In this document: positions 1 to 64,000 of the stretch, one piece after another | How positions within the stretch are numbered: position 1 is the first letter of the stretch | Layout: the number at the start of each line of letters is the position of its first letter | Made by a program: the position numbers and the translations under genes | Assembly (NCBI GenBank): GCA_029860345.1 | Contig: JAOUBJ010000003.1 | Location: 194,709-258,708 of the forward strand | Reading direction: 5' to 3' | DNA from: Candidatus Zixiibacteriota bacterium | GTDB lineage: Bacteria; Zixibacteria; MSB-5A5; GN15; FEB-12 | Length of the DNA: 64,000 nucleotides | The notes under the pieces: model-generated | What the model was told of the DNA's origin: nothing | The model's database searches: none | Seen by the model: the letters and a program-made list of their open reading frames with translations, nothing else

Positions 1-380
1 TCCAGCTTATTATATTGCGCCGGTGTGATAAACTCGCCACGGTCATTGAAAAACTTGAGAGCGTTCCACGGAGCTGGATTATGCGAAGCAGTGACACAGA
101 TACCGCCGGATGCTTTAAGTTTCTTCACAGCTATCTCGACCGTGGGCGTGGGGACGATACCGGTTTCGACGACATTGATACCAACCGAAGTCAGCCCGGA
201 CGTAACGGCTCGCATGAATATCTCGCCCGACGGTCGGCTGTCTCGTCCGACCACTACCGTACCAGTCCTTAGCATGGTGCCGAAAGCAGCACCGTATTTT
301 ACAACCAGTTCCGGATCAAGCCCGGCCCCAACGATCCCGCGAATACCGGAAGTAGATTTGATAAGAGTCTGTTTGGGCAT
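1..380 (-). CDS. Phosphohexomutase (phosphoglucosamine/phosphomannomutase family), partial
   Basis: Only the first 126 codons are present; the gene reads leftward off the window. The protein begins MPKQTLIKSTSGIRGIVG, the usual alpha-D-phosphohexomutase N-terminus, and carries VVVGRDSRPSG and the active-site loop TASHNPAPWNALKFF, whose serine is the phosphate carrier. Enzymes of this family interconvert hexose 1- and 6-phosphates in the cytoplasm. With the metal and sugar loops outside the window I cannot tell GlmM from ManB/PGM. The active-site serine is intact here, unlike in the mutase half of the fusion at 44860-47361. The ATG at 378-380 was chosen because the family alignment begins there; no strong Shine-Dalgarno is visible. 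Confidence 0.9.
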   Translation of the reverse strand, partial: MPKQTLIKSTSGIRGIVGAGLDPELVVKYGAAFGTMLRTGTVVVGRDSRPSGEIFMRAVTSGLTSVGINVVETGIVPTPTVEIAVKKLKASGGICVTASHNPAPWNALKFFNDRGEFITPAQYNKL

Positions 381-481
381 AGTCCATCAACGTTTAAGAT
401 TGCTGCATTGTGAGTTACCTCGAGGAAAATAGCTGTTTGAAGACCAAAAACCAAGAATTCTTGTCGTGAGGATAGGTCCGG

Positions 482-3004
482 TTATGGACTTAGCTTAACC
501 ACGTAGAGGTCGGTGGACTCGCTAAAGGAGCGTGTATAGCCGACCGCTATTATGGAGCCGTCGTCAAGTTCCGTCACGGCGTGGAATCTGTCGGCAGCAT
601 CGCCACCAATCAAGAACTGATCTACCAACTCTCCGGATGCGTTGACCAATCCAAACCACGCCTGGCCGAACGAGCCACGGGTATACCCCACCGGGATAAA
701 AGAACCGTCGGACAACTGAGCCAAGTCGACCGGATCAACCATCCAATGGCCGCTGTTTTGCCGCCAAAGCTGATTTCCACCTGTGTCCCAACTGGCAAAG
801 AACTTGGTGTTTTCGCCACCGGCCATAGCAAAACCTCCGGAGCTTGTCGACACCATAGTCCCCGTCATCCATTCGGCATAGCCGCCGAACCAGTCGCCGT
901 GAGATAATTTCGTCCACACCTCATTCTGCTGGACATCCAGCTTGGTCAGGAAACAATGGACTTCGGGCACACAATCTTCTGGTGGCCAAAATCGGCGTAT
1001 CCATGCAGTCCATGCAATCATGATCGATCCATCGGGCATTTGTGCCACGCTATTATAGACTCCTGATGACGAGTGACCATTGCAGTTGCTCGACCTGAAA
1101 TAGACATCGGCCCACACCGAATCTCCGGCGGCATCAGTCTTGACCACGTAGGCACCACCCATGCCGTATCCTGCCAGGATGTAGCCACCGTCACCAGCCG
1201 GCAACACCTCCAAAAAAGATTCATGGCTGTCCGCACCATGTGTCCGTTCCCACACTTTAGTCCCGGACGAGTTCAGTTTCACCAGCCAACCATCGTTCCC
1301 ACCCGCTCCGGCGGATTTGGTGAAACCAACCGCTGCAAAACCACCGTCGGGAGTGGCGATAATATCGTTAAACTGGTCTTCGGCTGCGCCGCCGAACGTC
1401 TTCTCCCACACTACATCACCGTCGGAGTCAATCTTAACCACATAGCCATCGAAATCCCCGGCCCCGGATGAGTTGGTTTTGCCGGCAATCACAATTCCGC
1501 CGTCGTTCGCGAGAGTGACAGCGTTCGCCTCGTCGGTATCCGCCCCGCCATAACTCTTCTGCCAAACCAGCGGACCGGGTAAGTAAACTTCCAGGTTTTC
1601 AGCAAGGGGTGACCAATTCAGTTTATCGTCGGCAGTGCGGATGGCGAAGTAGTAGATTACATCGTTCCCCAGATCAGTGACTGTAAATGTCTCCACCGAC
1701 CCTGAGCCCTGCGGCGCTGAAAGGCCGGCCACTTCGGTAGCGGCTGCCCAGGTTGCATCGTCGATAGGAGACTGTGAGTACCGTAAACTGTAAACGTGAG
1801 CTGTCCCCGAGGCACCATCATCACCGCTAGCCGTCCAAGTGAGAGTTACTGAAGTGTGAGTTGAATCCGTCACCTGTAGATCGGTGATGGCGTTCGGCGG
1901 TATCGTGTCGACCGGCGTAGTTAAGCTCACAACATTGGACAACCCCGACCAGTTGTTGTTTTCATCCACACTCTTGATGCCGAATGCGTATGCGGTTTCT
2001 TCTTCAAGGTCCGGCACAATCAGAGTTTCAGGCGTACCAGCCGATTGCGGCGGTGCCACTTCGTCCACCGACCTGGCCGCTTCCCAGTCAAGCGACGAGC
2101 CCACGGAAAACCGCACCTCGTATGCACGCGCCGTTCCGCTGTCCGAATCGTCACCCGGCGCCGTCCAGCTAAGTGAAATGTGATTGGTGGCTGAGTCAAT
2201 CACTATCAAATCAACAATCGCCGACGGCGGCACGCTGTCAGTAGAGACCCAGGTGGTCGCAGCTATCACATTGGAAACCGGTGACCAGTTGTCTTCCTCG
2301 TCCGCCGCTCTTATCGCAAAAGAGTAGCTGCTGTCGGCGGCCAGGCCGGTCACGATCATCGCTTCTCTTTTTCCGGCGCTGTCCGGTTGAGGAACGTTGG
2401 TCACAATCGTGGCCCTTCCCCAATCGAAATCTTCTCCTTCATCCATACGCAATTGGTATTGCAGAGCAAAGCCTACGCTGCCATTGTCTCCGGTCGCCGT
2501 CCAGGCGAGTGCGACACTCTGCTCGGTCACGGCGGTGACCTGAAGGTCTGTGATCGTAGCCGGTGGCGTGGTGTCGGCATTTGGCGAGGCGCGCAGATGA
2601 ACGGTGTTGGAAAGCCCGGACTGATTCCCGGCTTCGTCGATTACTTTGATAGCAAAATAGTAAACAGCATCCGGGTATAGTCCGGATATGTCGACAGCGT
2701 CGATCCGCCCTGCTGCTTTCGGACTGGGCGGTCCTGAGAGGAGAGGAACTTGATCGAAGTTGCCGCTGCCGATTCGTTCAACCGAATAACCGATCTTGTA
2801 CCGAGAGGCCGTGCCCGACATGCCGTCGTCACCTGAAGCTGTCCAGATCAAAGTGACAACACCATCGGAGCGGCATTGAGCCAGCAAATCACCAATGGCA
2901 GCAGGCGGCACGGTATCGACATTGTTAACGGCAGAATCATCACCACACGAGGCGAAGATCAACGTTAGACAAAGTAAAGTTGTTCTGAGAAAACCCGGTG
3001 ACAT
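482..3004 (-). CDS. Secreted lipoprotein with four FN3 domains and a beta-propeller-like C-terminus
   Basis: Predicted 840-residue lipoprotein. The ATG at 3004 is preceded by GGGAGG at good spacing, whereas the longer reading frame (to 3028) would place that site inside the gene. Residues 1-20 form a signal peptide ending in a lipobox (LIFASC). Four fibronectin type III repeats follow, at roughly 30-130, 145-250, 258-360 and 367-465, each introduced by a D(T)xPPxAIxDL linker and ending with a YxFAIRxxDE strand. The last 370 residues hold repeated VWxKxxGG...DxxxxxxxxxDGGxxxxGxT units typical of a delta-60/propeller repeat domain. Probably anchored in the envelope and facing outward; ligand unknown. 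No catalytic residues were recognised. The next gene upstream is the IMPase at 3126, also on the minus strand. Confidence 0.85.
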   Translation of the reverse strand: MSPGFLRTTLLCLTLIFASCGDDSAVNNVDTVPPAAIGDLLAQCRSDGVVTLIWTASGDDGMSGTASRYKIGYSVERIGSGNFDQVPLLSGPPSPKAAGRIDAVDISGLYPDAVYYFAIKVIDEAGNQSGLSNTVHLRASPNADTTPPATITDLQVTAVTEQSVALAWTATGDNGSVGFALQYQLRMDEGEDFDWGRATIVTNVPQPDSAGKREAMIVTGLAADSSYSFAIRAADEEDNWSPVSNVIAATTWVSTDSVPPSAIVDLIVIDSATNHISLSWTAPGDDSDSGTARAYEVRFSVGSSLDWEAARSVDEVAPPQSAGTPETLIVPDLEEETAYAFGIKSVDENNNWSGLSNVVSLTTPVDTIPPNAITDLQVTDSTHTSVTLTWTASGDDGASGTAHVYSLRYSQSPIDDATWAAATEVAGLSAPQGSGSVETFTVTDLGNDVIYYFAIRTADDKLNWSPLAENLEVYLPGPLVWQKSYGGADTDEANAVTLANDGGIVIAGKTNSSGAGDFDGYVVKIDSDGDVVWEKTFGGAAEDQFNDIIATPDGGFAAVGFTKSAGAGGNDGWLVKLNSSGTKVWERTHGADSHESFLEVLPAGDGGYILAGYGMGGAYVVKTDAAGDSVWADVYFRSSNCNGHSSSGVYNSVAQMPDGSIMIAWTAWIRRFWPPEDCVPEVHCFLTKLDVQQNEVWTKLSHGDWFGGYAEWMTGTMVSTSSGGFAMAGGENTKFFASWDTGGNQLWRQNSGHWMVDPVDLAQLSDGSFIPVGYTRGSFGQAWFGLVNASGELVDQFLIGGDAADRFHAVTELDDGSIIAVGYTRSFSESTDLYVVKLSP

Positions 3005-3125
3005 GCGCTTACCTCCCGGTTCGAGCATCGACGATATCCTGTGCTGACTTAAATATACCGGTGTATCTCCATTGCGTCAATAAAAGAGACGAAGCGACCG
3101 GAATAAACGTTCAAGCGGACTTTGA

Positions 3126-3929
3126 CTACTTTGCCGTCAGTACTTTTTGCATGGCCCGATGGATGCGACCGTTGGAGGCCAGGATGTCTTTGTCGAAAAT
3201 GGAAAAAGGTCTCGCGTTCAGTCGGGTCACTCTGCCGCCTGCCTGTTCAACAATCAATCTCGCCGCGGCCGTGTCCCAGGGGTGCAAATTGAGTTCCCAG
3301 AAGCCATCGATTCGTCCGCAGGCCAGCCAACAGAGATCAAGGGCCGCCGATCCGGGTCGACGAACGCCTTGGGCTTTCTTGACCATGCGCGCGAACAGGC
3401 CCAGATTGTTCCTGCGCTCGGTCGACACCTTATATGAAAATCCGGTAGCCAACAGAGATCGGTCCAGACGGGATTCGGACGAGACATGAATCTTTCGGCT
3501 GTCTAAGAAACTCCCCAATCCCACTGCGGCCGTGAACATCTCATTTCTTTCCGGGTCAAACACCGCGGCGGCTACAGCCTGCTCCTCGTATTCAACGGCA
3601 ATGGAAACACAGTACATGGGAAATCCGTGGGCATAATTCACCGTGCCGTCAAGCGGGTCGATCACCCAGCGATAGGGGGATAACGAGTCGACGGCTGTAC
3701 CTTCTTCGGCCAGGATGGCGTGGTCCGGGTAGAGTTTCCTGATGCGCGAGGTTATCAGTTTTTCTGCTTTAAGATCAAACTGGGTCACCGGATCAATGCG
3801 CCCCTTATACACAATCGACAGCCTGCGATTGAATCCCTGCTTGAGAACGCCGCCGGCCTCACGGGCAAGCTCGGCGCTGAGCCCACTCAGCCGTTTTATC
3901 GCTGTCTTTCCGGGCGGCACGATGGTCAT
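3126..3929 (-). CDS. suhB: Inositol monophosphatase family protein
   Basis: 267 residues, normal length for the family. It shows the three Mg-binding signatures: AEEGT (about 74-78), WVIDPLDGTVNYAHGFP (about 88-104) and WDTAAARLIVEQAGG near residue 220. Family members hydrolyse inositol 1-phosphate, and related enzymes act on PAP, FBP or histidinol phosphate; the motifs alone do not settle the substrate. The gene lies 3 bp after the ABC subunit gene at 3933 and is probably the last gene of that operon. An inositol-phosphate synthase at 40655-41860 makes an inositol role plausible (inference). The WDxAAG motif has A for G in the last position, a common variation. Confidence 0.85.
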   Translation of the reverse strand: MTIVPPGKTAIKRLSGLSAELAREAGGVLKQGFNRRLSIVYKGRIDPVTQFDLKAEKLITSRIRKLYPDHAILAEEGTAVDSLSPYRWVIDPLDGTVNYAHGFPMYCVSIAVEYEEQAVAAAVFDPERNEMFTAAVGLGSFLDSRKIHVSSESRLDRSLLATGFSYKVSTERRNNLGLFARMVKKAQGVRRPGSAALDLCWLACGRIDGFWELNLHPWDTAAARLIVEQAGGRVTRLNARPFSIFDKDILASNGRIHRAMQKVLTAK

Positions 3930-3932
3930 CGG

Positions 3933-5729
3933 CTATGTCACCGGAGTCGAGGGTGGTCGTTTTGGTTTCTGGTACTGCATCTGATAAAGTGTTTGGTAAA
4001 TACCCGGTTCTTTCACCAGATCATTATGGGTACCTATCTGTCGTACTTCACCGTGGTGCAGGACTACGATCTTGTCGGCTTTCTCAATTGTCGATAAACG
4101 ATGTGCTATCACAATCGAGGTTCGGTTTTTCAAAAGTTCATCGAGAGCTTTCTGTATCAGCAACTCGGTTTCAGTATCCACCGAACTGGTCGCCTCGTCC
4201 AGAATCAACACATCAGGGTCGTGAGCCAAAGCTCGGGCAAACGACAGCAGTTGCTTCTGACCAGTCGACAGTGTAGCCCCACGCTCCCGCACCCTGGAGT
4301 GGATGCCATCGGGTAGATCGATAAGAAAGCGATCAAAGCCGACACGATGAAGTGCCTCTCGAACAGCCTCGTCGCTGATGGTCTTGTCGCGCAACCTCAC
4401 ATTGGTAGCGAAGTCGCCGGTGAAAACAAATACGTCCTGCAGCACCAAACCGAGATGCGAACGCAGACGTTGCTGCGACCAGTCTTTCAGCGTGAGGCCA
4501 TCCAACTTGATTGCCCCCCGCTGATAATCATAAAAGCGATACAGCAACGAAACCAGCGAGGTCTTGCCGGCCCCGGTGGCGCCCACGATGGCTACTTTCT
4601 CCCCCGGCTCAACCGTGAACGACACATCCCTTAGCACCCATTCATCCGGGTTGTACGCAAACCAGACATTGTCAAGCGTCATCTGTCCGGTGAACCTGCC
4701 CACGCTACCGCCTTCGGTTGATGCCGGTACCGTGTCCAGGAGTGCAAAGATGCGCTCGGATGATGCCATCGAAGCCTGCAGGATGTTGTACTTTTCAGAA
4801 AGATCTCTTATCGGTCGGTAGAAACGTTCGACCAGATGAATGAACGCAACCAGCTCCCCGAAAGTCAATGTAGCCTCGTTTATGCGCGCGCCGCCATAAT
4901 ACAGAAGGAGAGCCAACGACAAAGCGCTGATTATTTCGACGGCCGGGAAAAAGATAGCATAGTAGTAGATACCTCGATGGTGCACCGATTGCAGGTCGTG
5001 GTTAATTTTGTCGAACCTGTCATAGGTTCTTTCCTCGCGCACGAACAACTGCAGAAGTTTGATGCCGCCGATGTGCTCCTGAACGAAAGCGTTCAACTGA
5101 GCCACTCGTACCCGCACCTCGCGATAGACGCGCCGCACCTTGGCCCGAAAGAGGAAAGTGGCGCCAATCAACAGAGGGAGGACCACAAAGGTTATCAGAG
5201 CCAATTGCCAGTTGTAGTATAGAAGGACCGCGACAATCAAAGCCAGCATGAACAGATCGCCGATCACTGTAACGACTCCGGAGGAGAACATCTCATTGAG
5301 CACGTTGACGTCGGATGTCACGCGGGTCACCAGCCGACCGACCGGGTTGCGATCAAAATAACTCAGGCGCAGTTTTTGAAGATGCGAAAAAACCTGCATT
5401 CGAATATCATGCAGCACCCGTTGCCCCAGCCACGCCGTGATGTACAACTGCGCAAATGAGGCGCCGAAAGAAAGCCCAACGGCCAACAGAAATACCAGAG
5501 CCAGGCGCACCAAACCGGCCTGGTCACCATGGGCTATGTAATCGTCGATGGCGATCTGCGTGAAAAAAGCGAACGAAATCTGAAGCAGCGAACCCAACAA
5601 AAGCAGAATCACGGCCAGAGTCACCCACAACCGATAGGGCCGGATGTAAGTAAGCAGTCGCTTCATCAGACGAGCGTCGTATGCCTTGCCCAGCACTTCT
5701 TCGTCGTGATAGTTGTTGCCCCCGCTCAT
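3933..5729 (-). CDS. ABC exporter half-transporter, subunit with catalytic glutamate and degenerate signature
   Basis: 598 residues: an N-terminal six-helix exporter domain (about 25-330) and a C-terminal nucleotide-binding domain. Walker A is GATGAGKTS (383-391), Walker B LILDE (508-512, catalytic Glu512) and the switch is IAHR (His543). The signature is LSTGQ (487-491) instead of LSGGQ. It overlaps the upstream subunit gene by the 4-bp ATGA, and GGAG lies just before the start, indicating translational coupling. The partner has a normal signature but an Asp at the catalytic position, so the two make a heterodimer of the TM287/288, BmrCD and YheI/YheH type. Such pumps sit in the inner membrane and export drugs or lipids; the cargo cannot be read from sequence. 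Confidence 0.92.
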   Translation of the reverse strand: MSGGNNYHDEEVLGKAYDARLMKRLLTYIRPYRLWVTLAVILLLLGSLLQISFAFFTQIAIDDYIAHGDQAGLVRLALVFLLAVGLSFGASFAQLYITAWLGQRVLHDIRMQVFSHLQKLRLSYFDRNPVGRLVTRVTSDVNVLNEMFSSGVVTVIGDLFMLALIVAVLLYYNWQLALITFVVLPLLIGATFLFRAKVRRVYREVRVRVAQLNAFVQEHIGGIKLLQLFVREERTYDRFDKINHDLQSVHHRGIYYYAIFFPAVEIISALSLALLLYYGGARINEATLTFGELVAFIHLVERFYRPIRDLSEKYNILQASMASSERIFALLDTVPASTEGGSVGRFTGQMTLDNVWFAYNPDEWVLRDVSFTVEPGEKVAIVGATGAGKTSLVSLLYRFYDYQRGAIKLDGLTLKDWSQQRLRSHLGLVLQDVFVFTGDFATNVRLRDKTISDEAVREALHRVGFDRFLIDLPDGIHSRVRERGATLSTGQKQLLSFARALAHDPDVLILDEATSSVDTETELLIQKALDELLKNRTSIVIAHRLSTIEKADKIVVLHHGEVRQIGTHNDLVKEPGIYQTLYQMQYQKPKRPPSTPVT

Positions 5730-7489
5730 AGGTTCTCCAACTGTTCGGCCAGTAACTGTGAACGATGGAGATCATGATATCGCCCGCCCAGGGCTATCAA
5801 CTCCTCATGCGGTCCCTGCTCGACGATCCGGCCATCTTCCAAATACAGAATCCGGTCGGCGCCCTTGACCGATGAGACCCGGTGCGAAATTATGATTGAC
5901 GTCCGCCCGGCCAGGACACTGGATATCCGTTGATTGATCTCATCTTCGGTCTCGGTGTCAACCGACGATGTTGCGTCATCCAGCACTAACACGGCCGGAT
6001 CGGTCAGGATCGCCCGCGCGATGGCCGTGCGTTGTTTCTGGCCGCCGGACAAGGTGATGCCGCGTTCGCCGATGATGGTTGAAAAGCGGTCGGCAAAAGT
6101 GTCGACATCCTTGGTCAGAGCCGCTGTCGACGCAGCTTGCTCGACCGATTCATCGGTAGCGCCGGTGACACCGAACCGAATGTTGTCGCCCAGGCTGTCA
6201 GAAAACAGGAACGGCTCCTGCGTTGCGAACCCAATTTGACGCCGCAGCGCCGATAGGTCCCAGTCGTTAATGTCGACACCGTCAATAAACAACTGGCCTC
6301 GATCAATCGGATAAAGATGAGCCAGCAGCGACACAAGCGTTGTTTTACCGGAACCGGTGCGACCGACCAATCCGATCGTCTGACCCGGTTCGATGGTAAG
6401 CTCGATTCCACGAAGAACTCTCGTGCCGTTATACTTGAAATCCAGAGCGCGAAACGCAATATGCCCACGCATCTTTTCTGCATGCAGTTTGTCAGCGCTC
6501 TGTTTTATGTCCGGCTCGGTGTGCAGAATACGATTGATCCGCTGAAGCGACGCCTTGCCTCGTTGGTACAAAGACACCACCCAGCCAAGGGCCACCGCCG
6601 GCCAGATGAGCATGGATAAATAGGCAAAAAAGGCAACCAGAGTCCCGAGCGGGACAACATCGTTCATGACTTCCAGACCCCCGAAATACAACGCGGACAA
6701 CATCAAGAGCGAGGCCAACAAGAAGAGAATCGGCACCATGGCGGCATACAGCCGGGCCATATCCATGTTGAGGTCCAGGTATTGTCTTGACAGTCCCGCG
6801 AAATGTTCGGTTTCGTTTTCCTCCTGACGGTAGGCTTTGACAACGCGTATGCCGGCAATGTTTTCCTGAACTGAAGCAGTGAGAACCGAAAAGTGATCCT
6901 GAATACGCATGGCGCGCCTGTGCACAAGGTTGCCAACGCGATTGGCAACCAACGGAAACAGCACCATGGGAACCAGAGAATAGAGGGTCAAGCGTGGCGA
7001 CAAATAGACCATAAACGACAAGGCTATTACGAATGTCACAATGGTACTGGTAAAATGCATGATACCAGGGCCGACCATCATACGAATGGCCTCCAGATCG
7101 CTGGTCATGCGGGCCATTATATCACCGGTGCGGGTCTTGTCGTAGTAGGAGGGTGACAGAGTCAATAGGTGGCGGAACACCTCTCCCCGAAGATCATACT
7201 CAACTCGTCGCGACATCCAGATGACGGTGCGTCTGGTCAGAAACCGAAACAAACCAGACAAGAAAGCCAGGGCTATCAGGATCAGCACCCAGTTCAATCG
7301 TTCGCGATCGGTCCCTTGCTGTTCCAGAAGATCAAAAACGATCTTTGTGATGTACGGCAAAAGCAAAAGCAAGAGATTAGATGCAATGATGCAGACGCCG
7401 CCTGATATCAGGTAGAAACGATATCGCTTCAGATGTTTGGTGACAGTACTAAACAGGTCTGTCGTGGTTTCTTTGTTGTGCTCGCTCAC
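5726..7489 (-). CDS. ABC exporter half-transporter, subunit with degenerate Walker B
   Basis: 587 residues, type I exporter fold with the membrane domain at about 20-325 and the nucleotide-binding domain at about 340-587. Walker A is GRTGSGKTT (376-384), signature LSGGQ (480-484) and switch ISHR (His536). Walker B ends in LVLDD (501-505), so the catalytic glutamate is replaced by Asp505. In heterodimeric exporters the site built from this Walker A/B and the partner's signature binds ATP without efficient hydrolysis; here the partner (3933-5729) indeed has the altered signature. The start is GTG; no good Shine-Dalgarno is visible, and the first conserved segment begins near residue 15. First gene of the three-gene operon with the IMPase. 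Confidence 0.92.
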   Translation of the reverse strand: MSEHNKETTTDLFSTVTKHLKRYRFYLISGGVCIIASNLLLLLLPYITKIVFDLLEQQGTDRERLNWVLILIALAFLSGLFRFLTRRTVIWMSRRVEYDLRGEVFRHLLTLSPSYYDKTRTGDIMARMTSDLEAIRMMVGPGIMHFTSTIVTFVIALSFMVYLSPRLTLYSLVPMVLFPLVANRVGNLVHRRAMRIQDHFSVLTASVQENIAGIRVVKAYRQEENETEHFAGLSRQYLDLNMDMARLYAAMVPILFLLASLLMLSALYFGGLEVMNDVVPLGTLVAFFAYLSMLIWPAVALGWVVSLYQRGKASLQRINRILHTEPDIKQSADKLHAEKMRGHIAFRALDFKYNGTRVLRGIELTIEPGQTIGLVGRTGSGKTTLVSLLAHLYPIDRGQLFIDGVDINDWDLSALRRQIGFATQEPFLFSDSLGDNIRFGVTGATDESVEQAASTAALTKDVDTFADRFSTIIGERGITLSGGQKQRTAIARAILTDPAVLVLDDATSSVDTETEDEINQRISSVLAGRTSIIISHRVSSVKGADRILYLEDGRIVEQGPHEELIALGGRYHDLHRSQLLAEQLENL

Positions 7490-7553
7490 AGGTCGGTATC
7501 CATACTAATCCAGGCAGTATACAAGGTTCGAGCCTCTGTAACAACAGTCCAGA

Positions 7554-9791
7554 TCAGTAGTTCAGAATATTCGCCAGCAGATGTATGGCTTGCAGGTTGA
7601 GATCACCAATCATCTCAAAAAGCGGCAGACCGCAGTAAATGACCTGACCGTCGCCCAAACGTGACACCGACAAAAGAACCGCCCCGCTCGGCGTGGTCAG
7701 GACCTTCTCCGAAGGCGAGACCACAGCCGCGGCCAATTTTCGCGTGGAACCAAAGCCCTTGAAAAGATTACCCACCGAAATCTGGTAGGGCTGTGTGAGT
7801 ATCTTCGCATCCGGCAACACCACGGCAATGTCACTGCCGGGAACCTGTTCAAGCGACGGAACCAGCATAAAGGGCAGCACATCGTGCGGCCACCGATAAT
7901 CCTGGCCGAAGGTCACCACAGAACCGCCTCGCCGCACGTAGTCCTCCAGCCGGTCGCGAGCGTCGGACAGCATATCGAAACGCTGGGCCGCACCTGAGCC
8001 GATCAGCAGCACATCATAGGCTGACAGATCGGCGGTCATCAAACTGCGCGATGTCATCGGACGCGTGGCCGCACTGGTCATGCCGAGACAATCTTCCAAC
8101 AAACCGGTCGAATCCGGGAGGAACGTCACCGTCGGTTCGCTGTTCAGCTTGCACGCTGCAATACGCATGCGACCGGTGTCGGCCGCGACCACCTGACCAT
8201 CGACGACCAGCGACACCGTTGGAAAGTGAATGCCTTGCTCCAAAAGATTGGAGACACTGAATGGGATTCGGACCATTCGACGAACAGTGCCTTCTTCCAG
8301 GGAAAGATCGGTGCGGTAAGCTCCGGCAAAAACGCCTCGCGGCGAAGCCAGTTTGATATGTACGTCGCCGGTCAGGTCCGGCGGTTTAGTGATCACTATG
8401 TTCCAGGCCATGGAAGCTACGATACGATCAACATCAAGCTGCGCCACCGGCGGCACGAAGAAGAACTCCGGATCAAAGCGAACTTTTAGATTGGGTAGTT
8501 CCTTCAAAGGCAGGCTGTGCGACAACACCAGCGGCGTTCGTCCATATTTGAGAATCGTGACAAAGGTCAGCGAATCCGGTTCGGTGGTTTCGAGTTGATC
8601 GGTCTCGATGTCGACCAGGTATTGACGGACGTAAGACTGATGAGGAACGATGGTTCGCGGCACACTGTCGAGAGTCACTCTGGCCGTATCGGCGGCCGGT
8701 AGAAACTGCACGGCGGTGAGATCAACCTCGGAGGGACCATCAACGGAAAGCGCCAACACCACCTTGGCCTTCAGACCGTGTGGCGACTCGCGCAGGGTGA
8801 TACGTCCCTCCCAGTCTATTCCGACGGCATCAAGAGTCGCGCGCTCGGCTCGATACAGGGTCCGTTTGAGAAATCTTGTCAGGGCGAGTTTCAACGGATC
8901 GGCGGGAGCAGACAGAGCTGCTTCCTGCAGATTGAGCACGGCGTCATAGCCGGACACGAGCAGATCGACACGCTCTCGCCCTTCGGCCCGGCGGGCAGCT
9001 TCGAAGTCGGCCTGAAAACGCTTAGCCTGATCTTGCAGGATCGTGGCTCGCGGTCCGGCCGTTGTCAGGTCATCAATCACGCTCTTGAGCCGGTTGGTTT
9101 CGATGCCGGAGAGGAAGTCGCTCTTATTGGCTGCAACGCCTAAACGTGAAACCAGTATCCGGTAGTGCGATAGAATGCCAACGCCGATTTCGTCGGTATA
9201 ATAGCTGTTGGTTAGCTGCGGAATCTCACGATCCATCCGCCCCCGGTACCGACGGGACGCCTCGCGAACGTTGATCACCACCGTATTGGCCGGGTCGGTG
9301 CGGTCGCGATCGTCGGCAATCAACTGAAAAATCTTGATAACGTTAAACAGCAATGAATCGGATTCAGGTAAGGCCGTCACATGGCTCTTGAATGCTCGTC
9401 CCGGCACACTCTCGATTGAGGGACCGAAAATAATAAGATCGGGACGCCGTTGCTTGAACAAACTGTCCTCTACCATTAGCATGGCGCCGCTGTCGTCGGG
9501 CACAAGATAGCGATGCATGTATATCTCGCGCCTCGGCAGCGAGGTAGTAGCGGTATGAAACTGTGTGTGCGGCTTTAGTGTCACCAGGTCCACCCGACAT
9601 CCGTACTCATCGTTCAGGTAGTACAGAGTCGGCCAGTCTATCGTCCTGTCGTCATCATAGACATATAGTACCCGGACATCGGACAGGGCGAAGTCGATCA
9701 GACCAGCGTCGGCACTCACAGCCAACCGCGCCGTCAGTAGCCACAACGCAAGCAGCGTGAGGCGGATGATATGGTTGCGATTGTATTGCAT
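7554..9791 (-). CDS. Exported protein with GATase1/ThuA-like C-terminal region, function unknown
   Basis: 745 residues with a cleavable signal peptide (about 1-26, ending LAVSA). The N-terminal region (about 35-240) reads as an alpha/beta Rossmann-like domain beginning VRVLYVYDDDRTIDWPTLYY. The middle (about 320-540) is predicted beta-rich. The last 200 residues contain DVLLIGSGAAQRFD and LEDYVRRGGSVVTFGQD, the pattern of class I glutamine-amidotransferase-like folds that have lost the amidotransferase cysteine. Similar exported proteins sometimes accompany PIG-L/LmbE deacetylases, but none is in this window. I do not recognise a function. The promoter just upstream implies a nearly leaderless mRNA, and the next gene (7489) starts 64 bp after its stop, so the ABC operon may be co-transcribed. 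Confidence 0.7.
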   Translation of the reverse strand: MQYNRNHIIRLTLLALWLLTARLAVSADAGLIDFALSDVRVLYVYDDDRTIDWPTLYYLNDEYGCRVDLVTLKPHTQFHTATTSLPRREIYMHRYLVPDDSGAMLMVEDSLFKQRRPDLIIFGPSIESVPGRAFKSHVTALPESDSLLFNVIKIFQLIADDRDRTDPANTVVINVREASRRYRGRMDREIPQLTNSYYTDEIGVGILSHYRILVSRLGVAANKSDFLSGIETNRLKSVIDDLTTAGPRATILQDQAKRFQADFEAARRAEGRERVDLLVSGYDAVLNLQEAALSAPADPLKLALTRFLKRTLYRAERATLDAVGIDWEGRITLRESPHGLKAKVVLALSVDGPSEVDLTAVQFLPAADTARVTLDSVPRTIVPHQSYVRQYLVDIETDQLETTEPDSLTFVTILKYGRTPLVLSHSLPLKELPNLKVRFDPEFFFVPPVAQLDVDRIVASMAWNIVITKPPDLTGDVHIKLASPRGVFAGAYRTDLSLEEGTVRRMVRIPFSVSNLLEQGIHFPTVSLVVDGQVVAADTGRMRIAACKLNSEPTVTFLPDSTGLLEDCLGMTSAATRPMTSRSLMTADLSAYDVLLIGSGAAQRFDMLSDARDRLEDYVRRGGSVVTFGQDYRWPHDVLPFMLVPSLEQVPGSDIAVVLPDAKILTQPYQISVGNLFKGFGSTRKLAAAVVSPSEKVLTTPSGAVLLSVSRLGDGQVIYCGLPLFEMIGDLNLQAIHLLANILNY

Positions 9792-9798
9792 CTATTCG

Positions 9799-9828
9799 AA
9801 TATATCGGCAACTTGGCGAGAGTGTCAA
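9799..9828 (-). promoter_or_regulatory. Sigma-70-type promoter at leaderless spacing
   Basis: On the minus strand TTGACA (9823-9828), 18-bp spacer, TATATT (9799-9804), then only seven bases to the ATG at 9791. No Shine-Dalgarno lies between. Transcription would begin at or next to the start codon. Confidence 0.6.
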
Positions 9829-9938
9829 ACATGAAAAAGGTCTGGCTAAACCCGCTATAGGAACCGTTTCTGGTGGCCGAAACAACGATGCGCCGAACCA
9901 GGTGACGTGCGACCGCCCAATTGCCGGTTATCAAGACA

Positions 9939-9964
9939 ATAAAAAAGCCGCCCGAAGGCGGCTT
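9939..9964 (-). terminator. Rho-independent terminator of etfB
   Basis: Minus-strand RNA forms an 8-bp stem AAGCCGCC/GGCGGCTT (9957-9964 with 9945-9952) closed by a UUCG tetraloop, followed by a U-rich run (9939-9946). It begins five bases after the etfB stop codon. Confidence 0.9.
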
Positions 9965-9969
9965 GGCGA

Positions 9970-10755
9970 TTACAAAACCTGTTTGTCTCTGAGTTTGTCG
10001 AACAACTTTCCGGCGATCTCCTCCGGTGTCTCCCCTTCGACCATCTCACCCGAAGGACGCGGCGGCGGTACCGACACTTTGATCGTCTTGGTCAACGATG
10101 CCTCGCCGACACCACCGGAATCGATCTCCAAATCAGCCGCGGTCCAGGTGGTGATTGTCTTCTTCTTGGCCGCCATCTTGCCCTTCAACGATGGCAGTCT
10201 GGGTTCGTTGATCTCTTTCACCACCGAAACCACGGCCGGCAGCGATAACTGTATCAGATCGTATCCTTCTTCCGTAGTGCGCTGCACAGTAGCCGAACCG
10301 CTTTCGACCGACTCGAACTTACGCACAAACATAGCCTGCGGCAGATCCAAAAGCGCTGCCACGACCGTGGGAACCTGAGCAGCGTCGGAATCGATGGCCT
10401 GCTTACCGGCCAGAATCAGATCGACACCGTCAAGTTTCTTTAGACCGGCGGCCAGAATGCGACCGGCTGCCTGAGGGTCGGAACCGACAAAAGAATCGTC
10501 ACACAAAAGGTAGGCTTCATCGACCCCCAACGCCAGGCAGGCCCGCAGGGCAGAGTCGGTGCGCTCGGAACCGACCGAAATAACGCTGACCGTCCCCCCG
10601 GATTGCTCTTTGATGCGAAGAGCTTCTTCCACGGCGTATTCGTCGAAGGGGTTGACCATTCCCGGCCCCTGCGGCAGGACTACTTCGTTGGCTGCTTCAT
10701 CCACTTTTATCAGTGCAATTTCAGGTACTTGTTTTATCAGAACGACAATATTCAT
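9970..10755 (-). CDS. etfB: Electron transfer flavoprotein beta subunit
   Basis: 261 residues. The ATG at 10755 is preceded by TAGGAG at seven bases and gives the canonical start MNIVVLIKQVPE; the longer open frame to 10887 adds 44 residues unlike any EtfB. Diagnostic segments are MVNPFDEYAVEEALRIKE, the nucleotide-binding DDSFVGSDPQAAGRILAAG and the C-terminal LPAVVSVVKEINEPRLPSLK. EtfB with EtfA forms a soluble FAD/AMP heterodimer that passes electrons from acyl-CoA and other dehydrogenases to the quinone pool. No etfA is adjacent: a terminator follows directly and the 700 bp upstream are repeats. EtfA must be encoded elsewhere or a rearrangement has split the pair. Confidence 0.95.
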   Translation of the reverse strand: MNIVVLIKQVPEIALIKVDEAANEVVLPQGPGMVNPFDEYAVEEALRIKEQSGGTVSVISVGSERTDSALRACLALGVDEAYLLCDDSFVGSDPQAAGRILAAGLKKLDGVDLILAGKQAIDSDAAQVPTVVAALLDLPQAMFVRKFESVESGSATVQRTTEEGYDLIQLSLPAVVSVVKEINEPRLPSLKGKMAAKKKTITTWTAADLEIDSGGVGEASLTKTIKVSVPPPRPSGEMVEGETPEEIAGKLFDKLRDKQVL

Positions 10756-11005
10756 TTTTGCTCCTATTAGGAAATCTCGGAACCGTCCAAGTTGTCTTCG
10801 GGCGAATATGTCGAAAACCGGTTTGTTTGTCAAGTAGCGTGCAGACTGGTGAGGGTGTTGAAAGACCCTGGAACTCGTTATTGCCAACCACGCACCTGGC
10901 TAACCCTCCTCCATCATACTGGCGAAGTCCGGAATCCACTCTTCTCTTGTGCCGTCATGCACCCCCGCATGACTGCTTGAGGCTTGTTGACAAGCCCGGT
11001 ATACG

Positions 11006-11053
11006 TTGTGTCGGGTCCTGGACCCCGCGATAGCGGGGGTTGTGACCCGACAC
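11006..11053. repeat. Nested-hairpin element N1, copy 1
   Basis: Outer arms TTGTGTCGGGTC (11006-11017) and GACCCGACAC (11044-11053) enclose an inner hairpin ACCCCGC/GCGGGGGT. The same outer arms and size recur at 18422-18468 and 24523-24570. Confidence 0.75.
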
Positions 11054-11162
11054 CCAACCCCATGTTGGACAGCGGCGGCGGGTCACACGGATTCGCTCGC
11101 GTCCGCCGCGGCGAACAGGACCCACCGCAACACATGGGTGGGGCGGGTGGCCCGTGGGCTTG

Positions 11163-11310
11163 GGGCTTGTTGAAAAAGCCTCTGCGCCGTCAGGTGACGT
11201 GCCTTGCGGTGCAAGTGCTGTAAGGCGACTCGCCTGACAGCCAGTGGGTTGGACGGCAGGTGTCGGGCGGGGTCGCCCAACACCACCCACGACATGGACC
11301 TTTTTCAACA
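11163..11310. repeat. 148-bp MITE-like element, copy A
   Basis: Ends are 11-bp perfect inverted repeats, TGTTGAAAAAG on the left and CTTTTTCAACA on the right. Internal palindromes include GTGTCGGGCG...GCCCAACAC and CGACTCGCCTGACAG. A second full-length copy of the same length without gaps lies at 19433-19580, and a reversed partial copy at 59704-59782. There is no open reading frame of note inside and no clear target duplication in the flanks. The intergenic 10756-11460 region holds only this, the N1 element and one short palindrome. Confidence 0.7.
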
Positions 11311-11390
11311 CTCCCCTTGCCCCGGGTTTCCAGAGCAAACCGCAGGTCCAAAACCATGGCCAGAAGGTGAGAAACACTGCTTGACCGTGT

Positions 11391-11414
11391 CATGCTGAGC
11401 GCAGTCGAAGCATG
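11391..11414. repeat. Short palindromic repeat P1 (CATG variant)
   Basis: Arms CATGCT and AGCATG flank the core GAGCGCAGTCGA. This is the CATG-ended form of the P1 palindrome (CACCCTGAGCGCAGTCGAAG form elsewhere) that recurs about fifteen times in the window, always outside genes. Confidence 0.7.
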
Positions 11415-11463
11415 AACCCTGTGCCTTGGAGCATGCTGTGAGTCATGAAATGAAACTACCACC

Positions 11464-11492
11464 AAAAAAAAAGCCCGCCTGATGGCGGGCTT
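11464..11492 (-). terminator. Rho-independent terminator of the histone-like gene
   Basis: Minus-strand RNA: AAGCCCGCC/GGCGGGCTT stem (11484-11492 with 11471-11479), four-base loop, then a run of nine U (11464-11472). It lies about 50 bp downstream of the stop at 11544. Confidence 0.9.
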
Positions 11493-11543
11493 TACACCCA
11501 TAGGTGTTACTGCAAGAAAGAGAGATCTCCGTTCGATCTCTTC

Positions 11544-11963
11544 TTAGCGTTTTTTGCGAGCCGGCTTTTTCTTGGCGGCCGCTTTTTTCTTGGCCGGTTT
11601 CCGTTTGGCGGCAGCCTTCTTGGCCGGTTTCTTCTTGGCGGCGGCTTTGCGCTTGGGAGCTGCCTTACGTTTGGGGGCGGCCTTGCGTTTCGGCGCCGCT
11701 TTGCGAGCAACCTTCGGCTTGCTCAGACCCAAAACTCTGATCTTCGCCTTCACCGACGACAAGGTCCTTCTGAGTTTCTTGGCTATAGCGGTCGCCGTCG
11801 TCGTCTTGTAAGACTTCTTGAGCATGCTGAGTTCAGCGGCGCTCCATGGCTTCACACCGGGGCGACCGGTTTTTTTCTTGGCGGCTTTGCGCGGCGCGGC
11901 TTTGCGAGTGGTTTTCCGAGCCGCCGCCTTTCGAGCTGGCTTTTTCCGTGTTGCTTTGCGCAT
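11544..11963 (-). CDS. Histone-H1-like basic protein with a SANT/Myb-like helix-turn-helix core
   Basis: 139 residues, extremely rich in Lys, Ala, Arg and Pro. An N-terminal basic tail (1-33) precedes a compact core at about 36-80 (KPWSAAELSMLKKSY, then AIAKKLRRTLSSVKAKIRVLGL), which looks like a SANT/Myb or GcrA-like three-helix DNA-binding unit. The C-terminal tail (82-139) has three tandem KRKAAP units and then AAKKKPAKK-type repeats, like eukaryotic H1 tails and bacterial Hc1/HctB proteins. Probably a nucleoid protein that binds DNA non-specifically through the tails (inference). AGGAG lies nine bases before the ATG, and it has its own terminator. It is monocistronic between etfB and rnc. 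Confidence 0.8.
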   Translation of the reverse strand: MRKATRKKPARKAAARKTTRKAAPRKAAKKKTGRPGVKPWSAAELSMLKKSYKTTTATAIAKKLRRTLSSVKAKIRVLGLSKPKVARKAAPKRKAAPKRKAAPKRKAAAKKKPAKKAAAKRKPAKKKAAAKKKPARKKR

Positions 11964-12322
11964 TCGCTGATGCTCCTGACAAAAGGTTCAAGGTTTCCTA
12001 CACATCCGACGGACAGGTTATGCACGAATGCAGGGATACCCGTTCAGATGCACCCATAAACCACAATTTGAAAATCAAGTCAATATAAAACATTGACATG
12101 GTCTTGTCCGCAAGCGAACCACATTGTTGTCAGGTGCCGGATCAATCTCGCGGATACTATCCTGCCTGTGCATCTCTTAGCCGTTGTGACATACGGTAGA
12201 ACCAAAGCGATGTTCACAGGCGGACGTGATGTGGAAAGATCAAACGTTGGAGTTTTGTCGGGGTCGGCTACGTCTTGGTGATGCGATTCAAGCGATCCGC
12301 GACGCAACGATACGACCAACGG
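11964..12322. other. Intergenic region with no recognised element
   Basis: 359 bp between the rnc stop and the histone-like gene start, both on the minus strand. It must contain the promoter of the histone-like gene. A minus-strand TTGACT is present near 12080, but I see no convincing -10 at proper spacing. None of the window's palindromic repeats occurs here, and no open frame looks coding. Confidence 0.4.
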
Positions 12323-13072
12323 CTAGGGCGCATCTTCGGAGAGCTTCTTAAGCGCAACGGCGGCGGCCTGTTGTTCCGCCTCTTTCTTGGATGATCCTTC
12401 GCCTGAGCCGACTCGCTGACCGGCCACATTGACGGCGATGTTGAACCGCTTGCGATGGTCGGGTCCCTCAGCAGCCAAAACATCATAACGCGGCGCACCA
12501 TCACCGCGCGACTGGGTCAACTCAAGTAGTTCTCCCTTGAAATTACGTTGAGCCGAATCGGTCGCCAGCTCATCTCGTCGTGAGTAGATCAACCGCAGAA
12601 TGACATCACGGGCCGCTTCCAATCCACCATCGAGATAGACCGCCGCAATGACCGACTCGAAAGCGTCGGAGATGATCGACGGACGGCTGCGCCCACCGGC
12701 TTTATCTTCTTCCGGTGATAAACGAAGAAACTTGTTCAGCCCGATATCCCCGGCTACCGAGGCCAGCGCGTTTTCATTGACCAGTTTTGCTTTGGTCTGA
12801 GTGAGTTCTCCCTCGCGAAGATCGGGGTTGTCTTGGAACAACTGATCGGCGATGACCAGCCCCAGGACCGAGTCACCGAGAAACTCCAACCGCTCGTTGG
12901 ATGGTGAGTGATCCTGATCGAATCGTGAATATGAGCGATGGGTGAGGCTGAGCAGTAATAGTGCGGTGTCGCGGAAATGGTAGCCCAGCAATTCCTGCAC
13001 GGCATAGAGGTCCGCCGCGTGTGCACTCACCGCCACACCAAGTATTTTTCTTAGATTGTCAAAAAGACTCAT
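12323..13072 (-). CDS. rnc: Ribonuclease III
   Basis: 249 residues. The catalytic domain carries the family signature NERLEFLGDSVLGLVIAD, and the second acidic cluster is in SDAFESVIAAVYLDGG. The C-terminal double-stranded RNA-binding domain (about 175-245) ends GSSKKEAEQQAAAVALKKL. It cleaves double-stranded RNA in rRNA and mRNA processing as a cytoplasmic homodimer. It starts three bases after fabF, as the last gene of the fab cluster, an arrangement also found in Firmicutes and many other bacteria. The N-terminus is about 15 residues longer than in E. coli RNase III. Confidence 0.96.
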   Translation of the reverse strand: MSLFDNLRKILGVAVSAHAADLYAVQELLGYHFRDTALLLLSLTHRSYSRFDQDHSPSNERLEFLGDSVLGLVIADQLFQDNPDLREGELTQTKAKLVNENALASVAGDIGLNKFLRLSPEEDKAGGRSRPSIISDAFESVIAAVYLDGGLEAARDVILRLIYSRRDELATDSAQRNFKGELLELTQSRGDGAPRYDVLAAEGPDHRKRFNIAVNVAGQRVGSGEGSSKKEAEQQAAAVALKKLSEDAP

Positions 13073-13075
13073 CTA

Positions 13076-14338
13076 TTATCTGCTGCCGTTCACGCTGCCG
13101 ACCACCAGGGTGACGTTGTGACCGCCAAAGCCGAACGAATTCGACAGCGCACAGTTTATGGAAACCTCCCGCTTCTTCTGCGGTACATAATCCAGATCGC
13201 AGTCCGGATCGGGGTAATCAAGATTGATTGTGGGATGCACGACACTTTCATCGATGGACAGTATGGTCGCGATCGCCTCGATGGCGCCGGCTGATCCAAG
13301 CAGATGCCCCGACATCGACTTGGTGGAGTTGCACGGAATCTCGTAAGCACGATCGCCCAGCACATCTTTGATTGCCTTGGTTTCGGCAATATCACCCAGC
13401 CCGGTGGCCGTACCGTGGGTGTTGACATAATCGATTTGGTCCGATGTCAACTGGGCGTCTTTCAAGGCCGCCTCCATGGCCCGACGAGCGCCGTGACCTT
13501 CGGGATGAGGTGCGGTAATGTGGTGAGCGTCGGCCGTCATGCCCGAGCCGAGTATCTCGCCGTACATACGCGCACCGCGCGCTACTGCATGGTCATGCGC
13601 TTCCAATATCAAGATCCCGGCCCCTTCGCCCATCACAAACCCATCACGCTGCTTGTCGAACGGCCGCGAAGCGGCTGTCGGATCATCGTTGCGCGTGGAC
13701 ATAGCGCGGGCTTGACAAAAACCGGCCATCGAAACCGGCGTGATCGTGGCTTCAGCGCCGCCGGCGATCATGACCTCGGCCTGACCTCGTTGAATGATCT
13801 TGAAAGCATCCGATATGGCGTGCGCCGATGAAGCACAGGCGGACACGGTGGCATAATTGGGACCACGAAAGTTGTACCGAATAGAGACCAACCCGGCGCA
13901 CATATCAGTAATCATCATCGGAATAAAGAACGGTGAAACCTTGCCGGGTCCCCCTTTGAGAAGCCGCGCATGCTGCTGCTCGAAAGTAGAGATACCGCCG
14001 ATCCCAGACCCTATAACCACGCCGCAGAGATCAAGATCCAACGAATCCAGATCGAGCTTGCTGTGATTCAGAGCCTCTTCGCTGGCCATGATGGCATACT
14101 GCTCGGCCAGATCCATCCGCCTCAGTTCTTTCTTATCGATTAACTCGGAGACATCCAGATCCTTGACCTCGGCAGCAATCTGAGTCGAGTAATCACTGAC
14201 GTCGAATCGGGTACACGGACCAACCCCTGACCTGCCGGCAAGTAATGCCTGCCAGGTATCTTCGACGTTGTTACCGAGGGGAGTTATCCCCCCCATCCCG
14301 GTTACAACCACTCTTCTTAGAGTCGCGGTCCTGTTCAT
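13076..14338 (-). CDS. fabF: 3-oxoacyl-ACP synthase II
   Basis: 420 residues, family length. The catalytic triad is visible: Cys in VSACASSAHAI, His in NTHGTATGLGD and His in NSFGFGGHN. It condenses malonyl-ACP with long acyl-ACPs in fatty-acid elongation. It lies downstream of acpP by 21 bp and directly upstream of rnc. The alignable N-terminus RRVVVTGMGGITPLGN supports the ATG at 14338. Confidence 0.97.
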   Translation of the reverse strand: MNRTATLRRVVVTGMGGITPLGNNVEDTWQALLAGRSGVGPCTRFDVSDYSTQIAAEVKDLDVSELIDKKELRRMDLAEQYAIMASEEALNHSKLDLDSLDLDLCGVVIGSGIGGISTFEQQHARLLKGGPGKVSPFFIPMMITDMCAGLVSIRYNFRGPNYATVSACASSAHAISDAFKIIQRGQAEVMIAGGAEATITPVSMAGFCQARAMSTRNDDPTAASRPFDKQRDGFVMGEGAGILILEAHDHAVARGARMYGEILGSGMTADAHHITAPHPEGHGARRAMEAALKDAQLTSDQIDYVNTHGTATGLGDIAETKAIKDVLGDRAYEIPCNSTKSMSGHLLGSAGAIEAIATILSIDESVVHPTINLDYPDPDCDLDYVPQKKREVSINCALSNSFGFGGHNVTLVVGSVNGSR

Positions 14339-14359
14339 ACTGCCACGCCGCCTTCGGCG

Positions 14360-14599
14360 CTACGCTTTCTCGGCGTGTTCGTTGATGTACTTAACGGCAT
14401 CACCAACAGCAACGATCTTCTCGGCGTCTTCATCTGGGATCTCTATGGAAAACTCTTCTTCCAAAGCCATTACCAACTCGACAGTATCCAGCGAGTCAGC
14501 CCCGAGGTCCTCAACGAACTTAGCCTGCTCCGTGACCTGCGAAGCCTCCACACCCAACTGTTCCACGATGAGTTCTTTGACCTTTTCTTCAACTGACAT
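14360..14599 (-). CDS. acpP: Acyl carrier protein
   Basis: 79 residues, acidic. The phosphopantetheine attachment serine is in [26 protein letters not shown] lies at good distance before the ATG. It carries the growing acyl chain between the enzymes encoded by its neighbours fabG, fabD, fabH and fabF. The order fabD-fabG-acpP-fabF is the textbook arrangement. Confidence 0.97.
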
Positions 14600-14645
14600 T
14601 TGTTCACTCCTTGTAAACGCTATGTTATTTCTCTCGTTCTCATCT

Positions 14646-15380
14646 TCAAGCCATCACCATGCCGCCATCTATGGACAGCACCTGACCGGTGATATAGGCC
14701 GCTTCATCGGAAGCCAGAAAAAGCACCGCGGCGGCCACATCGGAAGGCGTTCCCGCCCGTCCCAGAACTATGTTGCTCAGAAACGATGCGCGAGCGGCTT
14801 CGGGCAGGGCGGCCGTCATTTCCGTCTCGATAAAACCAGGCGCAACGGCGTTAACCGTAATACCGCGCGAACCCAACTCCTTGGCCGCTGTTTTCGTCAG
14901 GGCTACCAGTCCGGCTTTGGCTGCGGAATAATTCGCCTGCCCGGCGTTCCCGGTCAGCCCAACCACCGAACTGATGTTCACGATGCGACCACGACGCTGC
15001 TTCATCATAATCCGGGCGGCGGTTTTCGTGACAAGAAAGGCTCCTTTAAGATTGATGTCAAGTACCGTATCCCAGTCCTTTTCATCCATCCGAATCATCA
15101 AACCATCCCGAGTAATCCCGGCATTGTTTACCACAATATCTATACTCTCGAATTTCTCCGAGGCTGTTTTGAACAAACGGTCAATGTCATCGGCCTTGGT
15201 TACATTGGCCTGGCAGGCGATTGCCGAAGCACCGATATCCCCAGCCGTGGTCTCACAAGTTGCTTGATCAATATCACTCACCACCACATTGGCGCCGGCA
15301 GCGGCCAACTGCGAAACAATGACTTTTCCGATACCTCGTCCTGAGCCGGTCACTATGGCTGTCTTATTCTCGAAACTCAT
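14646..15380 (-). CDS. fabG: 3-oxoacyl-ACP reductase
   Basis: 244-residue short-chain dehydrogenase. The NADPH-binding motif is TGSGRGIGK (about 11-19), and the NNAG motif is present. The catalytic Ser-Tyr-Lys is seen in [10 protein letters not shown] and YSAAKAG. The C-terminus [10 protein letters not shown] is the FabG-type ending. It reduces 3-oxoacyl-ACP to 3-hydroxyacyl-ACP. A strong GAGGAG site precedes the ATG. The cluster has no fabZ or fabI, so the dehydratase and enoyl reductase are encoded elsewhere. Confidence 0.96.
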
Positions 15381-15409
15381 ACGCTCCTCGCTGAAACTGT
15401 GATCAACAA

Positions 15410-16342
15410 TCAGGCCGTTACGCCGATGAAAGAGTCGATATCGGTTAGCTTGTCGAGACTGGTGGAGTCGGTCGGCTTCATGTCGCGCTTGGCCAACCCG
15501 CTCAGTACTCGTCCGGGTCCGACTTCGATGATGCGCTCAACACCATTGGCCACCAGGTAGCTCATGGTCTGCGACCACTTCACCGGGGAGGTCACTTGCT
15601 GAACCAACAACTGCTTGATATCGTCACCATCAACCACTGGCTGGGCCGTAACGTTGGCCACGACCACTTGCACCGGTGCGGCAATGTTGACACTTCGCAG
15701 ATAATCCTCAAGCCCCTGCCTGGCCGGTTCCATTAGCGGAGAATGAAAAGCGCCACCCACTTCCAGGATTATAGCCCTTTTGGCGCCGGCAGCTTTTGCA
15801 TGTACCGTAGCTTCTTCCACAGCTGCAACGGCTCCCGAAATCGCGATCTGGCCTGTAGAATTATAATTGGCCGGGACGACCACACCGATGGACGCGGCCT
15901 CTTTGCAGACATCTTCGACCTGCGATTCATTCAGTCCCAGCACCGCCGCCATAGTACCCGGTTGGTCCTGACATGCCTGCTCCATCAACTCGGCTCTTTT
16001 GACAACGGCTTTAACCGCAGCCTCATAAGTCAGCGCGCCGGTTGCGGCCAAGGCGCCGTACTCTCCCAAAGAGTGACCACAGGCAAAATCAAAGCGTGGC
16101 ATGTTCTCTTCAAGATGGATCAAGACGGCCAGCGAATGCAAAAGAATCGCCGGTTGCGTGAAGCGAGTTCGTTTCAACTCATCGGACGGACCATCGAACG
16201 ACAGCCTGGCGATATCGACGCCGATCTCGTCGGAGGCCAATTGATACAGCTTTTGCACTTTGGCCGATGCCTCGTACAATTCGCGACCCATACCGACATA
16301 CTGGGAAGCCTGCCCCGGAAAAAACAGTGCTGTCTTGCTCAC
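15410..16342 (-). CDS. fabD: Malonyl-CoA:ACP transacylase
   Basis: 310 residues. The nucleophile elbow GHSLGEYGAL holds the active serine, and the catalytic His lies in GGAFHSPLMEPA. The N-terminal FPGQASQYVGMG loop is typical. It loads malonate from CoA onto ACP. The start codon is GTG, four bases after the fabH stop, suggesting coupled translation. Confidence 0.96.
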   Translation of the reverse strand: MSKTALFFPGQASQYVGMGRELYEASAKVQKLYQLASDEIGVDIARLSFDGPSDELKRTRFTQPAILLHSLAVLIHLEENMPRFDFACGHSLGEYGALAATGALTYEAAVKAVVKRAELMEQACQDQPGTMAAVLGLNESQVEDVCKEAASIGVVVPANYNSTGQIAISGAVAAVEEATVHAKAAGAKRAIILEVGGAFHSPLMEPARQGLEDYLRSVNIAAPVQVVVANVTAQPVVDGDDIKQLLVQQVTSPVKWSQTMSYLVANGVERIIEVGPGRVLSGLAKRDMKPTDSTSLDKLTDIDSFIGVTA

Positions 16343-16346
16343 TCTT

Positions 16347-17336
16347 CTACCACCTTACCAGGGCAGCGCCCCATATCAACCCACCGCCGAAAGCCACCAT
16401 CAGAATGTTATCGTCAGGTTTGATCCGCCCCGCGCGGTTGGCTTCGTCAAGGGCCAACGGCACCGAAGCAGCGGATGTGTTGCCATACTTATCAATGTTC
16501 AAAACTATCTTATCCATACTCAGGCCGAGCCGTTTGGCCAGGGCCTCAATGATGCGAATATTGGCCTGGTGCGGAACCACCAGAGATATGTCCGACGGTT
16601 GCAGTCCGGCCTCATCGACAACCCGCAAAGCGGCATCGCACATTTGACGCACCGCCACCTTAAACACCTCAGAACCGTTCATGGCGATTTTGTCGGAACC
16701 ATCATAAGCGAATTCCGACGTATACGGATTTACCGCGCCACCGGTCGGCATCCACAACAACTCGCGCAGATTACCCTCCGACTTCATGAAAGTCGACACG
16801 ACACCACGGCCGTTGTTGCTGACGTCCAGCACCGCCGCCCCGGCGGCATCGCCGAACAGCACACAGGTGTTGCGGTCGGCATAATTGGTGATACTGGAGA
16901 GTTTCTCCACACCAATCACCAAAACCTTTTTATGCATTCCCGACTCAACGAACGAACGACCGATCGAAAGTGAGTTGATAAACCCGGTACAGGCAGCGAC
17001 GGTATCGAAAGCAACGGCATTCGGGAAACCCATCTTCTCCTGGACAACACAAGCGGTTGAAGGAAGCCGATAGTCGGGAGTGACCGTACCCACGATGATT
17101 GCTTCGATTTCCTCATGCGAACACTCGGCCATGGCTATAGCCTTAGCGGCCGCTTCGACGGCCATGTCCGAGGACATCATACCGTTGTCGGAGATACGTC
17201 GCTCACGGATACCGGTGCGCGTGATGATCCACTCGTCCGAGGTATCGACTATCTTCTCAAAATCAGCGTTGGTCATTCGCCGCGGAGGAACGTATGACCC
17301 CGTCCCGATTATCCTGGCTCTCAATTGTTGTGCCAT
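16347..17336 (-). CDS. fabH: 3-oxoacyl-ACP synthase III
   Basis: 329 residues. The Cys-His-Asn triad is visible in DTVAACTGF, VVPHQANIR and YGNTSAAS. It starts fatty-acid synthesis by condensing acetyl-CoA (or a branched primer) with malonyl-ACP. I chose the ATG at 17336 (MAQQLRARIIGTGSYVPPR); a TTG four codons upstream is in frame. Either start lies inside plsX, giving an overlap of at least 74 bp, longer than usual for this gene pair. Confidence 0.95.
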   Translation of the reverse strand: MAQQLRARIIGTGSYVPPRRMTNADFEKIVDTSDEWIITRTGIRERRISDNGMMSSDMAVEAAAKAIAMAECSHEEIEAIIVGTVTPDYRLPSTACVVQEKMGFPNAVAFDTVAACTGFINSLSIGRSFVESGMHKKVLVIGVEKLSSITNYADRNTCVLFGDAAGAAVLDVSNNGRGVVSTFMKSEGNLRELLWMPTGGAVNPYTSEFAYDGSDKIAMNGSEVFKVAVRQMCDAALRVVDEAGLQPSDISLVVPHQANIRIIEALAKRLGLSMDKIVLNIDKYGNTSAASVPLALDEANRAGRIKPDDNILMVAFGGGLIWGAALVRW

Positions 17337-18363
17337 TATTCCGTCCAAAATGGTTTGTTACCAGTTCATCCTTGATACGTTTCAACAGGTTTCTCGAAGC
17401 CAAATCGTGCGCCAATCTCACACCGTTGCGAATAGCCTTGGCGCCCGATGCACCGTGGCAAATTATCACGATGCCGTTGACACCCAAAAGCGGCGCACCG
17501 CCGGCCTCGGCATAATCGAAATTACTGCGCATCCGCCTCAAAAACGGGAGCAGCAACATTGCGCCGACTCGCGAAAAAATATTAGTCTGTATCTGTCGTT
17601 GCATTGTCTTAACCAAAAATGGCCTTATCGATTCGGCGAACTTCAAAATTATGTTTCCGGTGAATCCATCGGTGACGGCTACGTTCACGGTACCTGATAA
17701 AATGTCACGCCCTTCAATGTTGCCTACAAAATTGATGTTCGAGTTCTTCAGGAGTTTCAACGCTGTAAAGATCAATTCGTTCCCCTTGGAACGCTCCTCG
17801 CCTATCGATACCAAACCGACCCGAGGGGCCTCCTGGCCGAATACTACCGAATAATACACCGAACCCATTACCGCAAACTGCGAGAGATGCATCGGTTTGC
17901 CGTCGGCGTTGGCGCCGACATCCAAAACCACCGTCGGCCGACCCGTCCAGGTGGGAAAAGCTCCCGTGATCGCCGGCCGACTGACCCCTTCGATACGACC
18001 CAGAGTCAATAGAGAGGTCCCCATTACGGCGCCGGTATTGCCGGGCGATACAAAAGCATCACCCTTGCCTTCGCGCAACAGTCTGAGCCCGACTTTGATA
18101 GAACTGTCTTTCACCCGCACTCCGTCCGAGGCCGAGACGTGCATCGGTACCATCCCGCTGGCATGCTCGACGGAAATGTTGCTCGGCAGGTCGTCCCACT
18201 GGCTGAGTCTTCGTTCGATCAGGTCCTTCTGGCCAACGAGAGTAACATGCAGGCTGTCACCGACACCCATAGCCGCCTCGACGCCGCCGTCGATAATGCC
18301 CACCTCGCCTGAGTCGGCGCCCATCACGTCGAGAACAACGGTATATGGTTTGGAATCCGTCAT
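17263..18363 (-). CDS. plsX: Phosphate acyltransferase PlsX
   Basis: 366 residues. Family segments include VVLDVMGADSG at the N-terminus, VSPGNTGAVMGTSLLTLGRI, LDVGANADGKP and AEAGGAPLLGVNG. It converts acyl-ACP to acyl-phosphate for PlsY in phospholipid synthesis. The ATG at 18363 has GCGGAG six bases upstream. The last 25 or so residues extend past the usual C-terminus and overlap the fabH start, so this tail may be a lineage-specific extension. Confidence 0.95.
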   Translation of the reverse strand: MTDSKPYTVVLDVMGADSGEVGIIDGGVEAAMGVGDSLHVTLVGQKDLIERRLSQWDDLPSNISVEHASGMVPMHVSASDGVRVKDSSIKVGLRLLREGKGDAFVSPGNTGAVMGTSLLTLGRIEGVSRPAITGAFPTWTGRPTVVLDVGANADGKPMHLSQFAVMGSVYYSVVFGQEAPRVGLVSIGEERSKGNELIFTALKLLKNSNINFVGNIEGRDILSGTVNVAVTDGFTGNIILKFAESIRPFLVKTMQRQIQTNIFSRVGAMLLLPFLRRMRSNFDYAEAGGAPLLGVNGIVIICHGASGAKAIRNGVRLAHDLASRNLLKRIKDELVTNHFGRNNGTTIESQDNRDGVIRSSAANDQR

Positions 18364-18421
18364 CAAACTCCGCAACTGATTCGTTACATCATCGGTCGGA
18401 AGATGTCTCGCGAGGTCGTTG

Positions 18422-18468
18422 CGTCGGGTCTTGGCCTCCCGCTACCAGCGGGATGGTGTGACCCGACG
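18422..18468. repeat. Nested-hairpin element N1, copy 2
   Basis: Outer arms CGTCGGGTC (18422-18430) and GACCCGACG (18460-18468) enclose an inner hairpin with arms CCCGCT and AGCGGG. It sits in the 139-bp gap between rpmF and plsX, inside an otherwise tight operon, so it is presumably transcribed. Confidence 0.75.
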
Positions 18469-18502
18469 ATGATTCAGACAACCTCGTCGGCATTGGTTCT
18501 TC

Positions 18503-18685
18503 CTACGCCTCTTTCTCCGCCAGTACCGCCCGGCCGTCGTAGTAGCCGCAGTGTGAACAGATATGATGCGGCAAGCGGGCTTGGTGACAGTGCGCGCACT
18601 CGATCACGTTCGGAGCCGTGATCTTCCAGTTGGTGCGACGCTTGCGACCGCGCGTTTTCGAATGTCTTCTCTTAGGCAGGGCCAT
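18503..18685 (-). CDS. rpmF: 50S ribosomal protein L32
   Basis: 60 residues beginning MALPKRRHSKTRGRKRRTNW, an unmistakable bL32 N-terminus. Four cysteines in CAHC and CSHC form the zinc ribbon, so this is the zinc-binding form. The ATG at 18685 has GAGGAA in front; the upstream in-frame extension to 18733 lies within yceD and is not used. It starts 10 bp after yceD, the usual yceD-rpmF-plsX order. Confidence 0.97.
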   Translation of the reverse strand: MALPKRRHSKTRGRKRRTNWKITAPNVIECAHCHQARLPHHICSHCGYYDGRAVLAEKEA

Positions 18686-18695
18686 CAGATATTCC

Positions 18696-19235
18696 TCAAC
18701 TATTGTCAGGTTGCTGCTCGGGCGGCGTGACATCTTTCAACGCCGCCCAGCGTTCGTCAATTACTTCGTTCTTGCAGTCACAGACGCCGTCGTTCAGATT
18801 CTTGCCGCACTGGGCACAAAGCCCCGCGCAATCATCCGAACATAGCGGTTTCAGATCAACCGCCAGCAGGATCGCCTGTCTGACCACCTCGCTTATGTCG
18901 GCGCGCATCGCCTGGTCCACAAAATGCACATAGTCTTCGGCGTCCACTGCTTCCTGGGCGTTTGCTTGGTGCAAATCGGCCGAGCAGACGATAAAGTCCA
19001 GCTGGTTGTTGACGTCCATCTCGTACAGAGCCAGACATCGCGCGCATTCAATTGTCGTCCTGGCTCGGGCTTCCCCTCGGCAGAAGTATTCTTCGCCGGA
19101 TTTCTGGATTGAGAGGTCGACTTTCACTGCCTGAACGCTGTGAACCCCTTGATAATCCAGGGAAATCTTTTCCGGGCCGCCCTCCAGGACCTTATGTGCT
19201 GGGAACGTTTCAAATTCCCGAAAGTCAATAATCAC
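18696..19235 (-). CDS. yceD: YceD/DUF177 family protein
   Basis: 179 residues. Family features are the ARARTTIECARCLALYEM segment and the C-terminal cysteines in LKPLCSDDCAGLCAQCGKNL, where two CxxC-type pairs probably bind zinc. The family is linked to 23S rRNA maturation and ribosome assembly and is nearly always next to rpmF, as here. The start is GTG with no Shine-Dalgarno; the promoter immediately upstream places the mRNA start at or beside this codon. Lead gene of the fatty-acid cluster. Confidence 0.92.
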   Translation of the reverse strand: MIIDFREFETFPAHKVLEGGPEKISLDYQGVHSVQAVKVDLSIQKSGEEYFCRGEARARTTIECARCLALYEMDVNNQLDFIVCSADLHQANAQEAVDAEDYVHFVDQAMRADISEVVRQAILLAVDLKPLCSDDCAGLCAQCGKNLNDGVCDCKNEVIDERWAALKDVTPPEQQPDNS

Positions 19236-19243
19236 AGCTTCGA

Positions 19244-19272
19244 AGAGTATGAAAATGGAGCGAAAAAGTCAA
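19244..19272 (-). promoter_or_regulatory. Sigma-70-type promoter of the yceD-rpmF-fab operon, leaderless spacing
   Basis: Minus strand TTGACT (19267-19272), 17-bp spacer, TACTCT (19244-19249), then eight bases to the GTG start. No Shine-Dalgarno is present in between. Confidence 0.55.
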
Positions 19273-19343
19273 GCTAAAACCGGCCTTAGAACGGTTTGGA
19301 GCGCAATGGGTTAAGGGGGGGGGCGGGAGGTGGCAAACCGTGT

Positions 19344-19366
19344 CACCCTGAGCGCAGTCGAAGGGT
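19344..19366. repeat. Palindromic repeat P1
   Basis: Arms CACCCT and AGGGT around GAGCGCAGTCGA. It is followed at 19388-19402 by a degenerate copy of the P3 palindrome (arms GAGTCT/AGATTC). Confidence 0.65.
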
Positions 19367-19432
19367 CCCGTCCTTGTGGTGCCTGAGTCTTCAGATTCGG
19401 GCACATAGAAAGCCTGGGTGGCCCGGACTTCA

Positions 19433-19580
19433 GGGCTTGTTGAAAAACCCTCTGCGCCGTCAGGTGACGTGCCTTGCGGTGCCGGTGCTGTAAGGCGACT
19501 CGCCTGACAGCTAGTGGGTAGGGCAGCAGGTGTCGGGCGGGGTCGCCCAACACCACCCACGATATGGACCTATATCAACA
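19433..19580. repeat. 148-bp MITE-like element, copy B
   Basis: Aligns without gaps to 11163-11310 with roughly 90 percent identity by eye, the longest exact stretch being the CGCCGTCAGGTGACGTGCCT segment and its flanks. The left terminal TGTTGAAAAA is intact, whereas the right end has decayed (TATATCAACA). It lies in the 1.2-kb gene-free region 19273-20459, which otherwise contains only P1/P2 palindromes and unassigned sequence. Confidence 0.7.
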
Positions 19581-20119
19581 GGTCCTTCAGTCCGGGTTTC
19601 ATTGCCCTGTGCCCGGCAGATGTCCACATCTGCCTGTCCATAGATGATCAACTTGAAAACGCAGCTTCTTGTAGGGCGAAACCTGGTAACACACCAATCG
19701 ACTTCATAGCACCATCTTTCTTGGGTACGGTACCCCACCAAGAGCGTTTCGCGACTGGTGGGTTCTTCAGTCCATAAGAACCCTATCAAATAGTAGCAGA
19801 ATGTGGCTGGAGGTCGGGACATAAAAGGACCGTCCAATGACCACCATCGCAAAACAAACCGCTGTACACATAACCGCCAAACAGTGTCGGTCCGGCAATC
19901 ACCATCAATCTTGTATCTCTAATGCAGGACTTTTCCGCCCTAAGCCATTTGCACACCATCTCGAAAACCACCTCAAATCCTGCATGGGTACAGACTTGAG
20001 ACATACGAAGAGGACTGCCGCGCTCTGAAAACACTTTTTCCGTAAAACAAACCCATTTCCACCAGCCTACACACTTCTGCAGGATGTACAGTAAGGGGTG
20101 CGCGTAGCGCGAAGAAACA

Positions 20120-20412
20120 GGTTTACCTGTGTCATTCCGGGCTTTGACCCGGAATCCAGTATTCGATTTTGGCGATGGATGCCGGATCAAGGTCCGGCAT
20201 GACGAGATAGGTAGCTCGTCAGGGTGGCCGTCTCAAATCTTGTTTGGGACGGTTGCTGTGTGAGCGGATTCACCCTTCGACTCCGCTCAGGGTGAGGTGG
20301 CGGCGTGCTCCCGATGACACACAGTGGGCGCCTAGCGCCGAAAAAGCGATTTGTCGCCGCGAAGCGCAGAAAGACCGGCTTGCCGGTCATTCTGGCGAAG
20401 GCCGGAGTCCAG
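20120..20412. repeat. Cluster of P1 and P2 palindromic repeats
   Basis: P2-type palindromes (CATTCCGGGC/GACCCGGAATCC, then GGATGCCGGATC/GGTCCGGCATGAC) lie at about 20132-20205. A P1 copy is at 20271-20294, and another P2 relative (ATTCTGGCGAAGGCCGGAGT) at about 20390-20410. Short modules with GCGCGTAGCGCGAAGAAA and CAGGTTTACCTG link them. The same modules occur in other orders elsewhere in the window. Confidence 0.6.
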
Positions 20413-20459
20413 TCTTCGATGGGTGCCCGGACCAATCCTCGCAAGGGGCTGTGCCGCAT

Positions 20460-23400
20460 TCACGGACAGGCCGCCGGCGGCGGGCCGCCGGTGAACATGT
20501 AGTCGACCAGATATACCAAGTCTGCTATGTCGATCGGCTCCACACCACTCCCGTCTATGTCTGCTTCATCAAAGCAAACTGGCTCTGGACCTCCGCTGAA
20601 CATGAAGTCGACGAGATAGACCAAATCGGAGATGTCAATCACGTCGCCGGGATCATAGTCGACGTTGCCTCGGATACCGACACAGTGGATGACAAAAGGA
20701 ATCGCACCGATATCGCCGCGACTGCCGTCGGAGTCGTCGTATTGTGAGTCTGGATGCCCGGCGTCGATGCAGGGGGAACTATTGAGAAGCGAGTAGTCGC
20801 CCTGAAGCGGATTCGTATACAGCGGGTCAACATGAATGTCGTTGGCACCCTCGGTTTCGGGCACGTCATAGTTGGGGTTGTTGTTCCAGGTGTTATTGTA
20901 ATCCAGTAGCGTAAAATCTGAAGCCGAGAGGGCGCCGACACCACGTTCCAGCGAGTTTGTCACAATGTTATTGATCGCATAGCCACCACCGGCGATTGAG
21001 AAGAAACCGCTTTCGTTGCCGTCAAACGTATTGTTGATGATCCAGGAATCGTGGGCGCCCCCCCGCAATCCCACACAGCCAATGCCGCCGTTATCGTAAA
21101 AGAGGCATCTGGTCACAAGCACCGCCGTTTCCTGACACCGAATGACCTCCCTATTGGCGGTGCCGACCGGGATGTTGTCTCTGAAAACACATGCCGAGAG
21201 CGTCGCCGAGACGGCGTTTTTTATTGCCACGGTGAACTCCTGGCCACCTCCGGTTATCGTAAAGCCGGCCAATTCGGTGCCTGACATCGGGACATCCTCG
21301 ATCGAAACGGTGGGTAACTCCGGGTCCATCGGCGTCAGCGTGGTCGTTTGGGCGCCTTCGGAGCTGGTTAAGATCAACTGCCGACCCAGGAAGTCAATGT
21401 TTTCCTGGTAGGTGCCGGGGGCTACCAGGATGGTATCGCCATGGAACCCGGATTCTACAGCGGTTTGGATGGTCGGACGCTGCCCGGGAACATGGATCAC
21501 AACATAGTGTGAGCGCGTCACAAACCACTCGGTATCAGACCAGTCGGATGTTTCAAAGCCGTCAAATGACCGGGCGCGCCACCAATAGGATTGCTCCGGG
21601 CTCAAATCTTGAAGGAAACCGGTGGATGTCATCAACGAATCTTCGTCAACGCCCTCGACCGACTCGACGAGCAAGATCAATCCCGGGTCCTCGTATAATT
21701 CAAAGTCGTATAACAGCGGATCGTTTTCGGCGTCCGACCCGTGATCCACGCTCAAGGAGACTATTGACACATGTACGGTCTCCCCCCCCACCGGGCTGAA
21801 CGGCATGGGTTCTGTGGGTGCACTGTTCATGTATAAAGTGCGAGTCCTCCAGCCACCCCATTGGATACCGTTGTACAACCTGACGCGAAAGTAGTACAGG
21901 GTTCCATCCTCAAGCGGCAGTCCGGAATAAACTGCGAAAGTGTCGGCCGTATAGACTTGTCCGGGACTCCACATCTCAGCCGTGGACCAATCCTGGTCAA
22001 CCCCCACCTCGATCTCGTATGCAATCTGTGACGGCAGGGTATCGACAAAGAGCCAGCGGAACTTCGGAGAGTGGTTTACAACGTGCCAGGGGTCCTCGGA
22101 TTCCAACTCCAGCATACCGACATACGGGAAGACGTCTGATAACCAAAGAGCGCCCATGTCGCTTCTGGTGCTGTCCGGATCGTTATACAGCGAGTCGGGA
22201 TGGCCGGCATTGATACAGGGCGAGCCAGGCAGCAGACGGTAATCGTGAGCAACCAACTCCAGGTACTCGGGGTCGACCTGAATGTCATTGGGCCCGGGAC
22301 TCAGGACGGGCATGTAGTCGGGGTTGTTGTTCCAAACATCGTTGTAATCCAGTAAGGTGAAGTCCCCCGATGATCCCGCGTTCACTCCCCCGTCGATTGA
22401 ATTGGTGACAATGTTATTGATGGCGTATCCACCACCAGCAATCGAGAAGAACCCTCGCTCGTTGCCGTCAAAAGTATTGTTGATAATCCAGCTATTCTCG
22501 GCGCCAGAGCGAAGACCGACGCAGCCTATGCCACCGTTATTATAGAAGACATTTCTTGTTACCACCACGCTGGCGTTGTTACACGAGACCACTTCGACGT
22601 TACCACTGCCGATCGGGATGTTGTCGTGAATGACGTTGTTCCTTATAAGAACGCCGGCACTTCCGGACACGGCAATGGTATGTGTGTCGCCCCCGCCGGT
22701 AATAGAGAAGCCGTTGATTTCCGTACCTATGGGCTCCTCGGATGCGATTTTGATCGTACTCGCCGCGGGGTTGGCCGGTCTCAGCACAGTGACTTCAGGT
22801 CCGGCGGTGCTAAGAATGACTATCTGTTTTCCGAGAAAATCGATATTCTCGGTATAATCGCCGGGACCCACCAGGATAGTGTCTCCATTGAAAGCAGTAT
22901 CGATAGCCTCCTGGATCGTCAGGTATTCTTCCGGAACGAGAATCGTTGGGTTAAAATTGGTAGACATACGACGCATCGACCAGGTGCCCCACGCTGAACC
23001 ATTACTGACTCTTACCCGCACATATAGATCTGAGTGGTCGGCTAACGGTAAACCGGCATAGACGGCCTGGGTATCGGGAGAGGTCACAGCATCAGTAGAC
23101 CAGAGATCGGCCGATGACCAACTTCCGTCCGAATCAACCTCGATCTCATACTGGACCTGCCCGACCCCCGATGTGTCCGTGAACGTCCAGTAGATAGCTG
23201 GTGTCGGTGATGACAGAACGTCCCCATGAGCATCTGCTCCGAAGTTTAGTTTTGCGGCCAGCGGATACTGGTCCGACCATGCGTGCAGAGGCACAGCGCC
23301 TATGTCGTTGCGGCTACTGTCGGGGTCGTCATACTCGCTATCGGGGTGCCCGGCGTTGATACAGGGTGATAAATCCGATAGTGAATAGTTCCTGCTGATC

Positions 23401-24152
23401 GCATCAAGGTAGAGGGGATCAACGTGTATATCGTTGGGGCCTTCAATTTCCGGCATGGAATAATCTGTTGGGTTATTCCAGATGTCGTTGTAGTCAAGCA
23501 GCGTGAAGTTGGAAGTTTCATGGACGACGACACCCAACTCAATAGAGTTGGTCACGATATTGTTCAGGGCGAAGCCGCCGCTGGCGATGGAGAAGAAGCC
23601 ACGCTCATTGTTGTCAAAGGTGTTGTTGACAATCCAGCTTCCCTGAGCCCCCACCCGGAGACCTACGCAGCCGATACCGCCGTTGCCGGAGAAGATATTC
23701 CGAGTCACGTGGGCCGATGCGTCGAGACAGGAAATCACCTCAACGTTTTCACTTCCGACCGGAATATTGTCGCAGAAAAGGTTGTACCAGATCGTAGGCG
23801 ACGCCGAGCCATCAACGCGTAAAGTGTGGGTAACGCCACCACCCCTTACCGTGAACCCTCGGAACTCGGTACCGGGCAGTTCACCGTTGCCGATGACCAC
23901 GGTATGAACGTTTGGCTCCGCCGGCGTGAGAATCGTGCTGTCGGCACCCTTAGACCCCAGCAGCACAATAGAATGTCCGCCGAACACAATGTTCTCGGTA
24001 TAGAGACCCGGTGCCACCAGCACCGTGTCCCCGTCGGAGGCGGCATCAATTCCTGCCTGGATCGTGGACTGGTCCGTTGGTATGTGGATCGTGGCCGCGT
24101 TGAGCGCACCGGCGCAGAGCACCAGCATCGCCACAGAGAGAAGACACTTCAT
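20460..24152 (-). CDS. Secreted triplicated beta-helix protein with dockerin-like C-terminus
   Basis: 1230 residues. The ATG at 24152 has GGAGG in front and opens a signal peptide (MKCLLSVAMLVLCAGALNA). Three right-handed parallel beta-helix modules of about 300 residues follow, each beginning IxxPxxxxTIQxAIDxAxxGDTxLVxPGxYxENI and each repeating NNTFDxNERGFFSIA and FTLLDYNDxWNN almost word for word. Between them are FN3/Ig-like segments. The C-terminus has two EF-hand-like dockerin repeats (GNVDYDPGDVIDISDLVYLV and its partner) ending YMFTGGPPP. Probably a surface or extracellular polysaccharide-binding or cleaving protein; no lyase catalytic residues were identified. Flanked by repeat-rich gaps on both sides. 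Confidence 0.85.
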   Translation of the reverse strand: MKCLLSVAMLVLCAGALNAATIHIPTDQSTIQAGIDAASDGDTVLVAPGLYTENIVFGGHSIVLLGSKGADSTILTPAEPNVHTVVIGNGELPGTEFRGFTVRGGGVTHTLRVDGSASPTIWYNLFCDNIPVGSENVEVISCLDASAHVTRNIFSGNGGIGCVGLRVGAQGSWIVNNTFDNNERGFFSIASGGFALNNIVTNSIELGVVVHETSNFTLLDYNDIWNNPTDYSMPEIEGPNDIHVDPLYLDAISRNYSLSDLSPCINAGHPDSEYDDPDSSRNDIGAVPLHAWSDQYPLAAKLNFGADAHGDVLSSPTPAIYWTFTDTSGVGQVQYEIEVDSDGSWSSADLWSTDAVTSPDTQAVYAGLPLADHSDLYVRVRVSNGSAWGTWSMRRMSTNFNPTILVPEEYLTIQEAIDTAFNGDTILVGPGDYTENIDFLGKQIVILSTAGPEVTVLRPANPAASTIKIASEEPIGTEINGFSITGGGDTHTIAVSGSAGVLIRNNVIHDNIPIGSGNVEVVSCNNASVVVTRNVFYNNGGIGCVGLRSGAENSWIINNTFDGNERGFFSIAGGGYAINNIVTNSIDGGVNAGSSGDFTLLDYNDVWNNNPDYMPVLSPGPNDIQVDPEYLELVAHDYRLLPGSPCINAGHPDSLYNDPDSTRSDMGALWLSDVFPYVGMLELESEDPWHVVNHSPKFRWLFVDTLPSQIAYEIEVGVDQDWSTAEMWSPGQVYTADTFAVYSGLPLEDGTLYYFRVRLYNGIQWGGWRTRTLYMNSAPTEPMPFSPVGGETVHVSIVSLSVDHGSDAENDPLLYDFELYEDPGLILLVESVEGVDEDSLMTSTGFLQDLSPEQSYWWRARSFDGFETSDWSDTEWFVTRSHYVVIHVPGQRPTIQTAVESGFHGDTILVAPGTYQENIDFLGRQLILTSSEGAQTTTLTPMDPELPTVSIEDVPMSGTELAGFTITGGGQEFTVAIKNAVSATLSACVFRDNIPVGTANREVIRCQETAVLVTRCLFYDNGGIGCVGLRGGAHDSWIINNTFDGNESGFFSIAGGGYAINNIVTNSLERGVGALSASDFTLLDYNNTWNNNPNYDVPETEGANDIHVDPLYTNPLQGDYSLLNSSPCIDAGHPDSQYDDSDGSRGDIGAIPFVIHCVGIRGNVDYDPGDVIDISDLVYLVDFMFSGGPEPVCFDEADIDGSGVEPIDIADLVYLVDYMFTGGPPPAACP

Positions 24153-24362
24153 CGGTCCTCCGCATTGGCCGTCAGTCATGTATCCCCGAAAGATAGGCGG
24201 GGATGGCAATTCTGTCAATCCCAAACGCAGGTTTTCGGTTATCTGTCAACTGGAGCGGGCCGCTATCCAGTCTTGGCTTCGGGTGGCAAGTGGAAGCCAC
24301 TTATGGCCGTCCTCGGCTGCCCCTTGCGTCCGCGGTGGCACGGACGATCACAATTGTTGTGG

Positions 24363-24503
24363 TGGCTGAGTCTTCGGACTCGGCCATGAATTGGTCAGCC
24401 GATGCCTTCCCGCGCGATCTGAAGATCACACGGGCACAACGCTTGCTCGGTTGCGTCAGGTCTTGCGAATCACGCGGAACGCGTGATTTGTGTGACCTGA
24501 CGC
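24363..24503. repeat. P3 palindrome and a 51-bp near-perfect inverted repeat
   Basis: A P3 palindrome (arms GAGTC/GACTC) lies at 24363-24384, then a large palindrome at 24453-24503 whose arms GCGTCAGGTC and GACCTGACGC continue inward to AATCACGCG/CGCGTGATT around a GAA loop. It lies in the 24153-24852 gap, which contains no convincing gene. Confidence 0.7.
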
Positions 24504-24522
24504 TCTCGTCCTGTATTCGGTT

Positions 24523-24570
24523 TTGTGTCGGGTCACACTCCCGCAATTGCAGAATCAAGACCCGACACAA
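24523..24570. repeat. Nested-hairpin element N1, copy 3
   Basis: Perfect 12-bp outer arms TTGTGTCGGGTC (24523-24534) and GACCCGACACAA (24559-24570), with a 24-bp interior. Same arms and total length (48 bp) as the element at 11006-11053. Confidence 0.75.
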
Positions 24571-24852
24571 CGTAAACACATGAGCTGCGCGCGAAGCGTG
24601 AGACACACGGCTTGACCGTGTGTCATGACGTGCGGAGTCGAGGTATGAGCCAAACTGGGTGGCCGTCTCAAGCCTTGCTTGGGACGGCGGGCAAGCCCGT
24701 TCTTCGCGCTACGCGCACATTGCCCTAGGCAAAGCCTGATGGTGTCACAAGCCGCGCACCGCATAAAGTGATTTGTCACCGGAACCCTGCGGGGCATTCC
24801 TCGTATCAAACAAGACGAAGTTCCATAAAGACAAAAACAAGGACAAGACAGA

Positions 24853-25683
24853 GTGCGTATATTCCATCCACCCAAAAGTGTCATCGAACAAGCAGTAGCC
24901 AAAATGATAGCCGACGGCGTCGCTCACCCCGAAGCCAAATTCAACTACGAAGCAGAAGGCGGCATGCGTCGAGAAATCACCTACCGCGACGAGGACCTCC
25001 AATACCGGATGGAACGCACACCGCAAGTGGAATGTGTCGACGCCGCGCTCCAGATGCTGATCGAAATGAAACTGATTCCATCGGATGCATCCTACGACAA
25101 AGACGCCTTCGACAAACACCGCGCCAAAGTAAAAGAAACATTCAAAGGTGGTTGGACAACTATCACACCCGTGATGGAGCGTCTGATGTACATGCTGACC
25201 GCAGTCAAGCGACCCAAGCGCCTGGTCGAATTGGGTAGCTTTTGGGGTAACAGCCTGGCCTGGTTTGCCGGTCCCTGTGTCGGCGAGCATCGAGTGTACG
25301 ATGCAGAAACAATCTACGGAGTCGATATCGATGTGGCCATGACCGCTCAGGCTCGCAAAAACTTCGACCAGCTCGGCCACTGCGAATCGGTGGAGCTAAT
25401 CGGTGAAGACGCCGCCGTGGTCTTGGAACGAATCGATGCACCCATAGACTTCTTGTACCTGGAAGCCAAAGACGAAAAGAACTTCAGTGGCTATCTGGAA
25501 TTTTTACAGCAAGCATACGACAAGCTACCACCGGGCGCCTGGGTCATCGCTCACGATTCGACCCACGCCGACCACCAGAAGGACCTGGCAGGATACCTGG
25601 CCTGGGTTCGGGACACGCGCAATTTCTCGGAGTCTGTATCGTTCGATGTCGACCGCTTCGGGTTGGAGCTTTCGATTAAGTAG
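24853..25683 (+). CDS. Class I SAM-dependent methyltransferase-like protein
   Basis: 276 residues with a GTG start. The Rossmann core shows motif I as RLVELGSFWGNSLAWFA, the acidic loop as IYGVDIDVAMTAQAR and motif IV as IDFLYLEAKDEKN, followed by PPGAWVIAHDSTHADH. This pattern fits the O-methyltransferase / cephalosporin hydroxylase-like branch. Residues 1-95 are an extra helical region not assigned to a family. Cytoplasmic; the substrate is unknown. It is monocistronic, followed by a nested-hairpin element and a convergent gene. Motif I has FWG in place of the glycine-rich GTGTG loop, so a non-methyltransferase role cannot be excluded. Confidence 0.65.
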   Translation: MRIFHPPKSVIEQAVAKMIADGVAHPEAKFNYEAEGGMRREITYRDEDLQYRMERTPQVECVDAALQMLIEMKLIPSDASYDKDAFDKHRAKVKETFKGGWTTITPVMERLMYMLTAVKRPKRLVELGSFWGNSLAWFAGPCVGEHRVYDAETIYGVDIDVAMTAQARKNFDQLGHCESVELIGEDAAVVLERIDAPIDFLYLEAKDEKNFSGYLEFLQQAYDKLPPGAWVIAHDSTHADHQKDLAGYLAWVRDTRNFSESVSFDVDRFGLELSIK

Positions 25684-25685
25684 CA

Positions 25686-25767
25686 GTAGGGCGGCATCCC
25701 TGCGCCGAAGGTCCGCCGCAGGAGGGATGCCGCCGTATTCGGCAGGATCACAGGGATCCTGCCCTAC
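25686..25767. repeat. Three-way-junction hairpin element J1, copy 1
   Basis: Outer arms GTAGGGC (25686-25692) and GCCCTAC (25761-25767) close two adjacent hairpins: GGCGGCATCCCT/AGGGATGCCGCC and GGCAGGATC/GATCCTGCC. It fills the gap between two convergent genes and may also act as a bidirectional terminator. Related elements are at 40111-40196 and 47398-47463. Confidence 0.75.
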
Positions 25768-25773
25768 GGGGTG

Positions 25774-26268
25774 CTACAACAGCAACTCAAATTCAATCTC
25801 GTCACGCAGAGGGATACCGTGCATCCCGATCTCCGAAATGGATGGTTTCATACGTCGGGACTCAGCCAGTGCGTTAACGTGAACCGTCGCAATCGTCCAG
25901 CCACGACGCTGGTAAAAACGGATTGCATCAAGGTTGTCATTGGTAGTAATCAACCACATGCGCTCCACACCGCGCTTCGGCATCTCCGCACGTACCGTAT
26001 CCAGAAGTGCTGTTCCGACACCGCGGAACTTGTCGAAGGCATCCAGTGTCACGACCTCACATTGGTCGCCGGTTACTTCGTAGGTCACCAGGCCAACCCG
26101 TTTGCCGGTCTGGTCCACGGCGTAGTATCCTTCGATCTCGGCCGGATAGATTCTGCGCGCCCGACTGATGATAAAGTCCGCTCCCCAACCGCGCGCTATT
26201 TCAAGCACCCATTCGCGTTCTTTATCGGTAACCTTCTTGATCGTGAAAGACATTGGTTGATCATCCAT
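25774..26268 (-). CDS. GNAT-family N-acetyltransferase
   Basis: 164 residues. The acetyl-CoA-binding motif A is seen as VVTLDAFDKFRGVGTALLD (the usual RGxGxG is RGVGTA) and motif B as NLDAIRFYQRRGWTIATVH. The start overlaps the end of the lysE gene by 8 bp; an ATG at 26253 is an alternative start. Cytoplasmic acetyltransferase of unknown substrate, probably co-transcribed with the LysE exporter. Confidence 0.88.
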   Translation of the reverse strand: MDDQPMSFTIKKVTDKEREWVLEIARGWGADFIISRARRIYPAEIEGYYAVDQTGKRVGLVTYEVTGDQCEVVTLDAFDKFRGVGTALLDTVRAEMPKRGVERMWLITTNDNLDAIRFYQRRGWTIATVHVNALAESRRMKPSISEIGMHGIPLRDEIEFELLL

Positions 26269-26917
26269 TCATGTCGAGCGCCAGTTCTCCTGAAACCCCA
26301 TCCATAACGAACGTGCATCCGAGATAGATCAAAAAAGCCGCACATAACGCCATCAAGATTTTCATTGAGCGCCCCACCAACAACCGTTTCCCCTGCCACA
26401 AAAGAATCGACACCACCGTGTACCAGACAAAGTCCGACAGTATGTGCCCAAAGTAAAACACCACCGGACCCACCCAGCCAAACTTCTGTGATTTGAGCAA
26501 ATAGGCCAGCCCGGTGGTCGCCCACCAGACGAACCAGTATGGATTGGACAAGGTTGCCGTGATTCCTTTACCGGTCAAACGATGACCGCCCGATTTACTT
26601 GAACCGTCGACTTCGTAACTCAACCTGTTTTTCAGCGTCTCGTACCCCATGCTACTCCCCATCAAGATAAGAGCGATCCCCCCCACCACGCCGATCACGC
26701 CGGCTACACTTTCGTTCTGCGCCAACGCTGCCACGCCGAGCGATAGCACTACCACGACCGCGATTTCGGCAATGGCATGACCGACCGATAGGATCGGCCC
26801 GGCCTGCCAGCCGTAGCGCGGCGTTTCGGCGATGTCGACCGCCAACAGCGGACCCGGCATCATAGCGCCTGAGAACCCGACCATGAACGATGTGAAGAAC
26901 AATACCAGCAGTTCCAT
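26261..26917 (-). CDS. LysE/RhtB-family amino-acid exporter
   Basis: 218 residues with about six hydrophobic segments. The N-terminal FMVGFSGAMMPGPLLAVDI is the LysE-family GxxPGP signature, and the internal ATLSNPYWFVWW corresponds to the conserved NPK/W region. It likely exports a small amine or amino acid across the inner membrane. There is no Shine-Dalgarno at the ATG; a near-consensus promoter ends eight bases upstream, implying a leaderless transcript that continues into the GNAT gene. Confidence 0.88.
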   Translation of the reverse strand: MELLVLFFTSFMVGFSGAMMPGPLLAVDIAETPRYGWQAGPILSVGHAIAEIAVVVVLSLGVAALAQNESVAGVIGVVGGIALILMGSSMGYETLKNRLSYEVDGSSKSGGHRLTGKGITATLSNPYWFVWWATTGLAYLLKSQKFGWVGPVVFYFGHILSDFVWYTVVSILLWQGKRLLVGRSMKILMALCAAFLIYLGCTFVMDGVSGELALDMNG

Positions 26918-26925
26918 GGTTACAT

Positions 26926-26954
26926 ATTATAACTCAAAAAATGCTCGGTTCCAA
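26926..26954 (-). promoter_or_regulatory. Near-consensus sigma-70-type promoter of lysE-GNAT, leaderless spacing
   Basis: Minus strand TTGGAA (26949-26954), 17-bp spacer, perfect TATAAT (26926-26931), then eight bases to the ATG at 26917. Confidence 0.65.
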
Positions 26955-27158
26955 ATCTGTATTAGTGGGATGACATTTGTTCCTGACAAGCATGCTACCA
27001 CACCAAGCGGATGGCCGGTTGGTCAAAAACTGCTTGCCATTTAGAGTCCATGGTTCTTACTTGGAAGGAGAATCGATCAACTGACATTGGGAATCAAAAC
27101 ATACACTCACATAATGACGTGAGAGCTAAGCGCTATGGGATTAACATGGAGGTGTAGG

Positions 27159-28762
27159 GTGAAGAAAGCTGTTGTTCTGACAGTTCTGGCAATGGTCCTC
27201 TTGATTGCTACGACGCATGCCGAAGAGTGGAAAGGCAAAATGGGCATTGGAGCTCGCGGCCTGGGAACGGCCTTGATGTTCAAAGGGTCCGATTTCTCGA
27301 ATTTCGGTGGTGAATACCAGCCCTTTGAAATGGGCTACAAACTTGGCGGCGAAGCGCGCTATGGATTTACGCGCAACTGGGTCGGTGTCTTCTCAATCGG
27401 CTATGCCAACACCTACGATGACACCACCGAAACCAGCAACCGGACGTTCAAATGGCGTGATCGAGACAACGCCTTTAGTCATCTGCGTGGTAAGCTGTAT
27501 GCACTTACGGCCAACTACTATTTTCAGACGGAAAAGAAACTGCAACCTTACGCATTGGCCGGGTTGGGTATCGATCATTGGCGGCTTCGTGAGCGACGGG
27601 GTTGGGATACGCACTCTATCACCGATCTCAGTTTGAAACTCGGCGGCGGTTTGAATTACTGGATTTTCGAGTGGTTGACGATCGATCTTCAAGCGAAGTT
27701 CTCCTACGGTCTTTCCAATCTCAAATCTGAAGTGCCGGAAGGATTCTACGGCGCGGGCGATTGGACCGACTGGAGTTTGCGTCCCTACCGGGGATACTTT
27801 GAACCGTCGCTGGGAATCACGGTCTATCTGGGCGGTGCGCCGGACGAAGATGGAGACGGCGTCAGGGATAGCGACGATCAATGCCCAGGTACACCCAAGG
27901 GTGCTATGGTGGACGAGCGCGGATGCCCGATCGATACCGACGGCGATGGTGTCTTCGATGGTCTGGACCTGTGTCCTAATACACCGGCAGAAGTGCGGGT
28001 CGACGCCGACGGCTGCCCGATAGACTCAGATGGCGACGGTGTCTTTGACAGTTTCGACGACTGCCCGGATACACCTGTGGGCCTGACCGTGGACGACAAG
28101 GGATGCCCACCGGATTCCGATGGCGATGGAGTCATGGATCATGCCGACCAGTGTCCGGATACCCCCCGTGGGCCAGAGTGGATTCCAGCGGCTGTCCGCT
28201 CGACGGAGATGGTGACGGCGTTTTTGACGGTCTTGACAAATGTCCCAACTCACCGACCGACTCGCCGGTTGATGAGTTCGGTTGCCCACCCGACCAGGAT
28301 GGTGATGGTGTCTTGAACTCTCAGGACGAATGCCCGGACACGCCCGCCGGCGTCAAGGTGGATGCGAAAGGTTGTCCCATTGTCAAACGCATTACCAAAA
28401 AGATCAGCTTGAGCGGCAGTGTCAACTATGCGGTCAATCGATTTGAACTTACCGACGCCGCCAAGAAGTTCCTGGCTGACAGCGTGGCCGCACCCATGCG
28501 CGCCTATCCAGACATCATGATATCAATCAGCGGTTACACTGATGCCTCCGGCTCTCGGTCATATAACCTCACGCTCTCGCAAAACCGTGCCGGAGCGGCC
28601 CGAGACCACCTGGTTTCTCTGGGGATTGAATCCTCAAGAATGACCGTGCAGGGATTCGGTGAGGACCCTCAGTATTTCATAGGCGACAACGGCACTGCAG
28701 AAGGAAAACAGAAAAACCGTCGTGTAGAAATCGACCTTTTGGAGAGTTCCGGCGGAAAATAG
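27159..28762 (+). CDS. OmpA-like outer-membrane protein with TSP3 repeats, interrupted by one frameshift
   Basis: The start is GTG at 27159, with GGAGG (27148-27152) upstream, giving a signal peptide MKKAVVLTVLAMVLLIATTHA. A beta-barrel of about 200 residues is followed by thrombospondin type 3 calcium repeats (DSDGDGVxDxxDxCPDTPxG) and a C-terminal OmpA peptidoglycan-binding domain (ISGYTDASGSRSYNLTLSQN, then ENKxxRRVEI-like QKNRRVEID). The reading frame breaks within a repeat at about 28170-28172: frame 1 runs to 28316 as nonsense, and the remaining repeats and OmpA domain lie in the +2 frame. One extra G in the GGG run would restore CPDTPRGARVDSSGCPLDGD, matching the neighbouring repeats. 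Either a recent mutation or a sequencing error. Confidence 0.85.
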
Positions 28763-28906
28763 TCGCGGTTTTGGAGAGTCTATGCAAGAGCGAAGTCTCA
28801 GGCCTCGCTCTCGTATTAGTATTGGCCCAGCTGAACGATCAACAGGCCTGGCGCTTTTTTTGAAAACGAATACATAAGTGTAGTCACTAAGTAAGAGGAA
28901 ACTGTC

Positions 28907-29722
28907 ATGGAAGCCTTACTGGAAAAAATCCCCGAATGGGGTGCGCTGTATGGAATGCGCATTGTCGGCGCGTTGGCCATCTTGGTCTTCGGCCGGTTGC
29001 TTGTTGGACTGCTCACAAAAATTGTTCGCAGGTTAATGGAAAAGACCGGTTTGGAGTCAACGCTCACCAAGTTCGTGACAACGTTGGTCCGAATCGCCCT
29101 GATGATTCTGGTGCTGATGGCGGCGCTGAACACTCTGGGGGTGCAGACAACCGGGGTCATCGCAGTCATAGGCGCCGCCGGTTTGGCTATCGGCTTTGCC
29201 CTACAGGGGTCATTGTCCAATTTCGCGTCCGGTGTGATTCTGATCGTTCTGCGTCCTATCAAGGTGGGTGACCTGGTGGAGGCAGGAGGAGCCCTCGGGG
29301 TCATCAAGGAGATTCATATCTTCAACACCATCATGGTATCTCTGGACAACAAGCGGGTGATAATACCCAACGCCAAGATCACCGGCGATAACATCGTCAA
29401 TTATTCGGCTGAAGGAATGCTGCGCGTCGATATGGTCTTCGGGATTCACTATGGTGATCACATTCCCAAAGCCAAACAGATCCTCGAGAAAATCCTGGCC
29501 GATGATCCCCGTGTGCTCGACGCTCCCGCCCCGACCGTCGCGGTGTCGGAACTTGGGGACAACTCGGTCAACTTCGTGGTAAGACCGTATGTAAAAGTCG
29601 AAAACTACTGGGCGGTCTACTTTGATACGACCGAAAAAGTCAAGATGACTTTCGACGAAAACGGAGTGACAATTCCCTTCCCGCAACGGGACGTACACCT
29701 GTTCCAGGAGAAAGTTGGGTAG
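28907..29722 (+). CDS. mscS: Small-conductance mechanosensitive channel, MscS family
   Basis: 271 residues, close to E. coli MscS length. Two to three N-terminal membrane helices precede the pore-lining TM3 with GAAGLAIGFALQGSLSNFAS, whose Gly/Ala packing pattern defines the family. It is followed by FASGVILIVLRPIKVGDLVE and the cytoplasmic beta domain. The channel opens under membrane tension to release solutes during hypo-osmotic shock. GAGGAA lies seven bases before the ATG. It is convergent with the TSP3 protein gene; the hairpin between them has no clear U-run. Confidence 0.93.
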   Translation: MEALLEKIPEWGALYGMRIVGALAILVFGRLLVGLLTKIVRRLMEKTGLESTLTKFVTTLVRIALMILVLMAALNTLGVQTTGVIAVIGAAGLAIGFALQGSLSNFASGVILIVLRPIKVGDLVEAGGALGVIKEIHIFNTIMVSLDNKRVIIPNAKITGDNIVNYSAEGMLRVDMVFGIHYGDHIPKAKQILEKILADDPRVLDAPAPTVAVSELGDNSVNFVVRPYVKVENYWAVYFDTTEKVKMTFDENGVTIPFPQRDVHLFQEKVG

Positions 29723-29828
29723 CGACGCTCGTGTGCGTCAACAAAGACTGCACACGACAATCTGGTCAAACTAAAGCGGATTCGAAGAGCCCCTGATGAC
29801 ACCGGGGGCCCTTCTGCCAATCTCGAAT

Positions 29829-31193
29829 CTACGGACAAGGCTCCGGTGCAGGCCCGCCGGTGAACATGTAGTCGACAAGCAATACCAAGTCGGAGATGTC
29901 AATTCCACCGTTGGCATCCATGTCGGCCTCCTCGAATACCGGCGGTGCCGGACCACCGGTGAACATGAAATCGACAAGGTATACTAAGTCAGTTATTGTT
30001 ATCTCGTCTGTTGGGTCAGCGTCGATATTACCCCTGATTCCTACACACTCAAACATGGCGGCACAAGCATCGCCCACACCATCCCCGTCGGAGTCGGTCT
30101 GGTCTGGGTTGTACACCGTAGGACAGTTGTCATCAGCTGCACAAAGATCGTCGCCATCGGCATCGTTCGCGGGGTCGGCGGGACAAGGGTCACATAGGTT
30201 TCCGAATTCGTCGCCATCACTGTTCTCTTGTTGAGGATTGTATTGAGTTGGGCAATTGTCGCACTCATCACCTATGCCGTCAATGTCGCCATCCTCTTGT
30301 CCGGGATTGTCATCATTGGGACAGTTGTCACAAATATCACCGAAATTGTCACCATCGTCATCCGCCTGGTCCGCATTACTGACCGTGGGACAGTTGTCAC
30401 ACGCATCGCCGAGACCGTCCTGATCTTCGTCTGTCTGAGTTGGGTTGTCTACAGTCGGGCAATTGTCGACATCTGCGCAGACACCATCGCCATCGGCATC
30501 ATCATACGGGTCGTAGAGACAAACATCACACGAGTCGCCGGGCCAATCGCCATCGGCGTTTTCCTGCAACGGGTTGAAGAGATCAGGGCAGTTGTCACAG
30601 GCGTCCGCGATGCCATCGCCATCGGTATCAGTCCTAACTGCATCACACTCGACATTAAAACAGTGCGGCCCATCCCATGACGGAAACACGTTTTGATACG
30701 GGTAATACCACATCCATCGGTTCTGGGGTGGGACCCAGGAGGAATCCAGGCAAATCGCTCGCCCAACATAATCACTCCCTATCGGTCCGATCTGGATCGT
30801 AAACGCGACATCGTCAAATCCGGCCGGCATCCCTACTGTGAAGAGTCTGCTTCCACTGAACCACACCGTGTCCGCCGCCAGTCCGTCGGTATTCTGCTGT
30901 CTAATCACAAACACGAAGTCAAACTGCTCTCCGCCCAAGGTGCCTGTGGTGTCGGCAATTGTTGTATCCCAATTGACCCCACTCAATGAGTAGACTCGAA
31001 AGCCGTTGGCAATGGCCGCGTAATCGTGATTGTCGGCTGTTACTCGCAAATAGAATGTGATCGGTACGTCGATCTCCAAATCTCCACCCGGTGTCATGCC
31101 ATCCACGTGGTCAAGGGAAATACTCTGACCGAGAACTACCCCACACGATGCGATCATCAGAAATGCCCCAATCACGCAAGTAAGCTTCAGCAT
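29829..31193 (-). CDS. Secreted TSP3-repeat protein with dockerin-like C-terminus
   Basis: 454 residues. The ATG at 31193 follows GGAGG and starts a signal peptide (MLKLTCVIGAFLMIASCGVV). Residues about 25-180 form a beta-rich domain without an assigned family. About eight thrombospondin type 3 repeats (DxDGDGxxDxCDNCPxxxNPxQ) fill 185-370 and would bind many calcium ions. The end has two dockerin-like repeats, GNIDADPTDEITITDLVYLV and DISDLVLLVDYMFTGGPAP, very like the end of the protein at 20460-24152. Predicted extracellular; the binding partner is unknown since no cohesin is in the window. Confidence 0.87.
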   Translation of the reverse strand: MLKLTCVIGAFLMIASCGVVLGQSISLDHVDGMTPGGDLEIDVPITFYLRVTADNHDYAAIANGFRVYSLSGVNWDTTIADTTGTLGGEQFDFVFVIRQQNTDGLAADTVWFSGSRLFTVGMPAGFDDVAFTIQIGPIGSDYVGRAICLDSSWVPPQNRWMWYYPYQNVFPSWDGPHCFNVECDAVRTDTDGDGIADACDNCPDLFNPLQENADGDWPGDSCDVCLYDPYDDADGDGVCADVDNCPTVDNPTQTDEDQDGLGDACDNCPTVSNADQADDDGDNFGDICDNCPNDDNPGQEDGDIDGIGDECDNCPTQYNPQQENSDGDEFGNLCDPCPADPANDADGDDLCAADDNCPTVYNPDQTDSDGDGVGDACAAMFECVGIRGNIDADPTDEITITDLVYLVDFMFTGGPAPPVFEEADMDANGGIDISDLVLLVDYMFTGGPAPEPCP

Positions 31194-31444
31194 TTTACCA
31201 TTCCTCCGCTGTCGACCATTGATGTCAGAGTTTACCCATGAGGGCACTCTTGGCACTCAGGTAAACTTAGCCAAAAACAAGAAAAATACACACAGTCAGT
31301 GTCACTGATCAGCGACACATCCTAATATGGGCACGAATGGCCAAGTTGTCAAGTTGTAAGACATCGCGCAGGAGCTGCTTGATCGGGCGGGTTGTTTATC
31401 CTCCAGTCCAAATATCCTCAGACACACAAATCGACTGCCGGTTG

Positions 31445-31473
31445 TTTACAAATCGACGATCAAGGCGTATAAT
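31445..31473 (+). promoter_or_regulatory. Sigma-70-type promoter of the subtilase gene
   Basis: TTTACA (31445-31450), 17-bp spacer, perfect TATAAT (31468-31473). The start codon is at 31724, so the transcript has a leader of about 240 bases. I see no known riboswitch consensus in it, and the 64-codon open frame at 31483-31677 has no ribosome site or recognisable product. Confidence 0.6.
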
Positions 31474-31723
31474 AGATCGAACATGGATGTTCCGATAGCA
31501 AATTTCCCAGGCGGTCTCACCTGCAGTATAAAGCTCAGAGTGAAAACTGTTGCTCATTATCTGTCGCCGGAGGATAAGGACTCTGTCCCAGCCCAGACGG
31601 TTATGTGTAATCGACTGAACGTCAGCCAGATATATAGCAACCAGAAACTCTCAACGCGGCATACTTTTCGCTCGTAATGGATATCTGAAGGCCGTCTTAC
31701 GTCCTCTTATGTGGAGAAAATGG

Positions 31724-34654
31724 ATGAAAACCGCGACTGTATTGACATCTTCGATCCTCTTGACTCTGACCTTGATCGTCTCTGTTCAGGCCGGTCAGGT
31801 TACTGATAACTTACAGGCAGAACTAGCCGGCGCCAATGGCGACCAGTTGGTACCGGTATGGATTCAGCTTGATTCTCAAAACGGCACGGCGTTACTGAAA
31901 GCCGCCGTATCCGAATCCGACGTCTCGCGAGCAAAGCGCAACCGGGCGACGGTGCAGCAGTTGAAGCAGACACATTCCGAGCAACAGCAGAGCCTTGTGG
32001 CCACCTTGCGACAACTTGAGGCCCAGGGTCAGGTTCGGAACATCAAACAGCACTGGATGATCAATCTGGTTGAGGCAGAAATCAAGGCCGGTTCGATCGC
32101 TTCAATTGCCGCGCACGATGACGTCATCATGATCCATGCAAAACCCCGAATTACATCAGTCCTTCCTGATAAAGTTGAAACGGCGCCACCACTGTCAACC
32201 GGCGTGCGTGATCATCTGACCGCCATCAACGCCGACGATGCCTGGGCAGCCGGCTATACCGGACAAGGCCGGCTTGTTTGTTCGTTCGATACCGGCGTCG
32301 ATGGCGACCACCCGGCCCTGTCTTCGAACTGGAAAGGCAACGACGGCAATCATGCCGCTGCCTGGTTCGACCCTCGTTACGACGGGCAGTCCACACCACG
32401 CTCTATTTCTGAGTGCGGTTACAGTCCCTGCAACACTTCACACGGCACTCACACCATGGGCACCATGGTCGGCCACGACACCGACACCATCGGTGTTGCC
32501 CCCGACGCTTTGTGGATCTCGGCGGCTGTGATCGACGTCACCGGCACTTCAATTGTCGATGCTTTTGAGTGGGCGGCCAACCCCGACGGCGATCTGAACA
32601 CGATAGACGACGTCCCCGATGTCATCAATCACAGTTGGGGCGTGGCCGATGTTGGCTGCGAGAACCTTTTTTACGGCATCGTTGAAGCAACCGAAGCACT
32701 GGGTATCGTGAACATCTTTGCGGCCGGTAATGAGGGAGCCGGTGGCAGCGAGACAATTCGCAACCCGGCCAACCGGGCGCTCGATTCGATCGATTGTTTC
32801 GCCGTCGGCAACGTCGACATGCGTTCCGGACCGCCGACTGTTTACTTTTCTTCCTCGCGCGGCCCGTCCGACTGCAATGGCGCCGCCAAGCCGAACGTCA
32901 CCGCCCCCGGTGTGAGCATCTATTCATCGGTGCCCGGCGGGTCCTACCAGGCGATGACCGGCACCTCCATGGCTGCTCCGCAGGTGGCCGGGCTGGTGGC
33001 GCTGATGCGCCAGAAAAATCCCAGCGCCACCGTGGAACAGATCAAAACGGCCATTCTGTCAACGGCGCGTGACTTCGGGCATAGTCTGCCGGACAACGAT
33101 TTCGGTTGGGGCGTTATTGACTGCATGGCGGCGCTGAACGCGCTGCCGGCCGGAAATATCGATCCGAATGTTCGGCTCTACAGTTTCGATCACGCACCCA
33201 TCGCTCCCGGCGACACAGTGCGCGGAACGGTTGATCTTCAGAATTCCGGGCAGGCGGTCTCCGATGTTTCAATCTCCTTGACTTCCAGCGAACCGTTGTT
33301 ATCCGTGATAACAGGCACAGCCGTGTTCGGCGACATAGATGAAGGTGAAGTACTCTCGTCCTTTCAACAGATCGAGGTGGCAGTCTCAGAGGATGCAATT
33401 GAGGGAGACATCCTGTCACTCGATATGCAGATCACCGGCTCCGGCGGTTACTCGGAAAGTGCACATCTCTACTTTCTGGTCGAGCCGAATCTGGAGCGGT
33501 CGATAGGGACGCACGATGTGGGACGGATCAGATTCAGCTTGACCAATTTCGGAAGTTTCGGCCTCGGTGATGGTCAGTTTTTTCCGGCCGGCGGCGAGGG
33601 TTTCACTTTCGACGGCTCACCGGATTACTTATACGAAGGTGGTTTGATTATCGGCACGGACGAAACCCACGTCTCCGATGGGCTTCGCAACGCAGCCGGC
33701 GAACTGGACGGTGACTTTGGTGTATTGCCCGGTGGGAACATCGCATTTGTAGAACCCGGTCCCAACGGCTCGCAACAAATGATTGCGCGCTTCGGTGACC
33801 ACCGCGCTGAGAACCCGCTAAATATCGAGATCACCCAACTTTCGTTTGCCTATCCGCAAGACCCATTCGACGACTTTATCATCCTACAGTATGCTGTCTT
33901 CAACAACTGTCCGGTCAGCATGGGTGGAATCTATGTCGGTATCTATGCGGACTGGGATGTAGTCAACTTCAACTCCAACGCCGGGGGCTTCGCAAGTTTC
34001 GACGAGTTCGTCTGGACAGCCTATCACACAGGCTTCACCAACAGTCAACCACGCGGCGTGATGGTGCTTGACGGTAACCTGGCCACCGCTTTGACGCATC
34101 CCGGCACTCTGGTGTCATACTCGGGCGACGGCTTCACCGAAGCTGAAAAATACTGGGCTCTCACCAACGGTACCGGCAGTGCCGACATCTATGCCGATGC
34201 GAGTATCGATTTGGTCCAGTTGATTGCGGTCGGCCCACTCAATCTGATCGCCGGTGAGGTCGATACGGTCGCCTTTGCGCTGTTGGCCGCCGATGATCTC
34301 AGTGGGATGACCGACGCGTCCGATCGTGCTCGCGTGGCCTACAATGATCTGATGCTTGACGCAGACGATGAAGGTGGTAGCGATATGCTGCCCGATGGCT
34401 TCACCCTTAATCAAAACTATCCCAATCCGTTCAATCCCAGCACGACGATTTCGTTTGTGCTGCCGCGCAGGAGCGAGTATCGGTTGAGCATCTACAACGT
34501 CGCCGGGCAGAGGGTCACGGAGATTATTGGCCAAGGCGGTGTCGGCACCAATCGAGTTGACTGGAATGCTGATGGTCTGGCTACCGGCATCTACTTATAC
34601 AAACTGACCGCCGGCGATTTCTCTTCAAGCCGCAAGATGCTGCTTCTGCGGTGA
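31724..34654 (+). CDS. Secreted subtilisin-like serine protease (S8) with FlgD-like C-terminal sorting module
   Basis: 976 residues. The ATG at 31724 has GGAG seven bases upstream; an ATG at 31709 lacks such a site. After a signal peptide (to about residue 24) and an inhibitor-like propeptide, the S8 domain shows Asp in CSFDTGVDGDHP (about 189), His in SHGTHTMGTM (about 240), the oxyanion Asn in AAGNEG (about 336) and Ser in GTSMAAPQVAG (about 415). Ig-like and beta-sandwich regions follow. The last 80 residues, NQNYPNPFNPSTTISF then LSIYNVAGQRV and GIYLYKLTAGDFSSSRKMLL, form the FlgD/type IX-like C-terminal module common in FCB bacteria. Probably an extracellular protease. Confidence 0.93.
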   Translation: MKTATVLTSSILLTLTLIVSVQAGQVTDNLQAELAGANGDQLVPVWIQLDSQNGTALLKAAVSESDVSRAKRNRATVQQLKQTHSEQQQSLVATLRQLEAQGQVRNIKQHWMINLVEAEIKAGSIASIAAHDDVIMIHAKPRITSVLPDKVETAPPLSTGVRDHLTAINADDAWAAGYTGQGRLVCSFDTGVDGDHPALSSNWKGNDGNHAAAWFDPRYDGQSTPRSISECGYSPCNTSHGTHTMGTMVGHDTDTIGVAPDALWISAAVIDVTGTSIVDAFEWAANPDGDLNTIDDVPDVINHSWGVADVGCENLFYGIVEATEALGIVNIFAAGNEGAGGSETIRNPANRALDSIDCFAVGNVDMRSGPPTVYFSSSRGPSDCNGAAKPNVTAPGVSIYSSVPGGSYQAMTGTSMAAPQVAGLVALMRQKNPSATVEQIKTAILSTARDFGHSLPDNDFGWGVIDCMAALNALPAGNIDPNVRLYSFDHAPIAPGDTVRGTVDLQNSGQAVSDVSISLTSSEPLLSVITGTAVFGDIDEGEVLSSFQQIEVAVSEDAIEGDILSLDMQITGSGGYSESAHLYFLVEPNLERSIGTHDVGRIRFSLTNFGSFGLGDGQFFPAGGEGFTFDGSPDYLYEGGLIIGTDETHVSDGLRNAAGELDGDFGVLPGGNIAFVEPGPNGSQQMIARFGDHRAENPLNIEITQLSFAYPQDPFDDFIILQYAVFNNCPVSMGGIYVGIYADWDVVNFNSNAGGFASFDEFVWTAYHTGFTNSQPRGVMVLDGNLATALTHPGTLVSYSGDGFTEAEKYWALTNGTGSADIYADASIDLVQLIAVGPLNLIAGEVDTVAFALLAADDLSGMTDASDRARVAYNDLMLDADDEGGSDMLPDGFTLNQNYPNPFNPSTTISFVLPRRSEYRLSIYNVAGQRVTEIIGQGGVGTNRVDWNADGLATGIYLYKLTAGDFSSSRKMLLLR

Positions 34655-34699
34655 CAGGCAAGCCTGTTTCTAGCGCTTCACGTGTGCTTCATGTAACCT

Positions 34700-34940
34700 C
34701 ACCTTTCGACTCCGGCCAGGGTGACTTGGTCGGCGGAGACAAGCCCCGCCGCTACGCGGAAAGAGCCGAGTCGTTGTGGCAGGCGAGTCTTCAGACTCGG
34801 CTGCAAGGACCCACGCGATCTGAAGATCACGCGGGCACAACGCGCTCACCTGTCGACTGCTCTCACGCATCGACTGCGCTCACCCTTCGACTGCTCTCAC
34901 GCATCGACTGCGCTCACCCTTCGACTGCGCTCAGGGTGAC
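34700..34940. repeat. P1/P3 repeat cluster with a 34-bp tandem duplication
   Basis: A degenerate P1 copy (34700-34724) and a P3 palindrome (about 34791-34803) precede a tandem pair of 34-bp units at 34861-34894 and 34895-34928, made of TCTCACGCATCGACTGCGCT followed by a P1 half. The array ends in a complete P1 right arm at 34940. It occupies the gap 34655-35013, in which I see no gene. Confidence 0.7.
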
Positions 34941-35013
34941 ATGAGAAGCGCGAAGAACACTGCTTGGCCGTGCGCTCATATATGGGACAGGCCCGCACAT
35001 GAAACAGGCCCAC

Positions 35014-35292
35014 TCATAAGGCACTAAGTTCCTCACCAAAGCCTGATGCGATCACCTTGACCAAAGCGGCCATCGATGCTTCCTCGTCAGGACCGTTGAC
35101 CTCAATCTCGATTTCTGAACCCATCTCGGCCGCTAACATCATGACGCCCATGATCGACTTACCATTGATACGCTGACCCTCCTTGGTCAACCACACCTCG
35201 GACTGAAACCGTGAGGCTTCGGTGACAAACATAGCCGACGGCCGGGCGTGCATACCAAGTTTGTTGACGATAGTGACGGTCCGTTTGATCAT
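35014..35292 (-). CDS. ptsH: HPr-family phosphocarrier protein
   Basis: 92 residues. The phosphorylatable His lies in NKLGMHARPSAMFV, and the regulatory Ser region is NGKSIMGVMMLAAEMG, matching the HPr-kinase site. It carries phosphate in the PTS or, in genomes without sugar PTS permeases, in regulation. No EI, EII or HPr kinase gene is in the window. The start overlaps the dprA stop by ATGA, so translation is coupled. It is the last gene of obg-dprA-ptsH. Confidence 0.92.
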   Translation of the reverse strand: MIKRTVTIVNKLGMHARPSAMFVTEASRFQSEVWLTKEGQRINGKSIMGVMMLAAEMGSEIEIEVNGPDEEASMAALVKVIASGFGEELSAL

Positions 35293-36389
35293 GCGTATTC
35301 TTCAGCGAGGACAAACCGCTTGCCGGACAGTTCGCGCACCACACCTTTGAGTTCCAAAGCCAGGAGGAGTTCCATCAATTTCGCCACCGGCAGTTCGGCC
35401 ACCCGCGACAGCTGGTCAACCTGCATAGGTCCGGTTGCAAACAGGGTGGTGAGCATCTTCTCATCGTCGGTCATATCGGGCAGTTGAATAAATTTCCTGG
35501 CGGCGACTTCACCTTTGAGGGTGGGTAGTTCATCGAAAATATCCTCGGGTGACGTGGTCAATCTTGCCCCTTTACGAATCAACTCGTTGGTTCCTTCGCT
35601 CATGTTGTCCTGCGGCGATCCCGGTACCGCAAAGAGTTCACGACCCTGCTCCAAAGCATGCGAAGCGGTGATCAATGCTCCCGACTTTCTCCCCGCCTCG
35701 ATCACCACCACGCCGCGTGACAGACCGGAGATGATTCGATTCCGTTCGGGGAAAAAGGCTCGGTCCGGTTTGGTTCCGGGAAGGTATTCGGAATACAGAG
35801 CGCCCTGGTTTCTGATTCGTTGGGCCAGCCCCTTATTGGTGGCCGGGTATATCACATCAAGGGCGCTGCCGAGTACGGCAATTGTCTTACCGCCGCCTTC
35901 CAGCGCGCCGTTGTGAGCGGCGGCATCGATTCCTTCAGCCATTCCGGAAACGACAGTGATGCCGCTTCGGGCCAGCGTGGTGCCCAACTGGGCGGCGAAC
36001 AGCCTGCCCTTCTCGGAGGGTTTCCGCGTACCCACGATGGCAATCATCTTTTCATCCGACGGCGTAGCGTCGCCTATCCGAAACAGAAGCGGCGGTGCAC
36101 TCTGAGTGATACGCAAAGGTTCTGGGTATTCAGGATGATCAAGGGTCAAGGCTGCCCAACCCAGTTGGATGACTTTGCCGGCCAGGGCGCGTGCCTCTAT
36201 TCCGTTATACTGTTGTTTGATGGCCGAGGCATTGGCTCGTGACACACCTTTGACCTGTTCCAACTCATCAATCGACGCCGACAACACTCTCTCAGGCGAA
36301 CCGAAAGCCTCTACCAACCGTCGATAGCGCGTGCGCCCGACGCCCGGAATGCGCAGCAACCCGATGCAGTCAACCAGCCAGTCTCTCAT
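35289..36389 (-). CDS. dprA: DNA-processing protein DprA
   Basis: Predicted 366 residues: an N-terminal SAM/HhH region (LLRIPGVGRTRYRRLVEAFG), a Rossmann DprA domain (VSGMAEGIDAAAHNGALEGG, FPERNRIISGLSRGVVVIEA, GSPQDNMSEGTNELI) and a C-terminal winged helix. It loads RecA onto incoming single-stranded DNA in natural transformation. An in-frame ATG at 36446 would add 19 residues and overlap obg by 56 bp; the shorter start begins right after the obg stop and fits the family. The type IV pilins at 51.8-53.1 kb could belong to the same competence capability (inference). Confidence 0.93.
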   Translation of the reverse strand: MRDWLVDCIGLLRIPGVGRTRYRRLVEAFGSPERVLSASIDELEQVKGVSRANASAIKQQYNGIEARALAGKVIQLGWAALTLDHPEYPEPLRITQSAPPLLFRIGDATPSDEKMIAIVGTRKPSEKGRLFAAQLGTTLARSGITVVSGMAEGIDAAAHNGALEGGGKTIAVLGSALDVIYPATNKGLAQRIRNQGALYSEYLPGTKPDRAFFPERNRIISGLSRGVVVIEAGRKSGALITASHALEQGRELFAVPGSPQDNMSEGTNELIRKGARLTTSPEDIFDELPTLKGEVAARKFIQLPDMTDDEKMLTTLFATGPMQVDQLSRVAELPVAKLMELLLALELKGVVRELSGKRFVLAEEYA

Positions 36390-36390
36390 C

Positions 36391-37368
36391 TCACCGTTGG
36401 TCAAGGTGCCTCTCGATTTCCTGAATGAACGTCTTGGCGCCGACATGTGTCACCGCCGATAGGTAAATATAGTCATCCGGCAGGCTGTTACAAAACGCTT
36501 TTAGATCACTTTCGGTTACCGTGTCGACCTTGGTTATTACAACAAACGACGGTCGCGTCAACAACGTTTGATCAAATTCGGTCAACTCCCCCTGCAGGTC
36601 TTCATACGTTTGTTGAATGTCCGGTTCGTTGATATCGATAACATAAATCAACAGTCGCGTTCTCTGAATATGGCGAAGAAACTGATGTCCCAATCCCTTG
36701 CCATCTGAAGCTCCGGCGATAAGACCCGGAATGTCGGCCATCACACACGACTTAAACTCACGTATCTTGACGATGCCCAAATTCGGCACTAAGGTGGTGA
36801 AGGGGTAATCTGCGATTTTGGGCCGCGCTGCTGAAAAGGTTGCCAGTATTGTTGACTTGCCGGCGTTGGGCATGCCAACCAGGCCGACATCGGCTAACAG
36901 CTTCAACTCCAGTTTCAGTTTCCGATGTTTACCCGGTTGACCGGGCTGAAACTGTCGGGGCGCTTGATTGGTGGGGGACTTAAAATGAGCGTTACCCTTG
37001 CCGCCGCGGCCACCTTTGGCCAGTATTACTTCGGCACCGGCCTGATCCAGATCGGCCAATTGTTCAGAAGTCTCGACATCTGATATGAGTGTCCCCACCG
37101 GCACCCGCAGCTTGATATCCGCGCCGGAGCGGCCGGTTTTGTTGCTCCCCTGTCCGCCCCGGCCGTTTTCTGCTTTGCTGTGTCGACGATACCTATAATC
37201 CAACAGCGTGGTCAGGTTGGTGTCGGCCACTGCGATTACATCACCGCCCCGACCCCCATCGCCGCCGTCCGGTCCTCCTTTGGGAACGAACTTTTCGGTG
37301 TGGAACGACATGCAGCCCGATCCGCCATTGCCGGCCTGGACTTCGATTTCGACCTGATCGATAAACAT
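36391..37368 (-). CDS. obg: GTPase Obg
   Basis: 325 residues. It has the glycine-rich Obg fold (MFIDQVEIEVQAGNGGSGCM and PDGGDGGRGGDV) followed by the G domain: P-loop GMPNAGKST, switch DYPFTTLVPNLG, DIPGLI and TKVD. It lacks the C-terminal OCT domain, as many Obg proteins do. It works in late 50S assembly and stress control. The start ATG at 37368 matches the family N-terminus; a TTG at 37377 would lie in the -10 box. A promoter ending seven bases upstream suggests a leaderless transcript. Confidence 0.95.
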   Translation of the reverse strand: MFIDQVEIEVQAGNGGSGCMSFHTEKFVPKGGPDGGDGGRGGDVIAVADTNLTTLLDYRYRRHSKAENGRGGQGSNKTGRSGADIKLRVPVGTLISDVETSEQLADLDQAGAEVILAKGGRGGKGNAHFKSPTNQAPRQFQPGQPGKHRKLKLELKLLADVGLVGMPNAGKSTILATFSAARPKIADYPFTTLVPNLGIVKIREFKSCVMADIPGLIAGASDGKGLGHQFLRHIQRTRLLIYVIDINEPDIQQTYEDLQGELTEFDQTLLTRPSFVVITKVDTVTESDLKAFCNSLPDDYIYLSAVTHVGAKTFIQEIERHLDQR

Positions 37369-37375
37369 CGGACGC

Positions 37376-37404
37376 AATATTCAACCCGTTGCCGTTGTTG
37401 TCAA
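37376..37404 (-). promoter_or_regulatory. Sigma-70-type promoter of obg-dprA-ptsH, leaderless spacing
   Basis: Minus strand TTGACA (37399-37404), 17-bp spacer, AATATT (37376-37381), then seven bases to the obg ATG. It is divergent from the promoter at 37466-37494. Confidence 0.6.
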
Positions 37405-37465
37405 TCATATAGAGGTGTGAAGTGGCGACGGTCCCGGATCGCCGAAAAATGGTTTTGGCTCTTTG

Positions 37466-37494
37466 TTGACCTCGCAAAAACCGTCTACTATATT
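37466..37494 (+). promoter_or_regulatory. Sigma-70-type promoter of the CDP-alcohol phosphatidyltransferase gene, leaderless spacing
   Basis: TTGACC (37466-37471), 17-bp spacer, TATATT (37489-37494), then five bases to the ATG at 37500. No Shine-Dalgarno is possible in so short a leader. Confidence 0.6.
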
Positions 37495-37499
37495 CCGGC

Positions 37500-38150
37500 A
37501 TGGCCAAGGCTGAAGTCCAGAACGGTGTGCCCACGCTCAACGAGCGCAAGAGGCAATGGTATGAAGAGTCCAGTTTGGGGTTGGGACGTATCTGTCTCAA
37601 ACTGGGCCTCACACCAAACTTGCTCACCGGGTTATCGCTTCTTTGTTCGGTCGCTTCCGGGTTGTCGTTCTGGAAGGGGGCGATGCTCTGGGGAGTGGCC
37701 TGGATGATTTCTTCCGCCGTTCTGGATATGCTCGACGGGTCCACGGCGCGAGCCGGAAATCTCGGCACGGTGTTCGGCGGCATTCTGGATCATGTGGCCG
37801 ACCGTTACGGCGAGTTCTTTATACTGGCCGGAATCACTATGTCCGGCGCGGTCCATCCGGGTTGGGGGCTGTTCGCATTGTTTGGGATGATTATTGCCAG
37901 CTATACGCGCGCGGCAGCCGAGTCGATCGGAAAAATCGAAAACTGCGCAGTTGGCGTCATGGGCCGAGTGGAGAAGTTCCTGCTGATTATTGCCGGTTCA
38001 ATTGTCGAACACTGGCTCCCCACCGGCCGCTGGCCCAAAGGCGGCTGGTTGGAACTGGCCCTGATTATTGTCGGGACAGCCTCGTTGGTTACGGCTATCC
38101 AGCGTTTGGTTTACGCCAAAAGACTGCTCGGCGACAAGCGGGACGTGTGA
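37500..38150 (+). CDS. CDP-alcohol phosphatidyltransferase family protein
   Basis: 216 residues with about five membrane helices. The family motif D-G-x2-A-R-x8-G-x3-D-x3-D is complete in MLDGSTARAGNLGTVFGGIL then DHVADR. These inner-membrane enzymes move a phosphatidyl group from CDP-diacylglycerol to an alcohol. With a mycobacterial/archaeal-type inositol-phosphate synthase 2.5 kb downstream and an IMPase-family gene at 3126, phosphatidylinositol-phosphate synthase is a reasonable guess; phosphatidylglycerophosphate synthase is the main alternative. The transcript seems leaderless. The 200-bp gap after it contains a decayed P1 repeat. Confidence 0.85.
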   Translation: MAKAEVQNGVPTLNERKRQWYEESSLGLGRICLKLGLTPNLLTGLSLLCSVASGLSFWKGAMLWGVAWMISSAVLDMLDGSTARAGNLGTVFGGILDHVADRYGEFFILAGITMSGAVHPGWGLFALFGMIIASYTRAAAESIGKIENCAVGVMGRVEKFLLIIAGSIVEHWLPTGRWPKGGWLELALIIVGTASLVTAIQRLVYAKRLLGDKRDV

Positions 38151-38356
38151 GTGGCGAGGAAACTGTAGGTTGTCTCCAGGAATCGTTTTCCATAACCGTA
38201 GCGGCGGGGCTTGTCTCCGCCAAGTTCTGTCACCACGAGCGCAGTCGAGGGGGACTTCCGCAGGGGCGACACAGGGCCACCCCCTGCACCAGAGTGTGGC
38301 TGATTCCGTCGGTAGTTACGGTTTGCATCTCAATGTAGAATAAAGGTTATGCTATT

Positions 38357-39292
38357 ATGATCACGGCTATCGGTAATCCCGTTTACGATTATATCAAAAC
38401 CAAAAAAGTCGAACCGGAAGGCCGCGTCCTCTCCGGGTGCTCCACCAACGCCGCTCTGGCCCTGGCAAAAATGGGCGCCGATGCGCGCCTGGTGGGAGCC
38501 ATTGGCGACGACTACTCAGAACATCTCAAAAGTGAGTTGTCTGCCCTTGGCATCGAGTTCCGCATTGTACCATCGGCTGAAACCGGCGGTTTTTCGCTTA
38601 ACTACTACGATGACTTCGGCAACCGTACCCTTGATCTACTGGGACGCGCGGCTGTGATAGGCGAAATCGATCCCGACTGGTACCATGACGCCGAAGCGGT
38701 GTTGATCGGACCAATTCTCGGGGAAGTATCGTTTGAGTCTGTCCACAGGATACGCAAATCGTTCGACGGGCTTTTCTTCTGCGATCCGCAGGGACTGATC
38801 CGTGGCGCCGACGAAAACGGACGCATCTTCCACGAGAAGTGCGAGGGAATTGAACAGACGCTTGGCGCCTTTGATATCGTTAAACCCAACGAACTGGAAG
38901 GGCAGATACTCACCGGTATCGATTGCCGCCAGGACCCATACCAGGCGGCCCGTATCATCAAGGAGTGGGGACCGAAGATCGTTATCGTCACGCTGGCCGA
39001 GTTGGGGTCCATTGTATATGACGGCGTGGACTTTGTCGACATCCCCCCTTATGACATCAACCTGATGGACTCGACCGGCGCCGGGGATACCTACATGGCC
39101 GGGTTTACGTTCGAGTACCTCAAAACCGGTGGCGATCTGCATCGCGCCGGTTGTTATGCATCGTGCACGTCGTCGGTGATGATCGAAAACTCCGGGCCTG
39201 ATTTCTCCATGACCGAAAACATGATCCGCGAACGACAGGCTGAGTTGGTGAAGCTTGCGGGTTTCAAAGTCGATGTCGGCGTAAACCGGTGA
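38357..39292 (+). CDS. PfkB-family carbohydrate kinase
   Basis: 311 residues. The N-terminal glycine-rich segment CSTNAALALAKMGADARLVG and the C-terminal catalytic motif DSTGAGDTYMAGF (Asp base) define the ribokinase/PfkB family. These are cytoplasmic kinases of sugars, nucleosides or inositol. The substrate cannot be fixed from sequence; the neighbourhood of Ino1 makes an inositol or sugar role conceivable. AAAGG stands about ten bases before the ATG. It converges with the TetR gene. Confidence 0.88.
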   Translation: MITAIGNPVYDYIKTKKVEPEGRVLSGCSTNAALALAKMGADARLVGAIGDDYSEHLKSELSALGIEFRIVPSAETGGFSLNYYDDFGNRTLDLLGRAAVIGEIDPDWYHDAEAVLIGPILGEVSFESVHRIRKSFDGLFFCDPQGLIRGADENGRIFHEKCEGIEQTLGAFDIVKPNELEGQILTGIDCRQDPYQAARIIKEWGPKIVIVTLAELGSIVYDGVDFVDIPPYDINLMDSTGAGDTYMAGFTFEYLKTGGDLHRAGCYASCTSSVMIENSGPDFSMTENMIRERQAELVKLAGFKVDVGVNR

Positions 39293-39307
39293 GGCTGACC
39301 TGTCGCT

Positions 39308-39955
39308 TCACGCCTTAATGCCATCGAACAGAAACGAGATCAGATACTCGCCGGTCTCCCGCCGAGGCAAACGCCCGGCTCTAAACCTACGCCGGATTAA
39401 CCCCTCTATCAGTAACGAGGTCAAGCGGGCCGTCAACTCCACATCGAAATCACCGCGAATCTCACCGGTTTGTTCGCCGCGTTGGATGATCTGGGCAATG
39501 TAGCCGTTGAAATGTCGCTCCAAATCGATCCCCTCCAGGCGTACCGCCGCATGTTCCAGACCGCGCGTCACGAATAGAAAGAAGCGCTCCTGAGCCGGGT
39601 ACAGTTTTGAGTTCACAACTATCGCATCATACAAATACAACAAACGTTCTCGCGCCAAAACCGCTTTCTCGGCCTGCTTCAGATCGGCCATCCACTTGGT
39701 CAGGAAATCGTCAAACATAAGTACGACGTATTCAAGCAAGTGGCTCTTCGAGGGGAAATACTGAAAGAAAGAACCCTTCGAAATGGCCGCCTCACGACAC
39801 AGTTGGTCGACAGCCAGACCGTCATAGCCGAACTTTCCGAACAGGTCAATAGCGGCGCGGTAAATAAGCTCTTTCTTATCGGGCGTCAGGCGGCGAAAAG
39901 TTTCCGTGACGATGCCCCGTTGGGCTAAGTTGGCCGTTATGTTCTCATCCAACAT
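39308..39955 (-). CDS. TetR/AcrR-family transcriptional regulator
   Basis: 215 residues. The N-terminal helix-turn-helix is AIDLFGKFGYDGLAVDQLCR then ISKGSFFQYFPSKSHLLEYV (about 38-80), the TetR pattern. The rest is an all-helical ligand-binding domain. GAGGAA precedes the ATG. No obvious palindromic operator was found in the repeat-rich 700 bp between it and ino1; it may regulate itself or distant genes. Confidence 0.9.
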   Translation of the reverse strand: MLDENITANLAQRGIVTETFRRLTPDKKELIYRAAIDLFGKFGYDGLAVDQLCREAAISKGSFFQYFPSKSHLLEYVVLMFDDFLTKWMADLKQAEKAVLARERLLYLYDAIVVNSKLYPAQERFFLFVTRGLEHAAVRLEGIDLERHFNGYIAQIIQRGEQTGEIRGDFDVELTARLTSLLIEGLIRRRFRAGRLPRRETGEYLISFLFDGIKA

Positions 39956-40028
39956 CGAGGTTCCTCGTGGCGTGGTGTTGTCAACGTAGCGCTACTGGGT
40001 GGCAGCCTCAAACCCGGTTGTTGTGGCG

Positions 40029-40196
40029 GCCGAATCTTCAGATTCGGCTTCGGCAGTTTATCCCGCCGAGTCTGAAGACTCAGCGGGCACAATGCGCGAT
40101 CGGTTATCTTGTAGGGCAGGTCTCTCTTTTCTTGGAGACCTGCCGCCTGTGGCGGGTTCACGCCGCGGCGCGCAGGCGAAGACGGACCCGCCCTAC
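40029..40196. repeat. P3 palindromes and three-way-junction element J1, copy 2
   Basis: P3 (arms GCCGAATCT/AGATTCGGC) at 40029-40048 and a second P3 at about 40065-40085. J1 at 40111-40196 has outer arms GTAGGGC/GCCCTAC enclosing GGCAGGTCTC/GAGACCTGCC and GGCGGGT/ACCCGCC. The surrounding 39956-40578 stretch holds no gene. Confidence 0.72.
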
Positions 40197-40316
40197 CAGT
40201 ACCTACCTCTACCACAATAGTCCGGTGACCATCCGGCCAATTTGTGCGTGGTGTACGTCCTCGTGTACCACGCGAATACCGGGGCAGACGAGGACGTCTG
40301 CCGCCCACAGATCATG

Positions 40317-40456
40317 TCACCCTGAGCGCAGTCGAAGGGTGAACCCACTCAAGTGGTGTCGGGCGAACCCGCCCGACACTCCTGCGGGTGGCCCACAGCT
40401 TGCTGTGGGATTCGAGTAACACACCCCTAAATCCCCTCTCAAGAGGGGACTTTGAA
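40317..40456. repeat. P1 palindrome and P9 element
   Basis: P1 (arms TCACCCT/AGGGTGA) at 40317-40342; a GTGTCGGGCG/CGCCCGACAC hairpin at about 40357-40380; then CTCTCAAGAGGGGACTTTGA at about 40436-40456, a module that recurs at about 63389-63408. Confidence 0.65.
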
Positions 40457-40578
40457 GAACATCCGTTGGATCTTGTGACCCGGACGTCCGCAAATCCTAG
40501 CCGCGCATGCCCTATGACCATCCGGTCATAAACCATATACTAATATTATATAAAACTCGATCTTTGTCAACACAGAAT

Positions 40579-40607
40579 TGACATGGTTTGAAAAGAGGCG
40601 TACTTTT
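40579..40607 (+). promoter_or_regulatory. Possible sigma-70-type promoter of ino1
   Basis: Perfect TTGACA (40579-40584), 17-bp spacer, weak TACTTT (40602-40607). The ATG is at 40655 with AAGGA upstream, so this mRNA has a normal leader of about 40 bases. Confidence 0.45.
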
Positions 40608-40654
40608 TTCGGCGGAATAGAAAACAATACAGTTCGATAAGAAAGGATTCATTC

Positions 40655-41860
40655 ATGGGCAAAGTAAGAGTCGCCATTATTGGTGTCGGCAACTGCGCCT
40701 CGTCGTTGGTGCAGGGCGTCGAATACTACAAGAAGGCCAAGGACGAAGATCAGGTGCCGGGGTTGATGCATGTCAACCTGGGGGGTTATCATGTCCGCGA
40801 CGTTGAGTTTTCCGCTGCAATCGATATCGACAAAAACAAGGTTGGCAAGGATCTCTCCGAGGCTGTTTTCACCAAGCCGAACAACACCGTGGTTTTTTCG
40901 AAAGTACCCAAGCTCGGCGTCAAAGTTATGCGAGGCATGACTCATGACGGACTCGGTCATTATTTGTCGCAGGTTATTGAAAAAGCGCCGGGCGACACTG
41001 TCGACATCGTCAAACTCCTCAAGGATACCAAGACCGACGTCGTGATCAACTACCTGCCGGTCGGTTCCGAAGAGGCCACCAAGTGGTATGTGGAGCAGAT
41101 TCTGGAGGCTGGGTGCGGCTTTGTCAACTGTATCCCGGTGTTCATCGCCAAAGAACAGTATTGGCAGAAGCGGTTCAAGGAGAAGGGTCTGCCGGTGATC
41201 GGCGACGATATCAAATCGCAGGTGGGTGCTACTATCGCGCACCGAGTGATGACGCGCCTGTTTCTCGAACGCGGTGTCCGGTTGGATCGGACCAGCCAGC
41301 TCAACGTGGGCGGTAACACCGACTTTTTGAACATGCTGGAGCGTTCGCGTTTGGAGTCCAAAAAGATATCCAAAACCAACGCCGTGACCAGCCAGTTGGA
41401 TTACGACATCGGCGACGGCAACGTACACATCGGCCCGTCCGATTACGTCGAATGGCTCTCGGATCGCAAGTGGGCCTACATTCGAATGGAAGGAACCACT
41501 TTCGGCGATGTCCCTCTCAATGTTGAAATGAAAATGGAAGTCTGGGACAGCCCCAACTCGGCCGGCGTGGTGATCGATGCCGTGCGCTGCTGCAAACTGG
41601 CTCTGGATAACGGCGTGGCCGGACCACTTTTGGAGCCGTCATCCTACTTCAAGAAATCACCGCCGGTCCAGTATACCGATGACGATGCTCGCCGCATGAC
41701 CGAGGAGTTCATCACCAAGTATGGCTGGAAACAGACCGCCAAGGCAAAGCGTAAAGCCAAAGTGGCAGCCAAACGAACCAAAACGGCGCGCCCGGCTGCG
41801 GCCAAACCGAAAAGATCGGCTTCCGGTTCAAAGAAGCGGGTGGTGAAACGCAAAAAGTAG
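40655..41860 (+). CDS. ino1: Inositol-3-phosphate synthase with a lysine-rich C-terminal tail
   Basis: 401 residues. [20 protein letters not shown] is the NAD-binding N-terminus of the short actinobacterial/archaeal Ino1 type. [37 protein letters not shown] and [12 protein letters not shown] are further family segments. It isomerises glucose 6-phosphate to inositol phosphate, the first committed step to inositol lipids and solutes. The enzyme proper ends near residue 360; the last 40 residues ([18 protein letters not shown] and onward) are a basic Lys/Ala tail like the tails of the histone-like protein at 11544-11963. AAGGA lies before the ATG, and its own terminator follows. Confidence 0.94.
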
Positions 41861-41890
41861 TTTGCTCACATTTTTGATTTGACTAACTTG

Positions 41891-41920
41891 ACCGGCGATT
41901 GAATAAGTCGCCGGTTTTTT
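41891..41920 (+). terminator. Rho-independent terminator of ino1
   Basis: Stem ACCGGCGA/TCGCCGGT (41891-41898 and 41908-41915), nine-base loop, six T (41915-41920). It separates ino1 from tmk. Confidence 0.88.
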
Positions 41921-41945
41921 GTACGCATACAGCAAGGATTTACAG

Positions 41946-42575
41946 TTGTCCGCAAGAAAGCAGAAAGCGCTCTTTCTGACCTTTGAGGGTATCGACGGCT
42001 GCGGTAAAACGACTCAGGCCATGATGGCTTACCAATACCTGAAATCGCATGGCTACCGGGTCAAACTTCTGCGTGAACCCGGCTCCACGGCCACCGCCGA
42101 ACGGATCCGTGATCTGCTTCTGGACAAAGAAGGGCTGGTCGCCCCGGTGACTGAACTCTTTCTGTACGAGGCGGCCCGGGCCGAACTGTGCCATCGTGAG
42201 ATCAGGCCGCTGTTGGCCTCCGGGTATACCGTTCTGTGCGATCGCTTCTATGACAGCACTACGGCCTATCAGGGCTACGGTCGAAAGCTGGACATTCGAA
42301 TGGTGCGAAGTATCAACCGTTTTGCCGTCGGTGACTTGAAACCGGACCTGACCTTTCTACTCGACCTCGACTTACGTACCGCCCTCAGTCGCAGGACAGG
42401 ACGACCGGACCGCTTGGAATCTCAGTCGAAAGCGTTTTTCACCAGAGTGCGGGCGGGCTTTTTGGAACTTGCCCGCAAGGAGCGCCCGCGTGTAAAAGTG
42501 ATCGACGCCAGACAGACGGTTGACCAGGTGTTTCGTAGTATAACTAAAATCCTCGACCGGCGGATCAACAGATAA
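41946..42575 (+). CDS. tmk: Thymidylate kinase
   Basis: Predicted 209 residues. The P-loop is FEGIDGCGKTT, with EPG in LREPGSTATAERIRDLLL, DRFYDSTTAYQG and the RTGRPDRLE lid region. It phosphorylates dTMP to dTDP. I place the start at TTG 41946 because AAGGA stands seven bases before it and because the longer open frame from 41919 would begin inside the ino1 terminator. The stop overlaps the next ATG (TAATG). Confidence 0.92.
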   Translation: MSARKQKALFLTFEGIDGCGKTTQAMMAYQYLKSHGYRVKLLREPGSTATAERIRDLLLDKEGLVAPVTELFLYEAARAELCHREIRPLLASGYTVLCDRFYDSTTAYQGYGRKLDIRMVRSINRFAVGDLKPDLTFLLDLDLRTALSRRTGRPDRLESQSKAFFTRVRAGFLELARKERPRVKVIDARQTVDQVFRSITKILDRRINR

Positions 42576-44137
42576 TGACGACATCTCAGACTATCGACCG
42601 TCGCTCAATCCTGACCGCGGCGGCCTTGTTAAGTGTCATGATCGTGCTTAACGGGATGATGGCGCTACTTGTCTTGTCCGATCCGGCTTTCGACCATGCC
42701 CACCGTCTGATGCAAGTTGCCAGCCTAATTGACGAGCACCATTTCGAAGAAGTGGACTGGGATCGGCTGCTGCCAATCGGTCGCCGAGCCCTGATGGATG
42801 ACCTGGATCGATATTCCGGATATGTCACGCCTGACGATTTCGCCGAAAAAAGACAACAGCGCGAAGGATACTACTCGGGCATCGGCGTTACCGTAATCGG
42901 ACACGATGACGGGTTATTGGTACATTCTATCCGCGATGACGGCCCCGGCAAGGCCGCCGGGTTGCTCTCAGGTGACATCATTGTCGCTGCGGACTCGACG
43001 GTGTTGGCCGACAAGACTTCCCGCGAAGCATCAAGGCTACTGCGCGGCGAGGATGGCAGCACAGTTACATTAACGGTGTACAGACCGACCGACAATGACA
43101 GTCTTAAACTGCCGGTAGTGCGTGGCGAGGTCATTTACCACCATGTGGCCTACGCCGGCTGTACGGATGATTCGGTCGTCTATATCAAATTGACCGATTT
43201 CGCACCGGGCGCCACCGACGACGTCGAAGCGGCTCTCGATTCGCTGGTTATTGACCGGGAGGTGAAAGGTATCATTCTGGACCTGCGTGGAAACCCGGGT
43301 GGCTTATTTGTCGAGGCTCAGGCAGCGGCCGGTTTGTTTTTGAACGACGGTCTGTTTCTGGTCGGCACCGATGGACGCTCACGCTGGAATGACGAACAGT
43401 TCACGACCTCCTCAGGCGACAAAACCAACGGTCTGCCGATGGCCGTGCTGGTCGACCGCGCCTCGGCATCGGCATCAGAGATCGTAGCCGGAGCGCTGAA
43501 GCAAAACAACCGGGCCATACTGGTCGGAGATACGACCTTTGGCAAAGGGCTGGTGCAGGGATACCTGAGGTTCCTGGGCGACGACGGTTTGCGCCTGACA
43601 ATATCGCGGTACTACTTCGAAGGCGGCGTCTACCTGAACGAATTCGACTCGACGCTACATGACACGGGACACGGCTTACCGCCGGACGTTTACTTCGATT
43701 CGGACGGCACCGAAACCTATGTGCGCCTTTTGGAGCGGTCGTTCCTGCTTCAGCGTTTCGCACATATTCATCAGACGGAGATTATAGCACAAGCCGACAG
43801 TGCCCAGCTGGATGATGTATGGATCGAACTGCTGGCCGACTTTATCCAAGACGAATTTGACTATCCATCCGACCTGATGCTGCAAGTCGAATTCCTGCTT
43901 GAGGTCGCCGAAGACGCAGACAGCGCACTGCAAACAGGCAAGGTGACTCAGGATCTATTGGCCGCCGCCACCCGGTATGATCGGCAACGATTGTTCCAGT
44001 ATCAACCGTATATCAAGCGACGCCTGGTGCAACTTGCTCTTGAACGTGCCTACTCCGCATACAGAGCCTATGATGAAGGTGTTATGAGACACGATTCCGG
44101 AATCGCTATAGCCGCCCGCCAACTGTTGAAGCGATGA
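42575..44137 (+). CDS. S41-family C-terminal processing protease
   Basis: 520 residues. An N-terminal membrane anchor or signal (ILTAAALLSVMIVLNGMM) is followed by a CtpA-like N-region, a PDZ domain (about 95-190: YYSGIGVTVIGHDDGLLVHS) and the S41 core with the Ser in VDRASASASEIVAGAL and the Lys in GDTTFGKGLVQG. It is a periplasmic protease with PDZ-controlled activity. The C-terminal 150 residues are an added helical domain. Translationally coupled to tmk by a one-base overlap. Confidence 0.92.
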   Translation: MTTSQTIDRRSILTAAALLSVMIVLNGMMALLVLSDPAFDHAHRLMQVASLIDEHHFEEVDWDRLLPIGRRALMDDLDRYSGYVTPDDFAEKRQQREGYYSGIGVTVIGHDDGLLVHSIRDDGPGKAAGLLSGDIIVAADSTVLADKTSREASRLLRGEDGSTVTLTVYRPTDNDSLKLPVVRGEVIYHHVAYAGCTDDSVVYIKLTDFAPGATDDVEAALDSLVIDREVKGIILDLRGNPGGLFVEAQAAAGLFLNDGLFLVGTDGRSRWNDEQFTTSSGDKTNGLPMAVLVDRASASASEIVAGALKQNNRAILVGDTTFGKGLVQGYLRFLGDDGLRLTISRYYFEGGVYLNEFDSTLHDTGHGLPPDVYFDSDGTETYVRLLERSFLLQRFAHIHQTEIIAQADSAQLDDVWIELLADFIQDEFDYPSDLMLQVEFLLEVAEDADSALQTGKVTQDLLAAATRYDRQRLFQYQPYIKRRLVQLALERAYSAYRAYDEGVMRHDSGIAIAARQLLKR

Positions 44138-44174
44138 ATGACACAGCCTTTGCAAACGTTAGGTCACAGGCAAC

Positions 44175-44831
44175 ATGAAGACAGCTATCTTTTGTGATTT
44201 CGACGGCACTATTTCCCGACGTGATATCGGTTACAACCTGTTTCATCACTTCTCGCAAGGACGAAACGATGAACTTGTCCCGCTCTGGAAAAAAGGTGAA
44301 CTGACAACGCGCGAATGTCTGCTTAAGGAAGCGGCGATGGTGCATGCGCACTCCGATGAGATCTATCGCTACCTGGACCAGTTTGAACTCAATCGAGGTT
44401 TCGAACCGTTTGTCCGGTTGTGTCAGGCGAATTCGGCGGACTTGGCGATTCTCTCCGACGGTCTGGATTTCTACATTGAGTACGTGCTGAAGCGCCATCG
44501 GTTGAATCATCTGCCGCTCATTGCGAACGCCGGACGTTTGGAGGACAACCGCCTGATCGTGACCTTTCCCCACGACAACCAGTCGTGCCGCCGATGCGGA
44601 AGCTGCAAAGGGGAACGCATACGGGAATATCGGCTTCGGCATGGGGAGGTAAAGGCTGTGTTTGTGGGCGACGGCTATTCCGACGCCTGCGGCGCTGCCG
44701 AGGCCGATATTGTTTTGGCCAAGAAAGACCTTGAACAATACTGTGTCATACACAATATTGACCACATCAGATACGATACGTTCGACGACGTGTCGCGCTT
44801 CTTGACCGAGCGTCGATTGTTGAGAAGTTGA
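44175..44831 (+). CDS. HAD-superfamily phosphatase, MtnX-like
   Basis: 218 residues. Motif I is FCDFDGTIS, motif II LSDG, with VFVGDGYSDACGA as motif IV. The segment CRRCGSCKGERIR gives the CxxCxxCKG cysteine set seen in the MtnX (methylthioribulose-phosphate pathway phosphatase) branch. No other methionine-salvage gene is in the window, so the actual substrate may differ. Cytoplasmic; between the S41 protease gene and the GDP-mannose fusion gene, all on the plus strand with short gaps. Confidence 0.82.
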   Translation: MKTAIFCDFDGTISRRDIGYNLFHHFSQGRNDELVPLWKKGELTTRECLLKEAAMVHAHSDEIYRYLDQFELNRGFEPFVRLCQANSADLAILSDGLDFYIEYVLKRHRLNHLPLIANAGRLEDNRLIVTFPHDNQSCRRCGSCKGERIREYRLRHGEVKAVFVGDGYSDACGAAEADIVLAKKDLEQYCVIHNIDHIRYDTFDDVSRFLTERRLLRS

Positions 44832-44859
44832 TGGCCACAAAACTGAACAGAGTTGAGAC

Positions 44860-47361
44860 ATGAAAGCTATCATCATGGCCGGTGGTTTCGGTACCCGGCT
44901 GAGACCACTCACAATAAACATACCCAAACCAATGGCGCCTATCGGTAATCTGCCGATGATGGAGCATGTCGTATCCCTGCTGGTCAAGCATGGTGTCGAG
45001 AGTATCACATCGCTTTTGTATTTTCAGGCCGATCATATTCGTGACTACTTCGGCGACGGAAGCTCCTTCGGGGTGAGCATCGACTATGTCCAACCGGATG
45101 ATGACTACGGCACCGCCGGCGCCGTGCGATGTGCTCTGGAGACAACCGATGAGCCGGTGCTGATTATTTCCGGCGATCTGGTGACCGATTTTGACCTGTC
45201 CGAGGCATTCGCCTGGCATCAGCAACATCGAGCCGAGGCCACCCTGCTGTTGACGCGACGTGAGAACCCGCTGGCCTACGGTATCGTGATAACGGACTCC
45301 GATGACCGTATCGTTCGGTTTCTGGAAAAGCCGTCATGGGGCGAGGCATTCTCCGACACCATCAATACCGGAATATACATCCTTGAACCGGCGGCTATCC
45401 GGCTTATTCCACCCGAGACCAATTTTGATTTCGCGCAAAACCTCTTTCCGTTGATGCTGTCGAAGGAGATGGGGTTGTATGGAAAAATCATGGAGGGATA
45501 CTGGAAGGATATCGGTAATGTGGCCGAGTACCGCCGCGCCCACATCGATCTGTTCGACGACAAATTGAAACTCGACTTGAAAACGACCGGTGAAGAAGGT
45601 GATGGCTTCGCCCTGTACCGAGGGGAAAACGTTCAGATAGACAAAGGGGCGCATCTAAGCGGGAAAGTGATTCTCGGCAACGATGTGTCGGTGGGACCCC
45701 AGGCGCGACTGCACAACTGCGTGGTCGGGCATCGTAGTTGGGTGGGGGCCGGCTGCGAGTTCACCAACACCGTCCTCTGGGATGACAATGTGGTTGGCGC
45801 CAAGACTACCATGAGCAACGTTGTGGTCGGTTATCATACCCGCATCGGCCAAAACGTGCAGCTTTTGGACGACGTCATCGTATCCGACGATTGCGCTATA
45901 GGCGACAAGGCCACCGTGCGCGCCAACTGTAAAATCTGGCCGGGCAAGTCGGTCGATGCCGGCGCTATCGTGTCCACCTCAATGGTCTGGGGCGAGAAGT
46001 GGAATCGAGAGCTGTTTACCGACTCAAAAATCGCCGGATTGGCCCTGGTGGAAATCACGCCTGAGATGATGGTCCGAATCGGCGCCGCCTTCGGCGCGTT
46101 TCTTGGCTCCGGCGCGGCGGTGGTTACCAGCCGTGATGCTTCGGATACTTCGAGGCTATTGAAACGTGGTCTGATCGCCGGTCTCCTGGCGGCCGGAGTG
46201 AATGTATCCGACCTGGCCATGCTGCCCATCCCGGTGGTGCGCCACGGACTCAGACGCGGAGACTTCGCCGCCGGTATCTATGTCCGCCACAGCCCCCAGG
46301 ACTATCGAATGATCGATTGCATTTTCTTCGACGGCACAGGGCTGGATCTGCCGACCTCCAAGACGAAAAAGGTCGAACGAATCTACTTCGGCGAGGAGTT
46401 CGAACGGGCATCGCTCGATGCCACCGGTCATCTGGAAATACCTGCGAATGTGCAGGAAAACTATCGCACCGATTTCATGGCTGCGATTAACAGCTCCGTC
46501 ATCAGGCAGGCCGGTTTCAAGCTGGTCGTCGATCATTCCAATGGCTCTTCCAGTCAGATTTTTCCCACTCTGTTTTTCAACCTGGGGATATCCGCGATTG
46601 AGTTGAACGCCAACTTGAATCCGCGCAAGTTCTCAAGCTCCCTTGAAGAACACAGCCAGGCAATCGTTCAACTCTCTTCTATTGTCACCTCGCTCAACTG
46701 CGACATTGGCTTTTTGTTGAATAGCGCCGCTGAGAAACTGACCGCGATCGACGAACTCGGTCGGCCGATCGAGAGTCAACTGCTCTTGCTGATCGTCACC
46801 GATCTGTTTTTGAGCACCAACCAAGCCAGGAAAATCGCAGTCCCGGTGGCCGCATCGATGGGTGTCGAGCAAATAGCCGGTGACCACGGCGTCGAGGTGG
46901 TGCGCGTGGCCAACGATCATCTGGCCATGATGGAGGTCTTCAGACGAGGCGAAGTAGATTTTGTCGGAGGCACCCGAGGCGGATTTATTTTCCCGGGATT
47001 CCAGATGAGCACCGATGCCATGCTGGCGGCGGTGAAACTCCTTGAGATGATGGCCACCACCAAAACACGATTAGGCTCCATCCGTGGCAAGTTCGAACAC
47101 CTGGTCAGGCGGACGGTCTCGGTGCCGTGCCCCTGGTCGATGAAGGGGACGGTCATGCGTAAGTTGATCGTTGGTTCGGACGACAAGCAAAGGCAGTTGA
47201 TCGATGGCGTCCGGATATTTGAGGATGAAGGTTGGGTACTGGTGGCGCCGGATCGCTTGACCGCGGCCTTCAATATATCAGCCGAAGCGGAATCACCGGA
47301 GGGAATCCAGAACCTGATCGAGCGCTACTCGGCCATCGTCGAGGAATCGCAGGACGCATAG
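44860..47361 (+). CDS. NDP-sugar (GDP-mannose-type) pyrophosphorylase fused to a degenerate phosphomannomutase domain
   Basis: 833 residues. The nucleotidyltransferase (1-235) has MAGGFGTRLRPLT, the IPKPMAPIGN lysine region and FLEKP. A left-handed beta-helix follows (about 255-375). Residues 380-830 align with phosphohexomutases, but the catalytic loop reads YVRHSP (474-479) where TASHNP is expected, the metal loop NSAAEK (621-626) where DGDGDR is expected, and the sugar loop GGTRGGF (703-709) where GEMSGH is expected. So only the pyrophosphorylase half is likely to be active, and the mutase half is probably structural or regulatory. It would make GDP-mannose or a similar sugar nucleotide for polysaccharides. 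Long fusions of this type are known; a true mutase must come from elsewhere, such as the gene at 1-380. Confidence 0.88.
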   Translation: MKAIIMAGGFGTRLRPLTINIPKPMAPIGNLPMMEHVVSLLVKHGVESITSLLYFQADHIRDYFGDGSSFGVSIDYVQPDDDYGTAGAVRCALETTDEPVLIISGDLVTDFDLSEAFAWHQQHRAEATLLLTRRENPLAYGIVITDSDDRIVRFLEKPSWGEAFSDTINTGIYILEPAAIRLIPPETNFDFAQNLFPLMLSKEMGLYGKIMEGYWKDIGNVAEYRRAHIDLFDDKLKLDLKTTGEEGDGFALYRGENVQIDKGAHLSGKVILGNDVSVGPQARLHNCVVGHRSWVGAGCEFTNTVLWDDNVVGAKTTMSNVVVGYHTRIGQNVQLLDDVIVSDDCAIGDKATVRANCKIWPGKSVDAGAIVSTSMVWGEKWNRELFTDSKIAGLALVEITPEMMVRIGAAFGAFLGSGAAVVTSRDASDTSRLLKRGLIAGLLAAGVNVSDLAMLPIPVVRHGLRRGDFAAGIYVRHSPQDYRMIDCIFFDGTGLDLPTSKTKKVERIYFGEEFERASLDATGHLEIPANVQENYRTDFMAAINSSVIRQAGFKLVVDHSNGSSSQIFPTLFFNLGISAIELNANLNPRKFSSSLEEHSQAIVQLSSIVTSLNCDIGFLLNSAAEKLTAIDELGRPIESQLLLLIVTDLFLSTNQARKIAVPVAASMGVEQIAGDHGVEVVRVANDHLAMMEVFRRGEVDFVGGTRGGFIFPGFQMSTDAMLAAVKLLEMMATTKTRLGSIRGKFEHLVRRTVSVPCPWSMKGTVMRKLIVGSDDKQRQLIDGVRIFEDEGWVLVAPDRLTAAFNISAEAESPEGIQNLIERYSAIVEESQDA

Positions 47362-47397
47362 CGGCTTTCACCAACAGGTATCCTTACGGCCAGTCTT

Positions 47398-47463
47398 GTA
47401 GGTCAGAACCCTTGTGGTCCTGACTTCCTGTAAAGTGCCAGGTTCCTAAAGGACCTGACCTAC
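47398..47463. repeat. Three-way-junction element J1, copy 3
   Basis: Outer arms GTAGGTCAG (47398-47406) and CTGACCTAC (47455-47463) enclose hairpins with arms GTCAGAACC/GGTCCTGAC and CAGGTTCC/GGACCTG. Confidence 0.68.
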
Positions 47464-47498
47464 TATCTTCGCGGACAGGTATCTGCCCAGTTTGTGGT

Positions 47499-47604
47499 TG
47501 CCGAATCTTCAGATTCGGCAACACGGTTCGTCGGCGATGCGGCTGTCGCGATCTGAAGATCACGCAGGCACAATAGGTTCACCCTTCGACTCCGCTCAGG
47601 GTGA
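47499..47604. repeat. P3 and P1 palindromes
   Basis: P3 at 47499-47520 (arms TGCCGAATCT/AGATTCGGCA), a related CGATCTGAAGATCACGCAGG unit at about 47549-47570, and P1 at 47580-47604 (arms CACCCT/AGGGTG). Confidence 0.68.
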
Positions 47605-47644
47605 GGTTACAAGTATGCAAAGCATCCGGCCGCCATGTTGGGGT

Positions 47645-48115
47645 TTACAGGGAACGAATCCGGCGCAGGCGATCGACGACCAAGGCGGCAATCTCTTCGA
47701 GCATAAGCTTGTCCTGATCGGTAAAGAAAGCCGGTTGATCCGAATCGATATCGATCTCTCCCAGGACAGTGTCACCATCCATCAGCGGCACTACAATTTC
47801 TGAACGAGTGGAAAGTGAACATGCGATAAAGCGTGAGTCGGACTGAACGTCGTCGACAGTGACAGTCGTTTTCTGTGACGCTGCAGCGCCACAGATGCCA
47901 CGGTTGAGTTCGATTTTGACATGCTCTGTCTCCTCTCCGATATAGGGACCCACTTCGAGGTGACTGCCCTGCATCATATAAAAACCGGTCCAGTTGTAAC
48001 CGTCCGAGAAGCCGTCGATCAACTCAATCACGGTCCTTAGCAGCACCGCTTCAGAATCAGCTTCAGTCGCGGCCGTCCTTACAGTATCGATCAACTCAAG
48101 GCGTTGCGATTCCAT
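47645..48115 (-). CDS. GAF-domain protein, probable free methionine-(R)-sulfoxide reductase
   Basis: 156 residues. The GAF fold matches the fRMsr/YebR family: YNWTGFYMMQGSHLEVGPY, NRGICGAAASQ (first active cysteine), RFIACSLSTRSEIVVPL (catalytic cysteine) and VLGEIDIDSD. Such enzymes reduce free Met-R-sulfoxide in the cytoplasm. The longer open frame to 48268 lies inside the upstream gene; the ATG at 48115 overlaps that gene's TAA by one base, so translation is coupled to the UroD-like gene. Confidence 0.83.
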   Translation of the reverse strand: MESQRLELIDTVRTAATEADSEAVLLRTVIELIDGFSDGYNWTGFYMMQGSHLEVGPYIGEETEHVKIELNRGICGAAASQKTTVTVDDVQSDSRFIACSLSTRSEIVVPLMDGDTVLGEIDIDSDQPAFFTDQDKLMLEEIAALVVDRLRRIRSL

Positions 48116-49113
48116 TACAGCTTCTCCCTGATCGCCCGCAGGTTCTCCATGGGTATCTCCGGTGGGATCGAGCAGCCGGGTCCGATGATCAATCGACGAG
48201 GATCGTGATCGGACTTGATCCTGTCGATCTGGTAGCCGACTTCTTCGGGGTTGCTGTGTAGTAGCCATCCGTTTTGATCTACCCCACCCACCAGTGTCAG
48301 GTTCTTGATCTGGTCGGAGGCATTGTCCAGAGGCAGATTGGTTGGATCACAACAGTCCCAATTGGCCAACTGGCAGTGGTGGTCAAGGCCGGCCAGTTGT
48401 TTTAGATAGTTGTTCGATTCGCAAACGTGCAGAAGATTAATCGCATCGCTCTCAGACGCTTCGATGACCTTGAGATCGTGGGGCAGTCCAAACCGTTCGT
48501 ACTCCTCCCAGGTTAGCATGTCTCTGGTTGCCCACTGGGTGGTGGCATAAAAAACCCCGTCGGCCCCGGCATTACGCAGGTCGCTGGTGAAGGCGGCGAA
48601 GGTTTCGGCGATGGCTTCCAGGGCAGGTTGGACTGAATCCGGATCGGACCTGAGATGCTCAAGCAGCGTCTGATGGTTTTCTACCAACCGTCCGGCCACT
48701 GACAACGGCGTGAAGACTGTCATCAGAATGGGCAGCTCCTTGCCCAGAGCCTTGCGGATTCCGGCAACGACTTTGAGGTGCTCGGCCAGCGGTGGGCTGG
48801 ACAGCGGCAGCCGCTGTATCTTCGTCCAGTCATCAGGCGTGACCACCGGAAAGTTGCTCTTGCCATGCTTTGTGAACTCGTGGTGGGAATACTCAAGCTG
48901 CACACCCCAGCCCTGGGCGTGATAATCGGCGCGCGGGTTGAGCTTCATGAAATCCCAGTCGAGCATCTTCTGAAAACCAACCATCGCCTCGATAGTACCC
49001 TCGGCATGGTGTTCCATGTGAAAGAAATGGCGCCAAAATGAAGCGGCGAACCGATCCGGTTTCTCACCGGCCAGGATCATCTGGCAGCGTTCGCGATGAT
49101 TATACTTATCCAT
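48115..49113 (-). CDS. Uroporphyrinogen decarboxylase-family protein
   Basis: 332 residues with the UroD TIM-barrel pattern (PILMTVFTPLSVAGRLV, ADGVFYATTQWATRDMLTWE, HVCESNNYLKQLAGL, LVGGVDQNG, RRLIIGPGCSIPPEIP). Many members are not haem enzymes but methyltransferases acting with corrinoids or coenzyme M-like thiols (MtaA, CmuA types); the GPGCSIPPE segment resembles those. No other haem gene is nearby. Pairing with an fRMsr-like gene suggests sulfur or methyl metabolism (inference). The start ATG lacks a strong ribosome site. Confidence 0.83.
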   Translation of the reverse strand: MDKYNHRERCQMILAGEKPDRFAASFWRHFFHMEHHAEGTIEAMVGFQKMLDWDFMKLNPRADYHAQGWGVQLEYSHHEFTKHGKSNFPVVTPDDWTKIQRLPLSSPPLAEHLKVVAGIRKALGKELPILMTVFTPLSVAGRLVENHQTLLEHLRSDPDSVQPALEAIAETFAAFTSDLRNAGADGVFYATTQWATRDMLTWEEYERFGLPHDLKVIEASESDAINLLHVCESNNYLKQLAGLDHHCQLANWDCCDPTNLPLDNASDQIKNLTLVGGVDQNGWLLHSNPEEVGYQIDRIKSDHDPRRLIIGPGCSIPPEIPMENLRAIREKL

Positions 49114-49161
49114 AGCAGGTGCCTGTTAATTGCGCAGGTTCTGATGTTCTATCGATTGATT

Positions 49162-49290
49162 CAGGTGCTGTCAGGTGACTCGCCTGACGGCCATTTGGGA
49201 GAGAACAGGGCGTGGTGCCCGCGTGATATTCGGATCGCGCGGGAGTAGACACAGGGGGATCGACTCGTGGCCGAGTCTGAAGACTCGGCC
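49162..49290. repeat. P4 and P3 palindromes
   Basis: P4 hairpin (GTCAGGTGACTCGCCTGAC) at about 49171-49190, which is an internal part of the MITE-like element, and P3 (arms GGCCGAGTCT/AGACTCGGCC) at 49269-49290. They lie in the gap between the DUF169 and UroD-family genes. Confidence 0.6.
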
Positions 49291-49347
49291 ACCACAAGAA
49301 GACGTCGGTAAACAGACCCCTACGGTTCGATCTCGTCTGCCTATCGA

Positions 49348-50124
49348 TCACTTGTCCCCCCACTGCTCAAACAACCGGTAGTAGTGCTTGGGGTACTCAG
49401 GTTCGGCGCGCAAGTAGCTTGGGATGGGAAACCGGATACCACCTTTGTGGGTTTCTGAAAGCCCGGCCACAATCTGCTGTTCCATACCGCTCGGAATGGT
49501 CAAGGCCATTTCATGATCCTGGGTCTGTCCAAAAACGCGGTCGCCGTAGCAAGGCAGGACTACTTGCGGTTTGTTGGTGTTGATCGTCTCAATGCAAATA
49601 TCAGCGCAATCGAGCCGACCGGAAAAGCGTGAGTTTATGTACCCACCGTCCTTGTGAAGACAGGCCACCAACAAGCGCATCACCTGGGCCGAGTTGCCGT
49701 AGATCAGGTATAAATCCGGTTCAAATCCGGCCCGACCGATCGGCGCCGTGAGGATATGGCTGTACTGTTGAAAGTTAAACTTCGGCACATCGGCTTCGGT
49801 GCGTTGGCCCGCTTCTTTGGACTCGGTGAACATGCCCGAGCACATCTCGCCGCAGGTGAAAGCGTCCACTTCCGGTTTGAACCCGAAGGCGGTCAGAGCC
49901 AGCGGGCAGTTGATATCTTCAACACCTACGGCCATCTGCCATCCATAGCGACGGGCGATCGAGAAAGTCTGGCATACAGCCACCGGATGTCCGAATTCCT
50001 GACGGGGTCGCTTTGTCCTTTCCGGCAATGTCTCCCCCGGTTTTACCATTCGCACCGCCAGGGGATAACTGTCCGGGCGGACATGCCTGCTAATAGCCTG
50101 GTCCAACTGAGTTTTGGCGTCCAT
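49348..50124 (-). CDS. DUF169 family protein
   Basis: Predicted 258 residues; ATG codons at 50145 and 50199 offer longer starts, and no start has a clear ribosome site. Conserved cysteines occur in CQTFSIARRYGWQM, VEDINCPLAL, CGEMCSGMF and RLDCADICIET, and VLPCYGDRVFG follows. The DUF169 family is widespread in anaerobes and archaea, of unknown function, and the cysteines suggest metal or cofactor binding. It lies between repeat-rich gaps on the minus strand and may be monocistronic. Confidence 0.85.
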   Translation of the reverse strand: MDAKTQLDQAISRHVRPDSYPLAVRMVKPGETLPERTKRPRQEFGHPVAVCQTFSIARRYGWQMAVGVEDINCPLALTAFGFKPEVDAFTCGEMCSGMFTESKEAGQRTEADVPKFNFQQYSHILTAPIGRAGFEPDLYLIYGNSAQVMRLLVACLHKDGGYINSRFSGRLDCADICIETINTNKPQVVLPCYGDRVFGQTQDHEMALTIPSGMEQQIVAGLSETHKGGIRFPIPSYLRAEPEYPKHYYRLFEQWGDK

Positions 50125-50362
50125 ATTCACTTTCGGCACTCTCATTCTTCCATAGATAAACGTGCTGTGGCCTATTTGGTTCGGCCCACCGGGCAACAAG
50201 CCGGTGCGGCAGACTTAGAGGGCAATATAAGTGATGTTTATCGATGGGGTCAACGCTGTTTATTGCTTGAGTAAAACCTGAGGGAACCTTCAGTCTTTCA
50301 AGCGATTGCCGAAACTAATAATGATGTAGTCTATCGCGAGTAAACTCAGACGGAGTGTTTTG

Positions 50363-51766
50363 ATGCCCACCAAGATTTTGGTCATAGACGACGAAGATTC
50401 CATGTGCAATTTCATGGAGATCATGCTGGCCAAGGCAGGCTACACTGTCGATACCGTTGTCTCTGCTCCTGACGGCGTTTCGATGCTCAAAGAGAAGAAC
50501 TACGACCTGGTCATTGCCGATTTGAATATGCCCGAAATGTCCGGCATTGACGTGCTCAAACAGATTCGTGCCTTTAAGAAGGATCAGGACCTGGTTGTGA
50601 TGACCGCCTATGCCTCGGTGGAAACGGCCATCGAAGCAATGAAACAAGGCGCCGCCGATTACATCACCAAACCATTCAAAGTGGATGAGATCAAGCTGAC
50701 AATCGAAAAGATTATCAACCGTCGACACCTGCTGATCGAGAACGACACACTCAAAAAACAACTCCAGGGCGATAACTCATTCGACAATTTCATTGGCACC
50801 TCCGAACAGGTTGCCAAGCTGAAGAAACTGGCCCGCCGGGTGGCCTCGTCCGACTCGACGGTTCTGGTCTTGGGTGAATCCGGCACCGGTAAAGACCTGA
50901 TCGCCAAGGCCATTCATCATCATTCGCCACGTTGCGGCGGCCAGTTCGTAACTATCAATTGCGCCGCCCTGCCCGAGCAACTGTTGGAGTCGGAACTCTT
51001 CGGCCATAAAAAAGGGGCCTTCACCGGCGCCATTCGAGATAAAGAAGGACTCTTCAAAGCAGCCGACGGCGGCACCTTTTTTCTCGACGAAATCGGCAAC
51101 ACTTCTCTGGCTATTCAGGTGAAACTCCTGAGAGTTCTCGAAGACAAGACAATCACACCGGTGGGCGAGACCAAACCGGTTGAGGTTGATGTTCGGCTTA
51201 TCGCGGCCACCAACTCAGACCTGGAAGATGATGTCAAGGCCGGGCGGTTCCGCGCTGATTTGTTCTACCGTCTTAACGTGATCCCTTTGCACATCCCTCC
51301 TTTGCGGGAACGGAAAGAAGACATAAAACTGCTGACCGGCCATTTCATTAACCTCTATTGCAGCAAGCTCAACTGCACCCTGAAGAACGTGTCTGAAACA
51401 GCGGTAGACCTTCTGAAAAACTACCACTGGCCGGGCAATGTCCGAGAGCTTGAGAACATGATAGAACAATCCGTCCTGCTGGTCCGGTCCGATACTATCG
51501 AAGCCTCCGACCTGCCGGACAAAATCAACACTACTCCGCAGATGGGGGTGGTGCAGGAATCTCAGCCGTCGACACCCACCCTTGAGTCGATCGAGAAAGC
51601 ATATATCCACTTCGTGATGAGCCAGACCGACGGCAAAAAGGCCAAGGCGGCCAAGATTCTGGGGATCGACACCTCCACGTTATACCGAAAAATCGAACGA
51701 TATGGTTTGAAGGATACCGCCGGTTCGAAGGACACCGAGGGGCTCAAATCGATCAAAGTAGATTAG
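50363..51766 (+). CDS. Sigma-54-dependent response regulator (PilR/NtrC type)
   Basis: 467 residues: a receiver domain (1-125) with phospho-acceptor Asp in LVIADLNMPEMSG and the Lys in YITKPFK; a AAA+ domain (about 145-380) with Walker A GESGTGKD, the sigma-54 contact GAFTGA and Walker B GGTFFLDEIG; and a Fis-type helix-turn-helix (KKAKAAKILGIDTSTLYRKI). It activates sigma-54 promoters when phosphorylated. GGAG lies eight bases before the ATG at 50363. No histidine kinase gene is adjacent. Since the next gene is a pilin with a -24/-12-like promoter, a PilR role is likely (inference). Confidence 0.93.
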   Translation: MPTKILVIDDEDSMCNFMEIMLAKAGYTVDTVVSAPDGVSMLKEKNYDLVIADLNMPEMSGIDVLKQIRAFKKDQDLVVMTAYASVETAIEAMKQGAADYITKPFKVDEIKLTIEKIINRRHLLIENDTLKKQLQGDNSFDNFIGTSEQVAKLKKLARRVASSDSTVLVLGESGTGKDLIAKAIHHHSPRCGGQFVTINCAALPEQLLESELFGHKKGAFTGAIRDKEGLFKAADGGTFFLDEIGNTSLAIQVKLLRVLEDKTITPVGETKPVEVDVRLIAATNSDLEDDVKAGRFRADLFYRLNVIPLHIPPLRERKEDIKLLTGHFINLYCSKLNCTLKNVSETAVDLLKNYHWPGNVRELENMIEQSVLLVRSDTIEASDLPDKINTTPQMGVVQESQPSTPTLESIEKAYIHFVMSQTDGKKAKAAKILGIDTSTLYRKIERYGLKDTAGSKDTEGLKSIKVD

Positions 51767-51787
51767 TAGGAAATTCAGGCAGCTCAA

Positions 51788-51803
51788 AGGAACACGATTT
51801 GCC
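51788..51803 (+). promoter_or_regulatory. Putative sigma-54 (-24/-12) promoter of pilin gene 1
   Basis: AGGAACACGATTTGCC has GG at 51789-51790 and GC at 51801-51802, the invariant 12-base offset of sigma-54 promoters, with the TTTGC half matching well and AGGAAC imperfectly matching TGGCAC. The start codon lies about 45 bases downstream. Confidence 0.5.
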
Positions 51804-51847
51804 ACTATTCGGCGGTGCAGTGACCGAACTCATGACATGAGGACACT

Positions 51848-52291
51848 ATGAAGATACTCAGAAATAGCTCAGCCGGATTCACACTGATCGAGTTGATGAT
51901 CGTGGTAGTGATAGTAGGCATACTAACGGCCCTGGCCATTCCCCGGTATATGTCGGCCTCCACCAAAACCAAACAGGCGGAAGCCAAATCGATCCTCAAG
52001 CAGATTTATGTCAACGAACGCACTTTTCGTCAACAGGAGGGGAACAACGCCTATTATATTCCGGCCGGACCGGCCTCGGCGTTAACCCCCAACGCTCTCA
52101 ACCAAATCTGGATAGAGATCGGCTCCACCGCCAAGTATAGTTTCACCGTGGTCAGTGTGGGCAACGGCTTTCTGGCCACAGCCGAGGGGAACATAGACGA
52201 TGATGCGGCCGTGGACACCTGGACTATTGACGATGCCGGTGTGCTGACTTGCACTTGTAACGATGTTGATGAGTCCGCCCCCTGTGCTTAA
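51848..52291 (+). CDS. Type IV pilin-like protein 1
   Basis: 147 residues. The prepilin peptidase site is in NSSAG/FTLIELMIVVVIVG with Glu at +5, followed by a hydrophobic alpha-helix. The globular part ends in a C-terminal cysteine group (LTCTCNDVDESAPCA) that could form the disulfide loop of PilA-type pilins. GAGG precedes the ATG. It is paralogous to the gene at 52712-53149, sharing IPRYM/IPRFM, LKQIY and a DDDAAxDxWTID segment. It has its own terminator. Confidence 0.93.
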   Translation: MKILRNSSAGFTLIELMIVVVIVGILTALAIPRYMSASTKTKQAEAKSILKQIYVNERTFRQQEGNNAYYIPAGPASALTPNALNQIWIEIGSTAKYSFTVVSVGNGFLATAEGNIDDDAAVDTWTIDDAGVLTCTCNDVDESAPCA

Positions 52292-52316
52292 GCTGCTACC
52301 GGCCTGAAAATGCTTG

Positions 52317-52345
52317 AGGCGCCCTTTGTGGGGGCGCCTTTTTTT
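52317..52345 (+). terminator. Rho-independent terminator of pilin gene 1
   Basis: Stem AGGCGCCC/GGGCGCCT (52317-52324 and 52332-52339), seven-base loop, seven T. Confidence 0.9.
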
Positions 52346-52403
52346 GTCTTTGTAAGCTCCACCCCGTCTCTCCGAAAGCGGCCTTAAGCTTGTCGCATGT
52401 TGG

Positions 52404-52431
52404 CAAACCCCGCGGAACGTTACGGGGTTTG
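52404..52431 (+). other. Stable hairpin in the leader region of pilin gene 2
   Basis: Perfect 9-bp stem CAAACCCCG/CGGGGTTTG around a 10-base loop, not followed by a T-run. It lies in the 366-bp gap 52346-52711 upstream of pilin gene 2. I see no clear sigma-54 or sigma-70 promoter and no known riboswitch consensus in this gap. Confidence 0.5.
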
Positions 52432-52711
52432 GACCTGAACACAACTGTGGCCAAACTCTATCTAATCCGAGCCTATTGTCATTGCATTTTGCCATGCTTT
52501 TTCGCAAGACGCAACTGCTCTCACTGCGAAAACCTGTCAAAAATGTGGAGGTTAGACCATACATATTAGCCACTTAGAGAAGAACCTATGCCTTCAAAGG
52601 ACTTACAAGCTGTGCAGAAAAAGTCGGCTGGTTTTGCACGGTTTATGCGATAGTCCCCTGCAGAAGAAGACACGAAACCAAGAACCGGAAGACCAACCCA
52701 AGGAGGTCGCA

Positions 52712-53149
52712 ATGTTCAGTCGTATTCACAATCGCAAGGGTTTCACCCTCATCGAGTTGATGATCGTTGTCGTGATCATCGGCATTCTGGCCGCTCTGGC
52801 CATCCCGCGTTTCATGCAGGCTACCACCAAGTCCAAGCAGTCGGAAGCCAAGCAGATTCTGAAGCAGATCTACACCATGCAGCGTGCCTACCGTCAGGAA
52901 AACGGCCTCTACGCCCATAACGGAGATGCCAGCACCTTAGGTGTTGACTACGTCTTCGCGGATATCGGTGTTGAAGTCAGTGGCGAAGCCACCTACGTTT
53001 ACACCATGACGGCCGCCAACAACACTTTCTCCTGCACCGCCACCGCCAACCTGGATGACGATGCTGCGATTGATAGTTGGACTATCGATCAGACTGGATT
53101 ACTCGCTCCAGACTGTGATGATGTTGTTGAGGCTGCGGCTTGCGCATAG
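52712..53149 (+). CDS. Type IV pilin-like protein 2 (major pilin candidate)
   Basis: 145 residues from the ATG at 52712, which has a strong AAGGAGG site; the longer open frame from 52634 is not needed. The prepilin site is NRKG/FTLIELMIVVVIIG. The globular part (GEATYVYTMTAANNTFSCTA) ends LLAPDCDDVVEAAACA with C-terminal cysteines. The strong ribosome site, strong terminator and separate leader suggest this is the more highly made of the two pilins (inference). Confidence 0.94.
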   Translation: MFSRIHNRKGFTLIELMIVVVIIGILAALAIPRFMQATTKSKQSEAKQILKQIYTMQRAYRQENGLYAHNGDASTLGVDYVFADIGVEVSGEATYVYTMTAANNTFSCTATANLDDDAAIDSWTIDQTGLLAPDCDDVVEAAACA

Positions 53150-53171
53150 AGCCAAGCTGAACTCAGACAAC

Positions 53172-53200
53172 AAAGCGCCCCTCCGGGGGCGCTTTTTTTT
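53172..53200 (+). terminator. Rho-independent terminator of pilin gene 2
   Basis: Stem AAAGCGCCCC/GGGGCGCTTT (53172-53181 and 53186-53195), UCCG loop, long T-run. It also lies downstream of the convergent gene at 53242. Confidence 0.92.
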
Positions 53201-53241
53201 TGGTGATAAGTCACCTGAGTTTCAACGGCCTGTGCTAGCCG

Positions 53242-55431
53242 CTATACAGATGGTTTGACACTGCTTGGCAAATCTTTCGTCTTGGGCGGATCGTAAGCAA
53301 TGACCAGAAGCATATCGTCCTTCTGTAGCGTGTGAAAAGGATTCTCCTTCTTGTTGGACAGCATCGGCAACGGATTGATCTTGAACTGAATCCTTCCTTT
53401 CACTCGCCGGCCAATACCTATGGGAATGACACCGTCTTTGGTTGTGACGTCGGTACATGCGACGCGGTACTTTCTGAAGGAAGCACCCGTCACAGAATCC
53501 GGTATTTTCACGGTATAAAGCTCGCAGGTGTCTCCCGTGGGTGTTAACAACTGGCGATAGACGTCGCTGAGACCTCTGTTCAAAGCACATTGGGCAAGTA
53601 GCATAGTCCGAATGTTACTTGAGGCAACAAAGTCCAGCGTTCCGGGGAAAGATCGTCTCAGTTCAGTAATCACCTTGACGTTGGCGACATTTCGCAATTC
53701 CACCACTACATCGAGCTCCACATCGTTATCTTCCGCGATCTCCTTTAGCACAAATACCGTGCGAAGTGTTTTTTCATCACTGGACTGTTCGCGATCATCA
53801 GCAAGCACAATGATGGCATCTGATTTCTCGACATTTGCGTTTAGTAGTGACATTTTGGCCCCGGGGTCGCCGGGACAGAAATACACATCTTCGAATCCCT
53901 CCGATCGCCGTTTTTGGAATTGTCGATTGAGCTCTTTGAAGTCAATTCCGGGGTCGTCCGAAACCACTGCGATTACCGAGTGTTCAAGGATAGGACTCCT
54001 AAGCTGTTCGATTACGGCGAGGGCGCGGGAGTTCCAATTGGCAATGACAAAGTGATCGGAGAGTTGCTTGGGCATACCTGCCTCCATGAAATGAATTATA
54101 AAACTCGATGCGAATAGACCGGTAATGAGGGCAATCATCAATGGCCCTAGGACTAGTGCCGATAGGCAAAAAAGCCTACCCACTCCAGTTACCGGGACAC
54201 GATTTTCCATTCCGCTGACTATGTATATCACAACAGAATACACGGACTCAAAGAAATTGGAGAAGGCCGCATTGATCTCGTGTTCCGCTAAATAGGCACC
54301 ATAGGAACAGGCAAGAGCCAGCATAATAGCAATGACTCCGAGTCCGCGAGCGGGATGGGAACGAAAGAATCTAAACAGCCTCAGACGGAACCGGAATGAC
54401 AAGATTATCAGCGTCACAAAGGCTACTGCCAAGACAATGTTGATGGGGGTGAAAAACGTGCTCGGAGGGGGCATGTAGATACCATTGCCGTATATAGAGA
54501 AATTGTCCAGGGATTGAGTGGATTGAAACCTGGAGAAGAGCCCTGAGTAGTCACTGCTGTCGCGGTTTTCGAGCTCAGCAGTGGCGGCATTAATTAGAGT
54601 CACAACTCCACTTACAAGTGCTGAATCCTCGTTTCTTGTTGTAACCAGAAGTACCGGCACCGATATGGCGTGGATGTCGGATGACTGGTTAGCATACGTC
54701 CTGGCAGGAATACTTCGGATGTAAATCCCTGTACGTTTGTCCTTGGATCGTCCGATTGTGATTTGTTTGCGTGCATCATGATCTAGTGAGTATAGATGCG
54801 CCACTCTCGCCCTCATGAGGTCTTTAACTAGATCGTTTCCTAACCCGTCAACATAGGTCGCGACATCAAGTTCATCCGCACGAAAGAGTCCTTCAACTTC
54901 GTCCAAGGAAACATCTTCTCTATGCGTATATTGCCCGGACGAAATACCGAGAGTGTTGAACAGTCCCTGGGTAGTAGATTTCGTACCGCTGCCGGGGAGC
55001 CCGGGAAATATCCGCAGATCACGAAACTGCGAGGCGCGCTGGATATTGAACTGAGATCTGACCAGAATGTGAAGATATTCCTCGAATATGGGTTTGATGA
55101 CTTGGATAGTTGACTCGGAATCATGCCTCAAATGCTCGACTAGAGCATCCTGCTGAGTTAGCGCGAACCGGACTTTTCCGGAATCCAACATGCGGAGGTT
55201 TTGCTGAGAACCGTTTGTGATGGAATCTCGGACATTCACGTTCGAATTCTGGCTCAACTGCGATGCCATTTTGCCGATCTCTGCGTAAATGCTCCCTTCT
55301 GGCCCAGTGGCGATTACGGTGTCAAGAAGGGAACCGCCCTCTGTACCCTCATCTGCCCAACCAACAAAGCCAGCAAAGAGTATCAGTAAGGTTAAAGCAA
55401 GCGAGTTTATGAGTTGCCTATTGATTGTCAT
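53242..55431 (-). CDS. TAXI-type periplasmic receptor fused to a two-helix pore and an RCK/TrkA-N-type domain (candidate ligand-gated ion channel)
   Basis: 729 residues. A signal peptide or anchor (1-26) precedes a TAXI-family substrate-binding domain (about 36-315), with ATGPEGSIYAEIGKMASQLS, LTQQDALVEHL, LRIFPGLPGSGTKSTTQG, ELDVATYVDG and a C-terminal AISVPVLLVTTR. A membrane helix (328-346) leads to a second (363-382), a pore-helix-like segment (FFESVYSVVIYIVSGMENR, 393-411), PVTGVGRL as in 2-TM potassium channels, and a third helix (420-445). Residues 456-729 form an RCK/TrkA-N-like region (LSDHFVIANWNSRALAVIEQ, IAVVSDDPGID, SDAIIVLADD). The expected TVGYG filter is replaced by IVSGMEN, closer to CASTOR/POLLUX channels, so selectivity is unknown. 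GGGAG precedes the ATG. Confidence 0.75.
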   Translation of the reverse strand: MTINRQLINSLALTLLILFAGFVGWADEGTEGGSLLDTVIATGPEGSIYAEIGKMASQLSQNSNVNVRDSITNGSQQNLRMLDSGKVRFALTQQDALVEHLRHDSESTIQVIKPIFEEYLHILVRSQFNIQRASQFRDLRIFPGLPGSGTKSTTQGLFNTLGISSGQYTHREDVSLDEVEGLFRADELDVATYVDGLGNDLVKDLMRARVAHLYSLDHDARKQITIGRSKDKRTGIYIRSIPARTYANQSSDIHAISVPVLLVTTRNEDSALVSGVVTLINAATAELENRDSSDYSGLFSRFQSTQSLDNFSIYGNGIYMPPPSTFFTPINIVLAVAFVTLIILSFRFRLRLFRFFRSHPARGLGVIAIMLALACSYGAYLAEHEINAAFSNFFESVYSVVIYIVSGMENRVPVTGVGRLFCLSALVLGPLMIALITGLFASSFIIHFMEAGMPKQLSDHFVIANWNSRALAVIEQLRSPILEHSVIAVVSDDPGIDFKELNRQFQKRRSEGFEDVYFCPGDPGAKMSLLNANVEKSDAIIVLADDREQSSDEKTLRTVFVLKEIAEDNDVELDVVVELRNVANVKVITELRRSFPGTLDFVASSNIRTMLLAQCALNRGLSDVYRQLLTPTGDTCELYTVKIPDSVTGASFRKYRVACTDVTTKDGVIPIGIGRRVKGRIQFKINPLPMLSNKKENPFHTLQKDDMLLVIAYDPPKTKDLPSSVKPSV

Positions 55432-55725
55432 TCACCAGCTCCCTGTCTTGTAACTGTAGCCACGTTTCCTAATCAGAGATGGACATTGGTCAACTAACCT
55501 GCGATCAGATGAAGAGCCAAAAGTACATTCATAGCTGAGCACACATCAACGATTCTCACTCCCAAGCAAGTTCGTATTGTTGGTGAGAGTATAATAAATA
55601 CCGTAGAGGAACTCAACCATTTTTCGCTGCCCTCTCCCGATTTCCATCATGCGTGTTCCACAGGGTCTTGCACGCCGCAGGAGGGTGTGATCCTGCGGTC
55701 GGAGTAAGCGAGTAATCCCTGGAGC

Positions 55726-56022
55726 CTACAGCTTTTCCTTGCGCTTCTTGAACACTATACGCGATATCCAAATGGCTGCGGCCAACAACGCCACTCCAAA
55801 GAGACCTCGATCTGATGTGAGCACGGCTTTGAACAGCCGAAAAAGAATCTCAAAAATGTTGCCGGAGGAAATGTCTACATTCTCGACCGCTCCGAGTATC
55901 AAATAACCGGCCACCGCCCAAAGAGCATATACGAGAATCGTTAGGGTAAGGCGGTCTCTGGGATTGATCCGTTGATGTGCAGACTTATCGGATTCTTCGT
56001 TGTCAGCGTCTGGAATGGCCAA
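55726..56022 (-). CDS. Small membrane protein, unknown
   Basis: 98 residues with a TTG start and GAGG just upstream. A charged N-terminus (DADNEESDKSAHQ) precedes two hydrophobic helices (about 26-45 and 71-90), then a basic RIVFKKRKEKL end, giving a hairpin in the membrane with both ends probably cytoplasmic. I recognise no family. It is 294 bp upstream of the receptor-channel gene on the same strand and could be its partner, but nothing in the sequence proves this. Confidence 0.55.
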   Translation of the reverse strand: MAIPDADNEESDKSAHQRINPRDRLTLTILVYALWAVAGYLILGAVENVDISSGNIFEILFRLFKAVLTSDRGLFGVALLAAAIWISRIVFKKRKEKL

Positions 56023-56162
56023 AATACCTCAGACCTAATCAACTGTCGAAACCTCGCCCTTCGACTGCGCTCAGGACGACCCCTTCGGGACAGGGGTTTC
56101 GACCTACCTTGTTAACCTGGATGAAGTCTCGGGCGCGAAGCGCCAAGAACCCATTTATCAGT

Positions 56163-57566
56163 TTATGAGTCGACCGTCACAGTCTCGGCGTTGAGAGCTT
56201 TCAGATCGCAGGTGAAATGCCTGAGAAACACCGGCTGTTTCACGATCTCGAAACCTTTCAGGCTGTCTTTGCGAGCCACAATCTTTTCGGCCGTTTCGGC
56301 AATATAATCCAGATGTGAATTGGTAAACACTCTTCGAGGTAAAGCCATCCGCACCAGTTCACGACTGGCGTGCATCTTCTTACCGGTATTGGGGTCGACC
56401 CCACCGAACATCAAGGAACCTATCTCCACGGTCCGAACGCCACCATCAACATAAAAGGCGCAGGCCAGACTCTGACCGGGGAACTGTTCAGCCGGTATCT
56501 GGGGCAGCAGTTTACCAGCATCACAGAACACGGCGTGACCGCCAGTCGGTTCGACGATAGGTATTCCAGCCGCCTTGATTTGCTCACCGAAGTATTTCAC
56601 CTGATCGATCCGGAAATCGAGGTAGTCGTGTTCCATCACCTCCTGCAATCCAATGGCCAGCACTTCCAGATCGCGCCCGGCCAAACCGCCGTAGGTCGGG
56701 AAGCCTTCAATCAGAATCAAAAGTTCGGTGAGTCGGCCGAACAGCTCTTCATCGTCGAGAATAATAAACCCGCCGATATTGGCCAGCCCGTCTTTCTTGG
56801 CCGACATCATGGCGCCGTCGCACAGTGAGAACATCTCGGTAGTGATCTCAGCGATAGACTTATCCTGATACCCGGGCTCGTCCCGCTTGATAAAGTAGGC
56901 GTTTTCCGCAAAGCGAGCACAGTCGAAGAAAAACGGAATCCGATAGTAGCGACAGATGCGCGACACTTCGTGAATGTTGGCCATCGACACCGGCTGCCCA
57001 CCCACCGAGTTGTTGGTGATGGTCATGATTACCATCGAAATCTGCTCCGAAGTGTGCTTCCGGATAAACTCCTCCAACCGCAGGACATCCATATTCCCCT
57101 TGAACGGTAGTGGTTCATCGGAGTCCGCTTCCGGGCACGGCAGATCGAGCGGTATGCCGCCTTTGTGCAGGGTGTTGCCGCGGGTAGTATCGAAGTGGGT
57201 GTTGTTCAGCACATACTTTCCTTTTTCCAGGATAGATGTGAACACTATGTTCTCAGCCGAACGCCCTTGATGGCAGGGGAGCAAAAACCGCTTACCGAAT
57301 ATCTCTTTGACGGTCTTTTCGAACTTACGAAACGACCTCGCCCCGGCATAAGTCTCATCGCCCAACATCAGGGCGGCCCATTGCTGCGCCGACATCGCCC
57401 CGGTACCGGAATCGGTCAGCAAATCGAGGTATATCCATTCGCCATCGAGCTTGAAAACATTGTAGTTGGCCTGCCTGAGCCGGTAGAGACGTTCTTCCGG
57501 CGACAGCAGCTTAATCGGTTCGACTGATTTAACGCGGTAGGGTTCCGCGGGTGGACGCTTTCTCAT
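56163..57566 (-). CDS. tnaA: Tryptophanase (beta-eliminating lyase)
   Basis: 467 residues, fold-type I PLP enzyme. The Schiff-base lysine is in MMSAKKDGLANIGG (about Lys258). ITNNSVGGQPVSMAN, ARFAENAYFIK and EGFPTYGGLAGRDLE are shared by tryptophanases and tyrosine phenol-lyases. Two points favour tryptophanase: FDTTRG (Asp126) as in TnaA FDTTQG, and VRTVEIGS, where tyrosine phenol-lyase has the phenol-binding arginine of RSMERG. It would split tryptophan to indole, pyruvate and ammonia. It lies downstream of an asparaginase and a short open frame, probably in one operon. Confidence 0.88.
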   Translation of the reverse strand: MRKRPPAEPYRVKSVEPIKLLSPEERLYRLRQANYNVFKLDGEWIYLDLLTDSGTGAMSAQQWAALMLGDETYAGARSFRKFEKTVKEIFGKRFLLPCHQGRSAENIVFTSILEKGKYVLNNTHFDTTRGNTLHKGGIPLDLPCPEADSDEPLPFKGNMDVLRLEEFIRKHTSEQISMVIMTITNNSVGGQPVSMANIHEVSRICRYYRIPFFFDCARFAENAYFIKRDEPGYQDKSIAEITTEMFSLCDGAMMSAKKDGLANIGGFIILDDEELFGRLTELLILIEGFPTYGGLAGRDLEVLAIGLQEVMEHDYLDFRIDQVKYFGEQIKAAGIPIVEPTGGHAVFCDAGKLLPQIPAEQFPGQSLACAFYVDGGVRTVEIGSLMFGGVDPNTGKKMHASRELVRMALPRRVFTNSHLDYIAETAEKIVARKDSLKGFEIVKQPVFLRHFTCDLKALNAETVTVDS

Positions 57567-57625
57567 TTTAGTACTCTCTTTTTTGACGGTTCCAGGTTTA
57601 CGGACCAGCGGTCAAAGAGAGCGGC

Positions 57626-57712
57626 TTAGGTGGCGTCTTTTACCCAGCGGCGATGGTACTCGATCCCGAGGTGTATGAGCGACAGAGCTGTGTATCGTGC
57701 GTTCGCCATCAT
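57626..57712 (-). CDS. Possible 28-residue peptide between asparaginase and tryptophanase genes
   Basis: The ATG overlaps the asparaginase stop (ATGA) and is preceded by AGGAAAGC. It encodes MMANARYTALSLIHLGIEYH followed by RRWVKDAT and ends 59 bp before tnaA. Its one tryptophan near the end recalls tnaC leader peptides, but the terminal proline of TnaC is missing. It may equally be a chance frame. Confidence 0.3.
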   Translation of the reverse strand: MMANARYTALSLIHLGIEYHRRWVKDAT

Positions 57713-58728
57713 GCTTTCCTTAGCTTGAAGGATGGAACGATCCGTCCGGTGACTATCTTCCGGGCGTTGCGAACCTCTGGTTGCTCGTGCTTTTTCATAA
57801 AGGGATAATGCTCAATATTCTTTATTATGTCAAGCTGCTTGAGAGCTTCAATTATTATCGCCCCCATCGCCCGCCAGTTGCCGTCGTGGACCTTGACTGC
57901 GATCCCGACCGATGGTTCGGCCAGACCGACTCCCTCGATGGATTCCCCACCCACCTTGCAGACGATATTGTGCTCGAATGAACGCATCAAAGCCAGATCG
58001 AGCCGGTGGCGACCGGAGACCATCTCGGGGTAGCTGCGCATAGCGTCTCGGATACGAGTGAGCGCCGCCCGAACGATTAGATCGTCACTATCGACATTGG
58101 CCAGTCTCATAAATGCTCGTGCGATGTTCAAAAGCGGTAGCGGAAAGTTCGGCGCACTGCACCCGTCGACCCCGGTCGGCATCTTCTCAATCGGATACTC
58201 GCAGAAATCGCTGACCGCTTGCTTTACAAGTTTCTGGGTCTTACTCTCGGGATTGATATACTCGCCGGGCTCTTCACCGAGAAACTTCGCCAGCGCCAGA
58301 AACCCGGCATGCTTGCCCGAACAATTATGACGTACCGGATCGGTTTCTTCGCCGTCATGCGGAAACTCCATCGTCTCTTGCATACCGAGCGGCCAGTGGC
58401 TGCCACACTGGAGATCATTCGGCGTGCAGCCAATGGCTTCCAGAATCGATAGCACGACATCGCGGTGGTCGTCGGAACCGTTGTGTGAGCCGCACATGAT
58501 AGCCAGTTGTCGCGGTGTGAACTTGAAATGGTCGGCGGCGCCGGCGGTCATCAGCGGGAGAAGCTGAAACGGTTTGATGCACGAGCGGGTCATGCTGACC
58601 ATTTCAGGATCACCAAGCGAATGGGTCAGCTTACCTGATGCGTCGACTACGGCAATCGAGGCATAGTGTAGCGCTTCGATTTCATCACCGCGATACACGC
58701 GGGCCGCGAGGTGGGGTTGGTTATTCAT
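57709..58728 (-). CDS. L-asparaginase II family protein
   Basis: 339 residues. Family segments are MTRSCIKPFQLLPLM, MCGSHNGSDDHRD, HNCSGKHAGFLALAKF and PTGVDGCSAPNFPLPL. This is the PF06089-type asparaginase, unrelated to the classical AnsA/B fold, and it hydrolyses asparagine to aspartate and ammonia. With tryptophanase downstream the operon looks like amino-acid catabolism. There is no clear ribosome site before the ATG. The upstream gap 58729-58978 carries P1 repeats. Confidence 0.92.
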   Translation of the reverse strand: MNNQPHLAARVYRGDEIEALHYASIAVVDASGKLTHSLGDPEMVSMTRSCIKPFQLLPLMTAGAADHFKFTPRQLAIMCGSHNGSDDHRDVVLSILEAIGCTPNDLQCGSHWPLGMQETMEFPHDGEETDPVRHNCSGKHAGFLALAKFLGEEPGEYINPESKTQKLVKQAVSDFCEYPIEKMPTGVDGCSAPNFPLPLLNIARAFMRLANVDSDDLIVRAALTRIRDAMRSYPEMVSGRHRLDLALMRSFEHNIVCKVGGESIEGVGLAEPSVGIAVKVHDGNWRAMGAIIIEALKQLDIIKNIEHYPFMKKHEQPEVRNARKIVTGRIVPSFKLRKA

Positions 58729-58754
58729 GTGTCAATTTCGATCTTTGGGTCCGT

Positions 58755-58926
58755 TCACCCTTCGACTGAGCTCAGGGCAGTCCTTCGGACCGAGGGTATC
58801 GACCTACAGGTGATTACCGCGACGCTATGCTTCCTCGCAATGACTAATACCGTGTCATGCTGAGCGCAGTCGAAGCATGAAATCCTATTCGCCACGCGCT
58901 CACCCTTCGACTGCGCTCAGGGTGAC
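58755..58926. repeat. Three P1 palindromes
   Basis: P1 copies at about 58755-58777 (decayed), 58856-58879 (CATG variant) and 58901-58926 (arms CACCCT/AGGGTG). The segment after the last copy, ACAGATAAGTCGGTTTCTTG, resembles the ACCGATAAATCGGTTTCTCG module at 63132 and 63488. Confidence 0.7.
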
Positions 58927-58978
58927 ACAGATAAGTCGGTTTCTTGCCTAAGGAACGTAGCGCGAAAAAAGTAACTTG

Positions 58979-59590
58979 TTACCTAGGTCCCATGTTTTGG
59001 GCGATAGCCGTGATCAAGCCCTCCAACTGCCCGGACAACATCACGCGATAGACACCCTCATGTTTCTTCGTGGTCAAAACCGAAACCTCCGACATGCCGA
59101 TCCCCATAGCCTCAGCCGACGTCCGCACTACCACATGTACCAGCGTGTCACCCTCCACCGTTTCACCAAGTATCTCGATCTCGGCGCTACTCATGGCCGC
59201 TTGCAACTGCGGCACGGCGGTGAGAATCTCCGTCATGGAAAAGGCGAAGAACTCAGCGGCTGACATGTTCATAAACTCCTGCGTGTTGAGTGACCGACCG
59301 AGCCACTGAAAACTATCGGCCACGGCGCCGGTGGAATCGACCTGAATCGCAGATTCGACCATCGGACGCAAGATCGACTGGTAGCGGTCCAGACCGTCGG
59401 GGTGCAACGCCTGTGCGTATGTTGTCCAATCGGTCGCACGGTAGGCGTCGTGGGCTGCATTGGCTGCTTTGCTCGCTTCGCCGGTTCCACCTCCTCCGCC
59501 CGAGGAACAGGAAGCCGCCATCACCATGGCAACGATGCACAAGTGTCCGAGTAGAACCGCTAAGTTCAGTGTCGAAGTTCTCTTTGTCAT
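58979..59590 (-). CDS. Lipoprotein, unknown function
   Basis: 203 residues. The signal peptide ends in a lipobox (MVMAASC) followed by a Ser/Gly linker. The mature part (about 40-203) begins ASKAANAAHDAYRATDWTTY and ends in a beta-rich region (EGDTLVHVVVRTSAEAMGI and VYRVMLSGQLEGL), resembling NTF2-like or DUF4878-type lipoproteins, but I cannot assign it. GGAG lies before the ATG. Probably monocistronic, between two repeat-rich gaps. Confidence 0.75.
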   Translation of the reverse strand: MTKRTSTLNLAVLLGHLCIVAMVMAASCSSGGGGGTGEASKAANAAHDAYRATDWTTYAQALHPDGLDRYQSILRPMVESAIQVDSTGAVADSFQWLGRSLNTQEFMNMSAAEFFAFSMTEILTAVPQLQAAMSSAEIEILGETVEGDTLVHVVVRTSAEAMGIGMSEVSVLTTKKHEGVYRVMLSGQLEGLITAIAQNMGPR

Positions 59591-59703
59591 TTTATCTCCA
59601 TTCTGAAATACAACTTGTTCTTCAAAAACAGTCCTGCAAACATGGCGGGCAAGGTAGGCAAAAAAGCGGGGTAAGGCAAGCGGGCGGATAGTCGGACCTT
59701 TCG

Positions 59704-59782
59704 TGGGTGGCGTTGGGCGACCCCGCCCGACGCCTACCGGTCAACCTGCCTGCTGTCAGGCGAGTCGCCTAACAGCACATGC
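59704..59782. repeat. Reversed partial copy of the MITE-like element
   Basis: In reverse orientation it matches the right-hand half of the 148-bp element: GGGTGGCGTTGGGCGACCCC, then CTGTCAGGCGAGTCGCCTAA. The ends TGTTGAAAAAG are absent. Confidence 0.6.
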
Positions 59783-59901
59783 AACGTGCTGGTTCGCGTC
59801 ATTGCAGCGGATGGGTGGCCCGGACTTCAGTCCGGGATTCAAGGCTCTGATAGACGTGAACGAACCCACGAGCCGCATCGCTCTTGGTGGGATACCGAAG
59901 T

Positions 59902-60056
59902 TCATCCTTCGACTCCGCTCAGGATGAGATGGAGGAGGAGCTCAGGATGGGGTGGAGGAAATGTAGTGGATAGTAGGAAGTCGGAGCGAAGCGCGAGAAA
60001 GCGATTTATCGCCGCGAAGCGCGAGAGAGCGATTTATCGCCGCGAAGCGCGAGAAA
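59902..60056. repeat. P1 copy and a 28-bp tandem repeat
   Basis: P1 variant at 59902-59927 (arms TCATCCT/AGGATGA). Then 28-bp units at 59986-60013 and 60014-60041 (GCGAAGCGCGAGAAAGCGAT plus TTATCGCC, one mismatch), and a 15-bp third start at 60042-60056. They occupy the gap 59591-60071, where I see no gene. Confidence 0.72.
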
Positions 60057-60071
60057 CACGGCTTGACCGTC

Positions 60072-61427
60072 TTAGTTATTCAACCCCGTCGAAGGGGCGG
60101 GGATACGTCCGCCGCGAAGAACAAACCGCTCCGAGGAAAACTTCGACACCGGCATAATCGGCGCTGTCCCCAAAAGCCCGCCATACTCGGCTGACTGGCC
60201 AACCATTTTGCCGGGCACCGGAATGATCCGCACGGCGGTGGTCTTATTGTTGACGACACCAATAGCTGCTTCGTCGGCGATGATCCCGGCGATAGTTTCA
60301 GCCGGTGTGTCGCCGGGTATGGCGACCATATCCAGCCCGACCGAACAGACCGCCGACATCGCCTCAAGTTTTTCAAGCGAGATAGCACCCGCCTCGACCG
60401 CACGTATCATACCGGCATCTTCGGAAACCGGAATAAACGCGCCGGACAGTCCGCCGACATACGACGACGCCATCAAACCGCCTTTTTTGACTGCGTCGTT
60501 GAGCATCATCAGAGCCGCGGTACTGCCGGGGCAACCACATCGTTCGAGACCCATCGCTTCAAGTATATCGGCCACCGAGTCGCCCTCGGCGGGCGTAGGA
60601 GCCAATGACAGATCGATAATGCCGAACGGTACGCCCAACCGTTCGGATACTTTGCGACCAACCAACTCACCCATGCGGGTTACTTTGAAGGCCGTCCGTT
60701 TGATCACTTCGGCCAGGACGCCCAGATCGACTTGTCCCGCTTTCTTGACTGCTGAAAGCACCACGCCCGGTCCGGAGATACCTACGTTGATAACCGTGTC
60801 CGGTTCCGACATGCCGTGGAAGGCACCAGCGATAAACGGGTTGTCCTCGACACAGTTGGCGAACACGACCAGCTTGCAGCAGCCGATTGCTTCTGGGGTC
60901 TTCTCCGCAAGGTCTTTAATAACTATCGCCATGCGACCGATCGCGTCCATGTTGATCCCGGCCTTGGTCGAGGCGACGTTGACCGATGAACAAACGCGCT
61001 GGGTTGCTGCAAGTGCTTCGGGGATCGAGTCGATCATGGTGACATCGCCTGCGGTCATGCCTTTTTGCACCAACGCCGAGAAGCCACCGAGATAGTCGAC
61101 ACCGAGTTCAGCGGCACACTCGTCCAACGTCTTGGCAATGTTCACAAATGTTTCATGCGAGTGTCCGTCGGCGATTATTGCGATAGGTGACACGGCCAGA
61201 CGTTTGTTGGCAATAGGTATCCCGAAATCGCTGGAGACCGTCTCGACTGTCTTGACATGGTGCTCCCCCACTCTCAGCAACTTCTCTCGGATATTAGACG
61301 CCAGCTTGCCCGGGTCCGGGCTGGCGCAATCGCGCAGGGAGATACCGAGTGTCACGGTTCTTATGTCGAGGTGTTGCACCTCGGTCATGTGAATCGTTTC
61401 GACTATTTCGTTCGGATCGTAGGGCAT
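60072..61427 (-). CDS. UPF0210 (PFL-like, DUF711) family protein
   Basis: 451 residues from the ATG at 61427; an in-frame TTG lies four codons upstream. Family stretches include [75 protein letters not shown] and the C-terminal [20 protein letters not shown]. The fold resembles pyruvate formate-lyase, but the enzyme activity is unknown. UPF0210 genes are usually next to a UPF0237 ACT-domain gene; here that partner is at 62319, separated by a HEPN-like gene. Confidence 0.92.
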
Positions 61428-61456
61428 GGGCTCGCTCAATCTATCAATAAGGGTAC

Positions 61457-62314
61457 TTAAGCTTTGTCCGCAACTCCAGCTTTGACTCGTACAGTCCTAT
61501 ATAGATGTTCGTTCAACTCGGTCAGAGCATCAGTCAGATCTGTAATGAGCTTCGATTTGACGGTCACTTTCTGTCCTATAGGACATAGCTTTATGCGATC
61601 ATGGACGTACTTATTCATTTCAGCTCGATTATGCACGACAAGGTTTCGAGTGTAATAGGCAGCCCTGAGATCGGACCACTTGAGTAGGTCTTGGCTAATG
61701 TGAACAGTCATACGTTCCTGAAAAAACTTTGCAATGCCGTCGATGCTCTCATGACCAAGTCGGTCTAACTCCCGATCAATAATGTTGTTCTTCAACTGCT
61801 TTACAGAAGACGCTGACAAGATTTCGCTATAGTCGAGGGACTTCCGTTGTTGACCATCCCGCTGATTTGAACCACCAATTAGTTGTCCAGGCCTACATGC
61901 GAAGAACACTCGCACATACTCTTTCACGATTTCTTCAAACAACATAATCCCATAGACGAGTGCGATCTTATTGACGATGGCTATGCTGTACGGAAAACCT
62001 GTTTGACTCACTCGCTGTTGCCAACTCGGGAACCGGGCTTTTCGCTCTCTTGCTACTGCTTCTATGAGGGCGTCCTTGTACTCCTCACCCTTTGGAGGCT
62101 CACCAAGTGGGCCTGGCTTGGCTTCTAACTTCACAACTTGGGGGGCTTTCTGGGCCGCGTCGACCACTTCTTCAATAAATGCGTTGACGGACTTTTTAGT
62201 TTCCTCGTGGGCTTTCTCTCCAACCAGTGCTACGAATCTGGACAACTCAGTGATGCTCTTCTTGAAGTGGCTCTTAAGCTCCCTGAGATTCTCTTTTGCT
62301 GCCTTTTTGGTCAC
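61457..62314 (-). CDS. HEPN-domain-like protein, possible ribonuclease
   Basis: 285 residues from the GTG at 62314, four bases after the ACT-gene stop; the longer frame would overlap that gene. The N-terminal 70 residues are a charged, probably helical or coiled-coil region. The rest is helical with [20 protein letters not shown], and near the end [19 protein letters not shown], where R-N-L-V-V-H (Arg223, His228) fits the Rx4-6H motif of HEPN ribonucleases, closest in style to MAE_28990/RiboL-PSP-type HEPN proteins. Those families act in defence or as toxins. No antitoxin-like partner is adjacent. It splits the UPF0237-UPF0210 pair and its base composition looks lower in G+C than the neighbours, suggesting insertion. 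Confidence 0.65.
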
Positions 62315-62318
62315 GCGC

Positions 62319-63017
62319 CTATATCCTGTGCATGTACCTGAAAATGTCCTCGTGCATGACATAAACCTTCATGCCGAGTTGCGTTTCGGTCTCCTGCAAA
62401 CGTTCCCGCAAACCACTGAAGTCAACAGTACTCCCCTCGATGTTCACGATCATTATCATCGAGAAGAAATCCTGCAACAACGTCTGCGAAATGTCCTCGA
62501 TAGAACAATTACTTTCGGCCAGCACAGAGGTCAACGCCGCGCCGACACCGGGACGGTCCTTGCCGAAAGCTGCGATTATCACACGCGTCTTGTCGGACTT
62601 TTCGATCTGTTGGTAGAGCCCGCCTTGTGCTTCCACCAACGCTTCGTCGGGAGGGGGCAGCTGGGAACCCACAGGCCCGCTATGGCGGGGTGGGCCACCC
62701 ACGGGCGAAGATGGACTCCCGCCTTCGCGGGAATGACTGGAGGGGGCTTCCTCGTAGGGCGGGTCCGTCTTCGAACCCGCCTTTGGTGGCAGGTCTGGTG
62801 GCGAAGCCACTTCTTGTCGCTTCGTGACCTGTTCATTTTCATTGGCTGCCGGCGTGTCGCACGTCGCGCCTTCGACTTCGGGGTTGCCGCGTTGTTGGTT
62901 GAGTTGGTCGACGACACGGTCGATCACCTGGCGCAACGCTTTGGCGTCGAGTTTAGTCCCGGACTGTCCGGCGACGATCTCGGCGATCTTGCCTATTTCA
63001 AAGTCTGATAAGCTCAT
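62319..63017 (-). CDS. UPF0237 ACT-domain protein with a repeat-derived linker
   Basis: 232 residues. A short N-terminal helical domain (1-45, SDFEIGKIAEIVAG) is joined to a C-terminal ACT domain (about 144-232: VIIAAFGKDRPGVGAALTSV then NCSIEDISQTLLQDFFSMIM), which is the UPF0237 type that senses small ligands. Family members are usually about 90 residues. The linker (about 70-122) is Pro/Gly/Ser-rich and is encoded by P2-like (CCGCCTTCGCGGGAATGAC), J1-like (GTAGGGCGGGTCCGTC) and related intergenic repeat modules that keep the frame open. Upstream of the HEPN gene and UPF0210 gene on the same strand. Confidence 0.85.
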   Translation of the reverse strand: MSLSDFEIGKIAEIVAGQSGTKLDAKALRQVIDRVVDQLNQQRGNPEVEGATCDTPAANENEQVTKRQEVASPPDLPPKAGSKTDPPYEEAPSSHSREGGSPSSPVGGPPRHSGPVGSQLPPPDEALVEAQGGLYQQIEKSDKTRVIIAAFGKDRPGVGAALTSVLAESNCSIEDISQTLLQDFFSMIMIVNIEGSTVDFSGLRERLQETETQLGMKVYVMHEDIFRYMHRI

Positions 63018-63105
63018 GTTACCATTCCATCTTTATCCTTCACATTCCACAGCAAGCTGGGGGTACACCAGTCACGCGCGTAGCGCGAAAAACAGGCTTG
63101 CCTGT

Positions 63106-63208
63106 CACCCTTCGACTCCGCTCAGGGTGACACCGATAAATCGGTTTCTCGCCTTCGGCGTTGGAGTCTTGGCGAGCACGGATGGATTCCCGCCTTCGCG
63201 GGAATGAC
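63106..63208. repeat. 103-bp direct repeat, left copy (P1 + ATCGGTTT + P2 modules)
   Basis: Begins with P1 (CACCCTTCGACTCCGCTCAG), continues ACCGATAAATCGGTTTCTCG, and ends with P2 (GGATTCCCGCCTTCGCGGGA). It is identical to 63463-63565 at all but three positions. Confidence 0.85.
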
Positions 63209-63388
63209 AGCAAAGTTGCATCGCAGTATATCCGTCAACTGATCTACATTCCTAATGATCCCACAGCCCAGCCGGGGCAGGGTGGGCCACCGTCTTCCTT
63301 CCCCTCTCGAGAGGGGTGTCGCGCCGAAGGCGTGACGGGGTGTGTTCTTTGGGAGTTCGAATCAATAACACACCCCTAAACCGACTCT

Positions 63389-63565
63389 CAAGAGGGGACT
63401 TTGAAAAACACACTAACCTCATGCCGAGCGGAGTCGAAGCATGACGTTTTACTGTCGGTAAACACCCTTCGACTGCGCTCAGGGTGACACCGATAAATCG
63501 GTTTCTCGCCTTCGGCGTTGAAGTCTTGGCGAGCACGGATGGATTCCCGCCTTTGCGGGAATGAC
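63389..63565. repeat. P9 module, P1 CATG variant and right copy of the 103-bp direct repeat
   Basis: CTCTCAAGAGGGGACTTTGA (P9, also at about 40436), then a P1 CATG variant at about 63420-63442, then the second 103-bp copy at 63463-63565. Together with the left copy they fill the gap between the ACT gene and the BMC gene (63018-63577), which holds no gene. Confidence 0.8.
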
Positions 63566-63577
63566 TGTGTGGTTCCA

Positions 63578-64000
63578 TTACAGTATATCCTTCAACAACT
63601 CCGCGCGCGGGGAGGGGATCACTTCGATATTGACCAACATCCCGCTTCGTGAAATCACTTCACGGCCCGCTTCCACCGCCGAACGCACGGCGCCGATCGG
63701 ACCGGTCAGCGTAACAAACGCTTTCCCACCAAGGGCCATGGCCAGTTTGATTTCAATCAGCTTAACATCGGCGGCCTTAGCGGCGGCATCGGCCCCTTCG
63801 ATCAACGAGGCGACCGAAAACGACTCGATAATGCCCAGTGCATCGAGTTTGCTCACATCGGTTGAAGACGACATAGCCGGGAAAACATCCGGATGAACAT
63901 TCGGAATCACGAACGAGTCGATCACCGTTTCATTTCCGTGCTGCTCACCGGCGTCTATAGATGCCTGCACCGCCTGTACATCACCGGCGATCAAGTTGAT
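63578..64000 (-). CDS. Tandem-BMC-domain microcompartment shell protein, partial
   Basis: The gene enters from beyond base 64000; 140 codons of its 3' part are here. The end of a first BMC domain (INLIAGDVQAVQASIDAGEQ) is followed by a complete second one (LDALGIIESFSVASLIEGAD, KLIEIKLAMALGGKAFVTLT, GPIGAVRSAVEAG). Two BMC folds in one chain is the BMC-T trimer type (PduT, EtuB or CsoS1D-like). It implies a protein-shelled organelle locus to the right of the window. The encapsulated pathway cannot be told from this fragment. Confidence 0.9.
   Translation of the reverse strand: MNLIAGDVQAVQASIDAGEQHGNETVIDSFVIPNVHPDVFPAMSSSTDVSKLDALGIIESFSVASLIEGADAAAKAADVKLIEIKLAMALGGKAFVTLTGPIGAVRSAVEAGREVISRSGMLVNIEVIPSPRAELLKDIL

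Follow-up and report, generated by a model that had tools for sequence, protein, structure and literature searches.

IS1272, an element of the IS1182 family found in staphylococci, is described in the available part of its report as targeting inverted repeats or stem-loops of unrelated sequence, replacing the whole target stem-loop and leaving no duplication (PMC5678879). Fig. 13 of that report (steps 3c-6c) also holds a hypothetical branch in which joining takes place at the loop, which is thereby duplicated. Insertion sequences that target REPs have been surveyed, and the accessible portion of that survey names the families IS3, IS110, IS4, IS256 and IS5 (PMC1525189); the term 'IS1182' is absent from the survey text. 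For the CGTC repeats, the available text of a further paper shows its authors leaving open the possibility of movement by other transposases (PMC3733652).

Here, a short repeat was analyzed in a stretch of 64,000 nucleotides from a Candidatus Zixiibacteriota bacterium (assembly GCA_029860345.1, contig JAOUBJ010000003.1), hereafter called the window. Inspection of the DNA letters without database searches (the sequence-only reading) had proposed that the repeat is a non-autonomous mobile element. The results very probably identify it as a MITE moved by an IS1182-type transposase, carrying a REPIN interior and landing at the apices of palindromes, with host copies that are probably stranded.

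Results

The sequence-only reading had placed two full copies of a 148-bp repeat in the window, with 11-bp inverted ends and a third partial copy in reverse orientation. Sequence alignment gave a length of 153 bp for both copies, which are present in full and align with each other without gaps as had been stated. The left boundary was placed correctly, whereas the right one had been set 5 bp short of the true end. The ends are indeed inverted, over 15 bp (GGGCTTGTTGAAAAA) and not 11; the 11-bp pair TGTTGAAAAAG/CTTTTTCAACA is exact in copy 1 only, the right end of copy 2 having diverged to CCTATATCAACAGGTCC. The minus-strand match proposed as a third copy is real and extends over only a 73-bp core (59706-59778). 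The features of the two copies and their surroundings are as follows.

11163-11315, plus strand: MITE copy 1 (class A), 153 bp, ends GGGCTTGTTGAAAAA / TTTTTCAACACTCCC
11159-11162, no strand: left 4-bp target duplication of copy 1, CTTG
11316-11319, no strand: right 4-bp target duplication of copy 1, CTTG
11146-11158, plus strand: left half of the host REP palindrome split by copy 1 (GGTGGCCCGTGGG), from sequence
11320-11330, plus strand: right half of the host REP palindrome split by copy 1 (CCCCGGGTTTC), from sequence
19433-19585, plus strand: MITE copy 2 (class A), 153 bp
19429-19432, no strand: left 4-bp target duplication of copy 2, TTCA
19586-19589, no strand: right 4-bp target duplication of copy 2, TTCA
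19417-19428, plus strand: left half of the host REP split by copy 2 (GGTGGCCCGGAC)
19590-19596, plus strand: right half of the host REP split by copy 2 (GTCCGGG)
10980-11136, plus strand: class-B MITE lying just upstream of copy 1, truncated, with left end AGGCTTGTTGACAAG and no right end

A genome search for the element, suggested earlier as a check, returned at least 43 BLAST matches to copy 1 with flanks, dispersed over many contigs of the 4.76-Mb host genome and far above chance; this number is a lower bound, with 40 of 228 candidates scored. In the host genome the end motif CTTGTTGAWAAA was counted 26 times and a reversed-pattern control once. Class-A elements are short and non-coding, have terminal inverted repeats and are fixed in length at 152-154 bp. 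The random variation in length and the shared flanks that would have pointed to simple duplication were not found: outer flanks of the copies are only 17-47% identical, which excludes simple segmental duplication. The truncated class-B element upstream of copy 1 is 97% identical to an intact 179-bp copy on another contig (C19). The tetranucleotide CTTG precedes both this truncated element and copy 1, and also follows copy 1. One DNA search was dominated by repeated coding motifs (FNDGGPAP/DLVYLVDYMF, window positions 20460-24224 and 29824-30002), which recur genome-wide and which we take to be dockerin-like.

Target duplications were counted on 75 elements kept from 102 candidate end pairs. 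Contig-edge cases, overlapping alternatives and pairs in which either end scored below 12/15 or the two ends summed to less than 26 were removed, and lengths of 80-235 or 1405-1420 were retained; these filters also removed true-looking host copies (for example L008, L030 and L006). Exact 4-bp duplications were observed in 41 of the 75 elements, which are not independent insofar as several come from one lineage or genome and many from loci chosen by their end-motif match; in 500 random re-pairings of the flanks the number averaged 2.1 and never exceeded 7. Exact duplications of 2, 3, 5 and 6 bp were found in one, two, one and two of the 75, at or near chance, and the constant duplication length is thus 4 bp. 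Among class-A elements the exact duplications include CTTG (twice), TTCA, CAAG, TTAG and TGAA. Among the 34 elements without an exact duplication, a single mismatch separates the two flanking tetranucleotides in 12; decay, recombination or wrong joins in draft assemblies may explain the others.

The targets of the 41 duplicated elements were restored by joining the flanks and keeping a single copy of the duplicated bases; 16 of the restored targets form a stem of 6 bp or longer. In 14 of the 41 the centre of this stem lies no more than 1 nt from the duplication (mean 1.93 and maximum 7 for shuffled partners), and in the other 27 no such centred stem was present, indicating that hairpins are favoured and not required. 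The target of copy 2 is a perfect hairpin, CCCGGAC-TTCA-GTCCGGG, and the window contains a related site that has no insert.

59814-59836, plus strand: insert-free REP (GGTGGCCCGGACTTCAGTCCGGG), a related empty site for copy 2; 23 bp identical to the copy-2 flanks minus one TTCA

In the stem split by copy 1, CCCGTGGG-CTTG-CCCCGGG, a single base is bulged out. Further REPs that served as landing sites read ATTCCCGC-GCAG-GCGGGAAT and CCCACCA-TTTA-TGGTGGG, and one host copy (L069) lies in the T-run after a terminator-like hairpin. Replacement of the stem-loop, as by IS1272, was not seen at these sites: the stem halves remain and 4 bp are duplicated, as the comparison of copy 2 with 59814-59836 illustrates. 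Targeting of palindromes, a reported trait of some IS1182 members, is displayed here both by insertion sequence copies and by the MITEs.

Element-free sites in relatives had been suggested as a further check. The copy-1 locus lacks the element in all four same-genus genomes that align on both sides. The aligned blocks around copy 1 lie 21-32 bp apart in three of these genomes (G001, G005 and G003), as opposed to 625 bp in the host, and 203 bp apart in the fourth (G002), as opposed to 776 bp in the host. Among these genomes, only the host has the block comprising the truncated class-B MITE and copy 1. Since the whole repeat block is missing in the relatives, what they show for copy 1 is an empty locus, without the base-level precision of an empty site. 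No precise orthologous empty site was found for copy 2, whose right flank gave no alignment with relatives; one of them (L273) has a class-C MITE, lying in a similar REP, in the corresponding intergenic region.

These data bear on whether the repeat is mobile at all. A repeat that is intergenic, structured and multi-copy could be a conserved regulatory RNA or the product of ordinary segmental duplication of the DNA between genes. Such an immobile repeat is extremely improbable given the unrelated flanks, the spread over many contigs, the target duplications and the locus empty in relatives, and no Rfam family matched within the window at the gathering threshold; both explanations were considered and dropped. 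The reading as a non-autonomous mobile element holds, on the fixed length, terminal inverted repeats, exact 4-bp duplications, unrelated flanks, element-free loci in relatives and a full-length relative that bears a transposase between the same ends.

The 15-bp outer ends, GGGCTTGTTGAWAAA, bound a MITE family. Their motif was found in 26 of the 54 host-family genomes, where the control gave no match. A scan of named species genomes for two ends spaced 118-148 bp apart returned 27 stretches, 22 of them from entries titled Candidatus Zixiibacteriota and five from entries with only 'bacterium' as title. In one relative (G062), two perfect ends enclose a 1416-bp element with a 456-aa gene. The product passes the NCBIfam IS1182 model NF033551 (357.7 bits, cut-off 270) and also matches PF13751 and PF05598. 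By its transposase, the autonomous partner belongs to the IS1182 family, and the similarity seen between the MITE and this insertion sequence is confined to the ends. A fixed, short, non-coding unit with a constant duplication length and an autonomous element sharing its ends is a MITE family.

Matches to the 1416-bp insertion sequence occur in 16 of the 54 family genomes, several with the same ends. The copy in G016 sits in CCCACAG-CAAG-CTGTGGG with CAAG duplicated, the copy in G036 is flanked by duplicated TTTA, and the copy in G003, from the same genus as the host, has GTTC duplicated and contains one internal stop. The first copy found (L171) has no matching duplication (TAAG/TTTA), nor does L198, and the relative in G024 (L196) has different and weaker ends. 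No IS1182-family transposase was detected in the host genome, by matches to the insertion sequence or to PF13751. A transposase gene bounded by the same ends, for which a search had been recommended, is therefore present in relatives, with none detected in the host. In G026 many draft contigs end about 100 bp past an insertion sequence or MITE end, and copies are accordingly undercounted in draft genomes.

The interior of the class-A elements is a unit in its own right, with the following features in the window.

11215-11287, plus strand: REPIN-like core in copy 1, two hairpins, GGTG-type feet at both ends
11217-11241, plus strand: core hairpin 1 (GCTGTMAGGCG-ACT-CGCCTGACAGC), 95% of pair cells kept in 45 copies
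11259-11284, plus strand: core hairpin 2 (GGTGTCGGGCG-GGGT-CGCCCAACACC), pairing retained in 88% of cells over 45 copies, one pair mismatched in most copies
19485-19557, plus strand: REPIN-like core in copy 2
59706-59778, minus strand: stand-alone or fully decayed REPIN-like core, no recognisable MITE ends

Compared with the MITE, the minus-strand stretch is 86% identical in the core, 27% in the left arm and 50% in the right arm. BLAST matches in the host are either full-length or end near positions 53 and 125 of the 148-base query. Among 48 gathered copies the core is at least 80% identical, ungapped over 73 bp, in 45, and in 16 of these both arms are less than 50% identical. An inverted pair of REP hairpins is therefore kept where the arms do not match, as in a REPIN, with one hairpin at each side and GGTG-type feet facing outwards. 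The hairpin pair counts were made on the 45 copies; variation at the pairs is mostly one-sided, so that conservation of the palindromes is demonstrated more than compensatory change. In nine core copies, one pair of hairpin 1 is an A-G mismatch. The six copies with the best arm matches to copy 1 (L001-L006) all read GTGCTGTAAGG at this pair, and their possession of a single core variant fits a spread of class A as 153-bp units. A search of the host genome with the left arm gave 24 matches and, judged by coordinates, no intact class-A MITE free of the REPIN; the short matches are fragments or end motifs of other classes. Elsewhere in the window, at 49162-49244, core hairpin 1 adjoins a different REP (CGCGATC..GATCGCGCGGG) in a mosaic of REP types, and at 34842-34936 a REP has multiplied as a 17-bp tandem repeat built on one half of the CCCTTCGACTGCGCTCAGGG palindrome.

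The host genome contains five Y1/RAYT-type genes (L061-L065). Of the three scanned with the NCBIfam RAYT model NF047646, L061 and L065 pass, and L064 scores 75.5 bits, just below the cut-off of 80. None of the five has a core-type REP alongside; all are flanked by other hairpins, and these genes were dropped as owners of the core because their flanks carry other REPs. Each has its own palindrome family beside it, a rich REP/RAYT set for one genome. The hairpins beside L061-L063 are GTAG-footed and those beside L064 and L065 GGTG-footed, and L064 adjoins GGTGGCCCGGACGTTCGTCCGGG, the same kind of REP as the landing site of copies 1 and 2. In sister genera, core-like REPs lie directly on both sides of three RAYT-type genes (L103, L104 and L110), two of which (L103 and L104) pass NF047646. 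The same REP thus stands beside a RAYT gene in sister genera and not in the host genome. This arrangement implies that the core is, or was, mobile by a second system, and the best interpretation is that of a REPIN for which the host genome yielded no RAYT.

With RAYT-type genes at hand in the host, the whole repeat might be taken for a REPIN or BIME moved by RAYT only, its outer ends being passive flanks. The 73-bp core is the most widespread part of the repeat and occurs without the ends, as this would predict. IS200/IS605-type and RAYT movement is not known to yield inverted ends with 4-bp duplications of the kind present in 41 of the 75 elements, and the same ends also bound unrelated interiors and a full IS1182 element. 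We regard this explanation as very unlikely overall; for the 153-bp unit it is refuted by the duplications and by the insertion sequence with the same ends, and for the core alone RAYT-only movement is plausible.

Clustering of 71 short elements by interior gave 12 groups, with 27, 12, 12, 6, 5, 2 and 2 members and five singles. Class A is one of the two 12-member groups. The largest group has two long hairpins with variable tips, class C consists of the GTCATTGCGAG repeat, and other groups contain REPs with GTAG or CCCTTCGACT motifs; the CCCTTCGACT repeat also occurs in 14 copies within the window. The same ends enclose about 12 unrelated interiors, mostly hairpin repeats of REP type, where 'about 12' and 'mostly' are descriptive since grouping was by sequence match and the REP character of most interiors was judged by eye and from the fold of a single member per group. 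In class-B interiors (for example L118, L119 and L128) long hairpins have conserved outer stems and tips that differ yet remain palindromic, which suggests compensatory or symmetrising change. That the interior is a separately occurring REPIN-type unit, that the ends carry other interiors and that the landing sites are often REP hairpins all lay beyond the reach of the sequence-only reading.

One extension of the proposal is that the MITEs actively take up REPs from their landing sites: they would insert repeatedly into neighbouring REPs, and subsequent loss of internal sequence would leave new MITEs with a REP pair as interior. The variety of unrelated interiors behind the same ends and the preference for REPs as landing sites are in keeping with it. 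No intermediate was seen, however, and no core-less class-A MITE was recognised by the left-arm search of the host genome. An 81-bp element (L176) matches both ends of a 169-bp element (L130) and lacks the REP pair of the latter; it looks like a deletion derivative, not a pre-insertion state. Contig numbers and lengths agree between the two, which suggests that they come from one assembly. Insertion of REPINs into existing MITEs by a RAYT would be an equally simple route, and capture by landing appears doubtful.

Discussion

The common ends, the 4-bp duplications, the preference for palindrome apices and the IS1182 element that shares the ends are direct observations. The mechanism that we propose for them is a MITE of 153 bp moved in trans by an IS1182-family DDE transposase. 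This enzyme would bind the 15-bp GGGCTTGTTGAWAAA ends and join them to the target with a 4-bp stagger, producing the 4-bp duplication. It would prefer to insert at the apex of a short palindrome, in most cases a REP hairpin and in one case a site resembling a terminator. Where the pattern is clearest, the 4 bp that are duplicated coincide with the hairpin apex, which suggests recognition of structure; the transposase may read an extruded cruciform or hairpin, not a sequence. The class-A interior would be a REPIN that is, or formerly was, mobile through a RAYT (HUH, Y1) system, and class-A copies appear to have spread as 153-bp units. Neither an IS1182 transposase nor a RAYT with the core REP beside it was detected in the host genome. 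The copies there are therefore probably stranded, or else dependent on an enzyme that has since been lost or that arrives from elsewhere.

A broader reading is offered tentatively, as possible though short of even odds. MITEs that read hairpin shape, open and duplicate the apex might repeatedly take up REPs as cargo, such that two kinds of transposon are nested and a structure-guided DDE transposase spreads HUH-type REPINs without RAYTs. If this were true, REPs would be both landing pad and passenger, and the elements would provide a natural example of the 'loop duplication' branch, which is hypothetical in the IS1272 model.

The findings link MITEs of DDE transposons with RAYT/REPIN repeats, two fields that are usually separate, and offer a second route for the spread of REPs within a genome. 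The 75 natural insertions provide a testable claim, that IS1182 transposases read DNA hairpin structure, and raise the question of why IS1272 deletes the stem-loop while others duplicate the apex. For annotation, the MITEs account for part of the dense intergenic repeats in a little-studied phylum. The parts are of known kinds; their combination, in which REPs are both landing site and cargo of IS1182 MITEs and the hairpin apex is duplicated where IS1272 would delete the stem-loop, was not found in the open-licence papers searched, which also gave no account of REP-carrying IS1182 MITEs or of such elements in this phylum.

The known systems each resemble the elements in part. Some relatives of the palindromic REP families tagged with GTAG or CGTC may sit inside these MITEs, although IS1182 ends are not described for those repeats in the available part of the report (PMC3733652). 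Insertion into REP palindromes is shared with IS1397, ISKpn1, ISPpu9/10 and ISRm22, for which the accessible portion of the survey does not describe MITEs that carry REPs (PMC1525189). Compared with REPINs and RAYTs as presented in the available text of PMC3116915, the core is likewise an inverted REP doublet of similar size (73 bp), its REPs adjoin RAYT genes in sister genera and lone copies are abundant. It differs in that the feet are GGTG and not GTAG, the REPIN is also the interior of a DDE-type MITE, and no cognate RAYT was found in the host genome. With IS1272, as described in the available part of its report (PMC5678879), the elements share the transposase family of the autonomous partner and the recognition of target stem-loops. 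Unlike with IS1272, the stem-loop is kept, split at its apex, and 4 bp are duplicated, an outcome that looks like the loop-duplication branch of the IS1272 model.

Follow-up and report, generated by a model that had tools for sequence, protein, structure and literature searches.

The window analysed here, a stretch of 64,000 nucleotides from a bacterium of the little-studied Zixibacteria, carries on its reverse strand a single-frame, uninterrupted open reading frame of 729 codons with an ATG start, whose product joins a predicted exported solute-binding domain of the TAXI type, a pore segment of the K+-channel superfamily and one RCK domain in one chain (Table 1). Convergent with this gene lie a sigma-54 response regulator gene followed by two type IV pilin-like genes, a neighbourhood conserved in the nearest relative (L002). 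Upstream, and on the same strand, are found a short frame for a two-helix membrane protein without an ATG start, for which L002 shows no counterpart ahead of its channel gene, and genes for a beta-eliminating lyase (tryptophanase/tyrosine phenol-lyase type) and an asparaginase II, which belong to amino-acid catabolism and do not adjoin the channel in L002.

Table 1. Features of the TAXI-pore-RCK gene and its neighbours, in coordinates of the window.
Feature	Coordinates	Strand	Basis
Whole gene: TAXI-pore-RCK fusion, 729 aa	53242..55431	-	ORF call, Pfam, same architecture in three other genomes
Predicted signal peptide, residues 1-26 (hydrophobic 7-25, then A-D-E)	55354..55431	-	Hydropathy scan of four fusions; cleavage position by inspection
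TAXI (NMT1_3) solute-binding domain, residues 36-315, predicted periplasmic	54487..55326	-	PF16868 E 9.4e-26; PDB TAXI proteins E 5e-29
Y49, equivalent of VcGluP Y45, key glutamate-binding residue	55285..55287	-	Alignment and PMC11574862
Q93, equivalent of VcGluP Q93, key glutamate-binding residue	55153..55155	-	Alignment and PMC11574862
TM1, extra transmembrane helix, residues 326-347, chain predicted to run inwards	54391..54456	-	Hydropathy scan; low-confidence AF2 helix 329-347
M1 pore helix, residues 361-384	54280..54351	-	Hydropathy scan, profile-profile comparison
Pore helix and filter, residues 393-410; V405-S-G-M-E-N410 where T-V-G-Y-G-D is expected	54202..54255	-	Alignments, profile-profile comparison
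M2 pore-lining helix, residues 417-449	54085..54183	-	Hydropathy scan, AF2, profile-profile comparison
Single cytoplasmic RCK (N-lobe and Castor_Poll_mid-type C-lobe), residues 457-716	53284..54063	-	PF22614, PF06241; CASTOR/DMI1/MthK profiles
Possible internal start of translation, ATGGAGGCAGGTATG, where M2 meets the RCK; M453 is its second ATG	54073..54087	-	Suggestive only
Sigma-54 response regulator, then two type IV pilin-like genes	50360-53149	+	
Two-helix membrane protein frame without ATG start	55726-56030	-	
Beta-eliminating lyase and asparaginase II	56163-58728	-	

As far as sequence can tell, the identity, order and orientation of the domains are secure for the window protein. Pfam assigns NMT1_3 (PF16868, TAXI) to residues 40-289 with 91.5 bits against a cut-off of 27 (E 9.4e-26), and Slo-like_RCK (PF22614) and Castor_Poll_mid (PF06241) to residues 473-566 and 607-716, both above their curated cut-offs; among the NCBIfam models, TRAP_TAXI (TIGR02122) falls just short with 81.6 bits where 84.35 are required, and residues 338-588 align with the Kch-type model PRK10537 at a score far under its cut-off. 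The single sequence gave no pore match in Pfam. A profile of four proteins of this architecture matches the solved TAXI proteins (1us4, positions 37-273, E 5.5e-29), KCNQ pores (370-458), MthK through pore and RCK in one colinear stretch (371-683, E 3.7e-11) and CASTOR/DMI1 (459-710, E about 1e-27). AlphaFold2, with the window protein and its closest relative as input, returned a mean pLDDT of 34.8; its helices (329-347, 360-386, 393-408 and 416-449) are compatible with an M1-P-M2 arrangement but carry no weight alone. The initial annotation had described an exported TAXI-like region, a pore helix with a PVTGVGRL pattern and an RCK-like domain following one another in a single chain of 729 residues. 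The TAXI assignment and the order of the domains are borne out, and the pattern corresponds to P413-L420, the P-x-T-x-x-G-R that follows the filters of K+ channels.

A hydropathy scan yields the same layout for all four fusions, namely a hydrophobic N-terminus (under the threshold of the scan in the closest relative), about 290 extracytoplasmic residues, a helix, a loop, a helix, a re-entrant segment, a helix and the RCK. The short loop after TM1 has a net charge of +4 to +6 in all four and is predicted to be cytoplasmic by the positive-inside rule; the filter loop would therefore share the periplasmic side with TAXI, which matches the orientation of ordinary K+ channels, whereas the pore of iGluRs and GluR0 is inverted (PMC6385376) and thus oriented in the opposite way.

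The other proteins of this architecture are 66% (L002/L004), 31% (L005) and 24% (L006) identical to the window protein. The closest comes from a genome of the same genus, on a contig titled Candidatus Zixiibacteriota, and its gene adjoins the same two pilin genes and the same sigma-54 regulator as the window gene; the fusions at 31% and 24% come from two more genomes of the phylum, one of them in another family, and their contigs stop short of the C-terminus. The initial annotation had allowed for homologs with separate halves, joined here by chance or in assembly. This concern falls away, since the same domain order recurs in four genomes of one phylum, two of them with conserved neighbours, and the idea that two genes were joined by accident or in assembly, for which nothing speaks, retains practically no probability. 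The distribution is patchy: of the 132 genomes of the phylum, 4 have the fusion, and a profile search of the same set added no further case. No fusion was found among those of 386 sampled genomes that lie outside the phylum, in 145 genomes of the class of G177, in 40 and 17 genomes of two other phyla (the search of the 40 used a strict cut-off that would reveal fusions and hide halves), in a last search of two genomes only, among 72,556 plasmids or in viral contigs, which held a TAXI fragment only. Additionally, no TAXI gene lies within the 1.5 kb flanks of the stand-alone channels L011, L027, L066 and L067. In the genome G078, a TAXI reading frame of 182 residues (L045) runs into a stretch of N and could represent an orphan or a fused TAXI. 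The trees neither demonstrate nor reject that the fusion arose once (p-AU 0.16 and 0.20), and long branches in them make the placement of G067 unsure.

The binding site of the TAXI domain can be compared with characterized relatives. In VcGluP, Y45 and Q93 are decisive for glutamate binding and S75 and E125 also contact the ligand, all of them tested by mutation (PMC11574862), and the homologous tyrosine and glutamine have been confirmed by mutation in BP0403 (PMC12344293). The corresponding residues Y49, S75, Q93 and E118 do not vary among the four fusions and the two solved glutamate binders. Only 54% of TAXI proteins retain Q93, and 78% retain Y45 (PMC11574862); the TRAP-associated TAXI protein of the sister genome G056 has F, Y, A and A at the positions of Y49, Q93, S75 and E118, respectively. 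Because the glutamate-contact residues are invariant in the fusions and lost in other TAXI proteins such as that of G056, glutamate, glutamine or a close analogue is the best guess for the extracellular ligand, with L-glutamate or something closely similar to it as the probable one.

Equally relevant is the lack of a transport partner. The genome, which is 99% complete, gave no match to DctM (PF06808) in a search that was positive in 7 of 14 controls, and none to GltS (PF03616); the membrane components of TRAP transporters and of TAXI-GltS systems are therefore missing from this genome, and no known TAXI partner is available. In G056, an ordinary TAXI gene is followed by a TRAP membrane gene. 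From the absent partners, which constitute the strongest argument, we infer that the TAXI domain senses rather than imports its ligand.

In a profile-profile comparison, the pore segment matched ten RCK K+-channel pores with 98.8% probability (E 6e-17); the five control segments, taken from a DctM membrane protein, reached 0.1-2.4%. E383, N387, F390, E395, P413, T415 and G418 do not vary among the fusions and for the most part also occur in K+-channel pores. The M1-P-M2 organization of the K+-channel superfamily is thus present, and the TVGYG-type filter of K+-selective channels is missing from all four fusions, whose filters read VSGMEN, VSGMEN, LTNKLG and VSGFED; that of the G053 fusion differs by its N-K-L-G and the deletion of one residue. 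The motif G-(M/W/F)-E, present in three of the four, recurs at the filter position of stand-alone three-helix RCK channels of another phylum (Y-G-M-E-Q, Q-G-W-E-M and Y-G-W-E-A), which suggests a kept feature and apparently not decay. Selectivity for K+ is not expected from G-M-E-N, in which a glutamate takes the place of the last glycine of the filter. In the Ca2+-selective CASTOR, which conducts Ca2+ with a non-GYG filter, a filter aspartate is essential (PMC6697748), and by analogy permeation of cations, possibly divalent ones, by way of the filter glutamate is plausible. In the trees, canonical TVGYG channels group together (support 100/99); outside this group fall the CASTOR/tandem-RCK pair, the fusions and the two other non-GYG groups, and the branching order among these latter lineages is not settled by the same trees.

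Both of these other groups consist of stand-alone channels. L027, L066 and L067, all of one phylum, are 3TM-RCK proteins with G-(M/W)-E filters and come nearest in layout to the fusion's channel half, while L011 and L054-L065, from G177 and 12 relatives of its class, form a 2TM-RCK group with G-E-Y-P-D instead of G-Y-G-D. No description of either the 3TM-RCK or the 2TM-RCK group was found in the literature searched.

The approximately 280 residues after M2 form one RCK that follows the helix directly, as in RCK-gated channels, and is nearest to CASTOR/DMI1 (E about 1e-27 to 1e-29) and then to MthK. At the place of the Rossmann G-x-G-x-x-G stands A-N-W-N-S-R, with equivalents in the other three fusions, so that the domain lacks the signature of nucleotide-binding RCKs (TrkA/KtrA) and the label "NAD-binding" in the initial annotation is not supported. 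Of the second input proposed there, a cytoplasmic nucleotide or ion, the ionic part is favoured: an ion is the likelier ligand because the glycine motif is absent, as in the ion-gated MthK (G-W-S) and in CASTOR. Of the acids of the MthK Ca2+ site, two have equivalents (D552 and E578) that are invariant in the fusions, and the third position reads R/R/V/N, a pattern that speaks only weakly for Ca2+ sensing by the RCK.

With one RCK per chain, an octameric ring would need a second RCK set, which MthK obtains by starting translation internally at Met107 (PMC9440719). In the window gene and in the relative at 66% identity, ATGGAGGCAGGTATG stands at the M2/RCK border, where a start at M453 would give a free RCK of 277 residues. 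The Shine-Dalgarno match of M453 is equalled by only 1 of 42 other in-frame starts; under synonymous-codon sampling the p value is 0.50 for the window, the encoded amino acids thus explaining the match. Over 26 relatives, the same sampling gives a combined p of 0.004, or 0.02 without near-copies, values that apply to a start picked as the best of several, and altogether the internal start is suggestive only. In-frame starts with a good Shine-Dalgarno sequence at this border also occur in L013, L017, L018, L021, L027, L056, L057 and others, while a start codon is absent from this place in the tandem-RCK gene L019. Amino-acid content accounts for most of these border starts in single-RCK genes and leaves a small excess.

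Taken together, these features make it fairly probable that the protein forms a tetramer in the inner membrane and acts there as a ligand-gated cation channel, with a glutamate-type ligand and a second, cytoplasmic input. We infer the tetramer, the identity of the ligand, gating driven by domain closure via TM1 and M1, cation conduction and the ionic co-signal from the cytoplasm. L-glutamate (or glutamine or a close analogue) would close the TAXI clamshell, and this movement would be transmitted to TM1 and the outer end of M1 and from there to the pore, while the RCK gating ring would pull on M2 and set or veto opening in response to a cytoplasmic ion, for which Ca2+ is the first candidate. 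The pore would pass cations without being selective for K+, and the outcome would be an electrical or Ca2+ response to an extracellular amino acid, not its uptake. Against this reading speak the deviating N-K-L-G filter of the G053 fusion and the scattered occurrence of the gene, and against Ca2+ as the ion the non-acidic third position of the putative site. A more far-reaching reading, which we hold tentatively and with some doubt, is that of an independently evolved glutamate receptor channel, in which TAXI would be combined with a non-inverted pore, an acidic, non-K+-selective and possibly Ca2+-permeable filter and a second cytoplasmic gate, resulting in two-input signalling.

The divergent filter could also be read as degenerate, in which case the protein would be a non-conducting receptor whose pore serves only as a tetrameric scaffold, through which the closing of TAXI would reach the RCK ring or a partner in the cytoplasm. 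The absence of GYG from all four fusions and the shortened N-K-L-G filter of G053 would fit such a role; however, the G-(M/W/F)-E filter is common to stand-alone channels of another phylum, the parallel clade including G177 and its relatives keeps G-E-Y-P-D throughout, CASTOR conducts Ca2+ although its filter is likewise non-GYG (PMC6697748), and the pore-helix landmarks are invariant, all of which renders a non-conducting receptor unlikely. Gating might instead come mainly from the inside, through an ion or metabolite at the RCK ring, with the TAXI domain only tuning the channel or holding another kind of ligand. RCK rings are indeed the principal gate in MthK and CASTOR (PMC9440719, PMC6697748), and pore and RCK are the same in relatives that lack TAXI, so that this core evidently can stand alone; yet in the fusions nothing of the TAXI domain is missing and its glutamate contacts stay unchanged across wide divergence, suggesting a required ligand, and we consider predominantly internal gating quite unlikely.

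A role in transport fares worse still. TAXI-GltS fusions exist (PMC12344293), and by their example, or that of TAXI-TRAP fusions, the domain could be a tethered binding protein that passes its ligand to a transporter, but in a genome without DctM or GltS, and with a membrane part that is a channel pore and not a transporter, this is very improbable.

A ligand-gated cation channel of the kind preferred here would share features with several known systems. Fusion of a binding protein to a P-loop pore is as such a kind known from GluR0; with GluR0 and the prokaryotic iGluRs (PMC2950845, PMC6385376) the protein has in common a periplasmic-binding-protein fold and a two-helix P-loop pore in one chain, probably an amino-acid ligand, and clamshell closure as the presumed gating signal. 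In contrast to these, its sensor is TAXI and not SBP_bac_3 (no SBP_bac_3-type Pfam match was obtained in the four fusions), is intact at 40-289 and not split by the pore, and precedes a pore of normal orientation with its loop outside, accompanied by an extra transmembrane helix and an RCK. CASTOR/POLLUX/DMI1 (PMC6697748) provide the nearest solved RCK, a non-GYG filter and a cytoplasmic ring after M2, but have two tandem RCKs instead of one and AD(S/A)GNHA instead of VSGMEN, whereas the fusion is bacterial and bears an exported TAXI domain. MthK and other 2TM-RCK K+ channels are alike in the colinear M1-P-M2-RCK and in the possible internal start corresponding to Met107 of MthK (PMC9440719), and unlike in that the fusion lacks TVGYG and has TAXI and an extra helix in front. 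VcGluP, TtGluBP and the TAXI-GltS fusions (PMC11574862, PMC12344293) share the whole binding domain with its glutamate-contact residues, whereas here TAXI is joined to a channel pore in a genome without the transporter partner. Finally, the stand-alone 3TM-RCK channels share the non-GYG filter, the RCK and the extra helix before M1, and the 2TM-RCK group with G-E-Y-P-D shares the non-GYG filter and the RCK; both differ from the fusion in having no TAXI.

From GluR0 the fusion differs in the family of the binding protein, the intact sensor, the pore orientation, the filter and the RCK, and by the comparisons above the protein would fall outside the iGluRs, CASTOR, the K+-selective channels and the TRAP transporters. 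No published description of the fusion was found in the open-access literature searched, so that priority is not proven. If the reading as a ligand-gated cation channel is true, the fusion would represent a second solution, with the coupling of a Venus flytrap to a P-loop pore not bound to iGluR geometry, and would offer a simple bacterial model of it; TAXI proteins would gain a role outside transport, and the CASTOR-type pore a bacterial relative with an acidic, non-K+ filter. Under a database label of TRAP binding subunit, the TAXI-pore-RCK fusion would go unnoticed.

Apart from the fusion gene, the window contains a dispersed repeat with the core CCTGAGCG(C/G)AGTCGAAGG, present in 14 copies with at most 2 mismatches against 0.01 expected, at sites including 19347, 20274, 34918, 40321, 47583, 56058, 58904, 59906, 63109 and 63466. 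The sequence GTCCTGAGCGNAGTCGAAGG occurs in 26 exact copies in the genome (0 for the reversed control), and the repeat is probably a REP-like element.
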